Below, in pieces: positions 1-64,000 of a stretch of 64,000 bases of DNA. The stretch comes from Candidatus Zhuqueibacterota bacterium (GTDB taxonomy: Bacteria; Zhuqueibacterota; Zhuqueibacteria; Residuimicrobiales; Krinioviventaceae): the NCBI GenBank assembly GCA_016934825.1, contig JAFGSB010000109.1, positions 1-64,000 of the forward strand, read 5' to 3'. The position numbers and the translations under genes are program-made. Each line of letters starts with the position of its first letter. Position 1 is the stretch's first letter. The notes below the pieces were generated by a model. It was not told where the DNA came from, did no database searches, and saw only the letters and a program-made list of their open reading frames with translations.

Positions 1-209
1 CATTTTTGAGCAATATCAATAAATCTTTTGAATTTTCGATGATATTTATTATTTTCAAATTATCAATTAACCGGAATCCGGTTTGCGAACGTCTGTAAGT
101 AACCCGGATTACATTCAGGATGTACACCTTGAAATTTTCATCGTTTAGGAAGGAACGCTGATGTGTACATGTTCGGACGGGAACAAATGAATCTTAATAG
201 TGAAATTTT
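1..209. other. Left edge, no supported gene
   Basis: No convincing coding region is visible here. The only open stretch entering from the left on the plus strand stops near position 106 and has no recognisable protein character. A nine-codon ORF at 161-190 follows a Shine-Dalgarno-like AGGAAGG; it is treated under findings because it is too short to call. The region presumably holds the promoter of the downstream SDR gene, but no good -35/-10 pair was found. Confidence 0.4.
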
Positions 210-1058
210 ATGGAAAAAACAACTCATTCAAAGATATGTATGATAACCGGCGCCACTTCGGGTATTGGCAGGGAAATGGCATTCGCTCTGGCCGGATTGA
301 ATTACAGTATCATTCTTGTCGGTCGAAATGAAAAAAAATGCCAAACGACCCGAAAAAAAATCATAAAACGGTCCGGTAATAAACAAATAAATTTTCTGAC
401 GGCCGATTTTTCCGATCTGTCACGAATCCGAAACCTGGCGAATGAATTTATAAAAAAATATCCAAAACTGGATATATTGATCAATAACGCCGGTGTTTAT
501 TTAATGAACCGGTCGGTAAGCGTTGATGGATATGAGAAAACCTTTGCCGTTAATCATCTTGCACACTTTTTGTTGACCAATCTATTGCTGGAAAAATTAA
601 AAACCAGCCCAGCCGCCCGGATCATTAATGTCTCCTCCATGGCCCACGATAAAAGAAATATAGATTTTGATGATTTGTTATACGAAAAGAATTATAACGG
701 TCTAAACGCCTATTCCCGCTCAAAGCTTGCCAACATATTATTTACTTATGAGTTGGCCCGACTGTTAAAGGACACAAAAATTACGGTTAATGCTTTTCAC
801 CCCGGTTTTATTGCCACAAATTTCGGCAGAAATAATGGACTGATCCGCTTTGTACTAAGACGTCTGATAAAAAGGGGCGCTTTGACACCGGCTGAGGGGG
901 CAGATACCGGTATTTATTTGGCAACTTCGGAGGAAGTAGACCAGGTTTCAGGTAAATATTTTGTCAATAAAAAAGCGGTCAATTCTTCTACAGAGTCATA
1001 TGATGAAAATTTGGCCAAAGAATTATGGAATAAAAGTCGTGAACTTACCGGATTATAG
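210..1058 (+). CDS. Short-chain dehydrogenase/reductase (SDR), retinol-dehydrogenase-like
   Basis: A 282-residue classical SDR that should catalyse NAD(P)-dependent oxidation or reduction of an alcohol/carbonyl; the substrate cannot be told. Visible: the dinucleotide-binding TGATSGIG at residues 13-20, NNAG at 92-95, the catalytic serine region near 142-143, and the catalytic YSRSK (Tyr168, Lys172). A further HPGF motif follows in the C-terminal half, as in RDH/WW-oxidoreductase-type SDRs. An in-frame stop lies just upstream, so Met at 210 is the first possible start, although no Shine-Dalgarno precedes it. It is separated from the trp operon by that operon's own promoter, so it is probably unrelated to tryptophan synthesis. 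No signal peptide is seen; the protein is likely cytosolic. Confidence 0.88.
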   Translation: MEKTTHSKICMITGATSGIGREMAFALAGLNYSIILVGRNEKKCQTTRKKIIKRSGNKQINFLTADFSDLSRIRNLANEFIKKYPKLDILINNAGVYLMNRSVSVDGYEKTFAVNHLAHFLLTNLLLEKLKTSPAARIINVSSMAHDKRNIDFDDLLYEKNYNGLNAYSRSKLANILFTYELARLLKDTKITVNAFHPGFIATNFGRNNGLIRFVLRRLIKRGALTPAEGADTGIYLATSEEVDQVSGKYFVNKKAVNSSTESYDENLAKELWNKSRELTGL

Positions 1059-1070
1059 AAAAAAAAATTA

Positions 1071-1098
1071 TTGACTTTTAGAAATATATTATTATATT
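1071..1098 (+). promoter_or_regulatory. Putative trp operon promoter
   Basis: TTGACT (1071-1076), a 16-nt spacer and TATATT (1093-1098), placed about 30 bp before the leader peptide start. The downstream element also reads TAnnTTTG at 1093-1100, the -7 consensus described for Bacteroidota, with a TTG 19 nt upstream. Seen in sequence; activity is inferred. Confidence 0.6.
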
Positions 1099-1129
1099 TG
1101 TACAAGTTTTATAATATTTTTGAGAGAAA

Positions 1130-1204
1130 ATGAAAGAATATAAATTAAATAGTGCTTTATTATGGTGGTGGTGGTACCAGGTCAGAGAGGTGTACCACCG
1201 ATAA
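1130..1204 (+). CDS. trpL: trp operon leader peptide with four tandem Trp codons
   Basis: A 24-codon ORF (ATG 1130, TAA 1202-1204) preceded by GAGAG. Codons 12-15 (1163-1174) are TGG TGG TGG TGG, followed by Tyr-Gln. A short ORF rich in the regulated amino acid's codons, immediately before a hairpin series and trpE, is the defining mark of ribosome-mediated transcription attenuation. When charged tRNA-Trp is scarce the ribosome should stall on the Trp run and prevent formation of the 1170-1199 hairpin. The function is inferred from this architecture. The ORF is too short to be tested by protein homology. Confidence 0.9.
   Translation: MKEYKLNSALLWWWWYQVREVYHR
1170..1199 (+). promoter_or_regulatory. 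trp leader pause (1:2) hairpin
   Basis: GGTGGTAC (1170-1177) pairs perfectly with GTACCACC (1192-1199) across a 14-nt loop. The 5' arm covers the last two Trp codons and the 3' arm overlaps the end of the leader ORF, as expected for segments 1 and 2 of an attenuator. The 3' region can alternatively pair with the first terminator: CCAC and CGAT (1195-1202) against GTGG (1241-1244) and ATCG (1235-1238), leaving a two-base bulge. That pairing would be the antiterminator. Confidence 0.75.
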
Positions 1205-1236
1205 AGTAATTATTATATGTAAATTGTAAATATTAT

Positions 1237-1272
1237 CGCCGTGGATGCACCAGCATTCACGGCGTTTTTTTT
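1237..1272 (+). terminator. trp attenuator terminator 1
   Basis: CGCCGTGGATGC (1237-1248) pairs with GCATTCACGGCG (1253-1264), a 12-bp stem with one G-U pair and an ACCA loop, followed by eight T residues. This is a strong intrinsic terminator 33 nt after the leader stop codon. Confidence 0.9.
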
Positions 1273-1323
1273 AGGCGCTGTGAATAACAGAAATTTTAAA
1301 AAGTTCGCAGCGCCTTTTTTTTT
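1273..1323 (+). terminator. trp attenuator terminator 2 (tandem)
   Basis: AGGCGCTGTGAA (1273-1284) pairs with TTCGCAGCGCCT (1304-1315), again 12 bp with one G-U pair, followed by a run of T to 1323. It directly abuts terminator 1 and ends 15 nt before the trpE start, so readthrough of both is needed to express the operon. Confidence 0.85.
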
Positions 1324-1338
1324 ATTGGAGAATCAATT

Positions 1339-2814
1339 TTGAAAATCACATCTTTTGAACAATTTGAATTGAATTATAAAGCCGGTTATTTACAGCCCAT
1401 AAGCGCTGAAATACTGGGTGATCTTGACACACCCGTCTCAATTTTTTTGAAAGCGACCAAAGGGCCTTATCGCTTTTTGCTGGAAAGCGTCGAGGGCGGA
1501 GCACAGCGCGGCCGGTATTCGATCATCGGCGATAGTCCCTTAGCTGTTTTTAAAAATAAAAACAATGTTTCACAACTACATAATTTTGTTACCGGTGATG
1601 TAAATCAATTCACCGGCGATCCGTTTCATTTTTTAAAAAAAATTCTGCAAAAGTATGTTAACACGCCTGCTTCCGATACACCTTTTATCAACAGCGGACT
1701 ATTTGGTTATCTGAGTTATGATTCGATTCGCCACATAGAACGGCTCCCTGAACTCGCCGTTGATGATATCAACCTGCCCGATATTCATTTGTTCATCCCG
1801 CAAAAAATGATTGTCTTTGATAATCTTTACAACAAGATTATCATTATCAATTTTGTCATTCCTGCGGGCGACAAAGAAATAGAATATCGTAAAGCAGTAC
1901 AGAATACCCGGCAAATCATTAAAAATATCCAGACACAAAATCTGCCCAGAAACGGTCATCAGGAGGCGCCGAAATCCGGACATATACAAAGTAATTTAAA
2001 AAAATCCGAATTTGAAAAAATTGTATCCAAAACCAAAGAATATATCAGTAAAGGGGATATTTTTCAGGGTGTATTGTCACAAAGATTAAAAGTCACCACC
2101 CAGGTTCCCCCTTTTGATATATACAGGGCGCTGCGCGTCATAAATCCGTCACCATATATGTTTTATTTGGAACTGGATGGTTTGTTTGTACTGGGTTCAT
2201 CACCGGAAACGCTGGTTAAGCTAAATAACGGCAAAGTTGAAGTCAAACCGATTGCCGGTACCCGGAAAAGGGGCGCCGATGATAAAGAAGACGAATTATT
2301 GATAAAGGAGCTGCTTGCCGATCCCAAAGAGCGGGCCGAGCATACAATGCTGGTCGATCTGGGCCGGAACGATATCGGCAGAATAGCCGAATACGGTACC
2401 GTTCATGTTGATGATCTCATGATAACAGAAAAATATTCGCATGTCATTCATATCGTCTCCTCGGTGAGCGGTACATTACGTAACGGAATGGATTCGATTG
2501 ACGTTTTCAAGGCCTGTTTCCCGGCGGGAACCGTATCAGGAGCGCCGAAAGTCAGGGCTATGGAAATTATTGAAGAATTAGAGCCAACACGGAGAAGCAT
2601 ATACGCAGGAGCGGCCGGTTATTTCAGCTTTGACGGCAATATGGATGTGTGTATCGCCATACGAACAATATATGTCAAAGAAGGTACGGCATATTTACAG
2701 GCGGGCGCCGGGATTGTAGCCGAGTCAGTTCCGGAAAAAGAATATGAAGAGACATTAAACAAAGCAAGAGGTTTGCTCAAAGCGATAGAATACGCTGAAG
2801 GAGGACTGGTATGA
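1339..2814 (+). CDS. trpE: Anthranilate synthase component I
   Basis: Makes anthranilate from chorismate with ammonia delivered by TrpG, the first committed step of tryptophan synthesis. The 491 residues show the N-terminal LLES element associated with Trp feedback binding, then the chorismate-binding core: a PSPYMFYLE stretch, GSSPETLV, the GTRKRG loop, HTMLVDLGRND, FPAGTVSGAPK, and C-terminal GAGIVAES. The start is a TTG with GGAG eight bases upstream; no ATG fits better. The stop overlaps the trpG start by 4 bp (ATGA), implying translational coupling of the two subunits. Expression should be under the double attenuator just upstream. Confidence 0.97.
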   Translation: MKITSFEQFELNYKAGYLQPISAEILGDLDTPVSIFLKATKGPYRFLLESVEGGAQRGRYSIIGDSPLAVFKNKNNVSQLHNFVTGDVNQFTGDPFHFLKKILQKYVNTPASDTPFINSGLFGYLSYDSIRHIERLPELAVDDINLPDIHLFIPQKMIVFDNLYNKIIIINFVIPAGDKEIEYRKAVQNTRQIIKNIQTQNLPRNGHQEAPKSGHIQSNLKKSEFEKIVSKTKEYISKGDIFQGVLSQRLKVTTQVPPFDIYRALRVINPSPYMFYLELDGLFVLGSSPETLVKLNNGKVEVKPIAGTRKRGADDKEDELLIKELLADPKERAEHTMLVDLGRNDIGRIAEYGTVHVDDLMITEKYSHVIHIVSSVSGTLRNGMDSIDVFKACFPAGTVSGAPKVRAMEIIEELEPTRRSIYAGAAGYFSFDGNMDVCIAIRTIYVKEGTAYLQAGAGIVAESVPEKEYEETLNKARGLLKAIEYAEGGLV

Positions 2815-3374
2815 TCCTGGTCATCGATAATTACGATTCTTTTACATATAATCTTGTACAATATATCGGTTCAATGGGAAAAGAATTAATCATAAAAAGA
2901 AATGATTGTATCAGTATCCGGGAAATTGAAGAACTGGAACCGGATAAAATTGTCATATCTCCCGGGCCCGGGTACCCGGTTAATGCCGGAATTTCTCTGA
3001 GTACGATAAAACATTTCCATACAAAATGTCCGATCCTGGGGGTCTGTTTGGGCCATCAGGTCATTGCCGAAGCCTTTAAAGGCAGGATCATACAGGCTAA
3101 AGAACTGGTGCATGGAAAATACAGCACGATTCATCATGACGGAAAATATTTATTCAAGGGCGTACAAAATCCCCTGTTGGCAGGCAGATATCATTCCCTC
3201 GTCGTTGAAAGGGAATCCCTGCCCGGATGTCTTGAAATCACCGCCAAAACGGATGATGAACAAATAATGGGTATACGCCATAAAGATTACCGGGTCGAAG
3301 GAGTACAATTTCACCCGGAATCCATTTTAACGAACGAGGGGGTAAAAATAATTGAGAATTTTATCAATATGTAA
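2811..3374 (+). CDS. trpG: Anthranilate synthase component II (glutamine amidotransferase)
   Basis: Class I glutamine amidotransferase of 187 residues that hydrolyses glutamine and passes ammonia to TrpE. Key elements: DNYDSFTYNL at the N-terminus, the oxyanion motif SPGPGYP, the nucleophile Cys in GVCLGHQ, and the His-Glu pair in FHPESI. A GGAGG lies just before the ATG inside the end of trpE. It is not fused to trpD or trpE, unlike in many bacteria. It could also serve p-aminobenzoate synthesis as an amphibolic subunit, but its position makes TrpG the primary role. Confidence 0.96.
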   Translation: MILVIDNYDSFTYNLVQYIGSMGKELIIKRNDCISIREIEELEPDKIVISPGPGYPVNAGISLSTIKHFHTKCPILGVCLGHQVIAEAFKGRIIQAKELVHGKYSTIHHDGKYLFKGVQNPLLAGRYHSLVVERESLPGCLEITAKTDDEQIMGIRHKDYRVEGVQFHPESILTNEGVKIIENFINM

Positions 3375-3385
3375 GGGAGAATAAA

Positions 3386-4402
3386 ATGAGAGAATTATTG
3401 GAAAAATTAAGTAGCGGTATAAATCTTGAAGAAAACGAGGCCTATGAAGCCATGCTGTCGATCATGAATGGTGAATTAACGCCGTCGCAGATTGCCGGTT
3501 TTTTAATGGGCCTGAAAATGAAAGGTGAAACCATTGATGAAATAACAGGATTCGTAAAGGCCATGCGTGAAAAATCAAACAAAGTAATCGGGCCGGAAGG
3601 ACTTCTCGATACCTGCGGAACCGGCGGCGACGGCGCTTCAACATTCAACGTTTCAACGGCGGCGGCAATTGTCGTATCGGCGGCCGGCATCCCGGTGGCG
3701 AAACATGGAAACAGGTCCGTATCCAGCAAATGCGGCAGCGCGGATGTATTCAATAAACTGGGTGTAAAAATTGATATGCCGCCGGATCAGGCGCAAAAAT
3801 GTTTGCAGGAAATCGGTCTCGCCTTTTTATTCGCGCCGGTCTATCATCCGTCAATGAAACACGCCGTAATCCCTCGGCGTGAGATGGGAATCCGTACCGT
3901 ATTCAACATCCTCGGCCCCATGTCCAATCCCGCGGGTGTTAAAAAACAGCTCGTCGGCGCGTTTAATATCGAAACCGCCGAAAAAATGGTCCGGGTGCTC
4001 AAAAATACCGGTAGTGAACATGTCCTGGTTATGCACAGCGAGGACGGGCTTGATGAAATTTCCATCAGCGCGGACACCATCGTGTTTGAACTCAAGGACG
4101 GACAAATACAAAAACAGAAAATCAGGCCGGAAGATACCGGTATTCCAAAACAATCACGTAATGCAATAAACGGCGGGGATGATACGATGAACGCAGATAT
4201 TATTCGAACCCTGTTACAGGGGAAAAAAGGGCCCAGCCTGGATATTACCGCTCTTAACGCCGGCGCCGCTATTTATACGGCCGGGAAATCCGATTCCATT
4301 AAACAGGGTGTTGAAATCGCCTACGATATGCTGTTTTCAGGTAAAGCCTCCGCCAAACTTGCGGAACTCATTGATTTTTCTTCAAGTATTCCGGCAAACT
4401 GA
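3386..4402 (+). CDS. trpD: Anthranilate phosphoribosyltransferase
   Basis: Transfers the phosphoribosyl group from PRPP to anthranilate, the second pathway step. Its 338 residues are normal for the family. Visible are the PRPP-binding GTGGDGASTFNVSTAAA stretch, the anthranilate/PRPP loop KHGNRSVSSKCGSADV, RREMGIRTVFN and GPMSNPA. An AAGGGAGA ribosome-binding site lies 7 nt ahead of the ATG, and only 11 bp separate it from trpG. Confidence 0.97.
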   Translation: MRELLEKLSSGINLEENEAYEAMLSIMNGELTPSQIAGFLMGLKMKGETIDEITGFVKAMREKSNKVIGPEGLLDTCGTGGDGASTFNVSTAAAIVVSAAGIPVAKHGNRSVSSKCGSADVFNKLGVKIDMPPDQAQKCLQEIGLAFLFAPVYHPSMKHAVIPRREMGIRTVFNILGPMSNPAGVKKQLVGAFNIETAEKMVRVLKNTGSEHVLVMHSEDGLDEISISADTIVFELKDGQIQKQKIRPEDTGIPKQSRNAINGGDDTMNADIIRTLLQGKKGPSLDITALNAGAAIYTAGKSDSIKQGVEIAYDMLFSGKASAKLAELIDFSSSIPAN

Positions 4403-4432
4403 ATCTAAAACAAATCGGGATTATTAAGGAAT

Positions 4433-5218
4433 ATGGATATTTTAACTCAAATTTTAAAAGACATCCGGTTAACGGTCAAAAAAAGACAATCTGAAATACC
4501 GTTGAAAATGATAAGCGAAAAAGCGCATAAAGTTGCCGCCGGAAAAAAGCCGCATACTTTTTACAATGCTCTGAATACCGGCAGAATTGAAATTATTGCC
4601 GAAATAAAAAAAGCTTCCCCGAGCAGGGGAGTAATTTGTAAAAACTTTGATTATCTCAGAATAGCTTATGAATATACACAGGGCGGAGCCGCTGCGATTT
4701 CCGTATTAACAGAGGAAAAATATTTTTCAGGCCGTCTTGAATTCCTGTCGGAAATCGCACAAACAGCATCTCCGCCGCTGCTGCGAAAAGATTTTATCGT
4801 ACATGAATACCAGATTTACGAGGCGGCGGCCCATTCCGCAAGCGCTGTGCTGTTAATCGCGGCGGCCCTTGCTCCAAAAAAACTCAGATATTTTCTTCAA
4901 CTCGCTCATAGTCTGAATATGGACGCGCTTGTCGAAGTGCACGATTTTAAAGAACTGGAAAAGGCTCTGAATGCGGATGCGAAAATTATCGGCGTCAATA
5001 ACAGGGATCTGAAAACTTTTAAAACCACACTGCAAAAAAGCCTGGAAATGAGCGAATTCATACCTGCTCAAAAATTGAAAATCAGTGAGAGCGGAATCAG
5101 TACAAGAGCGGATATTCAAAAGCTGGAAAAAGCCGGGTATAACGCGGTTCTGATCGGAGAAACGTTAATGCGTCAGGCGGACCGCGCGGCATACCTTAAA
5201 CAACTGTCGGGAGTATAA
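4433..5218 (+). CDS. trpC: Indole-3-glycerol-phosphate synthase
   Basis: Converts carboxyphenylamino-deoxyribulose phosphate to indole-3-glycerol phosphate. A 261-residue TIM barrel with EIKKASPSRG (catalytic Lys), LRKDFIV, GVNNRDLKTF, SESGIS and the phosphate-binding VLIGETLM. It is a stand-alone enzyme and not the TrpCF fusion of enterobacteria, since trpF follows as its own gene after 3 bp. Confidence 0.97.
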   Translation: MDILTQILKDIRLTVKKRQSEIPLKMISEKAHKVAAGKKPHTFYNALNTGRIEIIAEIKKASPSRGVICKNFDYLRIAYEYTQGGAAAISVLTEEKYFSGRLEFLSEIAQTASPPLLRKDFIVHEYQIYEAAAHSASAVLLIAAALAPKKLRYFLQLAHSLNMDALVEVHDFKELEKALNADAKIIGVNNRDLKTFKTTLQKSLEMSEFIPAQKLKISESGISTRADIQKLEKAGYNAVLIGETLMRQADRAAYLKQLSGV

Positions 5219-5221
5219 AAT

Positions 5222-5824
5222 ATGTGGCTGAAAATATGCGGTATTACACGTCTTGAAGATGCCGTTAAAGCGGAAAATTTCGGCGCCGACGCGGTCGGGT
5301 TTATTTTTGCAAAAAGTCCGCGGCAAATTGATGTGACCATTGCCGAAAAATTATGTTCCAATATCAAAATACCGAAGATTGGTGTATTCGTGAATGAGGA
5401 ATTGAAAAAAATTATGCGGATACGCAAACGCTGTAATCTGGATATTATTCAATTACACGGCGACGAATCTTCGGAATTTTGTAAAGCCCTGGGAGGAACA
5501 ATAATTAAAGCGATCAGGGTAAAAAACGAGCAATCGATTGAACAAATACAAGCATATACAAATGTATGGAAAATATTATTGGATACATATATACCGGGAC
5601 AGGCGGGTGGAACGGGGAAACAAATCGATAACCGGTTCCTGATTAATAGGGACCTGTCGAATATTATCCTTGCCGGCGGGATTACCCCGGATAATATCGA
5701 TATTATTTTACAAAAATATGCCCCATTCGGTTTGGACATTAGCTCCGGGATTGAGGATTCTCCGGGGAAAAAAAATATCGAAAAAATGGAACTTGTGATC
5801 AAAAAGGTAAAGAAAAGAGGTTAA
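5222..5824 (+). CDS. trpF: Phosphoribosylanthranilate isomerase
   Basis: Amadori rearrangement of phosphoribosylanthranilate, feeding TrpC. A 200-residue TIM barrel with the catalytic Cys in LKICGIT, FVNE, QLHGDE, the catalytic Asp in [13 protein letters not shown] and the phosphate-binding [16 protein letters not shown] precedes the ATG at good spacing, inside the end of trpC. One base separates its stop from trpB. Confidence 0.96.
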
Positions 5825-5825
5825 A

Positions 5826-6989
5826 ATGCGTAAACGCGGTTACTTTGGAATTTTTGGCGGTCAGTTTGTACCGGAACTACTGATGCCGGCATTGCTGGAA
5901 TTAGAACAAGCCTATGAAAAATATATAAATGATGTTCAATTTAAACGGGAACTCTCCTATTTGTTTAAAAATTACGCAGGCCGGCCCACCCCGATCTATT
6001 ATGCAAAAAATTTCACGCGGATAGCGGGTGGAGCCAGGATACTTTTAAAACGTGAAGACCTGAATCATACGGGTTCACACAAATTAAACAACTGTCTGGG
6101 ACAGGCCCTGCTGGCAAAAAACATGGGTAAAAAAAGGATTATCGCGGAAACAGGGGCCGGACAGCATGGCGTGGCCACTGCAACAGCGTGCGCATTACTT
6201 GGACTCGAATGTCATGTATATATGGGCAAAGAAGATACGATCCGGCAGGAATTGAACGTTTTTCGGATGAAAATGCTGGGAACCGAAGTAATTCCGGTTG
6301 AATCGGGAACACAAACCCTGAAAGATGCCATAAATGAAGCGATGCGTGATTGGGTAACAACCGTAAAAACAACTCACTATATCATCGGTTCCGTTGTCGG
6401 ACCGCATCCGTTCCCTATCATGGTAAGGAATTTTCAATCCATCATCGGGCAGGAGGCGCTGCAACAACTTCCGGAATATGGAATTGATATACCCGATTAT
6501 ATAATTGCCTGTGTGGGCGGGGGCAGCAATGCGATGGGTATCTTTCACCCGTTTGTCGATACCAAAGCCAGATTAATCGGTGTGGAGGCGGGCGGTAGGG
6601 GCGCCAATGTCGGCGATCATTCTTCATCCCTGGGCAGAGGAGAACAGGGTGTATTTCACGGTAAAAGAAGTTACTTTTTACAAAACGAATACGGTCAAAT
6701 TTCACCGGCGCATTCAATTGCAGCGGGCCTCGATTATCCGGGCGTGGGCCCCGAACACGCTTATTACAAAGAGACCGGACGCGCCCAATATGTCAGCATC
6801 ACCGATGAAGAAGCTATTTACGCATACAAGAAATTGGCCCGTGAAGAAGGCATTATCCCGGCGCTGGAAAGCGCTCACGCATTAGCGTACGCTCTGAAAC
6901 TGGCGCCGACTATTCCTGAAAGTCAAACCATATTGATCAATTTATCCGGACGCGGTGATAAGGATATTATTACTACAAAAATCAATTAA
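5826..6989 (+). CDS. trpB: Tryptophan synthase beta subunit
   Basis: PLP enzyme condensing indole with serine to give tryptophan, in an alpha2-beta2 complex with TrpA. It has 387 residues and is of the ordinary TrpB1 type. Visible: the PLP lysine in [21 protein letters not shown], the phosphate-binding GGGSNAMG and the C-terminal [14 protein letters not shown] precedes the ATG. Its end abuts trpA. Confidence 0.97.
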
Positions 6990-7002
6990 GATGAGGAAAA
7001 TC

Positions 7003-7785
7003 ATGAACAGATTGAATACGCATTTCAACAACCTGAAAAATAAAAATGAAAAAGCTTTGATATTGTATATCACCGCGGGAGATCCGAACATCAATACAAC
7101 ATTTGAAATCATGAAAGCTTTAGCGGAAAACGGGGCTGACTGTATTGAGCTCGGTATTCCGTTTTCGGACCCAATGGCGGATGGACCGGTTATTCAAAGA
7201 GCATCGACCCGTGCCCTAAAGAACGATGTGAATGTGGATCTGATATTTTCCATTGTAAAAAGATTCAGAGAACATTTCCAGACACCCATGGTACTCATGG
7301 GCTATTTTAATACGATCCTGAGATATGGTATGGAAGCTTTTGTGGACACTTTTAAAAAGGCGGGCGGCGACGGCCTGATCATCGCGGATTTACCTTATGA
7401 AGAAGGTGAAGACTTTGAAAATATATGTAAAACCCGGGATGTCAGTTTAATTTACCTGATTTCCCCGGAAATGGGTTCGGAACGAACCCGAAACATCCTG
7501 TCGGTCACCGATGGTTTTGTATATTGTATATCACATTACGGTACAACCGGAGGCGAATCGAAAACGGAAAATCTGGACGGGATTATCGACTCTATCAAAT
7601 CGATGACGGATTTGCCGGTTGCCGTCGGTTTCGGTATTTCAACACTGCAGCAGGCCCGGAATGCAGGCCGGATAGCCGACGGTATAATCATCGGCAGCTG
7701 GCTTATAAAAGAACTGGAAAAAACGAACGATAAACCTAAAGTCGCCAGTCAATTTACCAAAACATTAAAACAGGCAATTTCATAA
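7003..7785 (+). CDS. trpA: Tryptophan synthase alpha subunit
   Basis: Cleaves indole-3-glycerol phosphate to indole, which is channelled to TrpB. A 260-residue TIM barrel with the catalytic Glu in ELGIPFSDPMADGP, the Asp in ADLPYEE, and the phosphate-binding GFGIS near the C-terminus. The frame is open further upstream into trpB, but the ATG at 7003 has GAGG six bases before it and gives the family's usual N-terminus (MNRLNTHFNNLK). ATG 6991 is a weaker alternative. It is the last gene of the operon. Confidence 0.96.
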   Translation: MNRLNTHFNNLKNKNEKALILYITAGDPNINTTFEIMKALAENGADCIELGIPFSDPMADGPVIQRASTRALKNDVNVDLIFSIVKRFREHFQTPMVLMGYFNTILRYGMEAFVDTFKKAGGDGLIIADLPYEEGEDFENICKTRDVSLIYLISPEMGSERTRNILSVTDGFVYCISHYGTTGGESKTENLDGIIDSIKSMTDLPVAVGFGISTLQQARNAGRIADGIIIGSWLIKELEKTNDKPKVASQFTKTLKQAIS

Positions 7786-8203
7786 AGATTACCGAACCTT
7801 ATTTAACTTTTTATTTTGATCGGGGTCGCCGGCGTCCGGATTTAACCGGACACTGGCGGATCGTGATTTTTATTTATCACTACCGCAGGGTCACCGGACT
7901 ACAAAATTAATTTATTTAAAAATAATTTTTTTCTTGGAACTAAAATAAAAAAAATATATATTTTAATGTATTTTATGGGTGGGTGGGGTATCTACAGGTA
8001 TGAAATTTGCATAGGTGTTTACCATTTACAATATGTAAAATTTTATAAAGATTTAATTTATCCGGCTCTTATTAAATAAATGTATATCAAATCTGCTGTC
8101 GTAACTTTTTATCTTAAAGTGATAAAAAAGTACATTGGTTATAGGCAGATAATAAAACTAAAAATTGATTTTGAAACAGGTAATTTTTACGGGAGAAATG
8201 GTT
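7786..8203. other. Intergenic, trpA to KTSC gene
   Basis: Apart from the trp terminator this 418-bp AT-rich stretch shows no coding potential. It contains an imperfect inverted repeat, ACTTTTTATC (8104-8113) against GATAAAAAAGT (8121-8131, one extra A), which has no T run after it and could be an operator or a chance AT palindrome. GGGTGGGTGGGG lies near 7977-7988. Confidence 0.5.
7818..7870 (+). terminator. trp operon terminator
   Basis: CGCCGGCGTCCGG (7827-7839) faces CCGGACACTGGCG (7846-7858), paired except for a short internal mismatch. The stem is extended by GATC (7818-7821) pairing with GATC (7859-7862) around a small bulge, and is followed by a T run at 7866-7870. It lies 30 bp after the trpA stop. 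Confidence 0.75.
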
Positions 8204-8434
8204 ATGGAAGAAATATTTGTAGACAGAATAAAAGTGAATTCTAAAAGGATTGATTCAATGGCTTACGATCCGGATTCATATACCCTAGAAATTGAATTTA
8301 AAAACGGCGATATTGTCAGGTATTTTGGTGTTCCTGATTATATTTTTGAAACTTTTTCCAATTCACCGGTAAAGGATCAGTTTTTCTCAAAATATATTGA
8401 CCATGCGGGTTTTTCTTTTGAATTTATAGAATAA
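8204..8434 (+). CDS. KTSC-domain protein
   Basis: A 76-residue protein matching the KTSC domain pattern: a strand ending in Ser-x-x-Ile-x-x-Met-x-Tyr-Asp, then LEIEFKNGDIVRYFGVPDYIFETF and SNSPVKDQFFSKYI. KTSC domains occur alone or beside lysyl-tRNA synthetases and DUFs; their biochemical role is not settled and none is claimed here. The ATG at 8204 is preferred over 8198 because GGGAG sits eight bases before it. It stands alone between the trp operon and the convergent STAS/glycosyltransferase run. Confidence 0.75.
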   Translation: MEEIFVDRIKVNSKRIDSMAYDPDSYTLEIEFKNGDIVRYFGVPDYIFETFSNSPVKDQFFSKYIDHAGFSFEFIE

Positions 8435-8484
8435 TATTTCTATTACACTATTTTGAGCGACGTTGCAAACTTTTCTGCAAATAT

Positions 8485-8832
8485 TTATTTCGGTGCCTTA
8501 ATATTATCAATCGCATCAAATTCGTTATCATAGTTAATAAGGATATTCCCCAATTGCGCAATTTCAATCAGACTTTGTACTCTTTTATTAGCGCCAAAAA
8601 TCGCAAAATTGGCACCGATTTCCCTCGCCTGTCTCAATCCGAGTAAAATAGCTCCCAGACCGGAGCTGTCGGCGTATTTCGTATCTGACAAATCAATTAA
8701 TACTTTATGGTCTTTTTCTTTTATCAGTACGAGCAATTGGGCCTTCAAATCAGGTGCAATACGGGTATCCAGCCTCTGTTCTTTCAATCGCAGAATTTTT
8801 ACATTATCAACTTCTTCCAATAAAAAATTCAT
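8485..8832 (-). CDS. STAS-domain anti-sigma-factor antagonist
   Basis: A 115-residue single STAS domain of the SpoIIAA/RsbV type. The signature KVLIDLSDTKYADSSGLGAI carries the phosphorylatable serine (Ser56 or Ser57) that a cognate HPK-type anti-sigma kinase would modify. In the family, unphosphorylated antagonist binds the kinase and frees a sigma factor or other target. No kinase or PP2C phosphatase partner lies in this window. Its ATG overlaps the stop of the upstream GT2 gene by 4 bp (ATGA), so it is co-translated with the glycan cluster, which is unusual company. It may alternatively act on envelope or secretion targets, as some STAS proteins do. Confidence 0.85.
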   Translation of the reverse strand: MNFLLEEVDNVKILRLKEQRLDTRIAPDLKAQLLVLIKEKDHKVLIDLSDTKYADSSGLGAILLGLRQAREIGANFAIFGANKRVQSLIEIAQLGNILINYDNEFDAIDNIKAPK

Positions 8833-9632
8833 TTATGTGAACCTCCATCATCATGAATAATGTTATTTACTTTACTAATTTCCCACAACTTTGCATATTT
8901 CATTGCAACATAACCCGCTGATAAAAGACATAACATAAAACCCTGCATCCCGTCAAGAAAGCCTAATTTAAATATATACATTTTTAACCAGGTATGCAAA
9001 GGTCTAAATAAAATATTTAAAAAACCCGGCTTTTTACCACGTTCAGCAAGTTCTTCAGCGGCAAAAGATGTATATCTGTTAAACTTCCACAAATAATGTT
9101 CCAATGAATCATCCGTGTAATGTAAAAGATCATTTTTTAACCGTCCTTGATTTCCCCCCAATAATAGACCTTCATGTACTTTGTGATTGCTGAATCGGGC
9201 TCTGTTATGTCGAAATAATCTCAATACATAACCGGGATACCAGCCGCAATGCCTGATCCATTTGCCAAGGAAAAAAGCTTTTCGAGCACATTCGAAACCG
9301 TTTTCCTCGGGATTCCTTGCAATGAGGTGTTTGATCTCCAGCGCCAGTTCCGGTGTTACCCTTTCATCCGCGTCGACCCAGAGTACCCATTCCGAACTCA
9401 CCTGGTTCAGAGCGTAATTTTTGTTTTCCGAATACCCCTCCCATTCCTTCACAAAAACCTTGTTTGTATATTTAAGCGCGACAGGTATTGTTTTATCCGT
9501 ACTTTGCGAATCGACGACAATAATTTCATCCGCCCATTGAACGCTTTTTAAACACGCGTCAATGTGCCGCTCCTCGTTAAATGTGATGACAATGACGGAT
9601 ATGGTACTCACTTTCGATTTACGCCTCCGCAT
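8829..9632 (-). CDS. GT2 glycosyltransferase, LPS core (WaaE/KdtX-like)
   Basis: Family 2 glycosyltransferase of up to 267 residues. N-terminal ISVIVITFNEE, DEIIVVDSQSTDKT (nucleotide-sugar and DxD-like region) and WVDADER identify a GT-A fold. The cytosolic C-terminal part (HTWLKMYIFKLGFLDG and following) with amphipathic/hydrophobic segments is typical of the WaaE/KdtX group that adds a hexose to heptose in the LPS inner core. Two starts are possible: ATG 9632, overlapping the previous gene by 14 bp with no Shine-Dalgarno, or GTG 9611, which has GGAGG 12 bases before it and leaves no overlap. It is a close relative of the next gene, suggesting tandem duplication. Confidence 0.88.
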   Translation of the reverse strand: MRRRKSKVSTISVIVITFNEERHIDACLKSVQWADEIIVVDSQSTDKTIPVALKYTNKVFVKEWEGYSENKNYALNQVSSEWVLWVDADERVTPELALEIKHLIARNPEENGFECARKAFFLGKWIRHCGWYPGYVLRLFRHNRARFSNHKVHEGLLLGGNQGRLKNDLLHYTDDSLEHYLWKFNRYTSFAAEELAERGKKPGFLNILFRPLHTWLKMYIFKLGFLDGMQGFMLCLLSAGYVAMKYAKLWEISKVNNIIHDDGGSHK

Positions 9633-10377
9633 TTTTATTGTTCTGCAAAAGCCATATCTTCATATATAATACCATTTTTAAATATGCCGCGATCCAGCTT
9701 AATAAAAATCCGCGGACTCCTTCCCTGAAACCTTTTTGGCTGAAATACTTGATCAAAAAAGTGCTGAGGGGATGAAATATAAAATGATACCAGTGCACTT
9801 TTTTTCTGTTAATTCTATCCAGCGCCTCCAGTGTTGTATAGTGATTGAGCTTCTGTAGACTGCTGAAAAGCGTAGGATGCGAAAAATGATCGAGGTCATT
9901 TTTCAGCCTCCCCACTATGCCGTTCACCAGAAATCCTTCATGCACACGGGATGTATTGACTGTCGTTTTGGACTTTCGAAATAATCGCATCTGATAACCG
10001 GGATACCAGCCGCAATAACGTATCCACTTTTTCAAAAAATATGATCTTCTTGCAATATAATAACCATCGTCCAATGTTTCCGTACCTAACAATTCCTTTA
10101 TTTCTGACGCCAGTTCCGGCCGGATGACTTCATCAGCATCTATCGACATTACCCAATCATTCCGGCATTTTTCGAGTGCACTTCTTTTTTGACTTGAAAA
10201 ATCCGTAAAGGATTGCACAAATACCTTATCCGTATATCGTTTACAAATGTCAACCGTTTTATCCGTACTGCCGCCGTCAACAATGACAATCTCATCCGCC
10301 ATAGTTATACTTTTAAGGCATTTTTCAATATTTTTTTCTTCATTCAGGGTGATGATAGCTGCTGATAATTTATACAT
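9619..10377 (-). CDS. GT2 glycosyltransferase, paralogue of the adjacent gene
   Basis: A 252-residue GT2 enzyme with the same order of motifs as its neighbour: SAAIITLNEEKNIEKC, ADEIVIVDGGSTDKT, MSIDADEVI, a middle RYCGWYPGYQMRLFR segment shared almost unchanged with the adjacent protein, and HPLSTFLIKYFSQKGF. The shared CGWYPGY block argues for duplication and then division of labour, probably consecutive sugars of the LPS core. The upstream heptosyltransferase ends 3 bp before its ATG. Acceptor and donor are unknown. Confidence 0.88.
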   Translation of the reverse strand: MYKLSAAIITLNEEKNIEKCLKSITMADEIVIVDGGSTDKTVDICKRYTDKVFVQSFTDFSSQKRSALEKCRNDWVMSIDADEVIRPELASEIKELLGTETLDDGYYIARRSYFLKKWIRYCGWYPGYQMRLFRKSKTTVNTSRVHEGFLVNGIVGRLKNDLDHFSHPTLFSSLQKLNHYTTLEALDRINRKKVHWYHFIFHPLSTFLIKYFSQKGFREGVRGFLLSWIAAYLKMVLYMKIWLLQNNKNAEA

Positions 10378-10380
10378 AAC

Positions 10381-11430
10381 TCATTCGAATAAATTATTTT
10401 TATAAATACATTTTTCAACTGCCGAAAATACGGCATCAACAGACAAAGCATTCATACACGACAGTGTATCGCAATCAAGCCGGTTGCAGCACAGACAATC
10501 AAGATTATCTTTATAAACAATCTGGTGAATATCTCCATAAGGACCCTGAAGTTTATAATTTGTCGGGCCGTAAATCGCAACACAGGGTGTAGACATCGCA
10601 GCGGCGATATGCATCGGCCCGGAATCCGTCGAAACCATCAGGTCGGTCTTGGCCAAAATGGCACCAAGCTGCTTCAAATCCGTCTCCGGGATCAACATGG
10701 TTTTTACCTTTGAGAGCGCCTGTAATCTTAACGCATCGTCCTTTTCACCGGGACCCCAGAGCAAAAGAACCTGTGTTTGGTATTTCGCGACAATGCGTTC
10801 ACTTAATTCCGCAAATCGTTCCAGCGGCCACCTTTTTGCCGGCCAGCCGCCTGAAAAATTAAGCGCCAAAACCCGTTTTCCGTCCAGTCCCTGCTCTTTC
10901 CAAAATTCATCAGCAAATTGTTTACTTTGGGGATCAATGAAAAAGCTGAGCTCTTTTGAGATTACGGGTATATTCAGGGCCGTTAAAGCGTCAAGATGCC
11001 ATGGCGCTTCATGTATATGGCTCGCCCGGGTCCTGACAACATTGTTATAAGCCAATTGACGGATTCGGTAATTATAGCCAACCCTCTTCGGAGCCCCGCT
11101 GATCACCGATAATATCGCGCTGCGTGGATTACCGAAAAAATCGAATACTATGTCATATTTACGTCTACGAATTTGATAAAGAAATTGAACATGATATTTT
11201 AACCGTCCATACCATGACAAATTTAAATTTTTCGGACGATCCAGTATGATCACATCATTCAAAAACGGGTTGCCTGCCACAATCTGTGAACCGGCTTTCT
11301 CGGTTAAAAAATCAATACGGGCATCAGGAAACGCACTGCGTAAATTCTCCAGGACAATGGTTGACAACAGCACATCACCAACGGCCCGTAGTTTAATAAC
11401 AAGAATATTTTTTACATTTTTTATAATCAT
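10381..11430 (-). CDS. Heptosyltransferase family protein (GT9), first copy
   Basis: GT9-type enzyme of 349 residues. It has the WaaC/WaaF/WaaQ hallmark N-terminus ILVIKLRAVGDVLLST, the central LNFSGGWPAKRWPLERF, and the C-terminal nucleotide-sugar site STDSGPMHIAAAMSTPCVAIYGPTN. A late Cys-rich tail (CLCCNRLDCDTLSC) is common in WaaF/RfaQ relatives. Expected role: transfer of ADP-heptose to the LPS core at the cytosolic face of the inner membrane. A terminator-like hairpin sits immediately upstream of its start codon. Confidence 0.9.
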   Translation of the reverse strand: MIIKNVKNILVIKLRAVGDVLLSTIVLENLRSAFPDARIDFLTEKAGSQIVAGNPFLNDVIILDRPKNLNLSWYGRLKYHVQFLYQIRRRKYDIVFDFFGNPRSAILSVISGAPKRVGYNYRIRQLAYNNVVRTRASHIHEAPWHLDALTALNIPVISKELSFFIDPQSKQFADEFWKEQGLDGKRVLALNFSGGWPAKRWPLERFAELSERIVAKYQTQVLLLWGPGEKDDALRLQALSKVKTMLIPETDLKQLGAILAKTDLMVSTDSGPMHIAAAMSTPCVAIYGPTNYKLQGPYGDIHQIVYKDNLDCLCCNRLDCDTLSCMNALSVDAVFSAVEKCIYKNNLFE

Positions 11431-11432
11431 TT

Positions 11433-11467
11433 AAAAAAGGCCCGGCATATAAATCAGAAACCGGGCC
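11433..11467 (-). terminator. Terminator-like hairpin abutting a start codon
   Basis: On the minus strand GGCCCGG pairs with CCGGGCC (plus positions 11461-11467 and 11439-11445) around a 15-nt loop, followed by six T residues (11433-11438). The T run ends 2 bp before the ATG of the heptosyltransferase gene. It follows the NUDIX gene and can end its transcript, but would also occlude the next gene's ribosome-binding site. Confidence 0.65.
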
Positions 11468-11489
11468 ATTCAAATTTTTCTGGGAAAAT

Positions 11490-11960
11490 TTACTTTAATC
11501 GTTTATTCAGCGTCTGATATAATGTAAAAGCTTTGTTTATTAAAGATATTGTTTTATCGGAAGTATTTATTTCTTCCAATTCATTTCGGGAAAACCAGCG
11601 TGCCTGTTCTGCATCCGAATTTGCTTGCAAAATACCGCTTTGATAAACAGCTAAAAATTCAATTACTATATAGTGGTATTTTATTTTTCCCGAATCACAT
11701 TTTTCAATAAATTCATAATAATCAACATATTGAAGCAATTCAACATAAAGTCCGCATTCTTCATATATTTCTCTTTTCGCGGTATTTTCAAGCAATTCAC
11801 CTAATTCGACAAGTCCGCCGGGAACAGTCCAGATTCCTTTATTGGGTTGCTGACCGCGTTTTACCAATACAAATTTATCATCTTTTATTATGACAACCCC
11901 CACTCCAACTTTTGGGTGAGGAGGATATTTGCGGTAATTACCAGGCGCAAGATCAGTCAT
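11490..11960 (-). CDS. NUDIX hydrolase
   Basis: A 156-residue protein with a complete Nudix box from Gly49 to Leu71: G-x5-Glu55-x7-Arg63-Glu64-x2-Glu67-Glu68-x-Gly70. The box coordinates Mg and cleaves a nucleoside diphosphate linked to another moiety. KRGQQPNKGIWTVPGG before the box resembles ADP-ribose/ADP-sugar pyrophosphatases and general house-cleaning Nudix enzymes. Its place between two heptosyltransferases makes a nucleotide-sugar substrate attractive, but this is inference only. Confidence 0.88.
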   Translation of the reverse strand: MTDLAPGNYRKYPPHPKVGVGVVIIKDDKFVLVKRGQQPNKGIWTVPGGLVELGELLENTAKREIYEECGLYVELLQYVDYYEFIEKCDSGKIKYHYIVIEFLAVYQSGILQANSDAEQARWFSRNELEEINTSDKTISLINKAFTLYQTLNKRLK

Positions 11961-12008
11961 TTACTAATCTCAAAACCGAAAAGAAAACATTACAGAATGA
12001 ATGTTTAC

Positions 12009-12311
12009 TTAATCCCATTCATTATCGCCTTCCCAGGATGGTGTCCCATCGATCCAGTCTTCATCAGAATCGTTCCATTCATCCTCTTCTTCTTCTTCCC
12101 AGTCTTCGTCATCCTCCCAAAAGTCTTCATCCCAATCGTCTAATTCTTCTTCCTTAACATCGGGATCTTCAAAAGAATCCTCACTGTCAGGGATTTCCTC
12201 CCAATCTTCATCGACTACTTCATCTTCGTCATTCACATTATCGTCTTCTTGATCTTGTAAGGAAAAAGAATCATCAAAATAATCATCAATAATGTTCGAT
12301 TCTTTACTCAT
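12009..12311 (-). CDS. Hyperacidic, Trp-rich small protein of unknown function
   Basis: A 100-residue protein in which 53 residues are Asp or Glu, eight are Trp, only two are Lys and none is Arg. There is no signal peptide, membrane segment or recognisable fold; it should be disordered and strongly anionic at neutral pH. It is judged real because AGAGG sits six bases before the ATG and a promoter-like pair lies upstream. The composition is also too extreme for a random frame. Trp recurs after or among acidic runs (DDW, EDW, DEW). It could be a metal- or polyamine-binding or protein-interaction tail, but no function is claimed. Confidence 0.7.
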   Translation of the reverse strand: MSKESNIIDDYFDDSFSLQDQEDDNVNDEDEVVDEDWEEIPDSEDSFEDPDVKEEELDDWDEDFWEDDEDWEEEEEDEWNDSDEDWIDGTPSWEGDNEWD

Positions 12312-12356
12312 AATTTCCTCTTTTTTTACTTTTTACATAGTTTAAAACGCGGCGGA

Positions 12357-12385
12357 AAAATACCAAATGCTTTTAAAAGATGCAA
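12357..12385 (-). promoter_or_regulatory. Possible promoter of the acidic-protein gene
   Basis: On the minus strand, TTGCAT (12380-12385), a 17-nt spacer and TATTTT (12357-12362) lie about 45 bp before the ATG at 12311. The match to the sigma-70 consensus is moderate. Confidence 0.4.
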
Positions 12386-12486
12386 GATTTTTTTTATCAA
12401 TTCTCATTAAATTCATTAACGCCCGTTTTGTTCCATTAAATTAAATTTATATAGTAAAAACTTTAGGTAAAAAAACAAGTCTTTTT

Positions 12487-13584
12487 TTACAATAGCAATT
12501 TTTGTGCTATTTTAATGACTTTATTCGGTTTTATTTCATAGCATTCATGATTAATACCCCGGACAGCAACAAATTGTTCCCCAATCGGTTTCCATTCTTC
12601 AGGATTTGTGGGTCCGAAAACGACGACAAGCGGAACCCCTGCCGCTGCCGCCAGATGCATTACTCCTGTGTCATTACACAAAAACAAGGAAGAACAGGAT
12701 AATAACGCGGCTACTTTGCGAATTTCAGGATGTGTAACACTAATAAAGGAGCCGGATATAAATTCCTCTAATTGTTTTCCCAGGTTTTCTTCACCGGGTC
12801 CCCATGTTAACAGTAATTGCGCATTATTTTCTTTAGACAACCGGTTTACCGCCGCGGCGAAATTTTCCACGGGCCATCGATTACCTTTTTTCCCGGCCCC
12901 CGGGTGAACCGAAATAATTTTTTTAGTTTCGTCCCAGCCTTTAGTTTTTAAGAAATTTAACGCCCATTCTTTTTCCGATGTTAATAGTGTAATGTGCTCC
13001 GATAAATCATTCGTATCAGCCCCTATATATCTGACAATATCAAGGTTCCTCTCACTCTGGTGATTTATTCCTGGTAAATAAGGTGCATTCATATTATAAA
13101 AAAAATTGCGCAGGGCGCCGTGAAAAGGCAAATGCTCGGATCCCAAAATATAGGACGCTCCCGAAAAACGGGCAATTAAATCACTCGTTAAAGAATGGGA
13201 CACCGTATTCAACACGACTGCCAGATCATATTTGTCAGTCAATTGTTTAATAAAACCGAAAATCCTTTTTAAATTCCAGTCCCGCCCATGTTCATAAAAG
13301 GGAATGACTTTATTGATATATTGATTATGCAGAGCCAGGGATGCGGTATAATTTCGGGCAACCACAGCTATGAACGCGTTCGGGAATTTTGATCTTAACG
13401 CCCGAAATACAGGAGTGGATAAGAGAAAATCACCCAATTGGTCATGTTGTCGGACAATTAATATTCTTTTGATCCCGTTGGATTTAAATTGACTGAGATG
13501 TATTTCCGATTTTCCAAGCCACTTTTCCAAAAAGCGTATAAGATTATATTTAAAAAATTGTTCTATTCTTCGCCAGCGTATCAA
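12487..13584 (-). CDS. Heptosyltransferase family protein (GT9), second copy
   Basis: A 365-residue GT9 enzyme with KRILIVRQHDQLGDFLLSTP near residue 40, VHPGAGKKGNRWPVENF and FLCNDTGVMHLAAAAGVPLVVVFGPT. It has a longer basic N-terminus than the first copy. The start is TTG at 13584 with GGAG five bases before it. It is the probable partner of the other GT9 gene in building the heptose region of the LPS core, or it may act on another glycan; donor specificity cannot be read from sequence. Confidence 0.88.
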   Translation of the reverse strand: MIRWRRIEQFFKYNLIRFLEKWLGKSEIHLSQFKSNGIKRILIVRQHDQLGDFLLSTPVFRALRSKFPNAFIAVVARNYTASLALHNQYINKVIPFYEHGRDWNLKRIFGFIKQLTDKYDLAVVLNTVSHSLTSDLIARFSGASYILGSEHLPFHGALRNFFYNMNAPYLPGINHQSERNLDIVRYIGADTNDLSEHITLLTSEKEWALNFLKTKGWDETKKIISVHPGAGKKGNRWPVENFAAAVNRLSKENNAQLLLTWGPGEENLGKQLEEFISGSFISVTHPEIRKVAALLSCSSLFLCNDTGVMHLAAAAGVPLVVVFGPTNPEEWKPIGEQFVAVRGINHECYEIKPNKVIKIAQKLLL

Positions 13585-13599
13585 TCAAACTCCATTTTG

Positions 13600-14700
13600 T
13601 TAATTCATTTTAGAGACAGATAATTCAAATAAAGATTCAAGTTCATCCAACATTCGGTCTATGGTGAATTTTTCCATAACACGTTGTCTGCCCTGTTCTC
13701 CCCATTTACGGGCAAGTCCGGGTTTTTGCATAATTTCCAGTATAGCTTCCGTTAAAGATTGTACATCATTAACCGGTACGATCAACCCGGTTTCCCTGTT
13801 TACGACAATCTCCGGCATAGAACTGACATTCGTCGTAATAACCGGTTTTCCGGCGGCCATAGCTTCAATTAAAACGATCCCGAATCCCTCCCATAATGAC
13901 GGCAAAACCAAACAATCGAATGCTTTCATAAGCTCGTTAATTTTATCCTGAAAACCAAGCAGATGAACCTTACCGGTCAAATCGTTTTCCGCGCAGTATG
14001 TTTTAATCTCATCCAAAAGCGGTCCCTCTCCCGCAATGACAAGGTGGGCCTTTGCAATTTTTTCCCGGGCTTTTAAAAACGCCCGCAACAGATTGGCAAG
14101 TCCTTTTCGTTCGTCCAACTGCCCCACAAAACCGATAAACTTAACACCGGGATCATCGCTCCATTCTTTTCTCAAATTAACAGCAGGCTGGGTTGTAAAA
14201 GGTTCCGGATCAATCCCGTTATAAATGACTTTGATCTTTTCAGGATTTAACCAGGCGGCATTTTTTAATAAGGCCTTTTTTGTCGCCTCAGAATTGGCGA
14301 TGATATTATCTGCCAGAAAATTGTAAGACAATTTATATTGAATTTTATTTTTCAACGGATAATCTATCCCCCGCCGCGGGATAACAACACAATTGCCGGC
14401 GCATTTTGCAGCAATCCCGCCGAATCTTAATTCCTTGTCCATATTCGTCAGTACAAGCTGTATATTTTCCTTTTTTATCAATTTCCAGGTACGAAAAATG
14501 GTCAGTGGTCCCAGATCCCCTCTGATTCGGAAACTTTTTACTTGAACGCCTAACTTTTCAGCCCTGCGTTCAAGTTCAGTCCCGGACCGGCATATAAGAA
14601 AAACCCTGTGACCGCGTTCCCGCAACCCTTTTAATGTTCTAAGCATCCAGATCTCACCGCCCCCGAACATTTGAATGCTGTTAATAAAAAGGATCCGCAT
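13600..14700 (-). CDS. GT4 glycosyltransferase
   Basis: GT-B fold enzyme of 366 residues: N-terminal MRILFINSIQMFGGGEIWML with the glycine-rich loop, a central GFVGQLDERKGLANLLRAF, and the C-terminal donor site with the EX7E motif (PSLWEGFGIVLIEAMAAGKPV). Family GT4 retaining transferases use UDP- or GDP-sugars. It lies within the LPS/surface-glycan run, and its ATG overlaps the upstream gene's stop by one base (TAATG), implying coupling. Confidence 0.9.
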   Translation of the reverse strand: MRILFINSIQMFGGGEIWMLRTLKGLRERGHRVFLICRSGTELERRAEKLGVQVKSFRIRGDLGPLTIFRTWKLIKKENIQLVLTNMDKELRFGGIAAKCAGNCVVIPRRGIDYPLKNKIQYKLSYNFLADNIIANSEATKKALLKNAAWLNPEKIKVIYNGIDPEPFTTQPAVNLRKEWSDDPGVKFIGFVGQLDERKGLANLLRAFLKAREKIAKAHLVIAGEGPLLDEIKTYCAENDLTGKVHLLGFQDKINELMKAFDCLVLPSLWEGFGIVLIEAMAAGKPVITTNVSSMPEIVVNRETGLIVPVNDVQSLTEAILEIMQKPGLARKWGEQGRQRVMEKFTIDRMLDELESLFELSVSKMN

Positions 14701-15776
14701 TAACCGATACCGGCAAGTTTATGTATTTCCTGAACTATCCCGGTCGAATCATGATATTTTTCCACCCAGGCCCGTCCTTTTAAACTAAGCTGTTTTCTCA
14801 ATTCCGCATCGTGGATTAACCGCAACAATTCCGATTTTAAATTATCCCTATTTACGACAACAAATGGGTGGTCCGGATACGCTTCGGCAAATCCGGGCGC
14901 AAGACATGAACAACACGGAATACCCATCGACAGCGCCTCAAGTGAATTGATTCCGTAACCCAGGTCGCCGATCTGGTCTATAAAAATATCACAGGATTGT
15001 TTGACTTCGATGGCCAATGAATAGGGCAAATTTTGAATTACAACAGCTTCAACATCGTTTTCACGGGCCAGTTCCCGCATTACCGGAATGATTATATCAC
15101 TGCCCTTGGCTTTTTGGTTTGTCGGCGCATGACCAATTCTGATCTTTTTATTGTTCTGTTCGACGATTTGAAAACGGCCGGCCTCAAACGGGAAAAAGAT
15201 ATGTTTTATATTCGGATGTAATTTTAAATGATCGTATTCAACGGTAAAATTGGCTTCAGATAACCGGTCAACCCCGGGTATGACACCTCTTGTACGTAAA
15301 TCACTGCCGGTATAACAGCAGATCACTTTTTTACCGTCCCTCATTATTCTTTCAATAAATTTTGAATTTCGGTAAAGATCAAGTCCGCCATCCAGTTGGT
15401 AAACATCAAAATCATTTAGCTTGTATTTACGGACGGCGGTTTCAATCCGGGGAGTCCATAATAAATCCCGCAGTTGAACCAGAAATTTTTCAGCAAAGGA
15501 ATGAGGTTCCCATACAATTGGTACAGCTTCGGGTTGTTTCAATTTGTTATCGACCATAATCTTTTCGGGATTTGAAACGATTTTTTTGATCCATTTTGTT
15601 CCGGCAAAATCAATGAAAGGCAATTTGAGACAAATGTCCTCAAAATACTTTCTTTTATCCCGGTACAAAGTGACAAGCCGGCTGTCGTAACCCATTCGGC
15701 GTTCCGTTAAAACAAATTGACCCGGAACACCGGATGTGTTGGTCGGCGCTATATGTAATATTCTGGTAGTTTTCAA
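14700..15776 (-). CDS. GT4-like glycosyltransferase
   Basis: A 358-residue protein with a weakly conserved N-terminal half and a GT-B/GT4-like C-terminal half: IGHAPTNQKAKGSDIIIPVM, then DQIGDLGYGINSLEALSMGIPCC, equivalent to the donor-site loop, and GRAWVEKYHD. The start is TTG at 15776 (MKTTRILHIAPTN). It probably adds a sugar to the same surface glycan as its coupled neighbour; the call rests on the C-terminal pattern. Confidence 0.7.
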   Translation of the reverse strand: MKTTRILHIAPTNTSGVPGQFVLTERRMGYDSRLVTLYRDKRKYFEDICLKLPFIDFAGTKWIKKIVSNPEKIMVDNKLKQPEAVPIVWEPHSFAEKFLVQLRDLLWTPRIETAVRKYKLNDFDVYQLDGGLDLYRNSKFIERIMRDGKKVICCYTGSDLRTRGVIPGVDRLSEANFTVEYDHLKLHPNIKHIFFPFEAGRFQIVEQNNKKIRIGHAPTNQKAKGSDIIIPVMRELARENDVEAVVIQNLPYSLAIEVKQSCDIFIDQIGDLGYGINSLEALSMGIPCCSCLAPGFAEAYPDHPFVVVNRDNLKSELLRLIHDAELRKQLSLKGRAWVEKYHDSTGIVQEIHKLAGIG

Positions 15777-15790
15777 TAGTGTCTGTCAGA

Positions 15791-16765
15791 TCAAGATTTA
15801 ACAATTAAGCGCAGGCTGTCTCTAAACACACCCTGAGCGCCAAAACTTTCTTTAAAACGAGCAAGCCCCCAATTTGGATCCTCATTTACAGTAAAAATCC
15901 CATAATCCAGGAATCCGAATTTTTCCGAAATACCCCAATCAATAATATCATGAAACAATAAATTCACACCCCGGTACTGTTGAAAATCATCATTATGACT
16001 GATATAAAAAGCAAGCACCACCCTTGCATTACAAATAAACATAACAACGCCCGCCACCATGATCTCTCCGTGAAATGCGGCAAACAGTTTAATGCGGTCA
16101 GGATACATTTTTTTTAATTTTAATAACTCTTCAAGAGAATGTGTGGGTGTTACATTATGACGCAGCCTAAGATTTTTTTCAAGTATTTTGTAAAATGCCG
16201 GATAATCATCCGATTCGCGGACCACGGTACCCAACTTCCAGGCGCGGCGAACCGCCCTTCGGGATCCCTCGTTAAAGGTCGTGAGAATATTTTCGCGTGT
16301 GAAATCAAGCGGGATCACGCTGGAAATTTCTCTTTTCCGATAAGTAAAACCGTTTTGAATTAACGCAAAATCAATGTAATTACAAGGTCGTCGGGAATAG
16401 ACCTGCGGCGGCGGTGTAATATCAATCGCATTAAATCCGGATTTACCGGCATATTCAATCAAAGCCTGAACCATACTGAAGGCATCTTTGATAGATAAGA
16501 CATCCAGGCATACAAAACCGCCATAGGAAGCGCCGCGGTGAGAAAACAAGATTCGCTGGTTTTGCAGGCTAACATCAACAGCGGGGAACAGTGCAATTAT
16601 TTTTCCCTCTTTATAAAATAAAAGTGAAAAATCTTTGAACCGGTCGGGCGGATGGTATGACAAGAATTTTCGTTCATGAAATATTGTGCCGTTGTTTGTC
16701 GTTGTCACAAATTCTTCCCATACATCTTTTAATTTGTCCGAGTATTGTACAATCTCGAGAGACAA
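15791..16765 (-). CDS. FemAB/GNAT-like acyltransferase
   Basis: A 324-residue protein resembling the FemAB-like branch of the GNAT superfamily: an N-terminal FHERKFLSYHPPDRF, IDITPPPQVYSRRPCNYIDFAL, the SRRAVRRAWKLG segment, HSLEELLKLKKMYPDRIKLFAAFHGEIMVAGVV, and AFYISHNDDFQQYRGVNLLFHDIIDWG as the C-terminal acetyl/aminoacyl-transfer core. Relatives either attach amino acids to peptidoglycan stem peptides or modify exopolysaccharides. In this glycan cluster the second is more likely, but this is inference. The start is TTG at 16765. Confidence 0.7.
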   Translation of the reverse strand: MSLEIVQYSDKLKDVWEEFVTTTNNGTIFHERKFLSYHPPDRFKDFSLLFYKEGKIIALFPAVDVSLQNQRILFSHRGASYGGFVCLDVLSIKDAFSMVQALIEYAGKSGFNAIDITPPPQVYSRRPCNYIDFALIQNGFTYRKREISSVIPLDFTRENILTTFNEGSRRAVRRAWKLGTVVRESDDYPAFYKILEKNLRLRHNVTPTHSLEELLKLKKMYPDRIKLFAAFHGEIMVAGVVMFICNARVVLAFYISHNDDFQQYRGVNLLFHDIIDWGISEKFGFLDYGIFTVNEDPNWGLARFKESFGAQGVFRDSLRLIVKS

Positions 16766-16783
16766 TCCGCTTATCCTTTCACG

Positions 16784-17698
16784 TTATTTAGCCATTAATT
16801 TAACAAGGATCGCTTTTTGAATATGCAGTCTGTTTTCCGCCTCATCAAAAACTACGGAATGGGGGCCGTCCATAACTTCATCGGTAATTTCGGAACCACG
16901 ATGAGCCGGAAGACAATGCAACACAATACATTCTTTATCGGCAGAGGACAACAGTTTCGAATTGACCTGGTAAGGTTGAAAAACTTTTTCCCTTACCGCG
17001 GCTTCCTCTTCCTGCCCCATGCTTGCCCAAACATCGGTATAGACAACATCCGCGTCTTTAACGGCTTCTACCGGATCTGAAACGATTTTGATTTCACTTA
17101 AACCCTGTGCTTCGGCGTTGTTAAGCAGTTGCTGATCGGGTTCGTAACCATTGGGACAGCCTATATATAAAGTAAACGGTAATCGTGCGGCCAAATTTAT
17201 CCATGAATTGGCGACATTATTACCGTCACCAATATATGCCACTTTCAGGTCCGAGTATTTGCCTTTATGTTCGATAACGGTCAGCATGTCACCCAATATC
17301 TGGCAGGGGTGCGCCAAATCCGACAGGCCGTTAATAACCGGTACGTCGGCATATTTGGCAAGTCCCTCAACGATATCATGACCGAATACGCGGGCCATAA
17401 TGCCGTCATTAAATCGGGACAGCACCCGTGCGACATCGGCAACCGATTCCCGTTTCCCCAGACCCACCTCCGCCGGACTCAAATACAATCCATGACCGCC
17501 AAGTTGATACATTCCCACTTCAAAGGACACCCTCGTCCGGGTTGAAGGTTTTTGAAATAACATCGCCAGTGTCTGGCCTTTTAAAATATGATGGGTAATT
17601 CCCTGTTTTGTTTTATCCTTTAGTTCTTTCGCCAATTCGAATAGCCCGACTATTTCGTCTTGGCTGAAATCCGTTATCTGCAAAAAATCGCGTTTCAT
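16784..17698 (-). CDS. argF: Ornithine carbamoyltransferase
   Basis: Makes citrulline from ornithine and carbamoyl phosphate in arginine synthesis. Its 304 residues contain the carbamoyl-phosphate motif KPSTRTRVSFEVG, the ornithine-side HPCQ region (DLAHPCQILGDM), DVWASMGQEEE and HCLPAHRG. The ATG at 17698 has AAGG seven bases before it and is preferred over 17704. No other arginine genes lie nearby; it is inserted between hslU and the glycan genes, 12 bp from hslU, so it probably shares that transcript. A carbamoyltransferase of another substrate is possible but the motifs fit ornithine. Confidence 0.93.
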   Translation of the reverse strand: MKRDFLQITDFSQDEIVGLFELAKELKDKTKQGITHHILKGQTLAMLFQKPSTRTRVSFEVGMYQLGGHGLYLSPAEVGLGKRESVADVARVLSRFNDGIMARVFGHDIVEGLAKYADVPVINGLSDLAHPCQILGDMLTVIEHKGKYSDLKVAYIGDGNNVANSWINLAARLPFTLYIGCPNGYEPDQQLLNNAEAQGLSEIKIVSDPVEAVKDADVVYTDVWASMGQEEEAAVREKVFQPYQVNSKLLSSADKECIVLHCLPAHRGSEITDEVMDGPHSVVFDEAENRLHIQKAILVKLMAK

Positions 17699-17710
17699 AT
17701 TCATTCCTTT

Positions 17711-19078
17711 TTATAAGATATACTGACTGAGATCATCATTCTGGATGACTTCTTTTAACTTTTCACGGACGACTTTTTGGTCTATACGGATCGATTTTAT
17801 TTCATCATTTGGCAGATTAAACAGGTTATCTTCCAGTAATAAACTCATAACCGTATGCAGTCTTCTCGCACCGATATTTTCCGCTTGCTGGTTAACATCA
17901 TAGGCAATGCGGGCAATTTCCTTGATCGCGCCGCGCGTAAAGTTAATTTTCACATTTTCAGTGGAAATCAACTCGGTGTATTGTTTAATTAAAGCGTTTT
18001 GGGGTTCAATCAGGATTCGCTCAAAATCTTCAACGTTCAAACTGTGTAATTCAACCCGTATCGGGAATCGGCCCTGAAGTTCCGGAATCAGATCCGATGG
18101 TTTGGAAACATGAAAAGCACCGGAAGCGATGAAAAGGATGTGATCGGATTTGACCATACCATATTTTGTGATAACATTCGTACCTTCAATAACGGGCAGC
18201 AGGTCGCGCTGCACACCCTCGCGTGACACTTCCGGTCCTCCGCCGTTTTCTTCCCCGGTGATTTTATCGATCTCATCCAGAAATACAATTCCTGTATCCT
18301 CAACCCTGCGGATGGCCTCCCGGATAACTTCATCCATATCTATTAATTTATTGGTCTCTTCCTGCTGCATGTAAATCAGGGCCTCATCAATTTTCATTTT
18401 TCTTTTTTTAATTTTCTGCGGCAATACGGGGCCCAAAAGGTCCTGTATATTCAAACCCATTTCTTCAATGCCAATGGGCGATATGATTTGCATCAGGGGC
18501 GACTGCTCGGTTGGAACATCAAGCTCGATCAGTCTGTCATCCAGTTTACCGTCCAAAACCTGGCTGCGCAGTTTCTCACGTGATCTTATTCGTTTTTCTT
18601 CCGTCTCTTTGGTTATCTTTTTATCAAAGTCTTTTGAATCTGGAGTGAACGGATTCGGCAATAATATATCCAATAAATTTTCCAATGCAAGCTCTTTAGC
18701 TTTTTTCTGCACTTTTCCAATATATTCACTGCGTACCATGCTTACAGCCTGATCGACAAGATCGCGTATGATGGATTCCACATCCCGGCCGACATAACCG
18801 ACTTCGGTGAACTTGGAAGCTTCGACCTTAATAAAAGGAGAATTATCCAGCTTGGCCAGTCGTCTGGCAAGTTCGGTTTTGCCGACACCCGTCGGGCCGA
18901 TCAATATGATATTATTCGGCATGATCTCTTCACGCAAATCCAGTGATACCTGTTGGCGCCGCCAGCGGTTTCGTAAGGCAATTGCCACGGATTTTTTGGC
19001 TTCATCCTGACCGATAATATATTTATCCAGTTCATTAACTATTTCACGGGGTGTCATTTGTAATTTTTTATTTGCCAT
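17711..19078 (-). CDS. hslU: HslU ATPase subunit of the HslUV protease
   Basis: AAA+ unfoldase of 455 residues that threads substrates into HslV. Visible: [21 protein letters not shown], Walker [15 protein letters not shown], the pore motif GYVGRD, the I-domain (roughly residues 110-240), Walker [11 protein letters not shown], sensor elements ([12 protein letters not shown]) and the C-terminal YIL that inserts into HslV. It lies downstream of hslV with a 115-bp gap lacking an obvious terminator. Confidence 0.97.
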
Positions 19079-19193
19079 TTCATTATCCCGGGTGCTTTAT
19101 ATTAAATATCATAATGAACATTCTTTAAAAACACCTGCTCCTGTTTCAAAATTGTTAATATAATCAAAAAAAATTTTTTAAACATTAAAGACT

Positions 19194-19739
19194 TTAATCC
19201 AGCACTTCAATAGAAAGGTTATTATTTGTGTAAATGCAGACATTAGAGGTTAATTCCATCGCTACCTTGACAATTTGAACCGCATCAAGTTGTGAATGTT
19301 TTATCAAAGCCCTGGCCGCCACCAGTGCATAGGGGCCGCCTGACCCGATAGCGATGACATTATCGTCCGGTTCTAAAATATCACCCGTGCCTGAAATCAG
19401 AAAAATTTTTTCCTTATCCAGAACGGCTAATTGTGCATCCAACCTTCGTAAATAACGATCTGAACGCCAATCCTTGGCCAGTTCAACCGCTGAACGGCCT
19501 AAATTCCCGTTATATTCTTCCAATTTACCCTCAAACCGTTCAAACAGAGTAAAAGCATCCGCCGCCGTACCGGCAAATCCGGCCAATACATTATTATTAT
19601 AAAGTTTTCGTACTTTACGGGCTTTGCCTTTTAAAATCATATCTCCATAGGTCACCTGGCCGTCTCCGGCCAGTACCGCTTTGCCTTTATAAAGTAAACC
19701 CACTACTGTTGTGGCATGTATATGACCAGCGTACAGCAT
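19194..19739 (-). CDS. hslV: HslV threonine protease subunit
   Basis: Proteasome-beta-like peptidase of 181 residues. The catalytic threonine is best placed at Thr10 or Thr11 (HATTVVGLLYKGK), giving a nine-residue propeptide that must be removed, longer than the single Met of Escherichia coli. AGDGQVTYGDMILKGKARKVRKL, GFAGTAADAFTLFERFE and IGSGGPYALVAARAL are conserved. AGGG precedes the ATG. It forms a dodecamer capped by HslU. Confidence 0.96.
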   Translation of the reverse strand: MLYAGHIHATTVVGLLYKGKAVLAGDGQVTYGDMILKGKARKVRKLYNNNVLAGFAGTAADAFTLFERFEGKLEEYNGNLGRSAVELAKDWRSDRYLRRLDAQLAVLDKEKIFLISGTGDILEPDDNVIAIGSGGPYALVAARALIKHSQLDAVQIVKVAMELTSNVCIYTNNNLSIEVLD

Positions 19740-19756
19740 ATTTTATTCCCTTTATG

Positions 19757-21184
19757 TTATATTCTTCTTCTTAATCGCGATACTGGAATAGACATTTGTT
19801 CCCGGTATTTTGCCACAGTACGCCTGGCCACAGGAAAGCCTTTTACTTTTAACATCTGGGATATCTTTTGATCATTATATGGTTTGTCGGCGGGTTCTTT
19901 GTCAACAATCCGTTTGATCAGGGCCTTTATTTTCTTATTCGAAACATCCTCGCCGTCATCGGTTGTATATTTTTCACTAAAGAAAGATTTTAATTCAAAT
20001 ACACCCCATTCCGTCTGCACGTACTTGCCGTTCGTTACGCGGCTGATAGTGGAAATATCCATATTGATTTCTTCGGCAATATCCTTTAAAATCATCGGTT
20101 TCAGATATTCAGGACCGAATTCAAAAAAATCCCGCTGCTTATCAATGATCGCCTCCATTGTCCGCAGAATGGTGGTTCGTCGTTGATGAATGGAATTAAT
20201 GAGCCATCTCGCTGATTCCAATCGCTGCCGGATGAAATCGCGGGTCTCCTTGTTGGACTTTTTCCTGTCCAGCATCATTTTGCGATACTCATTATTGATC
20301 CTTAAATGCGGAATATTCCAGTCATGCATGAATATTTTAAATTCCCCGTCGTCTTTTTTAACTTCAAGATCGGGAACTATATAATTGTTTTCAAATGTTA
20401 AATATCCTTCACCCGGTTTCGGATTCAATTTTATAATATGACTAATAACATCTTTAACTTCATCAAGATCAATTTCTAATTGTTTGGCAAGTTTTTCATA
20501 TCGTTTATTCTTAAAATCCTCAAAAAAATCACGAATGGCTTTTATGGCAAGTTCATATAATGGTTTCTGCTGGTATAATTGAATTAATAAACATTCCTGT
20601 AAATTCCTGGCCCCTATGCCGGGTGGATCGAATTTTTGTATTTCAATTAAAATTCTTTCTGCTGTATCTTCATCAGTTTCAAGATTCTCGGCAATTGTAT
20701 CCAGATCAATAGTCAAATAACCCACATTATTAATATTCCAGATAATATACTCACCGATAGCAATTTCATCAGGTTCAAGATGGATCATATTCAATTGACT
20801 GATTAAATGATCGGTCAACGTTTCTTTAAAAACTTCCGGGCGTTCAAATTCTTCCACATCTTTTTCTTTTGGGGTCCGGATCTCAAAACTGTCCTGATCA
20901 TTTAGAATTTCTTCCCAATCAATTTCTTCTTGATTATCCTCTGTTACTTCGTCTTCTTTCGTTTCAGAATTTTCACTCTCAGTCTGCAATTCCGTTTCAG
21001 AATCGTCGTCGAGGTCCTGCTCAACTTCCTGATCAATATCAATTTCAAGTAAAGGATTGAGTTCAAGCTCGGTTCTTATCCTTTGCTCCAGGCTGATTAT
21101 CGGCAACTGAAGTAATGAGGACAGCAAAACCTGCTGAGGTGACTGTTTCATCTGCAAACTTAGATGTTGTCCTAACCTTACCAT
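19757..21184 (-). CDS. rpoN: RNA polymerase sigma-54 factor
   Basis: The 475 residues show the Gln/Leu-rich activator-contact region I (LGQHLSLQMKQSPQQVLL), a strongly acidic region II (about residues 60-105), the core-binding and HTH domains, and the C-terminal RpoN box ARRTVAKYRE that reads the -24 element. It directs activator-dependent transcription at GG/GC promoters. Position next to lptB is conserved in many Gram-negative bacteria. No bacterial enhancer-binding protein gene lies in this window. Confidence 0.97.
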   Translation of the reverse strand: MVRLGQHLSLQMKQSPQQVLLSSLLQLPIISLEQRIRTELELNPLLEIDIDQEVEQDLDDDSETELQTESENSETKEDEVTEDNQEEIDWEEILNDQDSFEIRTPKEKDVEEFERPEVFKETLTDHLISQLNMIHLEPDEIAIGEYIIWNINNVGYLTIDLDTIAENLETDEDTAERILIEIQKFDPPGIGARNLQECLLIQLYQQKPLYELAIKAIRDFFEDFKNKRYEKLAKQLEIDLDEVKDVISHIIKLNPKPGEGYLTFENNYIVPDLEVKKDDGEFKIFMHDWNIPHLRINNEYRKMMLDRKKSNKETRDFIRQRLESARWLINSIHQRRTTILRTMEAIIDKQRDFFEFGPEYLKPMILKDIAEEINMDISTISRVTNGKYVQTEWGVFELKSFFSEKYTTDDGEDVSNKKIKALIKRIVDKEPADKPYNDQKISQMLKVKGFPVARRTVAKYREQMSIPVSRLRRRI

Positions 21185-21300
21185 TCCTTAACTTTCCATT
21201 TCCTTTTTTCAAAAAACATCATTATCATTTATCCCTGTTTTTGATTCTCTTTATCTAATATAATAAACATTTCTTTTAATTAGAATATTTAATTTATCAA

Positions 21301-22038
21301 TCAACGGTCAAGCTTAAAACTATCTCCCAAATAAAATTTTTTCGCTTCCTCATCATTTGCCAGGAAATCCGCGGTCCCGGATTTGAGAACATTACCCTCA
21401 AATAACAAATAAGCCCGATCCGTGATGGATAAAGTTTCATGCACATTATGATCCGTAATCAGCACACCGATTCCTTTATTCTTTAAATCGGCCACAATTT
21501 TCTGAATGTCTTCCACGGCAATCGGGTCAACGCCGGCAAAGGGTTCGTCCAGCAAAATGAACTTTGGTTTTGTCACCAGTGCCCGGGCTATTTCAACCCG
21601 TCTTCTTTCACCGCCTGATAATGTATACGCCTTATTTTTTGCCAGGTGCGCCACACCCAACTCATTCATCAGTTCAAGTGCTCTTTTTTTTCTGTCGGTT
21701 AAAGTTAATGACAAAGTTTCCAAAATTGCCAGCATGTTCTGTTCTACCGTTAGTTGTCGAAAAACGGAAGCTTCCTGCGGCAAATAAGATATTCCTTTTC
21801 GCGCCCTTCTGTACATGGGTAATTTGGTTATATCCTGGTCCGAAAGATAAATCCGCCCGCTTTTTGGTTGGATCATGCCGACTATCATATAAAAAGTAGT
21901 GGTTTTTCCGGCGCCATTCGGGCCAAGCAGGCCGACGATTTCGCCTTCCTGAATATCAATACTTACTTTATTGACAACTTTACGCTTGCCGTAAATCTTG
22001 ACAAGGTTTGTACATTTTAATACCTTTTTATCATTCAT
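21301..22038 (-). CDS. lptB: LPS export ABC transporter ATP-binding protein
   Basis: A 245-residue ATPase that powers LPS extraction from the inner membrane through LptF and LptG, which are not encoded here. Walker [17 protein letters not shown], a Q-loop after it, signature [15 protein letters not shown], Walker [17 protein letters not shown] and the switch His in [10 protein letters not shown] are all intact. It lies 23 bp after the LptA-like gene and before rpoN. Confidence 0.97.
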
Positions 22039-22061
22039 ATTATTCTGTGTATTCCGGGCCT

Positions 22062-23270
22062 TTATTGAATAGGAGTTAATTCAGGTTGCTGTAAATCTGT
22101 TTTTATTTTTAATTTTTTTAAAAGATCCGTTAATTCACCTTCAATTTTATTTTGACTTGCCGGGGGAAAAAATATTCCGTTCGATAATCCCGGTTTACTG
22201 CGGCCGAAGACATCTTTAATTTTACCCTCGGCAAAAACCATTAACAATTCATCACATAAAATCTTATTAATTCCCTTTTCCTCATCATCTTCCAATATAT
22301 GATAATAACTGGTTGCCCGTCCAAGTATAAAAACCGAATCAATTTTTTCTTCCTTTAAAATAACCCGAATTTGTTCACCGGTCAACAAATTATATGGGAT
22401 ATTGGTTTGAATTACGGAATCTACTGTTGTCGTAACAATCGCATCGCCGTAAATATGAATCCGGTTTACCTTGTTGTCCTTTAAAATCAAAACAATTTGT
22501 TCGCCGGTCAGACGATCATCCTTTTCATAGGCAACCGGCGACAAATCGAGTATAATCTTTTCTTCTCCCTTTAAAAATAACAGTTTTTCGCAATCGGCGA
22601 CAATATCACCACGCGTTATATGTACATTTTTGGTGACAATAACACTGTCACCTTCATCAAACATCTCCATAATCCCGCCGGTAATAACCAACTCCGTATC
22701 ATTGGTAGTATCTACACGCGTAAATGACGGTTCACCGGTTACCCTGGCATATCCTTCTTCACGAAGATATTCCGCATGTTTTCCGGTCAGAGTTATCTGT
22801 TCATCATTATCCAGGATAGTTACGTTTGAATCGGCAACCGCTTTTTCCTGGTTTTCATAATATTTCAGGTAATCGGACGTTAATGTTTTTAACGAATCAA
22901 TTAACCTGACATTACCTTCCGCAACAGCATACCTGGTTTTTTCAAAATAATCTATTTTATCACTAAATAACTGTTTTGCCTTGTCGAATATATGAACATT
23001 ACCGGTCAATATAGTATGATCATCATCAATATATTGAAACGCTTTTTCACACAGTAATACGGCATCGCCCTGGTGAAATTTGACATTGCCGGTCAATACG
23101 ACAACTGATTGTTCCTGAATCGTTTCACCGTGCGCCGTATCCGCGTTATCAAGTACCAGTCGCTCAGGTTCTTCTTCACTGGCAATTATTAAAGAAAAAA
23201 CTGTAAAGAACACAAAAAAAATCAGGAAAAAAAATATTCTGAAAAAATAAAATTTATTGTTCAATTTCAT
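22062..23270 (-). CDS. lptA: Long LptA/OstA-like periplasmic LPS-transport protein
   Basis: A 402-residue exported protein with a strongly hydrophobic N-terminal signal (about residues 7-30). Repeated OstA-type beta units follow: [48 protein letters not shown], and again [18 protein letters not shown], with looser [12 protein letters not shown] units later. LptA from enterobacteria is about 185 residues, so this one could span more of the periplasmic bridge alone. Its ATG overlaps the lptC end by 17 bp. The symbol is given by context and fold; the length is unlike classical LptA. Confidence 0.85.
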
Positions 23271-23925
23271 GATTAATTTCTACCGTATCAGGAATTTCCG
23301 ATTTCAGGCTATCCTCTGCCACACCGGTTGAATCTTTTTGAGATTTCTTTTCCTTTTTGAATTGTTCGGGTGAAAGATCAACACTCTTGTGAGCGGTTCC
23401 GCGCAATTTTTTTATTTCCCAAAATTTAAGTTGCGGGTCCGATTCGAATCCTGTACCATAAAAGGTATCACCCTTGGTTGTCGTAATTTTAACATCTCTC
23501 TCTGTGAATATCTTTTCCTTACCCTGATCAAAGGCCAGTTCCTCGGTATATAACGTTACCCCGCTGTCGGAATTGACTATGACGTTCCGAATAGCCTTGA
23601 CATCCTGACTTTTTTCGTTGAACAAACCACTGTCAGATGTCAGGGTGGATGCCAGTTTACCTTCCTTATCATAAAAATCGACCAGAACACCCTGGTTCAT
23701 GACCGACTGTTCCTTTTCGGAAAAATACAGCATATGACCGGCTTTGAGATGGGCATCGAGTTTGCCGTTTTTGGTAACTTTGACATCAAAATTCCACATT
23801 TCCTGATCCGGTATTTCACCATTATCCGATTGGCTCACAACCGGTTCATGTTTATTACAAGCAATTGAAATAAAAATAAATAACAATCCAATAATAAATA
23901 TATGTAATAATTTAATTATATTCAT
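23254..23925 (-). CDS. lptC: LptC-type LPS export protein, predicted lipoprotein
   Basis: A 223-residue protein with a signal segment ending in a lipobox (SIAC, Cys23), so it is probably lipid-anchored and not tethered by a transmembrane helix as in Escherichia coli. The body has the LptC pattern: WNFDVKVTKNGKLDAHLKAGHMLYF, GVLVDFYDKEGKLASTLTSDSG, AIRNVIVNSDSGVTLYTEEL, DVKITTTKGDTFYGTGFES. A Lys/Glu/Ser-rich tail follows. It passes LPS from the LptBFG complex to LptA. Confidence 0.9.
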   Translation of the reverse strand: MNIIKLLHIFIIGLLFIFISIACNKHEPVVSQSDNGEIPDQEMWNFDVKVTKNGKLDAHLKAGHMLYFSEKEQSVMNQGVLVDFYDKEGKLASTLTSDSGLFNEKSQDVKAIRNVIVNSDSGVTLYTEELAFDQGKEKIFTERDVKITTTKGDTFYGTGFESDPQLKFWEIKKLRGTAHKSVDLSPEQFKKEKKSQKDSTGVAEDSLKSEIPDTVEINHEIEQ

Positions 23926-23931
23926 TTTTAC

Positions 23932-24849
23932 CTATAATTCCGCTTCTTGAGGTTGTTTTTTCCAGCGTTCATGCATCCACACCCACTGCGATGGATAGCG
24001 GCTGATTATCTGTTCATAAGCATCAGAGCACTTTTGTGTATTACTGATCAAATCTTTCTCGGGATCACCGGTATTATCACAAACTATGGGGTCAAAGGCC
24101 TCAATCTCGTATAATAAATTCCTGTTTAATCGAATAAAAACGGGTATAATCGGCACATTAAATTTTTCAGCAAGCACAACCGGACCGACAGCCGTATGCG
24201 CCGGCCGTTTAAAAAAGTTTACGAATACGCCATCTACTTTAGTATCCTGATCAATCAATATACCAAGAAAACCTTTACTTCTTAAATGCCGTACAATTTC
24301 TCTGGTGCCCTTTCCGCGGGCGATGTTTTCATAGCCGGCCAGATTACGGGTTTCGACGATCATTTTATCCAAACGGTTATCATAAGCCGACGTTCCCACA
24401 ACCTTCAACGGGTATCCACATTGAGCCAAATATGCGCCAAGTAATTCCCAATTCCCGAAATGCCCGGTAATTATGATAGCTCCTTTACCGACAGCCAACA
24501 GTTTATCCAGTTTGGGCAAATTATCCGTGCGTACATATTTATCGATACCCTCTTTCAATACCAGGGGCATTCTGATGGCATCCACAGCTACAGTAGAAAA
24601 ATGCAAAAACACCTGTTTCGCCAGCCGTTCGATCTGTTGCTCTGTCTTTTTATCCCCGAAAGCCCAGGTTAAATGGCGAATGGTTTTTTCTCTTTCTCTT
24701 TTCGCCAATCGAAACACAATGCTTCCCATAAGACGCATCAGTTTTATGGCACCAATGCGGGACAAATTTCTTAATAATTTGACAATGAACAGAACAAAAA
24801 TATATATAAACCAGTTCTTAATTCGTTTACGGCTGCGTTTGCTCATCAC
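23932..24849 (-). CDS. lpxL: Lipid A late acyltransferase (LpxL/HtrB family)
   Basis: A 305-residue member of the lysophospholipid/lauroyl acyltransferase family with an N-terminal membrane anchor (WFIYIFVLFIVKLL), the catalytic H-x4-Glu motif in GHFGNWELLG, LIDQDTKVDGVFVNFFKRPA and the C-terminal QWVWMHERWKK. It adds a secondary acyl chain to Kdo2-lipid IVA or a variant. Its start overlaps the kdsD stop by 4 bp. Which of LpxL, LpxM or LpxP it matches functionally cannot be decided. Confidence 0.9.
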   Translation of the reverse strand: MMSKRSRKRIKNWFIYIFVLFIVKLLRNLSRIGAIKLMRLMGSIVFRLAKREREKTIRHLTWAFGDKKTEQQIERLAKQVFLHFSTVAVDAIRMPLVLKEGIDKYVRTDNLPKLDKLLAVGKGAIIITGHFGNWELLGAYLAQCGYPLKVVGTSAYDNRLDKMIVETRNLAGYENIARGKGTREIVRHLRSKGFLGILIDQDTKVDGVFVNFFKRPAHTAVGPVVLAEKFNVPIIPVFIRLNRNLLYEIEAFDPIVCDNTGDPEKDLISNTQKCSDAYEQIISRYPSQWVWMHERWKKQPQEAEL

Positions 24850-25853
24850 GACAATTCTATTCCTGCTTCTAGTAAATCATGTAAATGCAGCATTCCGACA
24901 GGGTGCCGCTCAAGATCAAGCACGGCAATCTGCATGATATTGAAATTTTCCATGATCTGCCTTGCTTTGGAAGCAAGACAGCCGATTTCCACTGTTTTTG
25001 GATTTTTATTCATCATATCTTTAGCGGTTAAATTCTGTATTTCGTTCGGTTTTTGCATCAAACGCCGGAGATCACCGTCGGTTATAATACCGACGAGTTT
25101 GTTCTGGTCGTCGACGACACAGGTTCCGCCAAATCTTTTTTTGGTTATTTCCAATATCACATCCTGAATTGAAGCGCTGTAATGAACGACAGGTACTTTA
25201 TCTCCGCTGAACATGATTTCATCTGTTTTAATAAGCTTTTTCCCAAGCGCTCCGCCGGGATGCAGAAAAACAAAATCTTCGCGTTTAAAATGACGTTTCT
25301 GCAGCAGGGCGACCGCCAGGGCGTCTCCAAGCGCCATAGCCGCCGTAGTACTGGCGGTTGGTGCCAGATCGTTCGGACATGCCTCTTCCTCCACACTGAC
25401 ATCCAGTACAACATCGCTTCTTTCCGCTAACGCCGACCGCAGGTTCCCCGTAAATGTTATAATCGGCACCCCGATCTTTTTAAAAACGGGGAACAATTGG
25501 CTGATCTCACCGGTATTGCCGCTTTTCGATATACATATTACAACATCGTCTTTAAGAACCATCCCCAAATCGCCGTGTACTCCCTCCGCAGGATGCAGAA
25601 AAATGGCCGAGGTTCCGGTGCTTGTTAACGTGGCGGCAATTTTTTTGCCGACAATTCCGGACTTGCCAATGCCGGTCACAATTACCCGGCCCTTACAATT
25701 TAGTATGATATTTACTGCTTCCTCAAATTCCGTGCCAACACGGTCTATTAATGCCTCAATCGCTTTGTATTCTATGAGCAAAACTTTACGGGCATATTCG
25801 ATTACATTCAAATTTTCATCCGCAGCTAACGTATTTTCATTTATCGATTCCAT
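24846..25853 (-). CDS. kdsD: Arabinose-5-phosphate isomerase
   Basis: Interconverts ribulose 5-phosphate and arabinose 5-phosphate, the precursor of Kdo. The 335 residues comprise an N-terminal SIS domain (VTGIGKSGIVGKKIAATLTS, the Ser-rich CISKSGNTGE, LAPTASTTAAMALGDALAVAL) and two C-terminal CBS domains (about residues 215-335; GIITDGDLRR). KdsD and KpsF are isozymes; context with kdsA and kdsB favours KdsD. Confidence 0.95.
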   Translation of the reverse strand: MESINENTLAADENLNVIEYARKVLLIEYKAIEALIDRVGTEFEEAVNIILNCKGRVIVTGIGKSGIVGKKIAATLTSTGTSAIFLHPAEGVHGDLGMVLKDDVVICISKSGNTGEISQLFPVFKKIGVPIITFTGNLRSALAERSDVVLDVSVEEEACPNDLAPTASTTAAMALGDALAVALLQKRHFKREDFVFLHPGGALGKKLIKTDEIMFSGDKVPVVHYSASIQDVILEITKKRFGGTCVVDDQNKLVGIITDGDLRRLMQKPNEIQNLTAKDMMNKNPKTVEIGCLASKARQIMENFNIMQIAVLDLERHPVGMLHLHDLLEAGIELS

Positions 25854-25854
25854 A

Positions 25855-26508
25855 TTATGGTATTGGAATTACTCCCTGTATTGAAACGGTTAACGAATCC
25901 GAGCCCTGTGTTTCCCGCGGTATGGAACGGTAAGCGACCGTTTTTATCCCGATTTGTCCCGAACAATTCGACAATGACCAGACATAAGTAAACGGCGAGG
26001 TTGTATCTGTTCCCATTAACTTTCCGTTTATAAAAAAATCAACTCGGTCAATAAACGAAACGGGTGTAACCTCAGTTTTAATTTCCACGGTATTCAACGC
26101 GACGATAAACTGACCATCCCGGGGATAGGTAATGGTAATATTCGGTTTTGTATTGGAAATGACGGTAATTGAAATATTATCTGTTGCCTCTCCGCCGTTC
26201 TTGTCCTTTACGCTCACCTGTAAATCAAAAACATCCTCGATCAACGGAGCGATCCATTGCACGGCGGCCTCATGTTTATTTATAAAAGCGCCTCCGTTAG
26301 CGCTCCAGCTATAGGTCATTTCATCTTCATCCGGATCGGATGCATCCACACTGACGTTGACCGTATCGCCGACAAGCACCGTGTAGCGGTCCGCCTCAAG
26401 CTTTTTTATTACCGGAACCCTGTTGGCCAGCTTTTCCACAACGCCGCACGTCATGAGCAGAAAACCGCTCAATAACACAACGCATATTTTTTTATTTAAA
26501 TGTCTCAT
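25855..26508 (-). CDS. Lipoprotein with PKD-like and Ig-like domains, unknown function
   Basis: A 217-residue predicted lipoprotein, lipobox LLMTC with Cys21. Residues about 30-115 look like a PKD/cadherin-type fold (DASDPDEDEMTYSWSANGGAF, FDLQVSVKDKNGGEATDNISITV). The rest is an Ig-like domain seen in surface proteins (ITYPRDGQFI, DRVDFFINGKLMGTDTTSPFTYVW). It is in a tight run with the next two genes and kdsD (1 bp gap), so it is probably made with the Kdo enzymes. No enzymatic motif is visible; a structural or adhesive envelope role is a guess. Confidence 0.75.
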   Translation of the reverse strand: MRHLNKKICVVLLSGFLLMTCGVVEKLANRVPVIKKLEADRYTVLVGDTVNVSVDASDPDEDEMTYSWSANGGAFINKHEAAVQWIAPLIEDVFDLQVSVKDKNGGEATDNISITVISNTKPNITITYPRDGQFIVALNTVEIKTEVTPVSFIDRVDFFINGKLMGTDTTSPFTYVWSLSNCSGQIGIKTVAYRSIPRETQGSDSLTVSIQGVIPIP

Positions 26509-26518
26509 TTTTCAAAAA

Positions 26519-27298
26519 CTAATTATATTTCAAATCAGCTCTTTCACTCTGATAGACTACAAGAGTGCGTGAGTTAAACACGATTACCACAATTTCAAGA
26601 TTTTCCGTTTTCCATTCCGGCTGTATTTCAACTTCGCGTTTTACGGTTTTAATCTTGCCATGGTTGAGTTCACCAATCGTCTCGAGCGGTATAAAAGCCC
26701 TTACTATATTTCTGACATTCCCGGAAACCTTTTCAGTTACCGCCAAATTAACAACGATCTCTTCCGCGTTGGTATTCCCCAATTTCGCAATATCGGCTGT
26801 GACATAAATTTTCCCGGCTTTTAACTGCGCCGCCGCTTCAATGGTAAAAGTTGTTTGCCTGCCAAGTTCTTTTTCCAGTTCGTCGGTGTACCTCAAATAG
26901 GCGGATTCCTCATCCGAGGCGCCCTGCACCCGGCCCTGAATACCATTAAAAAAAACATCGGGAATGGCCTGTTCAGCCGTTTGCGGTACCAGTGTCAAAT
27001 ACCGACTCAGGCTCGCATCCAGTGCATAGACATCGGTCCCTTTTGTCTTTTCTATATGATGTTCCATGTATATAAACGATTCCGCTCCATATTCTATTAA
27101 AATTCTTTCAAAAGCATCTATCGAGCTTTCTATGACGGAACCGCCGGACTGATTGACAAAGGATTCCACCAGAACGGTTTCCCCTCTCTTACTGTCCGGA
27201 TTTTGAGGATCGAGGGGATTGGTGCGGTCCAGGTCTCCGCAACCTGTAAAGAACAATAATAAAAGCAAAAGAATTTTACAAAAATTTTTTGTTTTCAT
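26519..27298 (-). CDS. Lipoprotein of unknown function
   Basis: A 259-residue predicted lipoprotein with lipobox FTGC, Cys20, followed by GDLDRTNPLDPQNPD, a Pro/Asp-rich linker often seen after the lipid anchor in FCB-group surface lipoproteins. The body contains ETVLVESFVNQSGGSVIESS and later beta-rich stretches, faintly reminiscent of Omp28-type proteins, which also start with an attack on a Cys-containing region absent here. Its start overlaps the stop of the CsgG-like gene by 4 bp, suggesting a shared complex. Confidence 0.65.
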   Translation of the reverse strand: MKTKNFCKILLLLLLFFTGCGDLDRTNPLDPQNPDSKRGETVLVESFVNQSGGSVIESSIDAFERILIEYGAESFIYMEHHIEKTKGTDVYALDASLSRYLTLVPQTAEQAIPDVFFNGIQGRVQGASDEESAYLRYTDELEKELGRQTTFTIEAAAQLKAGKIYVTADIAKLGNTNAEEIVVNLAVTEKVSGNVRNIVRAFIPLETIGELNHGKIKTVKREVEIQPEWKTENLEIVVIVFNSRTLVVYQSERADLKYN

Positions 27299-28158
27299 AG
27301 TTTAAACAATGTTAATTGAACACCAATAGCCCGACTGTTAAAATTGTAATACGGTAACAAAACATACTCTGTTTTTTCTTTATCAACACGCTGCGCCAGG
27401 ATTTCATTACTCTGACTTTTGTTCTTCAGCCACAGTGTTGTTCCCACAGTGATAATTCCAAGGGTAACACCGATCATCGCATTCCGCGCTTTGTACGATT
27501 TATTCGCTTTGTCATAATAATCATCAAATTCGTTTAAACGTGTGGTCTTTTCATATTTATCCCAGTTATCTCTGTAAGAAGAATGCATCATCATCGATAC
27601 GATACCAGTCCCAACGCCGGCGGCCAATATCCACGGAGCATAATAATCCCTCACTTTGACACGGCTTTGTCTATCACCCTCACCGGTTAAATTTACGATA
27701 ATATTATTTGCCAATACCCTGACCATGGACTCGAGTGAGTTTAGATCGGGACCGGTCACTTTTTCTCCAAACACTTTACCGCTTTCGACATCGACTAAAT
27801 GCGTGTCAAGGCGATATCGGTCGCCTACTTTGCTGATCTCTCCCGTAAGCACGAATCGCGCGCCCACAAGTTCTCCAACTTTTTGAGCCTGTTCGGGATC
27901 AATAACGCCGGACTGGATCAGGGCATGTTCCTGGAATACGGACTGGATTTTAGAACGTTCTAAAACAATTATTTTTTCATATTGCGACAGGTCGGTCTTG
28001 AGCATTTCCGGAACGCTTTTTTCCAGTTCCGTATTGCTGAATAATCCGGTACTGTTTTCAAAATCCGATATGGCAATGGTAACCTTTTCCGTTTGTGATA
28101 AAACAGGAACTGTCAGCAATAAAAAGAGAACAATATATTTTTTTATATCACAAATCAT
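27295..28158 (-). CDS. CsgG/LpoB-fold exported protein
   Basis: A 287-residue protein with a signal peptide (VLFLLLTVPVLS). Residues about 25-150 have the CsgG/LpoB/FlgO-like pattern: KVTIAISDFENSTG, MLKTDLSQYEKIIVLERSKIQSVFQEH, AQKVGELVGARFVLTGEISKVGDRYRLDTHLVDVESGKV. Two later hydrophobic stretches (WILAAGVGTGIVSMMM and AMIGVTLGIITVGTTLWL) could be membrane segments or beta strands. CsgG relatives form outer-membrane secretion channels or activate penicillin-binding proteins; which applies here is unknown. Confidence 0.75.
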   Translation of the reverse strand: MICDIKKYIVLFLLLTVPVLSQTEKVTIAISDFENSTGLFSNTELEKSVPEMLKTDLSQYEKIIVLERSKIQSVFQEHALIQSGVIDPEQAQKVGELVGARFVLTGEISKVGDRYRLDTHLVDVESGKVFGEKVTGPDLNSLESMVRVLANNIIVNLTGEGDRQSRVKVRDYYAPWILAAGVGTGIVSMMMHSSYRDNWDKYEKTTRLNEFDDYYDKANKSYKARNAMIGVTLGIITVGTTLWLKNKSQSNEILAQRVDKEKTEYVLLPYYNFNSRAIGVQLTLFKL

Positions 28159-28176
28159 ACCTTCACCAAAATATGA

Positions 28177-31421
<3,245 letters not shown>

Positions 31422-31425
31422 GTTC

Positions 31426-31713
31426 TTACCCTATTACCTTGGGTACGCTGAACAAACCGTTTTTTTTCTTCGGGGCATTTTGCAATGCCTGCTCCTGTGT
31501 TAACCAGGGTTTTACCTTATCTTCACGAAAAACATTATTTACGTCCAATACATTGAATGTCGGCGATACATTTTCCGTATCGAGTTCGTTTAATTTTTCC
31601 ATGTACTGAAGAATCTGGTTAAATTGTTCGGTAAATTTAATTTTCTCTTCTTCACTGAATGATAGTTTGGCCAGTCTGGCAATCTTTTCTACCTCTTCAA
31701 TAGTTACCGACAT
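31426..31713 (-). CDS. gatC: Glu-tRNA(Gln)/Asp-tRNA(Asn) amidotransferase subunit C
   Basis: A 95-residue stabilising subunit of the GatCAB amidotransferase: EEVEKIARLAKLSFSEEE, FNQILQYMEKLNELDTENVSP, FREDKVKPWLTQEQALQNAPKK. GatA and GatB are not in the window, so it is a detached gatC, which is common. GGAGG lies seven bases before the ATG. It begins the long minus-strand Kdo/LPS run. Confidence 0.94.
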   Translation of the reverse strand: MSVTIEEVEKIARLAKLSFSEEEKIKFTEQFNQILQYMEKLNELDTENVSPTFNVLDVNNVFREDKVKPWLTQEQALQNAPKKKNGLFSVPKVIG

Positions 31714-31744
31714 CTACTTTCCTCCGATTCAAATAACAGTGTTA

Positions 31745-31773
31745 AATATAAAATAAAGCAATATAAGAGTCAA
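31745..31773 (-). promoter_or_regulatory. Promoter of the gatC-kdsB-pyrG-kdsA run
   Basis: On the minus strand, TTGACT (31768-31773), a 17-nt spacer and TATATT (31745-31750), about 32 bp before the gatC start. The -35 sequence is preceded in register by another TTGAC. This is the best sigma-70 match in the window. Confidence 0.7.
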
Positions 31774-31945
31774 GTCAATTTTGTTTTACATGGCATAATT
31801 TTTGTAGTTATTAAGATAATAATTTAATATTATTTAACTTATGTCATTTTCCAAAACAATGTCTGTCCTGCCTGCATCCCATATAACGGTTAATAAAATA
31901 ATTCTTTTAATATTTCGGTTTGCGGTAATTTTTATAAATTCTAAA

Positions 31946-31985
31946 CAAAAAAAAACGCCACTATTCTAATATATTATAGTCGCGT
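31946..31985 (-). terminator. rplU-rpmA terminator
   Basis: On the minus strand ACGCGACTAT pairs with ATAGTGGCGT (plus 31976-31985 and 31955-31964, one mismatch), followed by nine or more T residues (31946-31954). It lies 34 bp after the rpmA stop. Confidence 0.8.
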
Positions 31986-32018
31986 TTTAAGGAAAAAAAG
32001 TTGATTTATATTACAAAA

Positions 32019-32270
32019 TCAGGAAATAATTGAAACATATTTTTTTGTTTTACCGCGGGTTTCAAATTTTACTTTACCTTCCAATTTTGCAAATAAAGTA
32101 TCATCTTTGCCAATACCAACATTTTTACCGGGATGAATACGGGTACCCCGCTGGCGGACAATAATACTCCCCGCGGAAACCAGTTGTCCGTCGAATCTTT
32201 TGACTCCAAGCATTTTGGGCTTGCTGTCCCGCCCGTTCTTGGAGCTTCCCATTCCTTTCTTATGAGCCAT
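32019..32270 (-). CDS. rpmA: Ribosomal protein L27
   Basis: 83-residue large-subunit protein reaching the peptidyl-transferase centre. [20 protein letters not shown] begins without the cleavable N-terminal extension of Firmicutes. [15 protein letters not shown] is the family core. It follows rplU by 33 bp. Confidence 0.97.
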
Positions 32271-32303
32271 TACTATTCTCCTTTTACCTGATACAAGAGA
32301 AAT

Positions 32304-32615
32304 CTATGCTTTAATTTCTTTAATCTGCAATGTCGTTTGAGGCTGACGATGGCCTTTCAACACTCTGTATCTTTTCCGGCGTTTCTTTTTAAAAACAATT
32401 ACTTTATCGGCTTTATTATGCTCAACTATTGTGGCCTGTACTTTTGCGCCTTCAATATAAGGTGTACCAACTTTGATACCTTTGTCCATTGATAATAATA
32501 AAACATTTTCGATATCTACTGAAGAACCAATATCACCGGACAGTTTTGCTGCGACGATCTTGTCATTTTTGGATACTTTGAACTGTTCACCGCCTATTTC
32601 CACTATGGCATACAT
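32304..32615 (-). CDS. rplU: Ribosomal protein L21
   Basis: 103 residues from the ATG at 32615 (MYAIVEIGGEQFKV), the usual L21 start; a TTG one codon earlier has slightly better Shine-Dalgarno spacing. The Lys/Arg-rich FKKKRRKRYRVLKGHRQ near the C-terminus binds 23S rRNA. It is paired with rpmA as in most bacteria. Confidence 0.97.
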   Translation of the reverse strand: MYAIVEIGGEQFKVSKNDKIVAAKLSGDIGSSVDIENVLLLSMDKGIKVGTPYIEGAKVQATIVEHNKADKVIVFKKKRRKRYRVLKGHRQPQTTLQIKEIKA

Positions 32616-32658
32616 CAATCACATTCTCCATAAATATTAATTTTGAATATAGCTAATA

Positions 32659-32687
32659 AATTTAATAAAATTACAATAAAAAGTCAA
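32659..32687 (-). promoter_or_regulatory. Probable rplU-rpmA promoter
   Basis: On the minus strand, TTGACT (32682-32687), 17-nt spacer, TAAATT (32659-32664). The -35 overlaps the rng stop codon and the -10 lies 43 bp before the rplU start. Confidence 0.55.
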
Positions 32688-34204
32688 GGCATAAATTTTA
32701 ATGTGCAATCTTCTTCACCTGATTTATTTAAAAATCTAAATTCCTCAAGGCTGATATTTTCGTCTCTATGCACCTTGATGCGCATCCAGTATTTCCAACT
32801 AATCCTTCGAATCCGACTCCTGTAACCCGTCGTTAAATATTTGGCCAGCTCCGGATGGACATATAATTGCAGGCTTTTTTCACTGCCCTCGCTTTTGTAT
32901 CTCTTGATCCATCTTTCGATCCGCGCTACAACAGTCGTTTTCGAAATGACCCGGCCTGTTCCGCCGCATGCGGGACACGGCTCACTAATCGTGTACAGCA
33001 AGGCGGGCCGGACACGTTCCCGCGTCATCTCTATTAATCCGAATTCCGATATTTTGGAAATATTGACCTGCGCCCTGTCTTTTTTGATTTCCCGGTAAAA
33101 TTCATCATACAATCTTTTTTTATTATTATCATCGATCATATCAATAAAATCGATGATAATGATTCCGCCAATATCTCTTAACCGCAGTTGACGGGCAATT
33201 TCCTGCGCAGCATCCAGGTTGATTTTTAGGCTGTTGGAATCGTGATCGGATTTACCGCTAAAACTGCCGCTGTTTACATCGATTGCTGTCAACGCTTCGG
33301 TATGCTCAATAAATATATATCCGCCCTTTTTAAGAGATACCTTTCGGGCCAGACTTTTATTCAACTGCGATTCGATGCCATAGCGGTCAAAAATGGGCTC
33401 CTTGTCCTTGTATATTTCAACATGATCAACCAGTTTGGGCTGTACTTCTTTCAAGTACTTTACAATATGGCTGTGCATTTTTTTATCATCAACGACAAGT
33501 TTGTAAATATCGGGGGTAAACAGATCGCGAATGACGCTGGAAAGCATCCCCATATCTTTATGAATTATACAAGGAGGGTTGCTTTTTTCTTTTTTCTTAA
33601 CCAGCTTATTCCAGGATTTCATCAGCGAATCGAGGTCCGCTTTGAGTACGGCTTCATCTTTCCCCTCGGATACAGTTCTTACAACTATGCCGAATCCTTT
33701 TGGACGGATTGTTTGACCTATATGCTTTAAACGATATTTTTCTTTCCTGTTTTGAATCTTTCGTGATACACCGACTGAAGATTCGCCGGGCATCAAAACA
33801 AGAAATCGCCCCGGCAGGGAGATACCGTTCGTTATTCGCGCACCCTTGTTGGCAAGGGGTTCTTTGGTTATTTGTACCAGAATATCCTGACCTTTTTTTA
33901 CCGGCGCTTCTACAAAATTTCTTCTATTCGTATTCCTTTTGTCGGTTTTAACATTATTACCAAACATGTCCAGGATATACTTATTGATATCTGAAAAATG
34001 TAAAAAAGCGTCCTGACGCTGCCCGATATTAACAAACGCGGCCTGTATGCCGTTGACTATTTTGGCGACCTTTCCCAAATATATATCGCCGACCATTCTT
34101 TCATTTTCAGGCAGCTCAAAATAAAGCTCTACAAGTTTTTCGTCTTCCAATATTGCAATGCGTGTTTCTCCGATAGAAACATTAATGATTATAAATTTTT
34201 TCAT
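32684..34204 (-). CDS. rng: Ribonuclease G
   Basis: RNase E/G family endonuclease that matures 16S rRNA 5' ends and degrades mRNA. From the ATG at 34204 (AGAGG just upstream) it has 506 residues, the short RNase G form without the RNase E scaffold tail. Visible: an S1 domain (VGDIYLGKVAKIVNGIQAAFV), the catalytic Asp region AIDVNSGSF and IIIDFIDM, and the Zn-link CPACGGTG. Adjacency to rplU-rpmA is conserved in many genomes. Confidence 0.95.
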   Translation of the reverse strand: MKKFIIINVSIGETRIAILEDEKLVELYFELPENERMVGDIYLGKVAKIVNGIQAAFVNIGQRQDAFLHFSDINKYILDMFGNNVKTDKRNTNRRNFVEAPVKKGQDILVQITKEPLANKGARITNGISLPGRFLVLMPGESSVGVSRKIQNRKEKYRLKHIGQTIRPKGFGIVVRTVSEGKDEAVLKADLDSLMKSWNKLVKKKEKSNPPCIIHKDMGMLSSVIRDLFTPDIYKLVVDDKKMHSHIVKYLKEVQPKLVDHVEIYKDKEPIFDRYGIESQLNKSLARKVSLKKGGYIFIEHTEALTAIDVNSGSFSGKSDHDSNSLKINLDAAQEIARQLRLRDIGGIIIIDFIDMIDDNNKKRLYDEFYREIKKDRAQVNISKISEFGLIEMTRERVRPALLYTISEPCPACGGTGRVISKTTVVARIERWIKRYKSEGSEKSLQLYVHPELAKYLTTGYRSRIRRISWKYWMRIKVHRDENISLEEFRFLNKSGEEDCTLKFMP

Positions 34205-34525
34205 ATTTCCTCTTTTATTCATTTCGATTTTTACTATTACCGGTCACTCGCAAAAACTCCGGAGGAGCAAGATTAACACAGGCTGAATTATTATAATTCC
34301 CGCCTAAATCTTTTACAGCGTAACATAACCGGTAACAGGAGATGGTCCATCTCTTGATTTTGAGATATATTTTTCCCCCCAATCCCAACAGTTTTGTAAA
34401 AATTATCAGTATATTTCAAAATTTCCGGGACAAAGTAAAGTCCGCCATTGTATACCGGCGAGGGAAATAAAAAAATATGTATTACAATTTTTACCTGATT
34501 TATTTAAAATACATTATTCCATAAA
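34205..34525. other. Intergenic, rng to korB
   Basis: No coding potential seen in these 321 bp. A weak AT-rich hairpin near the korB end is listed separately. A CTCCGGAG palindrome lies at about 34258-34265. A promoter for rng is expected here but none is clear. Confidence 0.45.
34468..34514 (-). terminator. Weak candidate terminator of the 2-oxoacid oxidoreductase operon
   Basis: On the minus strand ATGTATT pairs with AATACAT (plus 34508-34514 and 34477-34483) around a 24-nt loop, followed by a T-rich run (34468-34475). The stem is short and AT-rich, so this is tentative. Confidence 0.35.
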
Positions 34526-35950
34526 TTAATTACTTGATAAAACGTAATTCATCCCTTCAACGATTGCCTTTTCATTTAACGGTATCAAATTCTTACGTTT
34601 AATAAAAAATGGCAGTGCATTGATAACAGCCTGCTTGTCGAGAACGGATGTATATGCAATAAAAGCGCCCATAATAACCATATTGGCAATTCGGGTGTTA
34701 CCCAGATTATCCGCAATCTGAGTGGCTGGTATACCCAAAACTTTAATATCATCTCGGACCGGTTTTTGAGTGATGAGAGATGTATCATATAACAGCAAAC
34801 CGCCGGGCTCAATTTCACTTTGAAATTTTTCCATAGAAGGCAGATTCATGGCAATAACCACAGTCGGCTTTGAAACCAAAGGAGATCCTATTCTTTCTTT
34901 CGAGATATTAACATGACAGTTCGCCGTTCCTCCCCGCATTTCCGGGCCATAAGAAGGCAGCCATGAAACGTTATATCCGGCCTGCATTGCCGCCTGCGCC
35001 ATTCCCAGTCCCAAAAGCAATATTCCCTGACCGCCAAAACCGGCAATCTTTAGTTTCATATTCCTGAATTCTTTGGCCTCTTTGACAGACGTGCTATATT
35101 TTTCCTCTTCCATGGGAATGTTTAATTTTTCTTTTAGTCCGTCAACAGAAAATACCTGTTTTTCCGCTTTCTTTGGTTTGATTTGATCGGTTAAATCCTT
35201 ATATACACCCAGAGGAAATTGTTTGATCAAATTGTCTTCTACCCACTGTTTTGCCTGGACCGGTGTCATTTTCCAGTTCGACGGACATGCCGACAGCACC
35301 TCGACAAGCGAAAATCCTTTATTATCGATTTGATTTTGTAACGCTTTCCTGACGGCGCGGCGTACTTTGCTTGTATTTTTAGCGTCGGTCAGGGCTACCC
35401 TTTCAATATAAACGGGCGCATCAAGGGTTGCCAATAACTCACACACCCGCACCGGGTACCCTTCATTTACCACATTACGGCCGTACGGAGTGGTGGTTGT
35501 TTTTTGTCCGATCAGGGTTGTCGGGGCCATCTGTCCGCCCGTCATACCGTAAATGGCATTGTTAACAAAAAAAACCGTAATATTTTCACCCCTGTTTGCG
35601 GCCTGTAATATATTGTTGCCGCCAATTGCCGCCAGATCACCATCACCCTGATAACTGATCACTACACTCTCCGGATGAACCCGTTTAATTCCCGTTGCCA
35701 CTGCAGGGGCGCGTCCATGCGCCGCCTGTATATTACCCAGTCGAAAATAATAATAGGCAAATACACTGCATCCTACCGGACTGATCAGGATACTTTTTTC
35801 ACGGATACCAAAATCATCAAGGGCTTCCGCTATCAATTTATGCAAAACACCATGACCGCAACCCGGGCAATAATGTGTAACATCCTTAATGCCGTCCTTA
35901 CGCTCATAGATTTCATAAAAACTGTCTGCTTTTATCAATGCTTTGGCCAT
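34526..35950 (-). CDS. 2-oxoacid:ferredoxin oxidoreductase, fused beta-gamma subunits
   Basis: A 474-residue fusion. Residues 1 to about 270 are the thiamine-diphosphate beta subunit: HYCPGCGHG, the TPP/Mg motif GDGDLAAIGGNN, NNAIYGMTGGQMAPTT. A linker leads to a gamma subunit from about residue 300: MKLKIAGFGGQGILLLG, YGPEMRGGTANCHV, and LGNTRIANMVIMGAF. With the alpha subunit and ferredoxin it oxidises a 2-oxoacid to acyl-CoA and reduces ferredoxin. Sequence style suggests the 2-oxoisovalerate (VOR) or 2-oxoglutarate (KOR) type; which cannot be told. Its ATG overlaps the alpha-subunit stop by one base. Confidence 0.9.
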   Translation of the reverse strand: MAKALIKADSFYEIYERKDGIKDVTHYCPGCGHGVLHKLIAEALDDFGIREKSILISPVGCSVFAYYYFRLGNIQAAHGRAPAVATGIKRVHPESVVISYQGDGDLAAIGGNNILQAANRGENITVFFVNNAIYGMTGGQMAPTTLIGQKTTTTPYGRNVVNEGYPVRVCELLATLDAPVYIERVALTDAKNTSKVRRAVRKALQNQIDNKGFSLVEVLSACPSNWKMTPVQAKQWVEDNLIKQFPLGVYKDLTDQIKPKKAEKQVFSVDGLKEKLNIPMEEEKYSTSVKEAKEFRNMKLKIAGFGGQGILLLGLGMAQAAMQAGYNVSWLPSYGPEMRGGTANCHVNISKERIGSPLVSKPTVVIAMNLPSMEKFQSEIEPGGLLLYDTSLITQKPVRDDIKVLGIPATQIADNLGNTRIANMVIMGAFIAYTSVLDKQAVINALPFFIKRKNLIPLNEKAIVEGMNYVLSSN

Positions 35951-37002
35951 TAGTTTGCCTCGTTTAATTTCATTAACTGCTCAATAATTTCCTCGGGTGA
36001 AGGAACAACCCCGCCCATTCGACTGTAAAAATGAACCGGAATTTTGCCGTTGACGGCAAGCCGTACATCGTCGACCATTTGACCGGCTGAAAGTTCAACA
36101 ACAAAAAATTCTTTTACTCGCTTCGCCAACTCCGCGATCTGTTTTTTGGGAAAGGGCCATAACGAAATGGGTCGCAACATGCCGATTTTGATGTCTCTCT
36201 GTCGCAATTCATCAACGACCGTCTGCAATACCCTGGACACTACTCCATAACCGATAAGGACGATTTCTGCGTCATCCAGTAAATAATTTTCATATTTTAC
36301 ATGATTGGCTTCAATATCGGCATATTTTTTAAACAATTCCAAATTGTGCTGTTCAAGTTTTTCAAGCTCAAGGTCTATGGAACTGATTAACCTGTTTTCA
36401 TCATCAGAGTCCGCCTTGATTGCCCAGGGCTTCTCCGGTAATTTTTTCACGGGTTCCGGGAACTCTACCGGTTCCATCATTTGCCCGACGAATCCATCCG
36501 CCAAAATAACGGCGGGATTCCGATACTTATCGGCCAATTCAAATGCAAGCATAGTAAGATCGCACATTTCCTGGGCGCAGTTGGGAGCCAGTACGATGAG
36601 CTTGTAACCGCCATGCCCGCCGCCTTTTACGATCTGGTTATAATCAGCCTGTGCCGGGCCGATGTTGCCTAATCCGGGCCCCCCACGCATAATATCCACT
36701 ATAACCATTGGAAGTTCAGCCCCGGCCGCATAGGATATTCCTTCCTGTTTCAAACTTATACCCGGACTGGACGACGCGGTCATTGCCCGGATACCGCCGG
36801 AAGCGGCTCCATAAAGCATATTAATAGAAGCGACTTCACTTTCCGCCTGCAAAAAAGTTCCTCCGACAAGCGGTAAGTAAAACGCCGCAGCTTCCGCAAT
36901 TTCAGACGCGGGAGTAATGGGGTAACCAAAGTAATATCGGCAGCCCGCAAGTATGGCTCCTTTTACGATTGCCTCATTACCTTTAATGAGTTGTTTTGCC
37001 AT
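35950..37002 (-). CDS. 2-oxoacid:ferredoxin oxidoreductase, alpha subunit
   Basis: 350 residues from the ATG at 37002, which has GGAGG nine bases before it. The open frame continues upstream across the ferredoxin gene but that part is not alpha-subunit sequence. Visible: [66 protein letters not shown], and the C-terminal [12 protein letters not shown]. VorA/KorA-like. It acts with the fused beta-gamma subunit. Confidence 0.92.
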
Positions 37003-37003
37003 A

Positions 37004-37252
37004 TCAGGCGACCTCCTCTTCCACATATCCTTTTTTATAAACTGTAATTGCACCGGGTTCGGGGCATTGATAAAAACAAAAACCACAACCCGTACAACCT
37101 TCGCCCCGATAACCTGCCGGATGGTATCCCATTCTATTTAAATGTTTCTGTTCAAACAATACACCTTCAGGGCATATGGCAATACATAATCCACACCCTT
37201 TACATTCGTCTTCCCGAATAACCACTCTGGCCTTTTTTAAACCTTCTGCCAT
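37004..37252 (-). CDS. Ferredoxin-type delta subunit, two [4Fe-4S] clusters
   Basis: An 82-residue protein with two Cys motifs, [14 protein letters not shown] (residues 18-31) and [15 protein letters not shown] near residue 53, each C-x2-C-x2-C-x3-C-P, so two [4Fe-4S] clusters. It is the first gene of the oxidoreductase operon and ends one base before the alpha subunit. It passes electrons from the thiamine enzyme to soluble ferredoxin. Confidence 0.92.
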
Positions 37253-37356
37253 AGTAACCTCATATTTTTTACCTTAATAATCAAGTATAAATGGCACCTC
37301 AAGCATTGGAGTTTAGTTATAAATGTAATAATTTGCAAGAAATTTTTACTTCGTAC

Positions 37357-37980
37357 TCAATGACTTAAAAACGGATTGAATTGCAGCTCTCTTTCAATTG
37401 TCGTTGCCTGTCCATGTCCGGGATAAACAATTGTTTCCGACGGAAGAATTAACAATTTATTACGAATAGAAGACAGCAATGATTCATAAGAGCCTCCCGG
37501 AAGATCGGTACGCCCTATAGATTCTGAAAACAATGTATCGCCGGTAAACAGACAATTTTCCGTTAAATAACAAACACCTCCCGGAGAATGTCCCGGAGTA
37601 AAAATTACTTTAATTTCTAAATTGCCCACATTTATTTTATCTTCATCCCGTAGATATTTGTCTATTGTAAAATACCCGGCAGGCCGTAAACCGAATATAT
37701 CGGCCTGAATACCGGAATTCTCAACAAGTATTAAATCGTCCTTACACATATTGATTTCAGCCTGCGTAGCCTTTTTAACTTCAACCACAGCAGCAATATG
37801 GTCAACATGACCATGAGTAAGTAAGATGTGAGTTAAATTATAATTGTTATTTTTGATAACAGTAAGTATTTTCCCCTCATCGTCGCCCGGATCGACTACC
37901 GCCGCCTTTCTTGTTGTTTCACAGGCAATGACATAACAATTAACTGCAATAGGTCCCACCATTATTTTTTCTACAATCAA
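37357..37980 (-). CDS. MBL-fold metallohydrolase, glyoxalase II-like
   Basis: A 207-residue metallo-beta-lactamase-fold enzyme with the dinuclear-metal motif THGHVDH, a second His in TPGHSPGGVCY, the bridging Asp in LFTGDTLF and the last His in VYPGHG. MIVEKIMVGPIAVNCYVI is the classic start of the YcbL/GloB-like subgroup. Substrates in this group include S-lactoylglutathione and other thioesters; the actual one is unknown. Confidence 0.92.
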   Translation of the reverse strand: MIVEKIMVGPIAVNCYVIACETTRKAAVVDPGDDEGKILTVIKNNNYNLTHILLTHGHVDHIAAVVEVKKATQAEINMCKDDLILVENSGIQADIFGLRPAGYFTIDKYLRDEDKINVGNLEIKVIFTPGHSPGGVCYLTENCLFTGDTLFSESIGRTDLPGGSYESLLSSIRNKLLILPSETIVYPGHGQATTIERELQFNPFLSH

Positions 37981-38502
37981 TTTTCTTTTTTACCTAAATC
38001 CCTTTATTCCAAAATCTCATCATATTATCCGTATCTTCGCTTTAGTTACCATACATTAACCAAATTCCATATTTACACAATCATGAATTTTCGAATCGGT
38101 AACTTTTATACTAAATACATGCTTGAGGGAATTTGCCCGAAGATATAAAACTCTACACATTTTCGGGAAAAGCACATAAGTTTCTGTATTATTTATCCAA
38201 CCTTTAATGGACCGGTCCAAAAAATTTTAATAAAATACCGACCGGTAAAACAAATTTAATAAAAAAATTTTAAATACTCAAGTAAAGAATAAACGGAAGA
38301 TACCAAACAGAAGGAGAATTGACGCCTTATTAAGGATGGCAAGCTAAGGCTTGCCATCCTGCGGAGGCCGTTGCAGGAGGGAGGCTACGTAACGACCTCC
38401 TATAATCAATATTTAAAATTTCAACATTAAGAACATAATCAAAAGCTATTTTATTCCTTACATTTCTTTACATTAGAAATATCAATTTAGTACCCTCTTT
38501 AT
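37981..38502. other. Intergenic with palindromes and a double-hairpin element
   Basis: These 522 bp lie between the MBL and PHP genes and show no gene on either strand. Content: a 12-bp perfect palindrome TGGACCGGTCCA at 38208-38219, a second GACCGGT 30 bp away at 38240-38246, and the GC-rich double hairpin at 38333-38400, listed separately. Confidence 0.6.
38333..38400. repeat. GC-rich double-hairpin element (REP/MITE-like or ncRNA)
   Basis: Two adjacent inverted repeats. AGGATGGCAAGC (38333-38344) pairs perfectly with GCTTGCCATCCT (38349-38360) around TAAG. GGAGGCCGTTGC (38363-38374) pairs with GTAACGACCTCC (38389-38400), with one mismatch and one G-U pair, around a 14-nt purine-rich loop. 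No T run follows on either strand, so it is not a simple terminator. The GC content contrasts sharply with the AT-rich surroundings. Confidence 0.6.
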
Positions 38503-39336
38503 TTATTTTACAGCATATTTCTTATTTAATTTTTCCTTCATTTTTTCGAGATAATAATAAGGAACCTTGTTAATTCCAAGCATAATATCCGTACTTCTTG
38601 GTCCGTGACAATCGGAGCCTCCGGATACTAATAAATGATGATCTCCGGCAATTGTTAAAAAATGTTCTATATCACTTTGAACATGTTTGGGGTGAAATAT
38701 CTCAATACCGTCCAAGCCCAAATCCACAAGTTGAAAAATGATATCGTCGTTTAGATCTATTCCGGGATGAGCGACAAAGGCGAGTCCGCCCGCCTTTTGA
38801 ATGACTTCCATACCCTTTTCAGGGCTTAACGCTGGTTTGGGAACATAAGCGGCTTTATTTTCACCTAAATATTTCTCAAAAGCATCCCGAAATGAAAAAA
38901 CATATCCCTCTTCCAACAACACATCCGCTATATGCGGCCGGCCGATAACTCCGCCGTTCGACCTTAATTTTACCAATTCAAACGAAATTTTTATACCCAG
39001 ATCACCTAATCGGTTTATGATTTTTTTGGCCCTCTCTTCCCGAATGATGCGATTTTTTTCCACATATTCATTAATTAACCAAAAATCGGGGTCAAAATAG
39101 TATCCAAGCAGGTGAATCGTATACTCACCGATTTGGGTACTGATTTCAATACCCGGGATAATTTCCACTCCGTACTTTTCACCTGCCACCTTCGCCTGCA
39201 GATAATTTGAAATCGCGTCATGGTCTGTTATTGAAATGGCTTTTAATTTATACTCTTTCGCATATCGGACAATATCTTCAGGTGCCAACAAACCGTCGGA
39301 ATGGTTTGAATGAATATGTAAATCTATATAGTCCAC
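38503..39336 (-). CDS. PHP-domain phosphoesterase (TrpH/YciV-like)
   Basis: A 277-residue PHP-superfamily enzyme with DLHIHSNHSDG (metal His residues), ISITDHDAI, IPGIEIST, FVAHPGIDLND and SGGSDCHGPR, the set of metal ligands of the family. Relatives hydrolyse 5' or 3',5' phosphates of nucleotides and RNA (the YciV/RNase AM group). It has no signal peptide. It is not near the trp operon despite the historical TrpH name. Confidence 0.9.
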   Translation of the reverse strand: MDYIDLHIHSNHSDGLLAPEDIVRYAKEYKLKAISITDHDAISNYLQAKVAGEKYGVEIIPGIEISTQIGEYTIHLLGYYFDPDFWLINEYVEKNRIIREERAKKIINRLGDLGIKISFELVKLRSNGGVIGRPHIADVLLEEGYVFSFRDAFEKYLGENKAAYVPKPALSPEKGMEVIQKAGGLAFVAHPGIDLNDDIIFQLVDLGLDGIEIFHPKHVQSDIEHFLTIAGDHHLLVSGGSDCHGPRSTDIMLGINKVPYYYLEKMKEKLNKKYAVK

Positions 39337-39372
39337 ATAAAACCTGTAGATGGGTAATAACCTGTAAAAAAA

Positions 39373-40605
39373 TTAATCACTTTTCTTTTTTAACACAGCT
39401 TTGGAAACCCAAATACTGACCTCATAAAGAAGAATGAGCGGTCCTGCCAGCAATAACTGCGTGAATACATCGGGCGGCGTCAATACGGCGGCGGCAATAA
39501 ATATCATAACAATACCATAACGCCGGTTTTTTTGAAGAAACTGGGGGGTGAGTAATCCTATTTTGGTTAAAAAATATGATAACACCGGCAGTTCAAAGAC
39601 AACACCAAACACAAGTATGATCGTCACGATAAAACCAAGATATTTGCCAATAGTAATATTTGCCGCTAAAAAATCCGTTTGAAAACCTAACAGAAATTTC
39701 ATACCGAATGGTATAATAATAAAACTGGCGAAAGCGGCGCCGGTTACAAAGCAAAGCGTCGTAAAAAAAGCGATATGCGGAACATATTTTTTTTCTTTCT
39801 CATAAAGACCCGGAACGACAAATTGCCAGAATTGATACGCAATATAAGGAAAAGCAAAAACAACTCCGGCCCATAACGACACTTTTATATATATCATAAA
39901 TCCTTCGGTAGGAGCGAGAAAAATCAGTTTTAAATCTTCGGGCCCGAGACTGCGTAAAAAAGTGATAATTTCTTTTGAAAAAATATAACTGACAATTGAA
40001 GTGAGCATAACCGCGATCAGACTGCGAATGATTGTCCATCGTAATTCTTCCAGATGATCCAAAAACGGCATCTTTTTTTCTTTATTTGGCGATTTTTTCT
40101 TTTTGGGGGACGCCGATTTGGATTCAGATTCGTTGTCTTCATTCTCTGCCGTGTCGTCATCAACCTTATCTTTTGCCGTTTTTGACTTTTCCCCTGCCGG
40201 TTTCGTTTCAGATTTATGCTGTTTCACATAGTCGTTACTGTTTTCATATTGGTCCCCTTCGTAGGGATACTCATCGGGATGATGCTCATATTCGGTATTA
40301 TTATAATCCGTCACAGTATGTTCCGGCTCTGTACCTTCTTTTTTGGCATCCTGATCATCTTTGCCGGATTTCTTTGTCCGCTTTGATTTCGCTCCATCCT
40401 GTTTGGAATCCTGTTGAAACCCGGATGACCCGGTTCCCGTCGTTTTGTCACCTGATTTTTGCTTTTTAGGTCTGTCAGTATTTTGAGCGTTTGTTTTAGT
40501 ACTTTTTTTACGGGCTGAACTCTTTTCCTGGTCGGGCCCTTTGCCGGTTTCTTTATTGGACTCGGGGTCTTTGGGTTCTTCTGAAATATTATTTGTGTCT
40601 TTCAT
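39373..40605 (-). CDS. tatC: TatC with a long disordered N-terminal extension
   Basis: Sec-independent (Tat) translocase core protein, 410 residues. Residues 179-410 are a complete TatC: MPFLDHLEELRWTIIRS, the periplasmic EGFMIYIKVSLWAG, six hydrophobic segments, and PPDVFTQLLLAGP. This part alone (232 residues) is the normal TatC length. Residues 1-178 are almost free of hydrophobic residues and dominated by Lys, Asp, Glu, Ser, Thr and Gln, so probably disordered and cytosolic. The frame is open throughout, and the internal ATG at 40071 has no clear Shine-Dalgarno. No tatA lies in the window. Confidence 0.9.
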   Translation of the reverse strand: MKDTNNISEEPKDPESNKETGKGPDQEKSSARKKSTKTNAQNTDRPKKQKSGDKTTGTGSSGFQQDSKQDGAKSKRTKKSGKDDQDAKKEGTEPEHTVTDYNNTEYEHHPDEYPYEGDQYENSNDYVKQHKSETKPAGEKSKTAKDKVDDDTAENEDNESESKSASPKKKKSPNKEKKMPFLDHLEELRWTIIRSLIAVMLTSIVSYIFSKEIITFLRSLGPEDLKLIFLAPTEGFMIYIKVSLWAGVVFAFPYIAYQFWQFVVPGLYEKEKKYVPHIAFFTTLCFVTGAAFASFIIIPFGMKFLLGFQTDFLAANITIGKYLGFIVTIILVFGVVFELPVLSYFLTKIGLLTPQFLQKNRRYGIVMIFIAAAVLTPPDVFTQLLLAGPLILLYEVSIWVSKAVLKKKSD

Positions 40606-40637
40606 CTCTTTCTCAAGGGTATTTTTAATTTCTGTTC

Positions 40638-40675
40638 AAAAAACAGCCTCTTACAATCTATAAATATAAGAGGCT
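40638..40675 (-). terminator. rnf operon terminator
   Basis: On the minus strand AGCCTCTTA pairs perfectly with TAAGAGGCT (plus 40667-40675 and 40645-40653), then G and six T (40638-40643). It lies 65 bp after the rnfA stop and before tatC. Confidence 0.85.
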
Positions 40676-40739
40676 AAATTATTAAAAATCTATGTCAATA
40701 TCAAGGAAATAAAATTTTGAACATCCTGATCAATATAAT

Positions 40740-41369
40740 TTAAAGTTTTAAACCGGAGAAACCAAGAAAAGCGATTGCCATGAGTCCGGCCATAATAAAT
40801 GCGATCGGTATGCCCCGCATTGATTTGGGCACATCGGCCAGCTCCAATTTTTCGCGTATTCCGGCCATCAGGACCAGGGCTATTGTGAAACCAATCCCCG
40901 CCGAAAGACCATTCACAATACTTTCAATAAATAAATAATTTTCATCAATATTCAAAAGAGAAACGCCCAGTATTGCGCAATTTGTCGTAATTAAAGGCAG
41001 ATAAATCCCGAGAGATTTATATAAAGCAGGGCTGGTTTTTTGTATTACCATTTCCACAAATTGCACTAACGATGCGATGACCAAAATGAACGCAATGGTC
41101 TTTAAAAACGTTAAATCCGGCGGCGCCGATAATGAAAATAATTTGTAAAATATATTTGCCTCAATCGGAGCAAGAAGATAATTATATATTAACCACGTCA
41201 CCGTAGAGGCCAATGTCATAACAAAAGTGACCGCCGCTCCCATCCCTACAGCGGAATCAAGCTGTTTGGATACGCCAATATACGGGCATATACCCAGAAA
41301 TCTTGCAAAAATAAAATTATTAATAAAAATAGAACCGATAGATATGATGAATAAACTTTTTAATTCCAT
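40740..41369 (-). CDS. rnfA: Rnf electron transport complex subunit A
   Basis: A 209-residue integral membrane protein of about six helices: FIISIGSIFINNFIFARFLGICPYIGVSK, TTNCAILGVSLLNI and GIPIAFIMAGLMAIAFLGF. RnfA and RnfE are inverted homologues that share the Cys-containing motif CPyIG / CPTLAV bridging an iron-sulfur site. It is the last gene of the cluster; in many genomes rnfB comes next, but here it does not. Confidence 0.95.
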   Translation of the reverse strand: MELKSLFIISIGSIFINNFIFARFLGICPYIGVSKQLDSAVGMGAAVTFVMTLASTVTWLIYNYLLAPIEANIFYKLFSLSAPPDLTFLKTIAFILVIASLVQFVEMVIQKTSPALYKSLGIYLPLITTNCAILGVSLLNIDENYLFIESIVNGLSAGIGFTIALVLMAGIREKLELADVPKSMRGIPIAFIMAGLMAIAFLGFSGLKL

Positions 41370-41395
41370 TTTATCCTCTTTACTGAAAACGGATA

Positions 41396-41995
41396 TTAAT
41401 TGTTTTGACGACGATTTTCAAGCCAGTTAAAAAAGCCCAGTACAAAACCTATTGTTAAAAAGGCTCCGGGCGGTAAAATCATGATCAAGACGGGTTCAAA
41501 ATGCGCGCCAAGCATGGGTAATCCAAACAGACTTCCGTTGCCCAACAACTCCCGTATGACACCCAATAACATCAATGCAAGTGTAAATCCGATCCCCATG
41601 CCAAGCCCGTCCAAAAATGAAAGACCGGCATTATTTTTACCGGCATAGGCCTCAGCCCGGCCCAGGATGATGCAGTTTACAACAATTAAGGGAACAAAAA
41701 TTCCCAGAGACTTGTGCAATGCAGGGAAAAACCCGGCCATGGAGAGATCGATCATTGTAACAAAAGTTGCGATAACTACGATATAAATAGGGATACGAAT
41801 TTTCGGCGGAACACTTTTTCTGATCAGCGAAATAATAACATTCGAACAAACAAGAACAAAAGTCGCCGCAAGCCCCATACCCAATCCGTTTTCTACTGAA
41901 TTACTGACAGCAAGTGTCGGACATAAACCCAATGCTTGCTTAAAAACCGGATTTTCCGCATAAATTCCTTTTGAAAACTCTTTAAATGCAGACAT
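41396..41995 (-). CDS. rnfE: Rnf electron transport complex subunit E
   Basis: A 199-residue membrane protein homologous to NqrD: ENPVFKQALGLCPTLAVSNSVENGLGMG, VNCIILGRAEAYAG and GNGSLFG. Six hydrophobic segments. It pairs with RnfA in the membrane core. Confidence 0.95.
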   Translation of the reverse strand: MSAFKEFSKGIYAENPVFKQALGLCPTLAVSNSVENGLGMGLAATFVLVCSNVIISLIRKSVPPKIRIPIYIVVIATFVTMIDLSMAGFFPALHKSLGIFVPLIVVNCIILGRAEAYAGKNNAGLSFLDGLGMGIGFTLALMLLGVIRELLGNGSLFGLPMLGAHFEPVLIMILPPGAFLTIGFVLGFFNWLENRRQNN

Positions 41996-42045
41996 TCTTT
42001 CCTCAAATTGTATAATTATTTTTAGTACTGTTAAGCAATTGAAAA

Positions 42046-42621
42046 CTAATTTGTTTCTTTTAACTGCTTTAACAAATCTTCGTAACCGGCAACAATAGAA
42101 TTTGTTACGGCGCGCGACGATATTGTCGCTCCGGTTATACTCTGTATTTCCCCCCCGTCCTTATCGACTGCCAGGTTCTTTGCAGACTTGCCGATAAATT
42201 GTTTTTGAACCCAGGTAAGCGACTCTCCGTACCTGATTTCTTCAATTCTCGTTCCAAGGCCCGGGGTTTCAGTTTGAGAGAGAACCTGAATACCGATAAT
42301 ATTACCCGTCGAATCCACCCCAACAATGGATTCGATATCGCTGGAATAACCCCTGCCGCTTGTTAAAAAGGCATATCCCACCAGATTCGATTTGGTTGTA
42401 TCCATATAGCCGGAATAATATAATACTTTATCATTTCCTTTCACATCATATATTGCATTTAAATCTGCTCCCGGCAGTGCAACCGATTTTGCCGCGTTCA
42501 ATGCTTCCTGCTTTTTCAATTCAATACGCGGTTTGGTTACCGAATAAACAGCAGCCAACGCGGTTGCCGCAATCGTCGTGATGAGCATGAGTATACTACT
42601 TAATTTCAATATATCTTTCAT
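42046..42621 (-). CDS. rnfG: Rnf electron transport complex subunit G
   Basis: 191 residues from the ATG at 42621, with GGAGG about ten bases ahead; the longer frame is not needed. It has one N-terminal membrane helix (ILMLITTIAATALAAVY) and a periplasmic FMN-binding domain. The covalent flavin motif SITGATISS (residues 161-169) is attacked by ApbE; here the acceptor position is a serine. The start overlaps the rnfD stop by 4 bp. Confidence 0.94.
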   Translation of the reverse strand: MKDILKLSSILMLITTIAATALAAVYSVTKPRIELKKQEALNAAKSVALPGADLNAIYDVKGNDKVLYYSGYMDTTKSNLVGYAFLTSGRGYSSDIESIVGVDSTGNIIGIQVLSQTETPGLGTRIEEIRYGESLTWVQKQFIGKSAKNLAVDKDGGEIQSITGATISSRAVTNSIVAGYEDLLKQLKETN

Positions 42622-43652
42622 TTCTTGTTTGCTCCTCCAAATACCCGGGGCTTTGTCCAACGATCAAGCATAGGGGTTAATAAATTCATTAACAGTATGG
42701 AATATGAAACACCTTCGGGATAACCGCCAATCTGACGAATTAATACCGTGATAATCCCGCATCCGATCCCAAAGAATATTCTGCCCCGGAATGTAACTGG
42801 TGAAGTGACCATATCCGTTGCCATAAAAAAAGCGCCCAGGATCAAGCCGCCGGAAAAAATGTGGAACAGGACAAACCCGCTAAACAGTCCATCCTTCCCG
42901 CCGAATACCCAGCTTAACAACGCAACCGTTCCGATATAACTGAAAGGTATTTTCCAGCCAATATACCGCTTGTACATTAAAAAAGCTGCGCCTATCAACA
43001 GTAAAAATACGGAGGTTTCTCCCAGACAGCCGCCAACATTACCCCAAAACAGATTGCCGATCGAATCGGACAATTCAAGAATCGCCTGTTTATATACGTT
43101 AACTTTTTCAATTGAATATTGCGATTGATTTTGTAAAATATCTTTAGCGGTTTTCAAAACTTCCAAAGGTGTAGGACTTGTGATGATATCTATACCTGAT
43201 ATTTTGCCGCTATGCGGCACGCCTGTAAAATTCCGCATGTGTGTCGGCCACGAGGCCAAAAGAAAAGCACGCCCTAACAGGGCTGGATTCATCGGGTTGA
43301 AACCCAAACCGCCAAACACAAATTTTCCCACAGCAATAGCAAAAAAAGAGCCTACTGCAGGCATCCATAATGGGACCTGGACAGAAACATTATATGCAAG
43401 CAACAAACCCGTTAATAACGCACTGCCGTCATTTATTGTTAACGGTTTTTTCATCAGTTTACAAAGTATCCCCTCGGTGGCAATAGCGGAAACGATCCCT
43501 ATAATAATAATGTAAAGCGCACGCAATCCGAAAAAATAAACAGCGCCCACTGCTGCGGGTAATAACGCCAGACTTACGGAATACATTATTTTAGGAATTG
43601 ACTCCTGGTCATATATATGAGGAGAACTGGATACAAAAAAATTTTTTTCCAT
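42618..43652 (-). CDS. rnfD: Rnf electron transport complex subunit D
   Basis: A 344-residue polytopic protein related to NqrB, carrying covalent FMN at the Thr of ITSPTPL (Thr161). FGGLGFNPMNPALLGRAFLLASWP and NDGSALLTGLLLAYN are family-typical. It helps couple electron flow to ion translocation. Confidence 0.95.
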   Translation of the reverse strand: MEKNFFVSSSPHIYDQESIPKIMYSVSLALLPAAVGAVYFFGLRALYIIIIGIVSAIATEGILCKLMKKPLTINDGSALLTGLLLAYNVSVQVPLWMPAVGSFFAIAVGKFVFGGLGFNPMNPALLGRAFLLASWPTHMRNFTGVPHSGKISGIDIITSPTPLEVLKTAKDILQNQSQYSIEKVNVYKQAILELSDSIGNLFWGNVGGCLGETSVFLLLIGAAFLMYKRYIGWKIPFSYIGTVALLSWVFGGKDGLFSGFVLFHIFSGGLILGAFFMATDMVTSPVTFRGRIFFGIGCGIITVLIRQIGGYPEGVSYSILLMNLLTPMLDRWTKPRVFGGANKK

Positions 43653-43688
43653 CAGGATTTACTCGTTAGATACTCGTTAATAATCTTG

Positions 43689-45032
43689 CTAACTCGCTTT
43701 TTTAATTTGTTTAGCGACCTGCATTTTTCCATATTTTATTAAATGAACCAGATTTATGTGGGCAGGACATACATAGGCACAGGAACCGCATTCAATACAA
43801 TCCAAAATATTATAATTTTTAGCGTCCTCAATGTGGTCATTTTTCACAAAAGCGCCAAGCAATTTAGGCATAAGGCCCATCGGGCAGACATCTATACATC
43901 TGGCGCAGGATATACAAACAGATTCCGCACAACGCCTGCTCTCTTTTTCATCCAAAACCAGCAATCCCGATGTCCCTTTAATAACCGGGGCATCCATAGA
44001 AGACTGCGCCAAACCCATCATCGGACCGCCCATTATAATTTTACCCGCATGATCCTGTATACCGCCACAATAATCCAACAAAAAAGAGAACGGCGTGCCG
44101 ATACGGGTAAGAACATTTTTGGTTTCATTCATTCCTTTACCCGTTACGGTAACAATTCGTTCTACAAGAGGACGTTTACTGGCAACAGCGTCAAAGACAG
44201 CGGCGGCCGTTCCAACATTTTGAACGACACAACCCACATCCATCGGCAGTCCGCCGCTTGGAACAGAACGACCCGTTACAGCCTTTATGAGCTGTTTCTC
44301 GGCACCCTGAGGATATTTCACTTTTAAGGAAATAACTTCAAAAGGTAATTTTAATTCAGCCACTAACCGCTGCATTACCAAAATGGCATCCGATTTATTT
44401 TTTTCGATGCCGATAACCGCACGTGATGCCCCAAGTAAATGTAATATTATTTGCATACCCAGCAGAATTTTTTTGGGGTCCTCTAACATCAGCCGGTGAT
44501 CGGATGTTAAATAGGGTTCACATTCAACACCGTTTAAAATAAAGGTATTTATCGGTTTGTCAGGGGGAGGACTCAGCTTGACATGTGTGGGAAAAGTCGC
44601 GCCACCCATTCCGGCAAGACCGGCCGCCTGTATTCTGGACAGCATTTCCTTTTTATCCAGTTCGAGATAATTTTCCTCGTACCCGATTCCCGGAACCCAC
44701 TTGTCTTCACCATCACTTTCAATGACCACGGACAAAACACCGGGTCCCAAAGGATGCGGGCGCTGTTCAATTGCGGTTACCGTCCCGGAGATTGAAGCAT
44801 GTGAAGGAACGGATACAAAACCGGTACTCTCACAAACGGGTTGTCCTGCAAGAACCGTATCCCCTTTTTCAACAACCGGTTTGGCCGGCGCCCCGATGTG
44901 TTGCTGTACAGGGATAATAACCATTGAAGGTAAGGGGCATTTTTCTATTGCCTTTTTTTCTGTTTCATGCTTATGTTCAGGTGGATGTATTCCACCGGAA
45001 AAAGATTTTGATTTTAAAAGTCCCAAAACCAC
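43689..45032 (-). CDS. rnfC: Rnf electron transport complex subunit C
   Basis: A 447-residue NADH-side subunit with a barrel-sandwich N-terminus, a flavin/NADH region (GMGGATFPTHVKLSPP, NGVECEPYLTSDHRLM) and two [4Fe-4S] motifs near the C-terminus, CISCARCIDVCP and CIECGSCAYVCP. The iron-sulfur motifs separate Rnf from Nqr (NqrA lacks them). Start: GTG at 45032 touches its own ribosome-binding site, so the TTG at 45026, with GGAG five bases ahead, may be the real one. Confidence 0.95.
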   Translation of the reverse strand: MVLGLLKSKSFSGGIHPPEHKHETEKKAIEKCPLPSMVIIPVQQHIGAPAKPVVEKGDTVLAGQPVCESTGFVSVPSHASISGTVTAIEQRPHPLGPGVLSVVIESDGEDKWVPGIGYEENYLELDKKEMLSRIQAAGLAGMGGATFPTHVKLSPPPDKPINTFILNGVECEPYLTSDHRLMLEDPKKILLGMQIILHLLGASRAVIGIEKNKSDAILVMQRLVAELKLPFEVISLKVKYPQGAEKQLIKAVTGRSVPSGGLPMDVGCVVQNVGTAAAVFDAVASKRPLVERIVTVTGKGMNETKNVLTRIGTPFSFLLDYCGGIQDHAGKIIMGGPMMGLAQSSMDAPVIKGTSGLLVLDEKESRRCAESVCISCARCIDVCPMGLMPKLLGAFVKNDHIEDAKNYNILDCIECGSCAYVCPAHINLVHLIKYGKMQVAKQIKKAS

Positions 45033-45136
45033 TCCGTATACTTTTCTGATTTGAAAAAATATTAAAAATAAATTATGGGCTGGATGATTTAATCATTCGA
45101 AGCAATCGGATGAAAATATGTATATAATAAAAAAAT

Positions 45137-45583
45137 CTATTTAAGTTGATTTAATTCATCAATAAATTCTTGTTTTGCCTGAAAATTTCTGTATACTGAA
45201 GCAAATCTTACATACGCAACTTCATCCAATTCCTTTAAAGCATCCATGACCATTTCGCCAACTTTACTGGATTCTACCTCTTCAAGTCCCTGATCGCGTA
45301 AATCATATTCAATTTTTGTCACAATTTGTTCAATTGTTGTCACCGAAATGGGGCGTTTAATACAGGCAACCTGAACACTTTTAAAAAGTTTGTTTCTGTC
45401 GAATTCTTCCCGTCTACTATCCTGCTTTATGATCAATAATGGAATTTCATCAATTTGTTCGCGGGTAGTATAACGGCGTTTACACTTAATACATTCACGA
45501 CGCCTTCGAATGGTTCGCCCTCCATCCCGGGTGCGTGAGTCAATAACTTTCGTATCATGATAATTACAAAAAGGACATCTCAT
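45137..45583 (-). CDS. nrdR: Transcriptional repressor NrdR
   Basis: 148 residues: an N-terminal zinc ribbon (CPFC and later CIKC) and an ATP-cone domain (LLIIKQDSRREEFDRNKLFKSV). It senses dATP/ATP and represses ribonucleotide reductase genes, which are not in this window. It often stands beside glyA, as here. Confidence 0.95.
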   Translation of the reverse strand: MRCPFCNYHDTKVIDSRTRDGGRTIRRRRECIKCKRRYTTREQIDEIPLLIIKQDSRREEFDRNKLFKSVQVACIKRPISVTTIEQIVTKIEYDLRDQGLEEVESSKVGEMVMDALKELDEVAYVRFASVYRNFQAKQEFIDELNQLK

Positions 45584-45635
45584 GTTACATCAAATTCTAT
45601 TAAATTAAACCTTTATTATAGAGGTTTAAAAGATG

Positions 45636-46928
45636 TTACATTTTATAAAGAGGAAACCGGTCACATAATTCGATGACCTGATTTTTGACTTTTGTTTTCA
45701 CGGAATCATTATTTATATCAAGTAATACCCTGTCTATCATTTCCGCAATTTGAGTCATTTCCTCTTCTTTCATACCGCGTGTTGTTAATGCCGGTGTACC
45801 AACTCGAATTCCACTGGTTACGAACGGACTTTGATCATCAAACGGGACCATATTTTTATTTACAGTTATACCGGCTTGTTCAAGAGCTTTTTCACTTTCT
45901 TTTCCGGTCAAACCATGATTTCTCAGGTCAACAAGCATTAAATGTGTATCCGTTCCGCCGGAAACGATATTATAATTCCGGTCTTGCAATGCTTTAGCCA
46001 GCGCCTTGGCGTTTTTTATCACCTGCCGTGAGTATTCTACAAAATCATCCTGTAATGCCTCCTTAAAAGCGACAGCTTTGGCGGCAATCACATGCATGAG
46101 CGGACCTCCCTGAAAACCGGGGAAAACATTGGAATCCACTATTTCCGAAAAAAGTTTGGTACGGCCTTTTGGGGTTTTAATACCCAGATCATTCTCTCCA
46201 TCTTTGCCGATTAAAATCATCCCGCCCCGGGGTCCGCGAAGGGTTTTATGCGTCGTCGTGGTTACAAAATGGCAGTGTTCCAGGGGACTTTTAATCAAAC
46301 CCGCCGCGATCAAACCGGCAGGATGGGCTATATCCGACATAAGTTTGGCATTTACTTTATCCGCGATTTCACGAAAGGCTTTATAATCAATCTCACGTGA
46401 GTAAGCGCTTGCGCCGGTAATGATTAGTTTTGGCCTTTCCTTTAAAACAATTTTCTCCACCTGGTTCATGTCGATATAGCCGGATTTATCCACTCCATAA
46501 TGGATCATATTAAAAAAACGACCGGAAAAATTGACAGGGCTTCCATGGGTCAAATGACCGCCATGTGATAAATCCATACCCATGACCTTATCGCCATATT
46601 TGATATAACTAAAGTACGCGGCCATATTTGCCTGTGATCCTGAGTGCGGCTGGACGTTCGCATAATCGGCATTGAATAATTTTTTGGCCCTCTCTCTGGC
46701 CAGGTCCTCGGCAATATCAACAAATTCACATCCGCCATAATATCGTTTTGCCGGATAACCTTCCGCATACTTGTTGGTCATAACCTGACCCATTGCCTGC
46801 AGAACCTGCACGCTGACAAAATTTTCCGATGCAATGAGTTCAAGCTTTTGGTTCTGCCTTTCGGTTTCCTTTTGTATCGCCTGATAGACTTCAGGATCAA
46901 AATCTTTTAACTGTAACGCTTTATTCAT
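45636..46928 (-). CDS. glyA: Serine hydroxymethyltransferase
   Basis: Converts serine and tetrahydrofolate to glycine and methylene-THF. A 430-residue fold-type I PLP enzyme with the PLP lysine in [36 protein letters not shown] and [13 protein letters not shown]. It follows rpiB by 8 bp. Confidence 0.97.
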
Positions 46929-46936
46929 ATTTCATC

Positions 46937-47377
46937 TCATTTCCCTGTTAAATCATGAATTTTTTTAACCCGGTCGGCGTGGCGGCCTCCTTCAAACTCA
47001 GTTTCTAAAAATACTGCGATCATTTTTTCCGCTTCTTCCGATGAAGTGGTGCGCCCTCCCATGGCAAGTATATTCGCATTATTATGTTTGCGGGCCATTT
47101 TCGCCATATATTCCGAACAACAAAGAGCCGCGCGAATTCCTTTTATTTTATTTGCGGTTATTGAAATTCCAATTCCCGTACCGCATATTAATATACCCCA
47201 TTCATTCTCACCGGCGACGATACTTTTGGCAACTTTGACCGCATAATCAGGATAATCAGCATTTTCATTGCTAAAACAACCAAAATCCCTGACTTTTATA
47301 TCCATTTTTTCAAGATATTCTTTGACTTTTTCCTTTAACTCATAACCTGCGTGATCGGCACCAACTGCAATCGACAT
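46937..47377 (-). CDS. rpiB: Ribose-5-phosphate isomerase B
   Basis: 146 residues. VGADHAGYELK, CGTGIGISITANKIKGIRAALC (active-site Cys) and ARKHNNANILAMGGR identify the RpiB/LacAB family. It links pentose phosphates; ribulose 5-phosphate is also the substrate of KdsD elsewhere in the window. Confidence 0.95.
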   Translation of the reverse strand: MSIAVGADHAGYELKEKVKEYLEKMDIKVRDFGCFSNENADYPDYAVKVAKSIVAGENEWGILICGTGIGISITANKIKGIRAALCCSEYMAKMARKHNNANILAMGGRTTSSEEAEKMIAVFLETEFEGGRHADRVKKIHDLTGK

Positions 47378-47410
47378 TAAAAAACTCCGTAGAATTTAAG
47401 TATACAAGTT

Positions 47411-47442
47411 TATAAATAAATTGGAGGGCTTTCACCCTCCAA
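47411..47442 (-). terminator. Terminator after the TPR lipoprotein gene
   Basis: TTGGAGGG (47421-47428) and CCCTCCAA (47435-47442) form a perfect 8-bp stem with a 6-nt loop, followed on the minus strand by a T-rich tract (47411-47420). It separates the TPR gene from rpiB-glyA-nrdR. Confidence 0.7.
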
Positions 47443-47470
47443 TATAAAAGTCGGGGACATTTTCAGGTGG

Positions 47471-48754
47471 TTAATATATCCAGTTATAGCAGGGAAGCTC
47501 GGCTTTTTCCTTATTTGGATACATAAACTTATCTTGAGGTGTGGGAATATCTTGCATTACATAATTCATCCGATTCCGTGCAATATCCTGAAACTGTATA
47601 TCATTGGAGGCTAATTGAAATTCATCATAAGCAAGTTTATATACAAGTTTATCATCAATATTAACTACTTTTTTATCTCTTTGGTTAATACAGGCATCAG
47701 CGGTCGCTTCATAAATCGATCCTTTTACAATATGAGCATAACCATATCCGGAATCGATCTTGATTGCAGAGTTGACAATAGTTCTGGCTTTGGAGAACTG
47801 TTTCAATTCACGGTAACATGCGGCCATTTCGCAAATTACTTTTGTATGATCGGATTCCAGTTTAAGGACCTTTTCATACGTATCGATTGCTTTTTTATAC
47901 TGCTCGCTATTCTGGTAGCTGTTGCCAAGATATTCCAGGGCCCTGACGTCATCCGGGGTTTTTTCAAGAAACATGGAAAATTTGATTATGGAATTCTTGT
48001 AATCAACCTGTTTAAAATACAATTCACCCAGTTCAAACATCAGACGTGTATCCTCAGGATTTTTTGTCAATGCTTCTTCTTTGGCGGCAATAATATCCGT
48101 TATATCACCACCAGTCTGTGCGATAAGTGTTGAATAAGTACTTTGAGCATCGCCGTCTTCAGGAGCAAGATCAGTAATCTTTTTATATGTTTCCAGGGCT
48201 TCCTCAAGCCGGTTTTCACCGATCAACAGCGTACCGAGAGACTTATAATCCTCGATTTTATCGGGATCCAGTTCAATTGTTTTATAATACTCGTTGATTG
48301 CCTCTTCTCTTTCACCTTTGGCCGCCAATAAATAAGCCCGCATTCTATGATTATGAATTTTCTGTGGCGCTTTTTCAGTACCCATGGTAAAAACAATCAA
48401 AGCGCTATCCGGCTGATCCAGTTTCATATAACAATCAGCCAAAAAAGTAAAAATATCAGGAAATCTATTTATAGTATCTAATTTAACAACCTTCCAAAAA
48501 GGTTTAACGGCATCCTTGTAATTTTTATTCTTGCGATGTTCATTGCCAATACTAAAATTTAAATCCAGTTGATATCTATAAACTTTGTCCAGAGAATCCT
48601 GGATTGCTTTCTGTCGTTCGGGACTTATTTCCACTTTCTGGCCCCCGTCACCTGTCGTTGCACAACCTGTCATTAAGCTTGTAGTAACGATCAAAGCCAA
48701 AACCAAAACAGAGATAATCATAATACCTTTAAACACAAATCCTTTTAATAGCAC
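47471..48754 (-). CDS. TPR-repeat lipoprotein
   Basis: A predicted lipoprotein with tetratricopeptide repeats. The frame opens with an ATG at 48772, but that ATG precedes a GGAGGT whose correct spacing (six bases) points to the GTG at 48754, giving 427 residues. Signal helix, then lipobox LMTGC with Cys31. From about residue 75 on there are roughly nine TPR-like units (AIDTYEKVLKLESDH, ALETYKKITDLAPEDG). TPR scaffolds mediate protein assembly; partners are unknown. Adjacent barrel and lipoprotein genes suggest an envelope role. Confidence 0.85.
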   Translation of the reverse strand: MLLKGFVFKGIMIISVLVLALIVTTSLMTGCATTGDGGQKVEISPERQKAIQDSLDKVYRYQLDLNFSIGNEHRKNKNYKDAVKPFWKVVKLDTINRFPDIFTFLADCYMKLDQPDSALIVFTMGTEKAPQKIHNHRMRAYLLAAKGEREEAINEYYKTIELDPDKIEDYKSLGTLLIGENRLEEALETYKKITDLAPEDGDAQSTYSTLIAQTGGDITDIIAAKEEALTKNPEDTRLMFELGELYFKQVDYKNSIIKFSMFLEKTPDDVRALEYLGNSYQNSEQYKKAIDTYEKVLKLESDHTKVICEMAACYRELKQFSKARTIVNSAIKIDSGYGYAHIVKGSIYEATADACINQRDKKVVNIDDKLVYKLAYDEFQLASNDIQFQDIARNRMNYVMQDIPTPQDKFMYPNKEKAELPCYNWIY

Positions 48755-48853
48755 CTTCGTACCTCCTATCATATAGAATCAGTTAGAGTTCTTTAGCAAA
48801 GAAATGACATATAATATTATATCAAACAATAGAATAGCTGAATTTTACCTAAA

Positions 48854-48872
48854 ACTTGCTTAAAATGCAAGC
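48854..48872. terminator. Weak hairpin after the barrel gene
   Basis: ACTTGC (48854-48859) faces GCAAGC (48867-48872). On the plus strand seven T residues follow directly; on the minus strand, where it would serve the barrel gene, a shorter TTTTA follows. Short stem, tentative. Confidence 0.35.
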
Positions 48873-48895
48873 CTTTTTTTAAATCGGGTTTTACG

Positions 48896-50098
48896 TTAAT
48901 GGCGTCGTTGAAACCATAGTTCCGAACCGGTAATACTACCGGAAAACCTAATTACAGTATCCTGATAACTGTTTTCAGAGGCATTTCCTCTCAACCCTGC
49001 CTCTATGGCAAAATCAACCCTGCCGAAAAATTTATGAAAAGGTAAACCCAGGCCGATGCTGATAAATTTTTCATTCACCGGATTACCCGTCACATCCTCA
49101 AAAGGAAGTTGTGAAAAATAAACACCAGCCCGATAAGCAACACGACGATGATATTTCGCCAGAGCATCATTTGTATCCAAATATTCAAATCCGGCGCCCA
49201 GACGATTGAAATTCGGATAGCGGGTAACATGATTATCCTTAAATTGGTCCCAGGACTGCATATAATAATCAACAGCCATAAGAATTTTTGACACTTTGTA
49301 CGATATACCGAAACCCACTGAGGACGGATAATCACGTTCCGAGGTAACCGGGTCAGTTTTTTTCGTATTGCCAAGGGTCAAATTGTTTTCCAAATGAAGC
49401 AGACTTTTACTCTTATAAACAGCTCCCACTCCCAAATTGGATAATGGCGATACATAAATACCGATATCAAAACTAATACCCCATAAATGAGTTACAAAAT
49501 CATCGGAAGTATCTAAATATGACTCATCATCAAACAGTGTTTTCCATTCTTCATTAAAAGTACCAAAAATAAAATTACCCAATGCTCCGATATATAATTT
49601 ATCACTTATTTGATATTGCAGACCAAGGCTGCCTGAACTCAAACCGCCGTTTCCTCTGACAAGCCGGGTATAATTGACATTTTCATTGCTCTGGTTTAAT
49701 GAAAGGGTATACTTTGACGAGGTTAATGATTTGACGGAAGATAATAACAAAATATTTCTTTTCAACGGGACAATAAAAAAGAAGCCGGAGGGATAGCCAT
49801 TACGGGTAACAACACTGCGATCACTAATTTTGCTGACCGACATATTAAAATAAGAGTTAATGGATATTGTGGTTAATCCGTATATATTTATAGCGGCGGG
49901 ATTGATTGCATTCAATGCAAATCTATCCACAACTCCAATCCCGGTGCTGCCCATTCCCGATGCCTTCTGGGACACAAAATAATTCGGAATTCCCAAACCA
50001 ATTGACGAATAAAAAGAATCGGCATGAATTATATCGATAAAACAAAAAATGAAAAATGCTATGACAATATTTATAAATGTAATTTTCATTTGTTTCAT
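48896..50098 (-). CDS. OmpP1/FadL-like outer-membrane beta-barrel protein
   Basis: A 400-residue exported protein; the ATG at 50098 has AGGA six bases ahead. Signal peptide, then GLGIPNYFVSQKASGMGSTGIG and ALNAINPAAI, close to the N-terminal pattern of OmpP1/FadL-family and PorV-like barrels. Many alternating strand-like segments follow. Family members take up hydrophobic compounds or dock secreted proteins. The terminal residue is His and not the canonical Phe, unusual for a barrel. Confidence 0.75.
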   Translation of the reverse strand: MKQMKITFINIVIAFFIFCFIDIIHADSFYSSIGLGIPNYFVSQKASGMGSTGIGVVDRFALNAINPAAINIYGLTTISINSYFNMSVSKISDRSVVTRNGYPSGFFFIVPLKRNILLLSSVKSLTSSKYTLSLNQSNENVNYTRLVRGNGGLSSGSLGLQYQISDKLYIGALGNFIFGTFNEEWKTLFDDESYLDTSDDFVTHLWGISFDIGIYVSPLSNLGVGAVYKSKSLLHLENNLTLGNTKKTDPVTSERDYPSSVGFGISYKVSKILMAVDYYMQSWDQFKDNHVTRYPNFNRLGAGFEYLDTNDALAKYHRRVAYRAGVYFSQLPFEDVTGNPVNEKFISIGLGLPFHKFFGRVDFAIEAGLRGNASENSYQDTVIRFSGSITGSELWFQRRH

Positions 50099-50140
50099 AT
50101 ACAATCCTATTTTTTTTAGAATCTATGTTTCAATAAATTC

Positions 50141-51376
50141 TTATTTTGAAAACCGGGATGTCGGAGGTAAACTATATGTTATTCTCATAGTCGGGGCTTT
50201 TGTCGAATCGGAAAGTCCCGAATAAAAACTAATTTCCGTTATATTAACCCCCGCATTGTTTGCTTTTAATAATAAACCATTATTGTCCAGGCCGTCTCCC
50301 GAATCACCCCATAGCCAAATTTGAGTGAAAAAGGATAATTTTTCAGCAGCATCCGCATTATCCATTGAAAAGCTGTCGTAAACATCAAATGCATAGGCGC
50401 CTGGACTTGTAATGTTGCTGTATAACGTCAAATCGGCCGGATTCCAGGTGGAATCCTCATCAACGGGTGTAGCAATAATTAATATACCGGTTGTATCGGT
50501 ACTATTTAAATTTTTATTCACTGTTAACGATAATAAAGCATGGTGTATTGTAGCTTTCTCCGGTATGGATGTTAAATCGAACTGTATTAGAGATTTATAG
50601 CCGGAACCATTTCCGACATTTATATAGTCGACATTTTCCTGCAGTTCACCTTCAGGAACAGATGTGCTGTATTGTATTAAACTGACATCGTGGTAAATAC
50701 TGACCGACGTCGTATCGATAGTACTGTCCGTATCGATATGAATTAAATCAAGTGTTGGAAAGTAATTGCTCGCCTCGGAAGAAAAAAACTGAACCATTAA
50801 ATCAGCCTGGTCAAAAGCAAGGACAATTCCATAATTGGTGTCGGACCTTACCCATTCATTCACAAGGCTTGTATCCAGGGGGGTGCTAACCGTGGTTATT
50901 GAGTCCTGCGGACTGACCGTTAATGTTCCGTAGCTTGTGTTCTGATCGACATTAGCCTGAATATCCTGCCAGGTAACATTTTTTTCCCATTCCGCTTCAT
51001 CAGAGATATCCGCCAACCATGAATCAGTAACTTTATAGATCGAAGCCTGGCATTCTGCTCCCTCACCAAAGGAATTAAATTGAGTCAAATTTAATGTCGC
51101 CGAAGTAACCAGGTCGCTATCAATTGCGGTGAAACTTATAAATCGCAATAACACAAATGATTTAAAATTGTTCGTTTCCCCCAATAACAGGGTCCCCTGG
51201 ATTCCTGCTTTGGGGGTTTCCCAAAAAGTCCCGGATCTGACAGCCGGAATTGTCTTGACAAAAATTTCTCCTTTATCTCCACGATCCAGCATTTCGTAAC
51301 CGCTTGGTAATGGTTTATCATGGGTACAAGCGGAGATAACAACGATTATGAGTAAAAAGCCAAAAAGACGTTTCAT
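50141..51376 (-). CDS. Surface lipoprotein with DNRLRE-like repeats
   Basis: A 411-residue predicted lipoprotein, lipobox ISAC with Cys17. Two similar beta-rich halves (VLLRFISFTAIDSDLVTSATLNL and LIQFDLTSIPEKATIHHALLSLTV) match the DNRLRE domain found in surface and fibre proteins of anaerobes. WLADISDEAEWEKNVTW between them also fits that family. Function unknown. With the next two genes it forms an envelope group. Confidence 0.7.
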   Translation of the reverse strand: MKRLFGFLLIIVVISACTHDKPLPSGYEMLDRGDKGEIFVKTIPAVRSGTFWETPKAGIQGTLLLGETNNFKSFVLLRFISFTAIDSDLVTSATLNLTQFNSFGEGAECQASIYKVTDSWLADISDEAEWEKNVTWQDIQANVDQNTSYGTLTVSPQDSITTVSTPLDTSLVNEWVRSDTNYGIVLAFDQADLMVQFFSSEASNYFPTLDLIHIDTDSTIDTTSVSIYHDVSLIQYSTSVPEGELQENVDYINVGNGSGYKSLIQFDLTSIPEKATIHHALLSLTVNKNLNSTDTTGILIIATPVDEDSTWNPADLTLYSNITSPGAYAFDVYDSFSMDNADAAEKLSFFTQIWLWGDSGDGLDNNGLLLKANNAGVNITEISFYSGLSDSTKAPTMRITYSLPPTSRFSK

Positions 51377-51976
51377 ATTAATACCTAAATAATCCTGTTG
51401 TGTCTAATATTTATCTCAGGTTTGGAATACATTGTTCATTATATACTCAAACATAACTTTTACTGATATAACCTGTACAAGTTCCCCAAAATTGTCAAAC
51501 TCATATTGAGAGATTTCAACCTGAGTTTGTTAAAAGTGCAGGCGGGTGTTTCATTGTTGTAGTATTTGTATGTAAAATCATGCGTCCGGGCTGATACTGG
51601 TCCCGGAATCATGGACAGATTCATGAATTAAAAAATGCGGTTTAATTTTTAATGAAATCTGTATTGTTATATAGGACTTATTTTTTAAACCGGTTAATGA
51701 ATGGTATCTGTTATTCGGTCAACAACGAAGTAATATATAAAATTATAAGAAAAAATTCAATTTAAATAATCAGTTGTATTTTATGATATTTTTTCCTGAA
51801 CAAACCAGGTAATAATATCATTACCGGAAACTTGTTTATGCTATAATTTTCAAAAACTCGAGTAAAGTATTTTTTGTTAACCACATATAGGTATCGGCGT
51901 AAAAAAATTAGTTATCATCTTTAATAACAAAAAGGGCAATCTTAATGATTGCCCTTTTTATAAAAATTATTAAAAA
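51377..51976. other. Intergenic, no gene visible
   Basis: These 600 bp separate the ribosomal cluster from the envelope genes. Neither strand has a convincing ORF. The ribosomal terminator lies at 51929-51959. A small GC-rich hairpin, CCGGG (51586-51590) with CCCGG (51602-51606), stands out in the AT-rich surroundings and could belong to an undetected small RNA. Confidence 0.5.
51929..51959. terminator. Terminator of the ribosomal protein operon
   Basis: AAAAAGGGCAATC (51929-51941) and GATTGCCCTTTTT (51947-51959) form a perfect 13-bp stem with a TTAAT loop. A T run occurs on both strands, so it can act in both directions; on the minus strand it follows rplQ by 17 bp. Confidence 0.9.
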
Positions 51977-52441
51977 TTACTCTTCAGACGGCGATTCTTC
52001 CTGTTCTTCAATATCTTTTTGTTTTTTTGATTCCTTGGCTTCACGTTTAAGACGCTGTTTTTCAATTTTTTCAGCTTTAATATTCTCATAACCCACAAGT
52101 TCAAAAATAGCCAGGCGCGCGTTGTCTCCTTTACGGTTGCCAATTTTGATGATTCGGGTATAACCGCCATTACGTTCCGCATATTTGGGGGCAATTTTTT
52201 CATACAAATTCTTGACCAGATTTTTATCGCGTATCGTACGTAATACCTGACGCCGGGACGCAATATCACCTTTTTTGGCAAAAGTTATCAGTCTCTCCAC
52301 TGTTGCACGCGCTTCTTTTGCTTTAGGTGTGGTCGTAACAATACTTTTATGTTCTAACAAAGCAGTCGCCAAATTTGCCAGCGTTGCTTTTCGATGACTT
52401 GCAGTTCTACCTAATTTTCTGCCTGATTTTAAATGTCTCAT
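51977..52441 (-). CDS. rplQ: Ribosomal protein L17
   Basis: 154 residues: MRHLKSGRKLGRTASHRKA, then TTTPKAKEARATVERLITFAKKGD. The last 30 or so residues, rich in Lys, Glu and Arg, extend beyond the compact L17 fold. Last gene of the alpha operon. Confidence 0.97.
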   Translation of the reverse strand: MRHLKSGRKLGRTASHRKATLANLATALLEHKSIVTTTPKAKEARATVERLITFAKKGDIASRRQVLRTIRDKNLVKNLYEKIAPKYAERNGGYTRIIKIGNRKGDNARLAIFELVGYENIKAEKIEKQRLKREAKESKKQKDIEEQEESPSEE

Positions 52442-52483
52442 TTAATCATTCCTTCAAAACGTATACATTCAAAATATCTTCAA

Positions 52484-53470
52484 CTATTCATCCGTTTTTT
52501 TCAGATATTTATCGATATCCATACCAAAATGTAGTCCTTTTTCTTCAAGGATCTTATTCAACTCGGTCAGTGACTTGCGACCAAAATTCCTGAATTTTAA
52601 CATTTCCTGTTCATCTCTACGGATCAGATCACCAATGGTTTTTATATCCGCAGCCATAAGACAGTTATGTGAACGAACCGACAGTTCCAATTCATCGACA
52701 CTCATATTTACAAGTTTACGAATTCTCATAACTTCTTCATCAACTTCAGGAACCTCTTCTTCTTCCGTGTCAACATCAAAAGTAATAAACAACTGAATAT
52801 GATCTCGTAATATTTTGCCTGCGTAACTTAAGGCGTCATCAGGGGTAATACTGCCATCCGTATTGATCTCTAAAATCAAACGTTCATAATCCGTTCTCTG
52901 ACCGACGCGCGTGTTTTCCACCTTGTAAGTAACCTTGGTCACCGGAGTGAAAATGGAATCGATAGGAATGGTGCCGATAGGCATATCCGGTAATTTATTT
53001 TCTTCGGCGGGCACATATCCCCGGCCGCGTCCGATTCGTAACTCCAGGCGAAAATCTGAATCCTCGTTTAAAATTGCTATATGCTGATCCGGATTTAATA
53101 TTTCGAACTCTTTCGTATATTTCTGAATATCACCGGCTTTAAAAGTACCGGGACCTTTTAAATCAATAACAACCTTATCGGGACGTTTTTCAATTAATTT
53201 AATCTTGACCTGCTTTAAATTCAGAACAAATTCAGATACATCTTCCTGCACTCCTTTAATCGTAGAAAATTCATGCAGAATATTGTCAATACGAAAGCTG
53301 GTTATTGCTGTGCCTGGAATAGAGGAAATCAGTACCCGGCGGAAGGCATTACCAATTGTTGTTCCAAAACCTCTTTCCAAAGGTTGAACAATAAAACGTC
53401 CATAAGTATTGCTATAAGTTGACTCATCCAGTTCAATGCTTTCTGGCATCTGAAAACTTGGTAAAGCCAT
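52484..53470 (-). CDS. rpoA: RNA polymerase alpha subunit
   Basis: 328 residues, with the N-terminal assembly domain (RFIVQPLERGFGTTIGNAFRRVLISSIPG) and the C-terminal domain that binds UP elements and activators (ELSVRSHNCLMAADIKTIGDL). Standard position between rpsD and rplQ. Confidence 0.98.
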   Translation of the reverse strand: MALPSFQMPESIELDESTYSNTYGRFIVQPLERGFGTTIGNAFRRVLISSIPGTAITSFRIDNILHEFSTIKGVQEDVSEFVLNLKQVKIKLIEKRPDKVVIDLKGPGTFKAGDIQKYTKEFEILNPDQHIAILNEDSDFRLELRIGRGRGYVPAEENKLPDMPIGTIPIDSIFTPVTKVTYKVENTRVGQRTDYERLILEINTDGSITPDDALSYAGKILRDHIQLFITFDVDTEEEEVPEVDEEVMRIRKLVNMSVDELELSVRSHNCLMAADIKTIGDLIRRDEQEMLKFRNFGRKSLTELNKILEEKGLHFGMDIDKYLKKTDE

Positions 53471-53509
53471 ATATAAACTCCATTCAATTAATTTAAACTT
53501 TCCAATGAA

Positions 53510-54139
53510 TTATTTGGAATACAACTCCACAACCAGTTGCTCGTTGACATTAACGGGAATATTTTCTCTGGTCGGTTCTTCTAAAAATTCACCTTTCATG
53601 GCAGCCTTGTCAAGTGAGAGCCACGGAACCAGTTTCCCTTCACGAACTTTTTTCATTGAATCATGAATAATATCCAGTTTTCTGCTTTTATCGGCGACAC
53701 TAATTATATCACCAACTTTGATCTGGTATGACGGAATATCAACCAATTTGTCGTTAACTAAAAAATGCCGGTGTCGAACCAGTTGTCTTGCTGCAATTCT
53801 GGATGGAGCCATACCAAGTCGATGTACCACATTGTCAAACCTGCATTCCAGCATTTTTAACAGAATTTCACCGGTAATTCCCTGGGCATGGTCGGCTTTC
53901 TCAAAATAGTTATGGAATTGTCTTTCCAATAATCCGTACATTCTTTTGATTTTTTGTTTTTCGCGCAATTGGATAGAAAACTCTGATTGCTTAAAACTTC
54001 GTCTCTGTCCATGCTGTCCCGGGGCATAACCTTTTTTCTCAAAAGTACATTTATTGGTATAACATTTACTGCCTTTAAGAAAAAGCTTCATGCCCTCGCG
54101 TCGACATATTTTACAGACAGCGCCTGTATATCTAGCCAT
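53510..54139 (-). CDS. rpsD: Ribosomal protein S4
   Basis: 209 residues with an S4 RNA-binding domain in the C-terminal half (RLDNVVHRLGMAPSRIAARQLVRH-like core). Four cysteines near the N-terminus (CKIC and Cys26/Cys31-type positions) suggest the zinc-binding form. It often represses its own operon by binding the leader. Confidence 0.97.
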   Translation of the reverse strand: MARYTGAVCKICRREGMKLFLKGSKCYTNKCTFEKKGYAPGQHGQRRSFKQSEFSIQLREKQKIKRMYGLLERQFHNYFEKADHAQGITGEILLKMLECRFDNVVHRLGMAPSRIAARQLVRHRHFLVNDKLVDIPSYQIKVGDIISVADKSRKLDIIHDSMKKVREGKLVPWLSLDKAAMKGEFLEEPTRENIPVNVNEQLVVELYSK

Positions 54140-54229
54140 AAAAAATAACCTCCTAAACAGATAACATAACTGCTATCAAATCACCATAATTAAATTCATA
54201 AATTCCAAAAAAAATTTATGATATAACAA

Positions 54230-54619
54230 TCATACTCGCCGGCGTTTCGGAGGCCGGCAACCGTTATGTGGAATTGGTGTGACATCTTTTATTGCAGTAA
54301 TTTCCAAACCTGCTGCCTGCAAAGAACGTACCGCCGATTCGCGTCCGGCACCCGGGCCCTTTACCAGTACTTCCACACGTTTTAATCCGAGGTCCAAAGC
54401 CTCTTTGGCAGCTGTTTCCGCGGCCATTTGCGCGGCATACGGCGTACTTTTTCGGGAACCTTTCAGGCCAACTCGACCGGATGTCGCCCACGATATAACA
54501 TTTCCATATTGATCTGTTAATGTTACATTCGTATTATTAAAAGTAACCTTAATATGTGCTACACCATTGGCTTCGACTTTTTCTTTTTTCTTTGTACCTT
54601 TTTTTCTTGGATTAGCCAA
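54230..54619 (-). CDS. rpsK: Ribosomal protein S11
   Basis: 129 residues: [44 protein letters not shown], and the C-terminal [14 protein letters not shown]. Binds the platform of the 30S subunit. Confidence 0.98.
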
Positions 54620-54646
54620 TTACCACCTCTTTATATTTATTTTTTA

Positions 54647-55018
54647 TTACTTCTTCTTTCCGCCGCCAATTAGATTTCTTCTGCCACGACGGGTTCGTGC
54701 GTTTGTATGTGTTCTTTGCCCGCGTACAGGAAGGTTTCTGCGATGTCTTAATCCACGATAACATCCGATATCCATCAGGCGTTTTATATTCATATGAATT
54801 TCACTCCGCAACGCACCTTCTACTTTAAAATTATTTGAAATTTCATCGCGAATCTTGGCAACTTGTTCCGGTGTAATATCACGAACCCTGATGTCGGGAT
54901 TAATTCCTGTGTTAGCAAGCACTTTACGGGATGTCGATATACCGATACCGGTTATATATGTAAGCGCCACTTCTATCCGTTTGTCACGGGGCAAGTCTAT
55001 ACCAGTTATACGAGACAA
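54647..55018 (-). CDS. rpsM: Ribosomal protein S13
   Basis: 123 residues: [24 protein letters not shown] at the start and a basic C-terminus ([14 protein letters not shown]) that contacts tRNA in the P site. Confidence 0.98.
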
Positions 55019-55048
55019 GACAAACTCCTTTTATTCAATTATTGATTA

Positions 55049-55165
55049 TTATCCCTGACGTTGTTTATGCCTAGGATTTTTTTTACAAATAATACGAACA
55101 ACACCTTTTCGCTTGATTATTTTACAGTGTTCGCAAATTTTCTTTACCGAAGCTCTTACTTTCAT
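55049..55165 (-). CDS. rpmJ: Ribosomal protein L36
   Basis: A 38-residue protein found by reading the gap between infA and rpsM. It begins [15 protein letters not shown] and contains Cys11, Cys14, Cys27 and His33, the ligands of the zinc-binding L36 form. Its place after infA is the canonical one. Confidence 0.95.
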
Positions 55166-55205
55166 CTTTGCACCTAATGAAGATTTTTTATTGATTTATA
55201 TCGTT

Positions 55206-55424
55206 TTATTTATATCGGTAGATGATTCTTCCACGCGATAAATCATAAGGAGACAATTCCACTGTCACTTTGTCACCCGGCAAAATTTTAATAAAATGCA
55301 TTCTCATTTTACCGGATATATGGGCAAGAACCACATGCCCGTTCTCCAATTCAACCCGAAAAGTTGCATTGGGCAGTGTTTCCAGAATTGTACCGTCAAT
55401 TTTTATTGATGCTTCTTTTGCCAT
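55206..55424 (-). CDS. infA: Translation initiation factor IF-1
   Basis: 72 residues, one OB fold: [39 protein letters not shown]. Blocks the A site during initiation. Confidence 0.98.
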
Positions 55425-55441
55425 AGTTTATCAAATACCTT

Positions 55442-56191
55442 TTAATTTTCTACGCTTAAAATTTCAGCCTTTTCTCCGTTGATCACAATATCGTGTTCAA
55501 AATGAGCCGATGGTAAACCATCTAATGTGGCGACTGTCCAGTTATCCGGCAGGGTTTTGACTTCATAACTTCCCATATTTACCATAGGTTCTATTGCGAA
55601 AACCATCCCGGACTTTAATCTTGGACCTGAATTCGGCGCTCCATAATTTGGTATTTGAGGTTCCTCATGCATTTGTTTTCCGATTCCGTGTCCTACCAAA
55701 TCTCTTACAACTGAAAAACCCGCTGCTTCCACATAAGATTGGATAGCATGACTGATATCCGACAGACGCTTGCCCTCCTTCGCCGCATCAATACCGATAA
55801 ACAAGGACTCCTGAGTGATTTTCATCAATCTCTTCTTTTCATCTGATACATTACCGACCGCAAATGTTTTCGCGGCATCTCCGTAATAGCCGTCCAACTC
55901 AACACCAACATCTATACTGACTATATCACCGCTTTGCAGCCTGCGTTTATCGGGGATACCATGAACAACTTCATCATTCAGGGAAATACAGGTGCTTGCC
56001 GGAAATCCGTGAAATCCTTTAAACGCCGGGATCGCGCCTTTTGATAATATATATTCCTCAATCTCTCTGTCCAGTTCTTCAGTTGAAACACCTGGCTGAA
56101 TTCGAGACTCTATCCTGGTCAATATCTCCGCAACAATTCTCGCACTCTTGCGAATTTTTTCAATTTCTCTCGAATTCCTGATATAAATCAT
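55442..56191 (-). CDS. map: Methionine aminopeptidase, type I
   Basis: 249 residues. Removes the N-terminal Met of nascent proteins. Metal-ligand regions are visible: SIDVGVELDGYYGDAA (two Asp), GHGIGKQMHEEPQIP (His), FAIEPM (Glu) and FEHDIVI (Glu). Confidence 0.97.
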   Translation of the reverse strand: MIYIRNSREIEKIRKSARIVAEILTRIESRIQPGVSTEELDREIEEYILSKGAIPAFKGFHGFPASTCISLNDEVVHGIPDKRRLQSGDIVSIDVGVELDGYYGDAAKTFAVGNVSDEKKRLMKITQESLFIGIDAAKEGKRLSDISHAIQSYVEAAGFSVVRDLVGHGIGKQMHEEPQIPNYGAPNSGPRLKSGMVFAIEPMVNMGSYEVKTLPDNWTVATLDGLPSAHFEHDIVINGEKAEILSVEN

Positions 56192-56197
56192 AATAGA

Positions 56198-56848
56198 TCA
56201 ACTTGCCAGTTTGTTATAAAATTCTATCAGTTCCTCTCTTACTTTTTTAACCTCCCGGTTCCCGTCGATTACGCGCAGTTTGTTTTGTTTTACATAATAC
56301 TCTTTCAGCGGCTCTGTTTTTTCCTTGTATACAAGCAAACGATTTCTAACGGTGACTTCCTTATCGTCATCGCGCTGAATCACAGTGCCGCCGCAAATTC
56401 TGCATACATTATCAGCGGGCGGAGGATCAGTAATCATATTGTAATTATATCCGCATTGACCGCAGGTTCTCCGGCTCGTTAACCTTTTTACAATTTCATC
56501 CTCGTCGACATCGAAATAAATAACGGCTTCAATTGGACTTGTATCTTTTAACATATTATCCAGACTCTCAGCCTGGGCTATGGTTCTTGGAAAACCGTCC
56601 AAAATATAACCCGCAACACAGTCCGGCTCTGCAAGTCTTGCTTCTATTAAACCAATAATAATATCATCCGACACCAGAGCACCGGATTCCATAATGATTT
56701 TTGCTTTTTTACCAAGCTCTGTACCATCTTTGACCGCTTTTCTTAAAATATCACCGGTTGAAATCTGTGGTATTGAAAATTTTTCCGCTAAAACCGCCGC
56801 CTGAGTACCTTTTCCGGTTCCGGGAGCGCCTAAAAATATTGTTCGCAT
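56198..56848 (-). CDS. adk: Adenylate kinase
   Basis: 216 residues, long-lid type. P-loop GAPGTGKGTQ, NMP region STGDILR, DGFPRT, and a zinc-binding lid with CGQC and CRIC. Balances AMP, ADP and ATP. It sits between secY and map as in many bacteria. Confidence 0.98.
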   Translation of the reverse strand: MRTIFLGAPGTGKGTQAAVLAEKFSIPQISTGDILRKAVKDGTELGKKAKIIMESGALVSDDIIIGLIEARLAEPDCVAGYILDGFPRTIAQAESLDNMLKDTSPIEAVIYFDVDEDEIVKRLTSRRTCGQCGYNYNMITDPPPADNVCRICGGTVIQRDDDKEVTVRNRLLVYKEKTEPLKEYYVKQNKLRVIDGNREVKKVREELIEFYNKLAS

Positions 56849-56872
56849 TTATTCCTTATTCCTGAAATTTAA

Positions 56873-58207
56873 TTAAAATCGTCGTCTGCCTCTAATCTTT
56901 CCACTCTTCATAAAGCCGTCATAATGGCGCATAAGCAAATGCGACTCGATTTGCTGTAATGTATCCAAAGCCACACCAACTACAATTAAAAGCGAGGTGC
57001 CGCCGTAAAAACTGGCAAAATTGTAAGACACATTTCCCCACTTTGTAACAAAAGACGGGAAAATGGCAATAATTGCCAAAAAAACTGAGCCGGGTAACGT
57101 GATCCGGGTCAGAATATTATCAATAAACTCCGAGGTTTTTTTACCGGGTCTGACTCCGGGAATAAAACCTCCCTGTTTTTTCATATTGTCGGCCACATCA
57201 ACCGGGTTAAAAGCAATGGCCGTATAGAAATATGTAAAGAAAACAATCATCAGGCCGTAAATAATCCAGTATGTCCATGACTGGTAATCAAACAAATTAT
57301 TAATTGACGCCATAAAATCACTGTTCGGGAAAAATTGCACGATTGTTTGTGGTACAAACAAAATTGATTGCGCAAAAATAATCGGCATAACTCCGGCCGT
57401 ATTGACGCGCAGGGGAATATGCGTTCTCTGTCCGCCATATACCTTCCGGCCGATAACTCTTTTGGCATATTGAACGGGTATTTTCCGTGTGCCCTGCGTC
57501 AGAAGTACGGTACCGGCAACCGTGGCCACAAAGATACCCCATAAAATGAGTTCCATGATCAGGGTACGGTTTCCGCTTACCACCTGTTGAATTTCATCAA
57601 ATATGGAATTGGGAAATCTTGCAATAATTCCGATAAAAATGATCAGTGATATACCGTTTCCTATACCGCGTTCGGTAATCATTTCTCCAAGCCACATAAT
57701 CACGACTGTTCCGCAGGCAAGCGTCAACATGGTTAACAGACGAAACCCGAAACCGGGATTCGGAACAACAAGCTGACCCGTTACCGGCGAATAACCGATA
57801 GATTCCAAAAAAACGCTGACCCCGAAACCCTGTAAAGCAGATATCGCAACGGTTCCGTATCGGGTGAGTTGGGTAATCTTTTTTCGTCCCTGTTCGCCTT
57901 CTTTTTGCAGTTTCTGGAAATACGGAACAACAGCTCCCAGCAATTGAATAATAATGGAAGCCGAAATATACGGCATGATACCCAAAGCAAAAATGGTGGC
58001 TCTTTTAAACGCGCCCCCGGCAAACAGGTCATACAGTCCCAACAAACCGCGCTGAGCCTGTTCAAAATATTCCAACAGCGCCTGGGCATTTACCCCCGGC
58101 ACGGGAATATGACCGCCAACCCGGTAAACGATTAAAATTAATGCCGTAAAAAGAATTTTTCTTCTTAATTCAGGTATTTTGAAAATGCTTTTTACATTTC
58201 CCATCAT
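56873..58207 (-). CDS. secY: Protein translocase subunit SecY
   Basis: 444-residue channel protein of ten helices: GVNAQALLEYFEQ, AGGAFKRATIFALGIMPYISASIIIQLL, and PVQYAKRVIGRKVYGGQRTHIPLRVNTAGVMP. Its ATG overlaps the rplO stop by 4 bp. Confidence 0.98.
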   Translation of the reverse strand: MMGNVKSIFKIPELRRKILFTALILIVYRVGGHIPVPGVNAQALLEYFEQAQRGLLGLYDLFAGGAFKRATIFALGIMPYISASIIIQLLGAVVPYFQKLQKEGEQGRKKITQLTRYGTVAISALQGFGVSVFLESIGYSPVTGQLVVPNPGFGFRLLTMLTLACGTVVIMWLGEMITERGIGNGISLIIFIGIIARFPNSIFDEIQQVVSGNRTLIMELILWGIFVATVAGTVLLTQGTRKIPVQYAKRVIGRKVYGGQRTHIPLRVNTAGVMPIIFAQSILFVPQTIVQFFPNSDFMASINNLFDYQSWTYWIIYGLMIVFFTYFYTAIAFNPVDVADNMKKQGGFIPGVRPGKKTSEFIDNILTRITLPGSVFLAIIAIFPSFVTKWGNVSYNFASFYGGTSLLIVVGVALDTLQQIESHLLMRHYDGFMKSGKIRGRRRF

Positions 58208-58638
58208 AATACTGTAGTCCTTCCGCCAGCTGCTTCTATTTTTTCTTTAGCTGATTTACTAAAAGCGTTTGCAGATACAGAAATTTTTGTGGTTAATTCT
58301 CCGTCACCCAAAACTTTTACCGGAATATCCTTACTTCTAATCATTCCCTTTTTAAATAAAAGTTCCGGTGAAATTTCGTCTGTTTCCTTAAAATCTTTCA
58401 AATCACCAACATTCACGATCTGAACCAATTTTTTGGTAAAGCTGTAAAAACCGCGTTTTGGTAACCGACGCATAATTGGCATTTGGCCGCCCTCAAACCA
58501 CAGCCTTTTTTTCGAACCGGAACGTGACCTTTGTCCGTTATACCCGCGACAGGCGGTTTTTCCATGAACGCCGCCACGTCCAACTCGTTTTCGATTCTTT
58601 CTTGAACCGGCAGCATATTTCAAATTTGATAAATCCAT
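58204..58638 (-). CDS. rplO: Ribosomal protein L15
   Basis: 144 residues, with a Gly/Arg-rich N-terminus (KRVGRGGVHGKTACRGYNGQ) and GGQMPIMRRLPKRGF. Confidence 0.97.
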   Translation of the reverse strand: MDLSNLKYAAGSRKNRKRVGRGGVHGKTACRGYNGQRSRSGSKKRLWFEGGQMPIMRRLPKRGFYSFTKKLVQIVNVGDLKDFKETDEISPELLFKKGMIRSKDIPVKVLGDGELTTKISVSANAFSKSAKEKIEAAGGRTTVL

Positions 58639-58682
58639 TCTCGCCTCAAATATCTCTCATTAATCTTTTTCAAGAAGATACT

Positions 58683-58877
58683 TTACACTTCTTCAACTTT
58701 TACAAGATGTGAAATTTTATTTATCATTCCACGAATTACAGGCGTATCGGTATGCTCTACGGTTTTATTTAATTTGTTCAAACCTAACGCGACAGCATTC
58801 CTTTTTTGATTCTGTAAACGGCCGATTGTACTGCGTACAAGTGTAATTCTCAATTTTTTATTTGTTTTCTTTGCCAT
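58683..58877 (-). CDS. rpmD: Ribosomal protein L30
   Basis: 64 residues: [32 protein letters not shown]. Usual size and place between rpsE and rplO. Confidence 0.96.
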
Positions 58878-58903
58878 TTTGCTTAATCCCGATACATCAA
58901 ATA

Positions 58904-59449
58904 CTATTCTTCAATTTTAACATTTTTGGGTTCCGTATTAAAAACGCGCATAACGGGCAGATCCCGTTTCCGGGCCACCGATTGTGCATCCATCAGGGAT
59001 TGGAGAGCGATCATTGTCGCTTTTACAACATTATGCGGATTAGCAGAACCACGGCTTTTTGTTAATACATCTTTAACGCCAACGGCTTCCATAATTGCAC
59101 GAACAGGTCCTCCCGCTATAACACCCGTACCCGGAGATGCGGGTTTTAAATATACTCTTCCAGCCCCGTATTTTCCCTCAATTTCATGAGTAATGGTACC
59201 GTTAATGATCGGAATTGTGGTCAAATTCTTTTTCGCTGATTCGGCGCCTTTGGATATACAATCGGTCACTTCATTCGCTTTTCCCAATCCGATACCGACA
59301 TGACCGTTTCCATCACCAACCACAACAATCGCATTAAAACTAAACCGCCGACCACCTTTTACAACCTTGGCAACCCGATTTACATGTACAACCTTTTCAG
59401 TAAGGTCAAGTTCGTTAGGATTTATTCTGTCGAAACCCTTGTTTTTCAT
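58904..59449 (-). CDS. rpsE: Ribosomal protein S5
   Basis: 181 residues: [46 protein letters not shown]. Decoding fidelity. Confidence 0.98.
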
Positions 59450-59473
59450 TTTTCACCTTTAAAATCAGTATTT

Positions 59474-59848
59474 TTAAAATTTTAGTCCACCTTCACGCGC
59501 ACCTTCGGCAAGAGCCTTTACTCTGCCATGGTACAAGTAACCGGCACGATCAAACACTACTGTTGATATTTTTTTCTTCAGGGCTAATTCCGCAAGATGC
59601 TTACCCACAACTTTTGATTTTTCGATTTTGGTTTTGGCTTTTTTGATATTTGCTTCAATATCTTTGGTTAAACTCGAAGCAGCCAATAAAGTTTTTTGCA
59701 CATCATCATCAATAATCTGAGCATATATTTGTTTATTGCTGCGAAATACCACCAAACGTGGTCTGCCGGCAGTACCGCGTACAGTCTTTCTGATATGATG
59801 TCTTCTTCGCGCTCGTGCCTGGTGTTTTAATTTTATTTGATCTGCCAT
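59474..59848 (-). CDS. rplR: Ribosomal protein L18
   Basis: 124 residues: [31 protein letters not shown] and the C-terminal [24 protein letters not shown]. Binds 5S rRNA. Confidence 0.98.
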
Positions 59849-59896
59849 AATTTAACTCTAATCAAAATTTTTACATTCATCCATTTATTATTATCA

Positions 59897-60433
59897 TTAC
59901 CCTGCTGTTTTTCCAGCTTTTTTACGGACAACCTCTCCTAAATATCGGACACCCTTACCTTTATAGGGTTCGGGTGGACGAAATGATCGTATTTTTGCCG
60001 CAACCTGCCCGACCAATTCTTTCTCGATACCCCTGACAATTATCACATTATTTCCCTCTAGGGAAATATCGATGACTTGCGGCGGTACAAATACGATTTG
60101 ATGCGAATATCCAAGGGAAAGAAAAAGGTTTTTTCCCTTTAGTTCGGCACGATATCCGACTCCGATAATCTCAAGGCGTTTTTCAAAACCTTCATTCACA
60201 CCCTGGATGATATTCGCAACCAGAGCACGGTTCAAACCGTGCAATGAACGGTGTTCCTTACTTTCACTTGGTCTTTCAATGGTAAGAATACCATTATCCA
60301 ATTTTATTTTCATGTCAGGATGAACATTCACTGACAATTCACCTTTCGGTCCTTTTGCTGTTATTAAATTACCTGAAAAATCTAAATTGACTGCATCAGG
60401 TATTTTTATTGGAAGTTTTCCAACTCGTGACAC
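59897..60433 (-). CDS. rplF: Ribosomal protein L6
   Basis: 178 residues: SRVGKLPIKIPDAVNL, with the RNA-binding PPEPYKGKGVRYLGEVVRKK at the C-terminus. Confidence 0.98.
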   Translation of the reverse strand: MSRVGKLPIKIPDAVNLDFSGNLITAKGPKGELSVNVHPDMKIKLDNGILTIERPSESKEHRSLHGLNRALVANIIQGVNEGFEKRLEIIGVGYRAELKGKNLFLSLGYSHQIVFVPPQVIDISLEGNNVIIVRGIEKELVGQVAAKIRSFRPPEPYKGKGVRYLGEVVRKKAGKTAG

Positions 60434-60460
60434 AATTATCTCCTAACGTATCTTATTAGT

Positions 60461-60859
60461 TTACCAGATGTAGCATAAAACTTCGCCGCCAATACCTCGT
60501 TTGCGGGCTTCCTGACTGGTCATCACACCCTGTGATGTGGTAAGAATTGCTATACCCAAATTATTAAAAACCCGCGGTAAATAATTCTGACTCACATAAC
60601 GGCGATATCCAGGTCGGCTAACTCGTTTCAGTCCCGCAATGACTGATTGGTTATCATTAGAATATTTTAAATAAATGCGAATTAAGGACTGTTTACCATC
60701 TTCAATTATAGTATGATTTTTTATATATGCTTCTTCCTGCAGTATACGCGTAATTTGTTTTTTCAAGTTAGAAGCAGGAATATCTACTTTTCGATGTTTT
60801 GCCCTACTCGCATTCCTAATTTGTGTCAGATAATCAGCGATGGGATCAGTTTTTGACAT
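60461..60859 (-). CDS. rpsH: Ribosomal protein S8
   Basis: 132 residues: DPIADYLTQIRNASRAKH and the C-terminal TTSQGVMTSQEARKRGIGGEVLCYIW. Known elsewhere as spc operon autorepressor. Confidence 0.98.
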   Translation of the reverse strand: MSKTDPIADYLTQIRNASRAKHRKVDIPASNLKKQITRILQEEAYIKNHTIIEDGKQSLIRIYLKYSNDNQSVIAGLKRVSRPGYRRYVSQNYLPRVFNNLGIAILTTSQGVMTSQEARKRGIGGEVLCYIW

Positions 60860-60923
60860 TTATTTTCTCCCTAACAACCCTTAATCGTGTAAAATTTGTT
60901 ATCATATTATTAAATTATACGAT

Positions 60924-61109
60924 TTACCAGCTCGATTTAACGACACCAGGAATTTTTCCTTCTAATGCCAACTCGCGGAAACATAATCGGCAAACTCCGA
61001 ACTTTCGATAATATGCCCGTGGTCTTCCGCACCGTGAACAGCGGTTATATTTCCTGACTCTAAATTTCGGATCTCTTTTTGCCTTTACTATTAATGCTCT
61101 CTTTGCCAA
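60924..61109 (-). CDS. rpsN: Ribosomal protein S14, zinc-binding (type Z)
   Basis: 61 residues, the standard type Z length. The two CxxC pairs, in RCSRCGRP and GVCRLCFRE, bind zinc. The start is TTG at 61109, with GAGGAG just upstream; the ATG further upstream would add residues foreign to the family. Confidence 0.96.
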
Positions 61110-61128
61110 GATGACTCCTCTTAAAATT

Positions 61129-61689
61129 TTAAGACTGCTTAACAAAAGGCATTCCGAACGCGCTTAATAGTTCGAAAGCCTCTTCGTCAGTTTTCGCGCT
61201 TGTGACGATCGTAATATTGAAACCTCTTATTTTTTCAATCTTGTCATAATCGATTTCAGGAAACACAATTTGCTCCTTGATCGACATGTTATAATTACCG
61301 CGACCATCAAATTTAATCGGCAATCCCCGGAAATCTCGTACACGAGGAATAGCTATCGTTATTAATCGATCTAAAAATTCGTACATCATATTTCGACGCA
61401 GTGTTACGCTGCAACCGATTGGCATTCCGGCTCTCAGCTTGAAATTCGATATAGATTTTTTTGCGCGTCGAATAACAGGTCGTTGACCGGAAATTTTTTC
61501 CAGTTCTGTTAACGCACCGTCAATATTCTTTGCGTTTTCAGTTCCTTCTCCTACTCCCATGTTCAACACTATTTTTTCAAGTCTGGGAATTTGGCATACA
61601 TTTTTGTACGCAAATTTCTTTACCAACTGCTTGGTGACCTGTTTTTGATAGATGTCGATTAACCTTGGTTTATATTCATTTTTTGCCAT
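61129..61689 (-). CDS. rplE: Ribosomal protein L5
   Basis: 186 residues from the ATG at 61689, which has GGTGGA eight bases ahead; the ATG at 61698 is too close to it. [11 protein letters not shown] and [20 protein letters not shown] are typical. Binds 5S rRNA. Confidence 0.97.
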
Positions 61690-61718
61690 TATTGTCATTC
61701 CACCACATTTATTGTAAC

Positions 61719-62045
61719 CTAAACGATCATTTCACCACTTTTTTTACAAATACGGATTCTATTGTTCCTTTTACGTGATTCATCATAAATCACTTTTGAA
61801 CCCAAACGTGTCGGGACACCTGTTTTGGGGCATAAAACCATTACATTGGATACATGAATCGCCGCTTCTTTTTCAATAATCCCGCCCTGAGGATTCTGCT
61901 GTGACGGTCTCGTATGACGCTTGATAAAATTTACTCCCTCTACAATAACACGCTGGGTTTCCGGGAAAACTTTAAGGACTTTTCCCTTTTTGCCTTTGTA
62001 ATTACCGGCAATTACGATTACCTGGTCATTTTTTCTTACACGCAT
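61719..62045 (-). CDS. rplX: Ribosomal protein L24
   Basis: 108 residues with the KOW motif ([20 protein letters not shown]) at the N-terminus. Early 50S assembly. Confidence 0.97.
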
Positions 62046-62083
62046 TTCATAACCTGATTTTTAATCATATCAATATTTATTTA

Positions 62084-62452
62084 TTATAATACTTCCGGGG
62101 CCAAAGAAACAATTTTCATAAATTCTTTTTCACGTAATTCTCTGGCAACAGGACCAAAAATACGACTTCCCTTTGGTTCAAGAGCTTCATTAATTAAAAC
62201 GGCAGCATTTTCATCGAACCGGATATAGGAACCGTCTTTCCGCCTGCTTTCCTTTTTGGTGCGTACAATAACCGCTTTGCTTTTCTCACCTTTTTTTACC
62301 GCGCCGTTTGGTAATGCCTGTTTGACAGAAACGATAATGATATCACCTAACGAGGCGTATCTTCTCTTACTGCCGCCAAGCACCTTGATACACATTACTT
62401 TTTTGGCGCCGGTGTTATCAGCAACATTTAATTTGCTATATTCCTGAATCAT
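62084..62452 (-). CDS. rplN: Ribosomal protein L14
   Basis: 122 residues: [27 protein letters not shown] and the C-terminal [12 protein letters not shown]. Confidence 0.98.
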
Positions 62453-62491
62453 TGATATAATCCTTCTCTACGCAATTTCGGAATTAATAAA

Positions 62492-62749
62492 TTATTTCGC
62501 TTTTTCGATGACTTGTACAAGCCGCCATCGTTTTCTTTTGCTTAATGGCCGTGTTTCCATCAATAATACGGTATCACCTTCATGGCTCTCATTCTTTTCA
62601 TCATGAGCCATAAATTTCGAACTCTTTTTGACGTATTTTTTATATAGCGGATGTTTGATCTTTCTTTCAACCACCACTACACGGCTTTTTTCCATTTTAT
62701 CTTTGGCAACAATACCAATGATTGTTTTTCTTTGGCCTCTTTGTTCCAC
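62492..62749 (-). CDS. rpsQ: Ribosomal protein S17
   Basis: 85 residues, OB fold: QRKTIIGIVAKDKMEKSRVV, KKSSKFMAHDEKNESHEGD. Confidence 0.97.
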   Translation of the reverse strand: MEQRGQRKTIIGIVAKDKMEKSRVVVVERKIKHPLYKKYVKKSSKFMAHDEKNESHEGDTVLLMETRPLSKRKRWRLVQVIEKAK

Positions 62750-62786
62750 CTATAATCTCCAACTAATCATAATTAAAAGGATCGGC

Positions 62787-62987
62787 TCACTTTTTATTGC
62801 CCAGTTCCTGTTCGTGAAAAATAGTCTTTATACGGGCGATGTCTTTACGTAATAATCTTATCCGTAATGGATTATCAAGTTGATGTGTTGAGTGCTGAAA
62901 ACGAAGATTTTCCATTTCTTCCAAAATATCTTCGTATTTTAATTGTAATTCATCAACGGATAATTGACGTAATTCTTCCATTTTCAT
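62787..62987 (-). CDS. rpmC: Ribosomal protein L29
   Basis: 66 residues from the ATG at 62987, which has GGAG nine bases ahead. Starting at 63005 would overlap rplP by 14 bp. [15 protein letters not shown] and [20 protein letters not shown] are family-typical. Confidence 0.95.
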
Positions 62988-62991
62988 CTTG

Positions 62992-63411
62992 TTATTCTCC
63001 AACATCTACAGATGACACAAATTTGGTTTTCAAGGGCAGTTTATGCGCTGCCAGCCGTAAAGCTTCGCGGGCCATTTCTTCCGAAACGCCGTCGATTTCA
63101 AACATGATTCTACCGGGTTTGATAACCGACACCCAAAATTCCGGTGCGCCCTTTCCTTTACCCATTCTCGTTTCCGCGGGTTTTTTGGTAACAGGTTTAT
63201 CCGGGAAGATACGGATCCATACTTTACCCGTTCTTTTCACATATCTGGTCATCGCAATACGGGCGGCTTCAATTTGTCGCGCGGTGATCCAGTGCGGTTC
63301 AAGGGCTTTGAGACCGTACTTACCGAAAGCAATGGTTGAACCGCGGACGGCCTTACCGGTCATGCGGCCCCGGTGACGTTTTCTATATTTAACTCTTTTA
63401 GGCATTAACAT
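62992..63411 (-). CDS. rplP: Ribosomal protein L16
   Basis: 139 residues: [45 protein letters not shown]-type core. Near the A site. Confidence 0.98.
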
Positions 63412-63438
63412 GAATCGAATACTCCATTATTTTTAAGC

Positions 63439-64000
63439 TTATTCAGCCATTTCGCCGATTACTTCACCTCTGCAAATCCACACCTTAATACCAATAGAAC
63501 CATAAGTTGTTTGCGCGGTAGTCCGGGCAAAATCAATATCAGCCCTCAGGGTATGCAGAGGAATCCTGCCATTTTTATATTGCTCGGTTCGGGCCATTTC
63601 AGCGCCGCCCAACCGACCTGAACAACAAATTCTAATACCCTCGGCGCCCATCCGCATAGCGGACATGATCGCTTTTTTCATCGCACGACGAAATGAAATC
63701 TTGCCGGAAAGTTGATTGGCAATATTTGATGCAACCAGATAAGCGTCTAATTCCGGACGCTTAATTTCATTAATATTCAACTGAACATCCATCCCGGTGA
63801 GGCGTTGTAATTCTTCTTTCAATTTATCAACTTCGGAACCCTTTCGTCCGATTACAATACCGGGGCGTGCCGTATGAATTGTAAGTGTGATCTGCTTGGG
63901 AGTTCTTTCAATTTCAATTTTCGATACGCTCGCTCGTTGCAGACGGTTGTTTATATAACGCCGCAACATCAGATCTTCGCTTAATTTTTTATCAAAATTC
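63439..64000 (-). CDS. rpsC: Ribosomal protein S3, 5' end beyond the window
   Basis: The C-terminal 187 codons of S3. The reading frame continues unbroken through the ATG at 63969 to the edge ([20 protein letters not shown]), so the gene is only cut by the window, not truncated. KH-domain motif [12 protein letters not shown] and the C-terminal [15 protein letters not shown] are present. Confidence 0.97.

Follow-up and report, generated by a model that had tools for sequence, protein, structure and literature searches.

The trp operon at the beginning of the stretch of DNA analysed here (64,000 nucleotides, hereafter the window) is preceded by a leader that carries a short reading frame with four Trp codons and, behind it, two terminators in tandem. 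This raises the question of what a second terminator does in an attenuator, and whether it is switched together with the first or acts independently of it. Our comparison of related genomes and the predicted folds of their leaders argue for a ribosome-mediated trp attenuator whose two terminators, T1 and T2, are probably linked by a chain of mutually exclusive helices. The specific relay that we propose, in which ribosome position sets six strands either to 1:2/3:4/5:6 (both terminators on) or to 2:3/4:5 (both off), is held a little less firmly, as likely rather than certain (Table 1).

Table 1. Features of the trp leader, the terminators and the surrounding genes (window coordinates; strands 1 to 6 are RNA segments numbered 5' to 3').
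Feature	Position	Strand	Details
Short-chain dehydrogenase gene	210-1058		same direction as trp operon; upstream of leader
Predicted promoter, sigma-70-like	1071..1098	+	TTGACT-16-TATATT, 10/12 matches
Leader peptide ORF	1130..1204	+	24 codons, MKEYKLNSALLWWWWYQVREVYHR then stop; WWW or WWWW in 13/13 relatives' leaders
Sensing site	1163..1174	+	four consecutive Trp (UGG) codons
Strand 1	1166..1178	+	pairs with 1189-1200 (1:2 hairpin), local fold -13.7 kcal/mol
Strand 2	1189..1204	+	alternative partners: strand 1, and strand 3 as antiterminator
Strand 3 (T1 5' flank, 5' arm, loop)	1233..1251	+	antiterminator partner of strand 2
Terminator T1 (3:4)	1237..1272	+	hairpin 1237-1264, 12 bp, 4-nt loop ACCA, 8 T (1265-1272)
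Strand 4 (T1 3' arm and first T's)	1253..1267	+	pairs with strand 3 or, as 1255-1267, with strand 5
Terminator T2 (5:6)	1273..1323	+	hairpin 1273-1315, 13 bp, 17-nt loop, 9 T (1315-1323)
Strand 5 (T2 5' arm)	1273..1285	+	pairs with strand 6 or strand 4
Strand 6 (T2 3' arm)	1303..1315	+	
trpE	1339..2814	+	first gene of controlled operon; PF00425 4.9e-95, PF04715 1e-36
trpG, trpD, trpC, trpF, trpB, trpA	2811..7785	+	domain matches

The leader region is directly followed by a complete trpEGDCFBA operon, in which the genes from trpG to trpA were recognized by matches to the GATase, Glycos_transf_3, IGPS, PRAI, PALP and Trp_syntA domains. The predicted promoter would leave a 5' UTR of roughly 25 nt ahead of the leader ORF, and in most relatives a TTGACA-like box precedes the Trp codons by 86-103 nt. 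The trpE start codon is TTG at window positions 1339-1341, a place at which most relatives use ATG. Judged from the names of the loci nearest by TrpE (L031 and L032, the latter from a KSB1 bacterium), the host lineage, a metagenome-assembled one, is of the KSB1 type.

Relatives were found with a TrpE bait in genomes of the phylum and with a covariance model of T1 and T2. The full arrangement, in which T1 and T2 stand behind a leader that encodes WWW or WWWW, is present in 13 genomes that belong to one TrpE clade (the window's own genome, G001, G002, G004, G006, G011, G013, G019, G066, G070, G029, G040 and G046), and this count covers all readable trp leaders of the clade; G007 was left out because a contig end cuts its upstream region. 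In the sister TrpE clade, leaders rich in Trp or in both Trp and Tyr are followed by just one terminator, and on the TrpE tree the tandem and single states need one change each (clade support 99/97). Matches of the covariance model outside trpE (in G016, G020, G037, G043, G024, G010 and contig C118 of the window's own genome) were inspected and are no trp leaders, and no relatives were found among viral contigs. Two members, G066 (L038) and G070 (L039), are assigned only to the same phylum, yet by TrpE and leader they fall within the window's clade, which could reflect a joint transfer of trp operon and attenuator or a taxonomy that needs review. In G011 (L043) about 100 or more extra bases separate T2 from trpE, where most other members have a short gap.

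Across the 13 genomes the run of Trp codons is kept and the remaining peptide is variable, and the leader stop codon, which in the window (1202-1204) is the end of strand 2, stays within strand 2 or just past it. The sequence-only reading of this DNA had proposed a 24-residue leader ORF with Trp codons at 1163-1174, which was borne out by the sequence and by the relatives, and had suggested following the Trp codons and both hairpins through related leaders, where they turned out to be kept in 13 of the 13 readable leaders of the TrpE clade. It had also placed a pause hairpin at 1170-1199; the hairpin is present, with limits that the local fold sets at 1166-1200. The 5' arm of this 1:2 hairpin lies inside the Trp codons, and a ribosome stalled on them would occupy strand 1. 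Strand 1 hardly varies, so that a permutation test of the 1:2 pairing was uninformative.

An antiterminator, absent from that earlier reading, is strongly supported by the comparison, because changes in strand 2 from genome to genome are matched by changes in the loop and the 5' flank of T1. The predicted 2:3 pairing comprises 16 bp in three blocks (GGUGUA/UGCACC, CCAC/GUGG and CGAUAA/UUAUCG), and the partner of strand 2 lies partly in the T1 loop and partly 5' of T1, neither portion being paired within T1 itself. Two sets of segments vary together, the first as GGUG/CACC, CAAUG/CAUUG, CAGUG/CACUG and GGGUAG/CUACCC, and the second as CGAUAA/UUAUCG, CGAUG/CAUCG and CGAUU/AAUCG. Own 2:3 pairs had a mean energy of -17.9 kcal/mol, compared with -14.1 kcal/mol when partners were shuffled (0 of 20000 permutations as good), a result that also holds inside the close clade alone. 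This covariation is the strongest single result of the analysis, and on its strength ribosome-mediated attenuation is very likely; the locus has an ORF with Trp codons, a 1:2 hairpin that overlaps them, a 2:3 alternative and an intrinsic terminator before the first gene.

Both terminators are conserved in the 13 genomes, and the T run of T2 is kept in every one, as a working terminator needs. The earlier description of two complete 12-bp terminators is right as to their number and as to T1, and T2 has instead 13 bp and a 17-nt loop. Folding of the RNA from 1120 to 1340, also proposed there, gave -69.8 kcal/mol versus -42.9±4.3 for dinucleotide shuffles (z = -6.3; 0 of 200 shuffles as good), a stability far beyond that of shuffled sequence. 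In control DNA of 1.26 Mb, made up of stretches of two relatives and the window, only three same-strand tandem pairs within 45 nt were found among 281 terminators, all of them trp leaders. Chance tandem terminators are therefore ruled out, with no tandem pair besides those of the trp leaders, and tandem terminators are not habitual in these genomes; none of the other candidate leader-peptide attenuators in the same 1.26 Mb was convincing. A leader with at least three Trp codons and tandem terminators that recurs in 13 genomes is far beyond chance.

The connection between T1 and T2 lies in the complementarity of the T1 3' arm with the T2 5' arm, which is found in all 13 genomes, here as AUUCACGGCG with CGCUGUGAAU and in G029, G040 and G046 as a GGC-type. 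In the window the predicted 4:5 helix joins 1255-1267 with 1273-1285 over 13 bp including wobbles (-17.1 kcal/mol); with adjoining bases, the 4:5 hairpin reaches -13.5 to -19.6 kcal/mol in 13/13 and covers strand 5, and in 11 of the 13 no more than about 1% of randomly paired terminators match the energy of the duplex. The 4:5 covariation score was 0.231 versus 0.127 for shuffles (0 of 500 as high), and the signal was gone when the strands were slid. Two double-sided changes were found, one on a deep branch, from G-C to C-G at the base of the helix, and the other in the G011/G019 lineage, where U-A became U-G (G011) and C-G in the sister G019. The covariation nevertheless appears thin, with few events, and it is weak within the close clade, where a permutation test was not significant (1988 of 20000). 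The 4:5 helix and its role are thus inferred from conserved complementarity, folding and this limited covariation, whereas the leader, its Trp codons, T1, T2 and the 2:3 pairing are supported by comparison of the sequences.

Predicted folds at successive stages of transcription are consistent with such a role. With the part of the leader that a stalled ribosome would cover masked, 2:3 with 4:5 was the most favourable fold in 12 of 13 genomes as long as strand 6 had not yet appeared, the exception being G011, whose stalled-state minimum is a different one. When the leader was masked to the stop codon, the final fold was 3:4 and 5:6 in 13/13, with a mixed intermediate before strand 6 emerges in G029 and G002. 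Once the whole leader is present, the equilibrium fold is again 3:4 with 5:6 in 12/13, which means that the switch depends on kinetics, and these could be estimated only roughly: the barrier for refolding from 4:5 to 5:6 came to 9-13 kcal/mol in 11/13 (rates to an order of magnitude), so that in these the polymerase should pass before refolding takes place. The 4:5 helix is weaker in G046 and G011, with barriers of 6.5 and 8.0 kcal/mol.

Taken together, the conserved folding pattern suggests that the position of a single ribosome toggles both terminators. With sufficient Trp-tRNA, the leading ribosome would reach the leader stop codon and cover strand 2, which would let T1 form; strand 4 would then be consumed in T1 and strand 5 left free, so that T2 would form too, and a polymerase escaping T1 would meet T2. 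When Trp is short, the ribosome would stall on the UGG codons with strand 1 masked, and strand 2 would pair with strand 3, which would block T1 and release strand 4. Strand 4 could then capture strand 5 co-transcriptionally, once strand 5 has been transcribed and before strand 6 exists, and the resulting 4:5 helix would keep T2 from forming and allow trpEGDCFBA to be transcribed. T2 would in this way copy the state of T1 rather than be an unconditional fail-safe, and the conserved 4:5 complementarity predicts that it switches together with T1. The sequence-only reading held that two terminators in a row would lower basal readthrough multiplicatively. This may apply to polymerases that get past an already formed 3:4 hairpin, but not to escapes due to 2:3, for which the conserved 4:5 helix predicts a linked T2. 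Its central claim, that this is ribosome-mediated trp attenuation and that two terminators take part, finds good support in the comparison across 13 genomes.

An unconditional T2, standing as a fail-safe behind a classical single-terminator attenuator and trimming transcription in both states, is the first alternative to be weighed. Tandem terminators are a common back-up arrangement, and the presence of 5:6 in the full-length equilibrium fold of 12 of the 13 leaders would fit it as well. Nevertheless, we regard it as unlikely: every member shows complementarity between strands 4 and 5, above what is expected of terminator pairs and with compensatory changes, and the 1.26 Mb of these genomes holds no other back-up pairs. 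Moreover, a strong unconditional T2 would cap induced expression, yet no readable member of the clade lacks T2; a linked T2 would meet that objection.

The likeness of strand 5 to strand 3, and of strand 6 to strand 4, gives rise to another explanation. Strands 3 and 5 look duplicated, and the 4:5 complementarity could be a by-product of the origin of T2 from T1; T2 might then owe its retention mainly to a structured 5' end that it gives the trpE mRNA, or to insulation against transcription arriving from upstream, to which the co-directional gene upstream would be relevant, with 4:5 as a relic. This we find improbable, given that the T run is kept in all 13 genomes and that strands 4 and 5 changed together in G019. 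In addition, most members have U in strand 5 where strand 3 has C, so that only strand 5 pairs with both strand 4 (G-U) and strand 6 (A-U). Lastly, it is hardly credible that the Trp-rich ORF is accidental and the leader a T-box, a TRAP-regulated one or one controlled by some other ligand, as no point in favour of this was found, the window gave no Rfam match at gathering level (chance-level ones only at E up to 10) and no covariance-model match to a T-box, the genome has no TRAP gene, WWW/WWWW is kept in 13 genomes while other residues vary, and the stop codon is kept in or just after strand 2.

The linked attenuator that we favour shares with classical trp attenuators (E. coli trpL, RF00513; Corynebacterium and Streptomyces, whose trp leaders are classical ribosome-mediated attenuators, PMC1262725) the consecutive Trp codons, the 1:2/2:3/3:4 alternatives, a T-run terminator before trpE and a stop codon that lets the ribosome cover strand 2, and it differs from them by the second terminator and the fourth alternative helix. 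It gave no match to Rfam RF00513 (Trp_leader) at gathering score, nor at E up to 10, and so works like those trp leaders but lies outside that sequence family. In E. coli the attenuator leaves 10-15% basal readthrough, which is tolerated beside the repressor (PMC1183508). Here, in contrast, no TrpR was found in the genome above cut-off (best match sub-threshold, E 0.53), nor any gene for TRAP (TrpBP, PF02081), for which control genomes gave matches; the attenuator may therefore carry Trp control alone, and it may fall to the leader to keep basal expression low.

Regarding the statement that classical trp attenuators have one terminator, the two-terminator form is not unique among attenuators, since ermK of Bacillus licheniformis is described as having two adjacent intrinsic terminators (PMC4335068, citing Kwak et al. 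1991). As far as that description goes, ermK shares with our leader both ribosome stalling on a leader peptide and the placing of two intrinsic terminators side by side downstream of the ORF that senses the stall, and differs in that it senses macrolides rather than an amino acid, in a Firmicutes host. The Salmonella his attenuator, in an operon under attenuation alone, has an extra hairpin proposed to lower basal readthrough (PMC1183508), which, unlike T2, precedes the terminator and is no terminator itself. Similarly, the gammaproteobacterial form of the rimP-leader has a second tandem terminator with a predicted antiterminator (PMC2965389) but concerns another gene and signal, with no Trp leader peptide. 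A search of the open-access literature found nothing on tandem terminators in trp leaders or on attenuation in KSB1.

The further view that attenuation would be unusual in this lineage did not hold, as leaders that are Trp-rich and carry a terminator are found throughout the phylum, and in Flavobacterium, a member of the Bacteroidota, amino-acid operons preceded by leader-peptide attenuators have been described (PMC9723704). Among the single-terminator trp leaders (L101, L106, L108, L109, L113, L114 and L115; trpE upstream regions of families f9-f11), the ORFs hold many Tyr and Phe codons beside those for Trp (for example FGFWFWYWYYYYARGG), which suggests joint sensing of aromatic amino acids. 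Several genomes of the same family or order that are at least 90% complete (G003, G008, G010, G014-G018 and G020) gave no TrpE match at E 1e-60 and are possible Trp auxotrophs.

Attenuation itself is thus ordinary here, and two terminators are known from ermK; a trp leader in which the two are linked would be new as a variant. If the proposed linkage is true, terminators can be stacked in an attenuator without shutting off the induced state, by the simple design rule that the second terminator depends on the fold of the first. The range of the operon would be widened by adding a second terminator without loss of induced expression, and tight control would be explained in an organism where no TRAP or clear TrpR was found. 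The leader would also be a conserved candidate RNA element, without a counterpart in Rfam, from a phylum that has been little studied.
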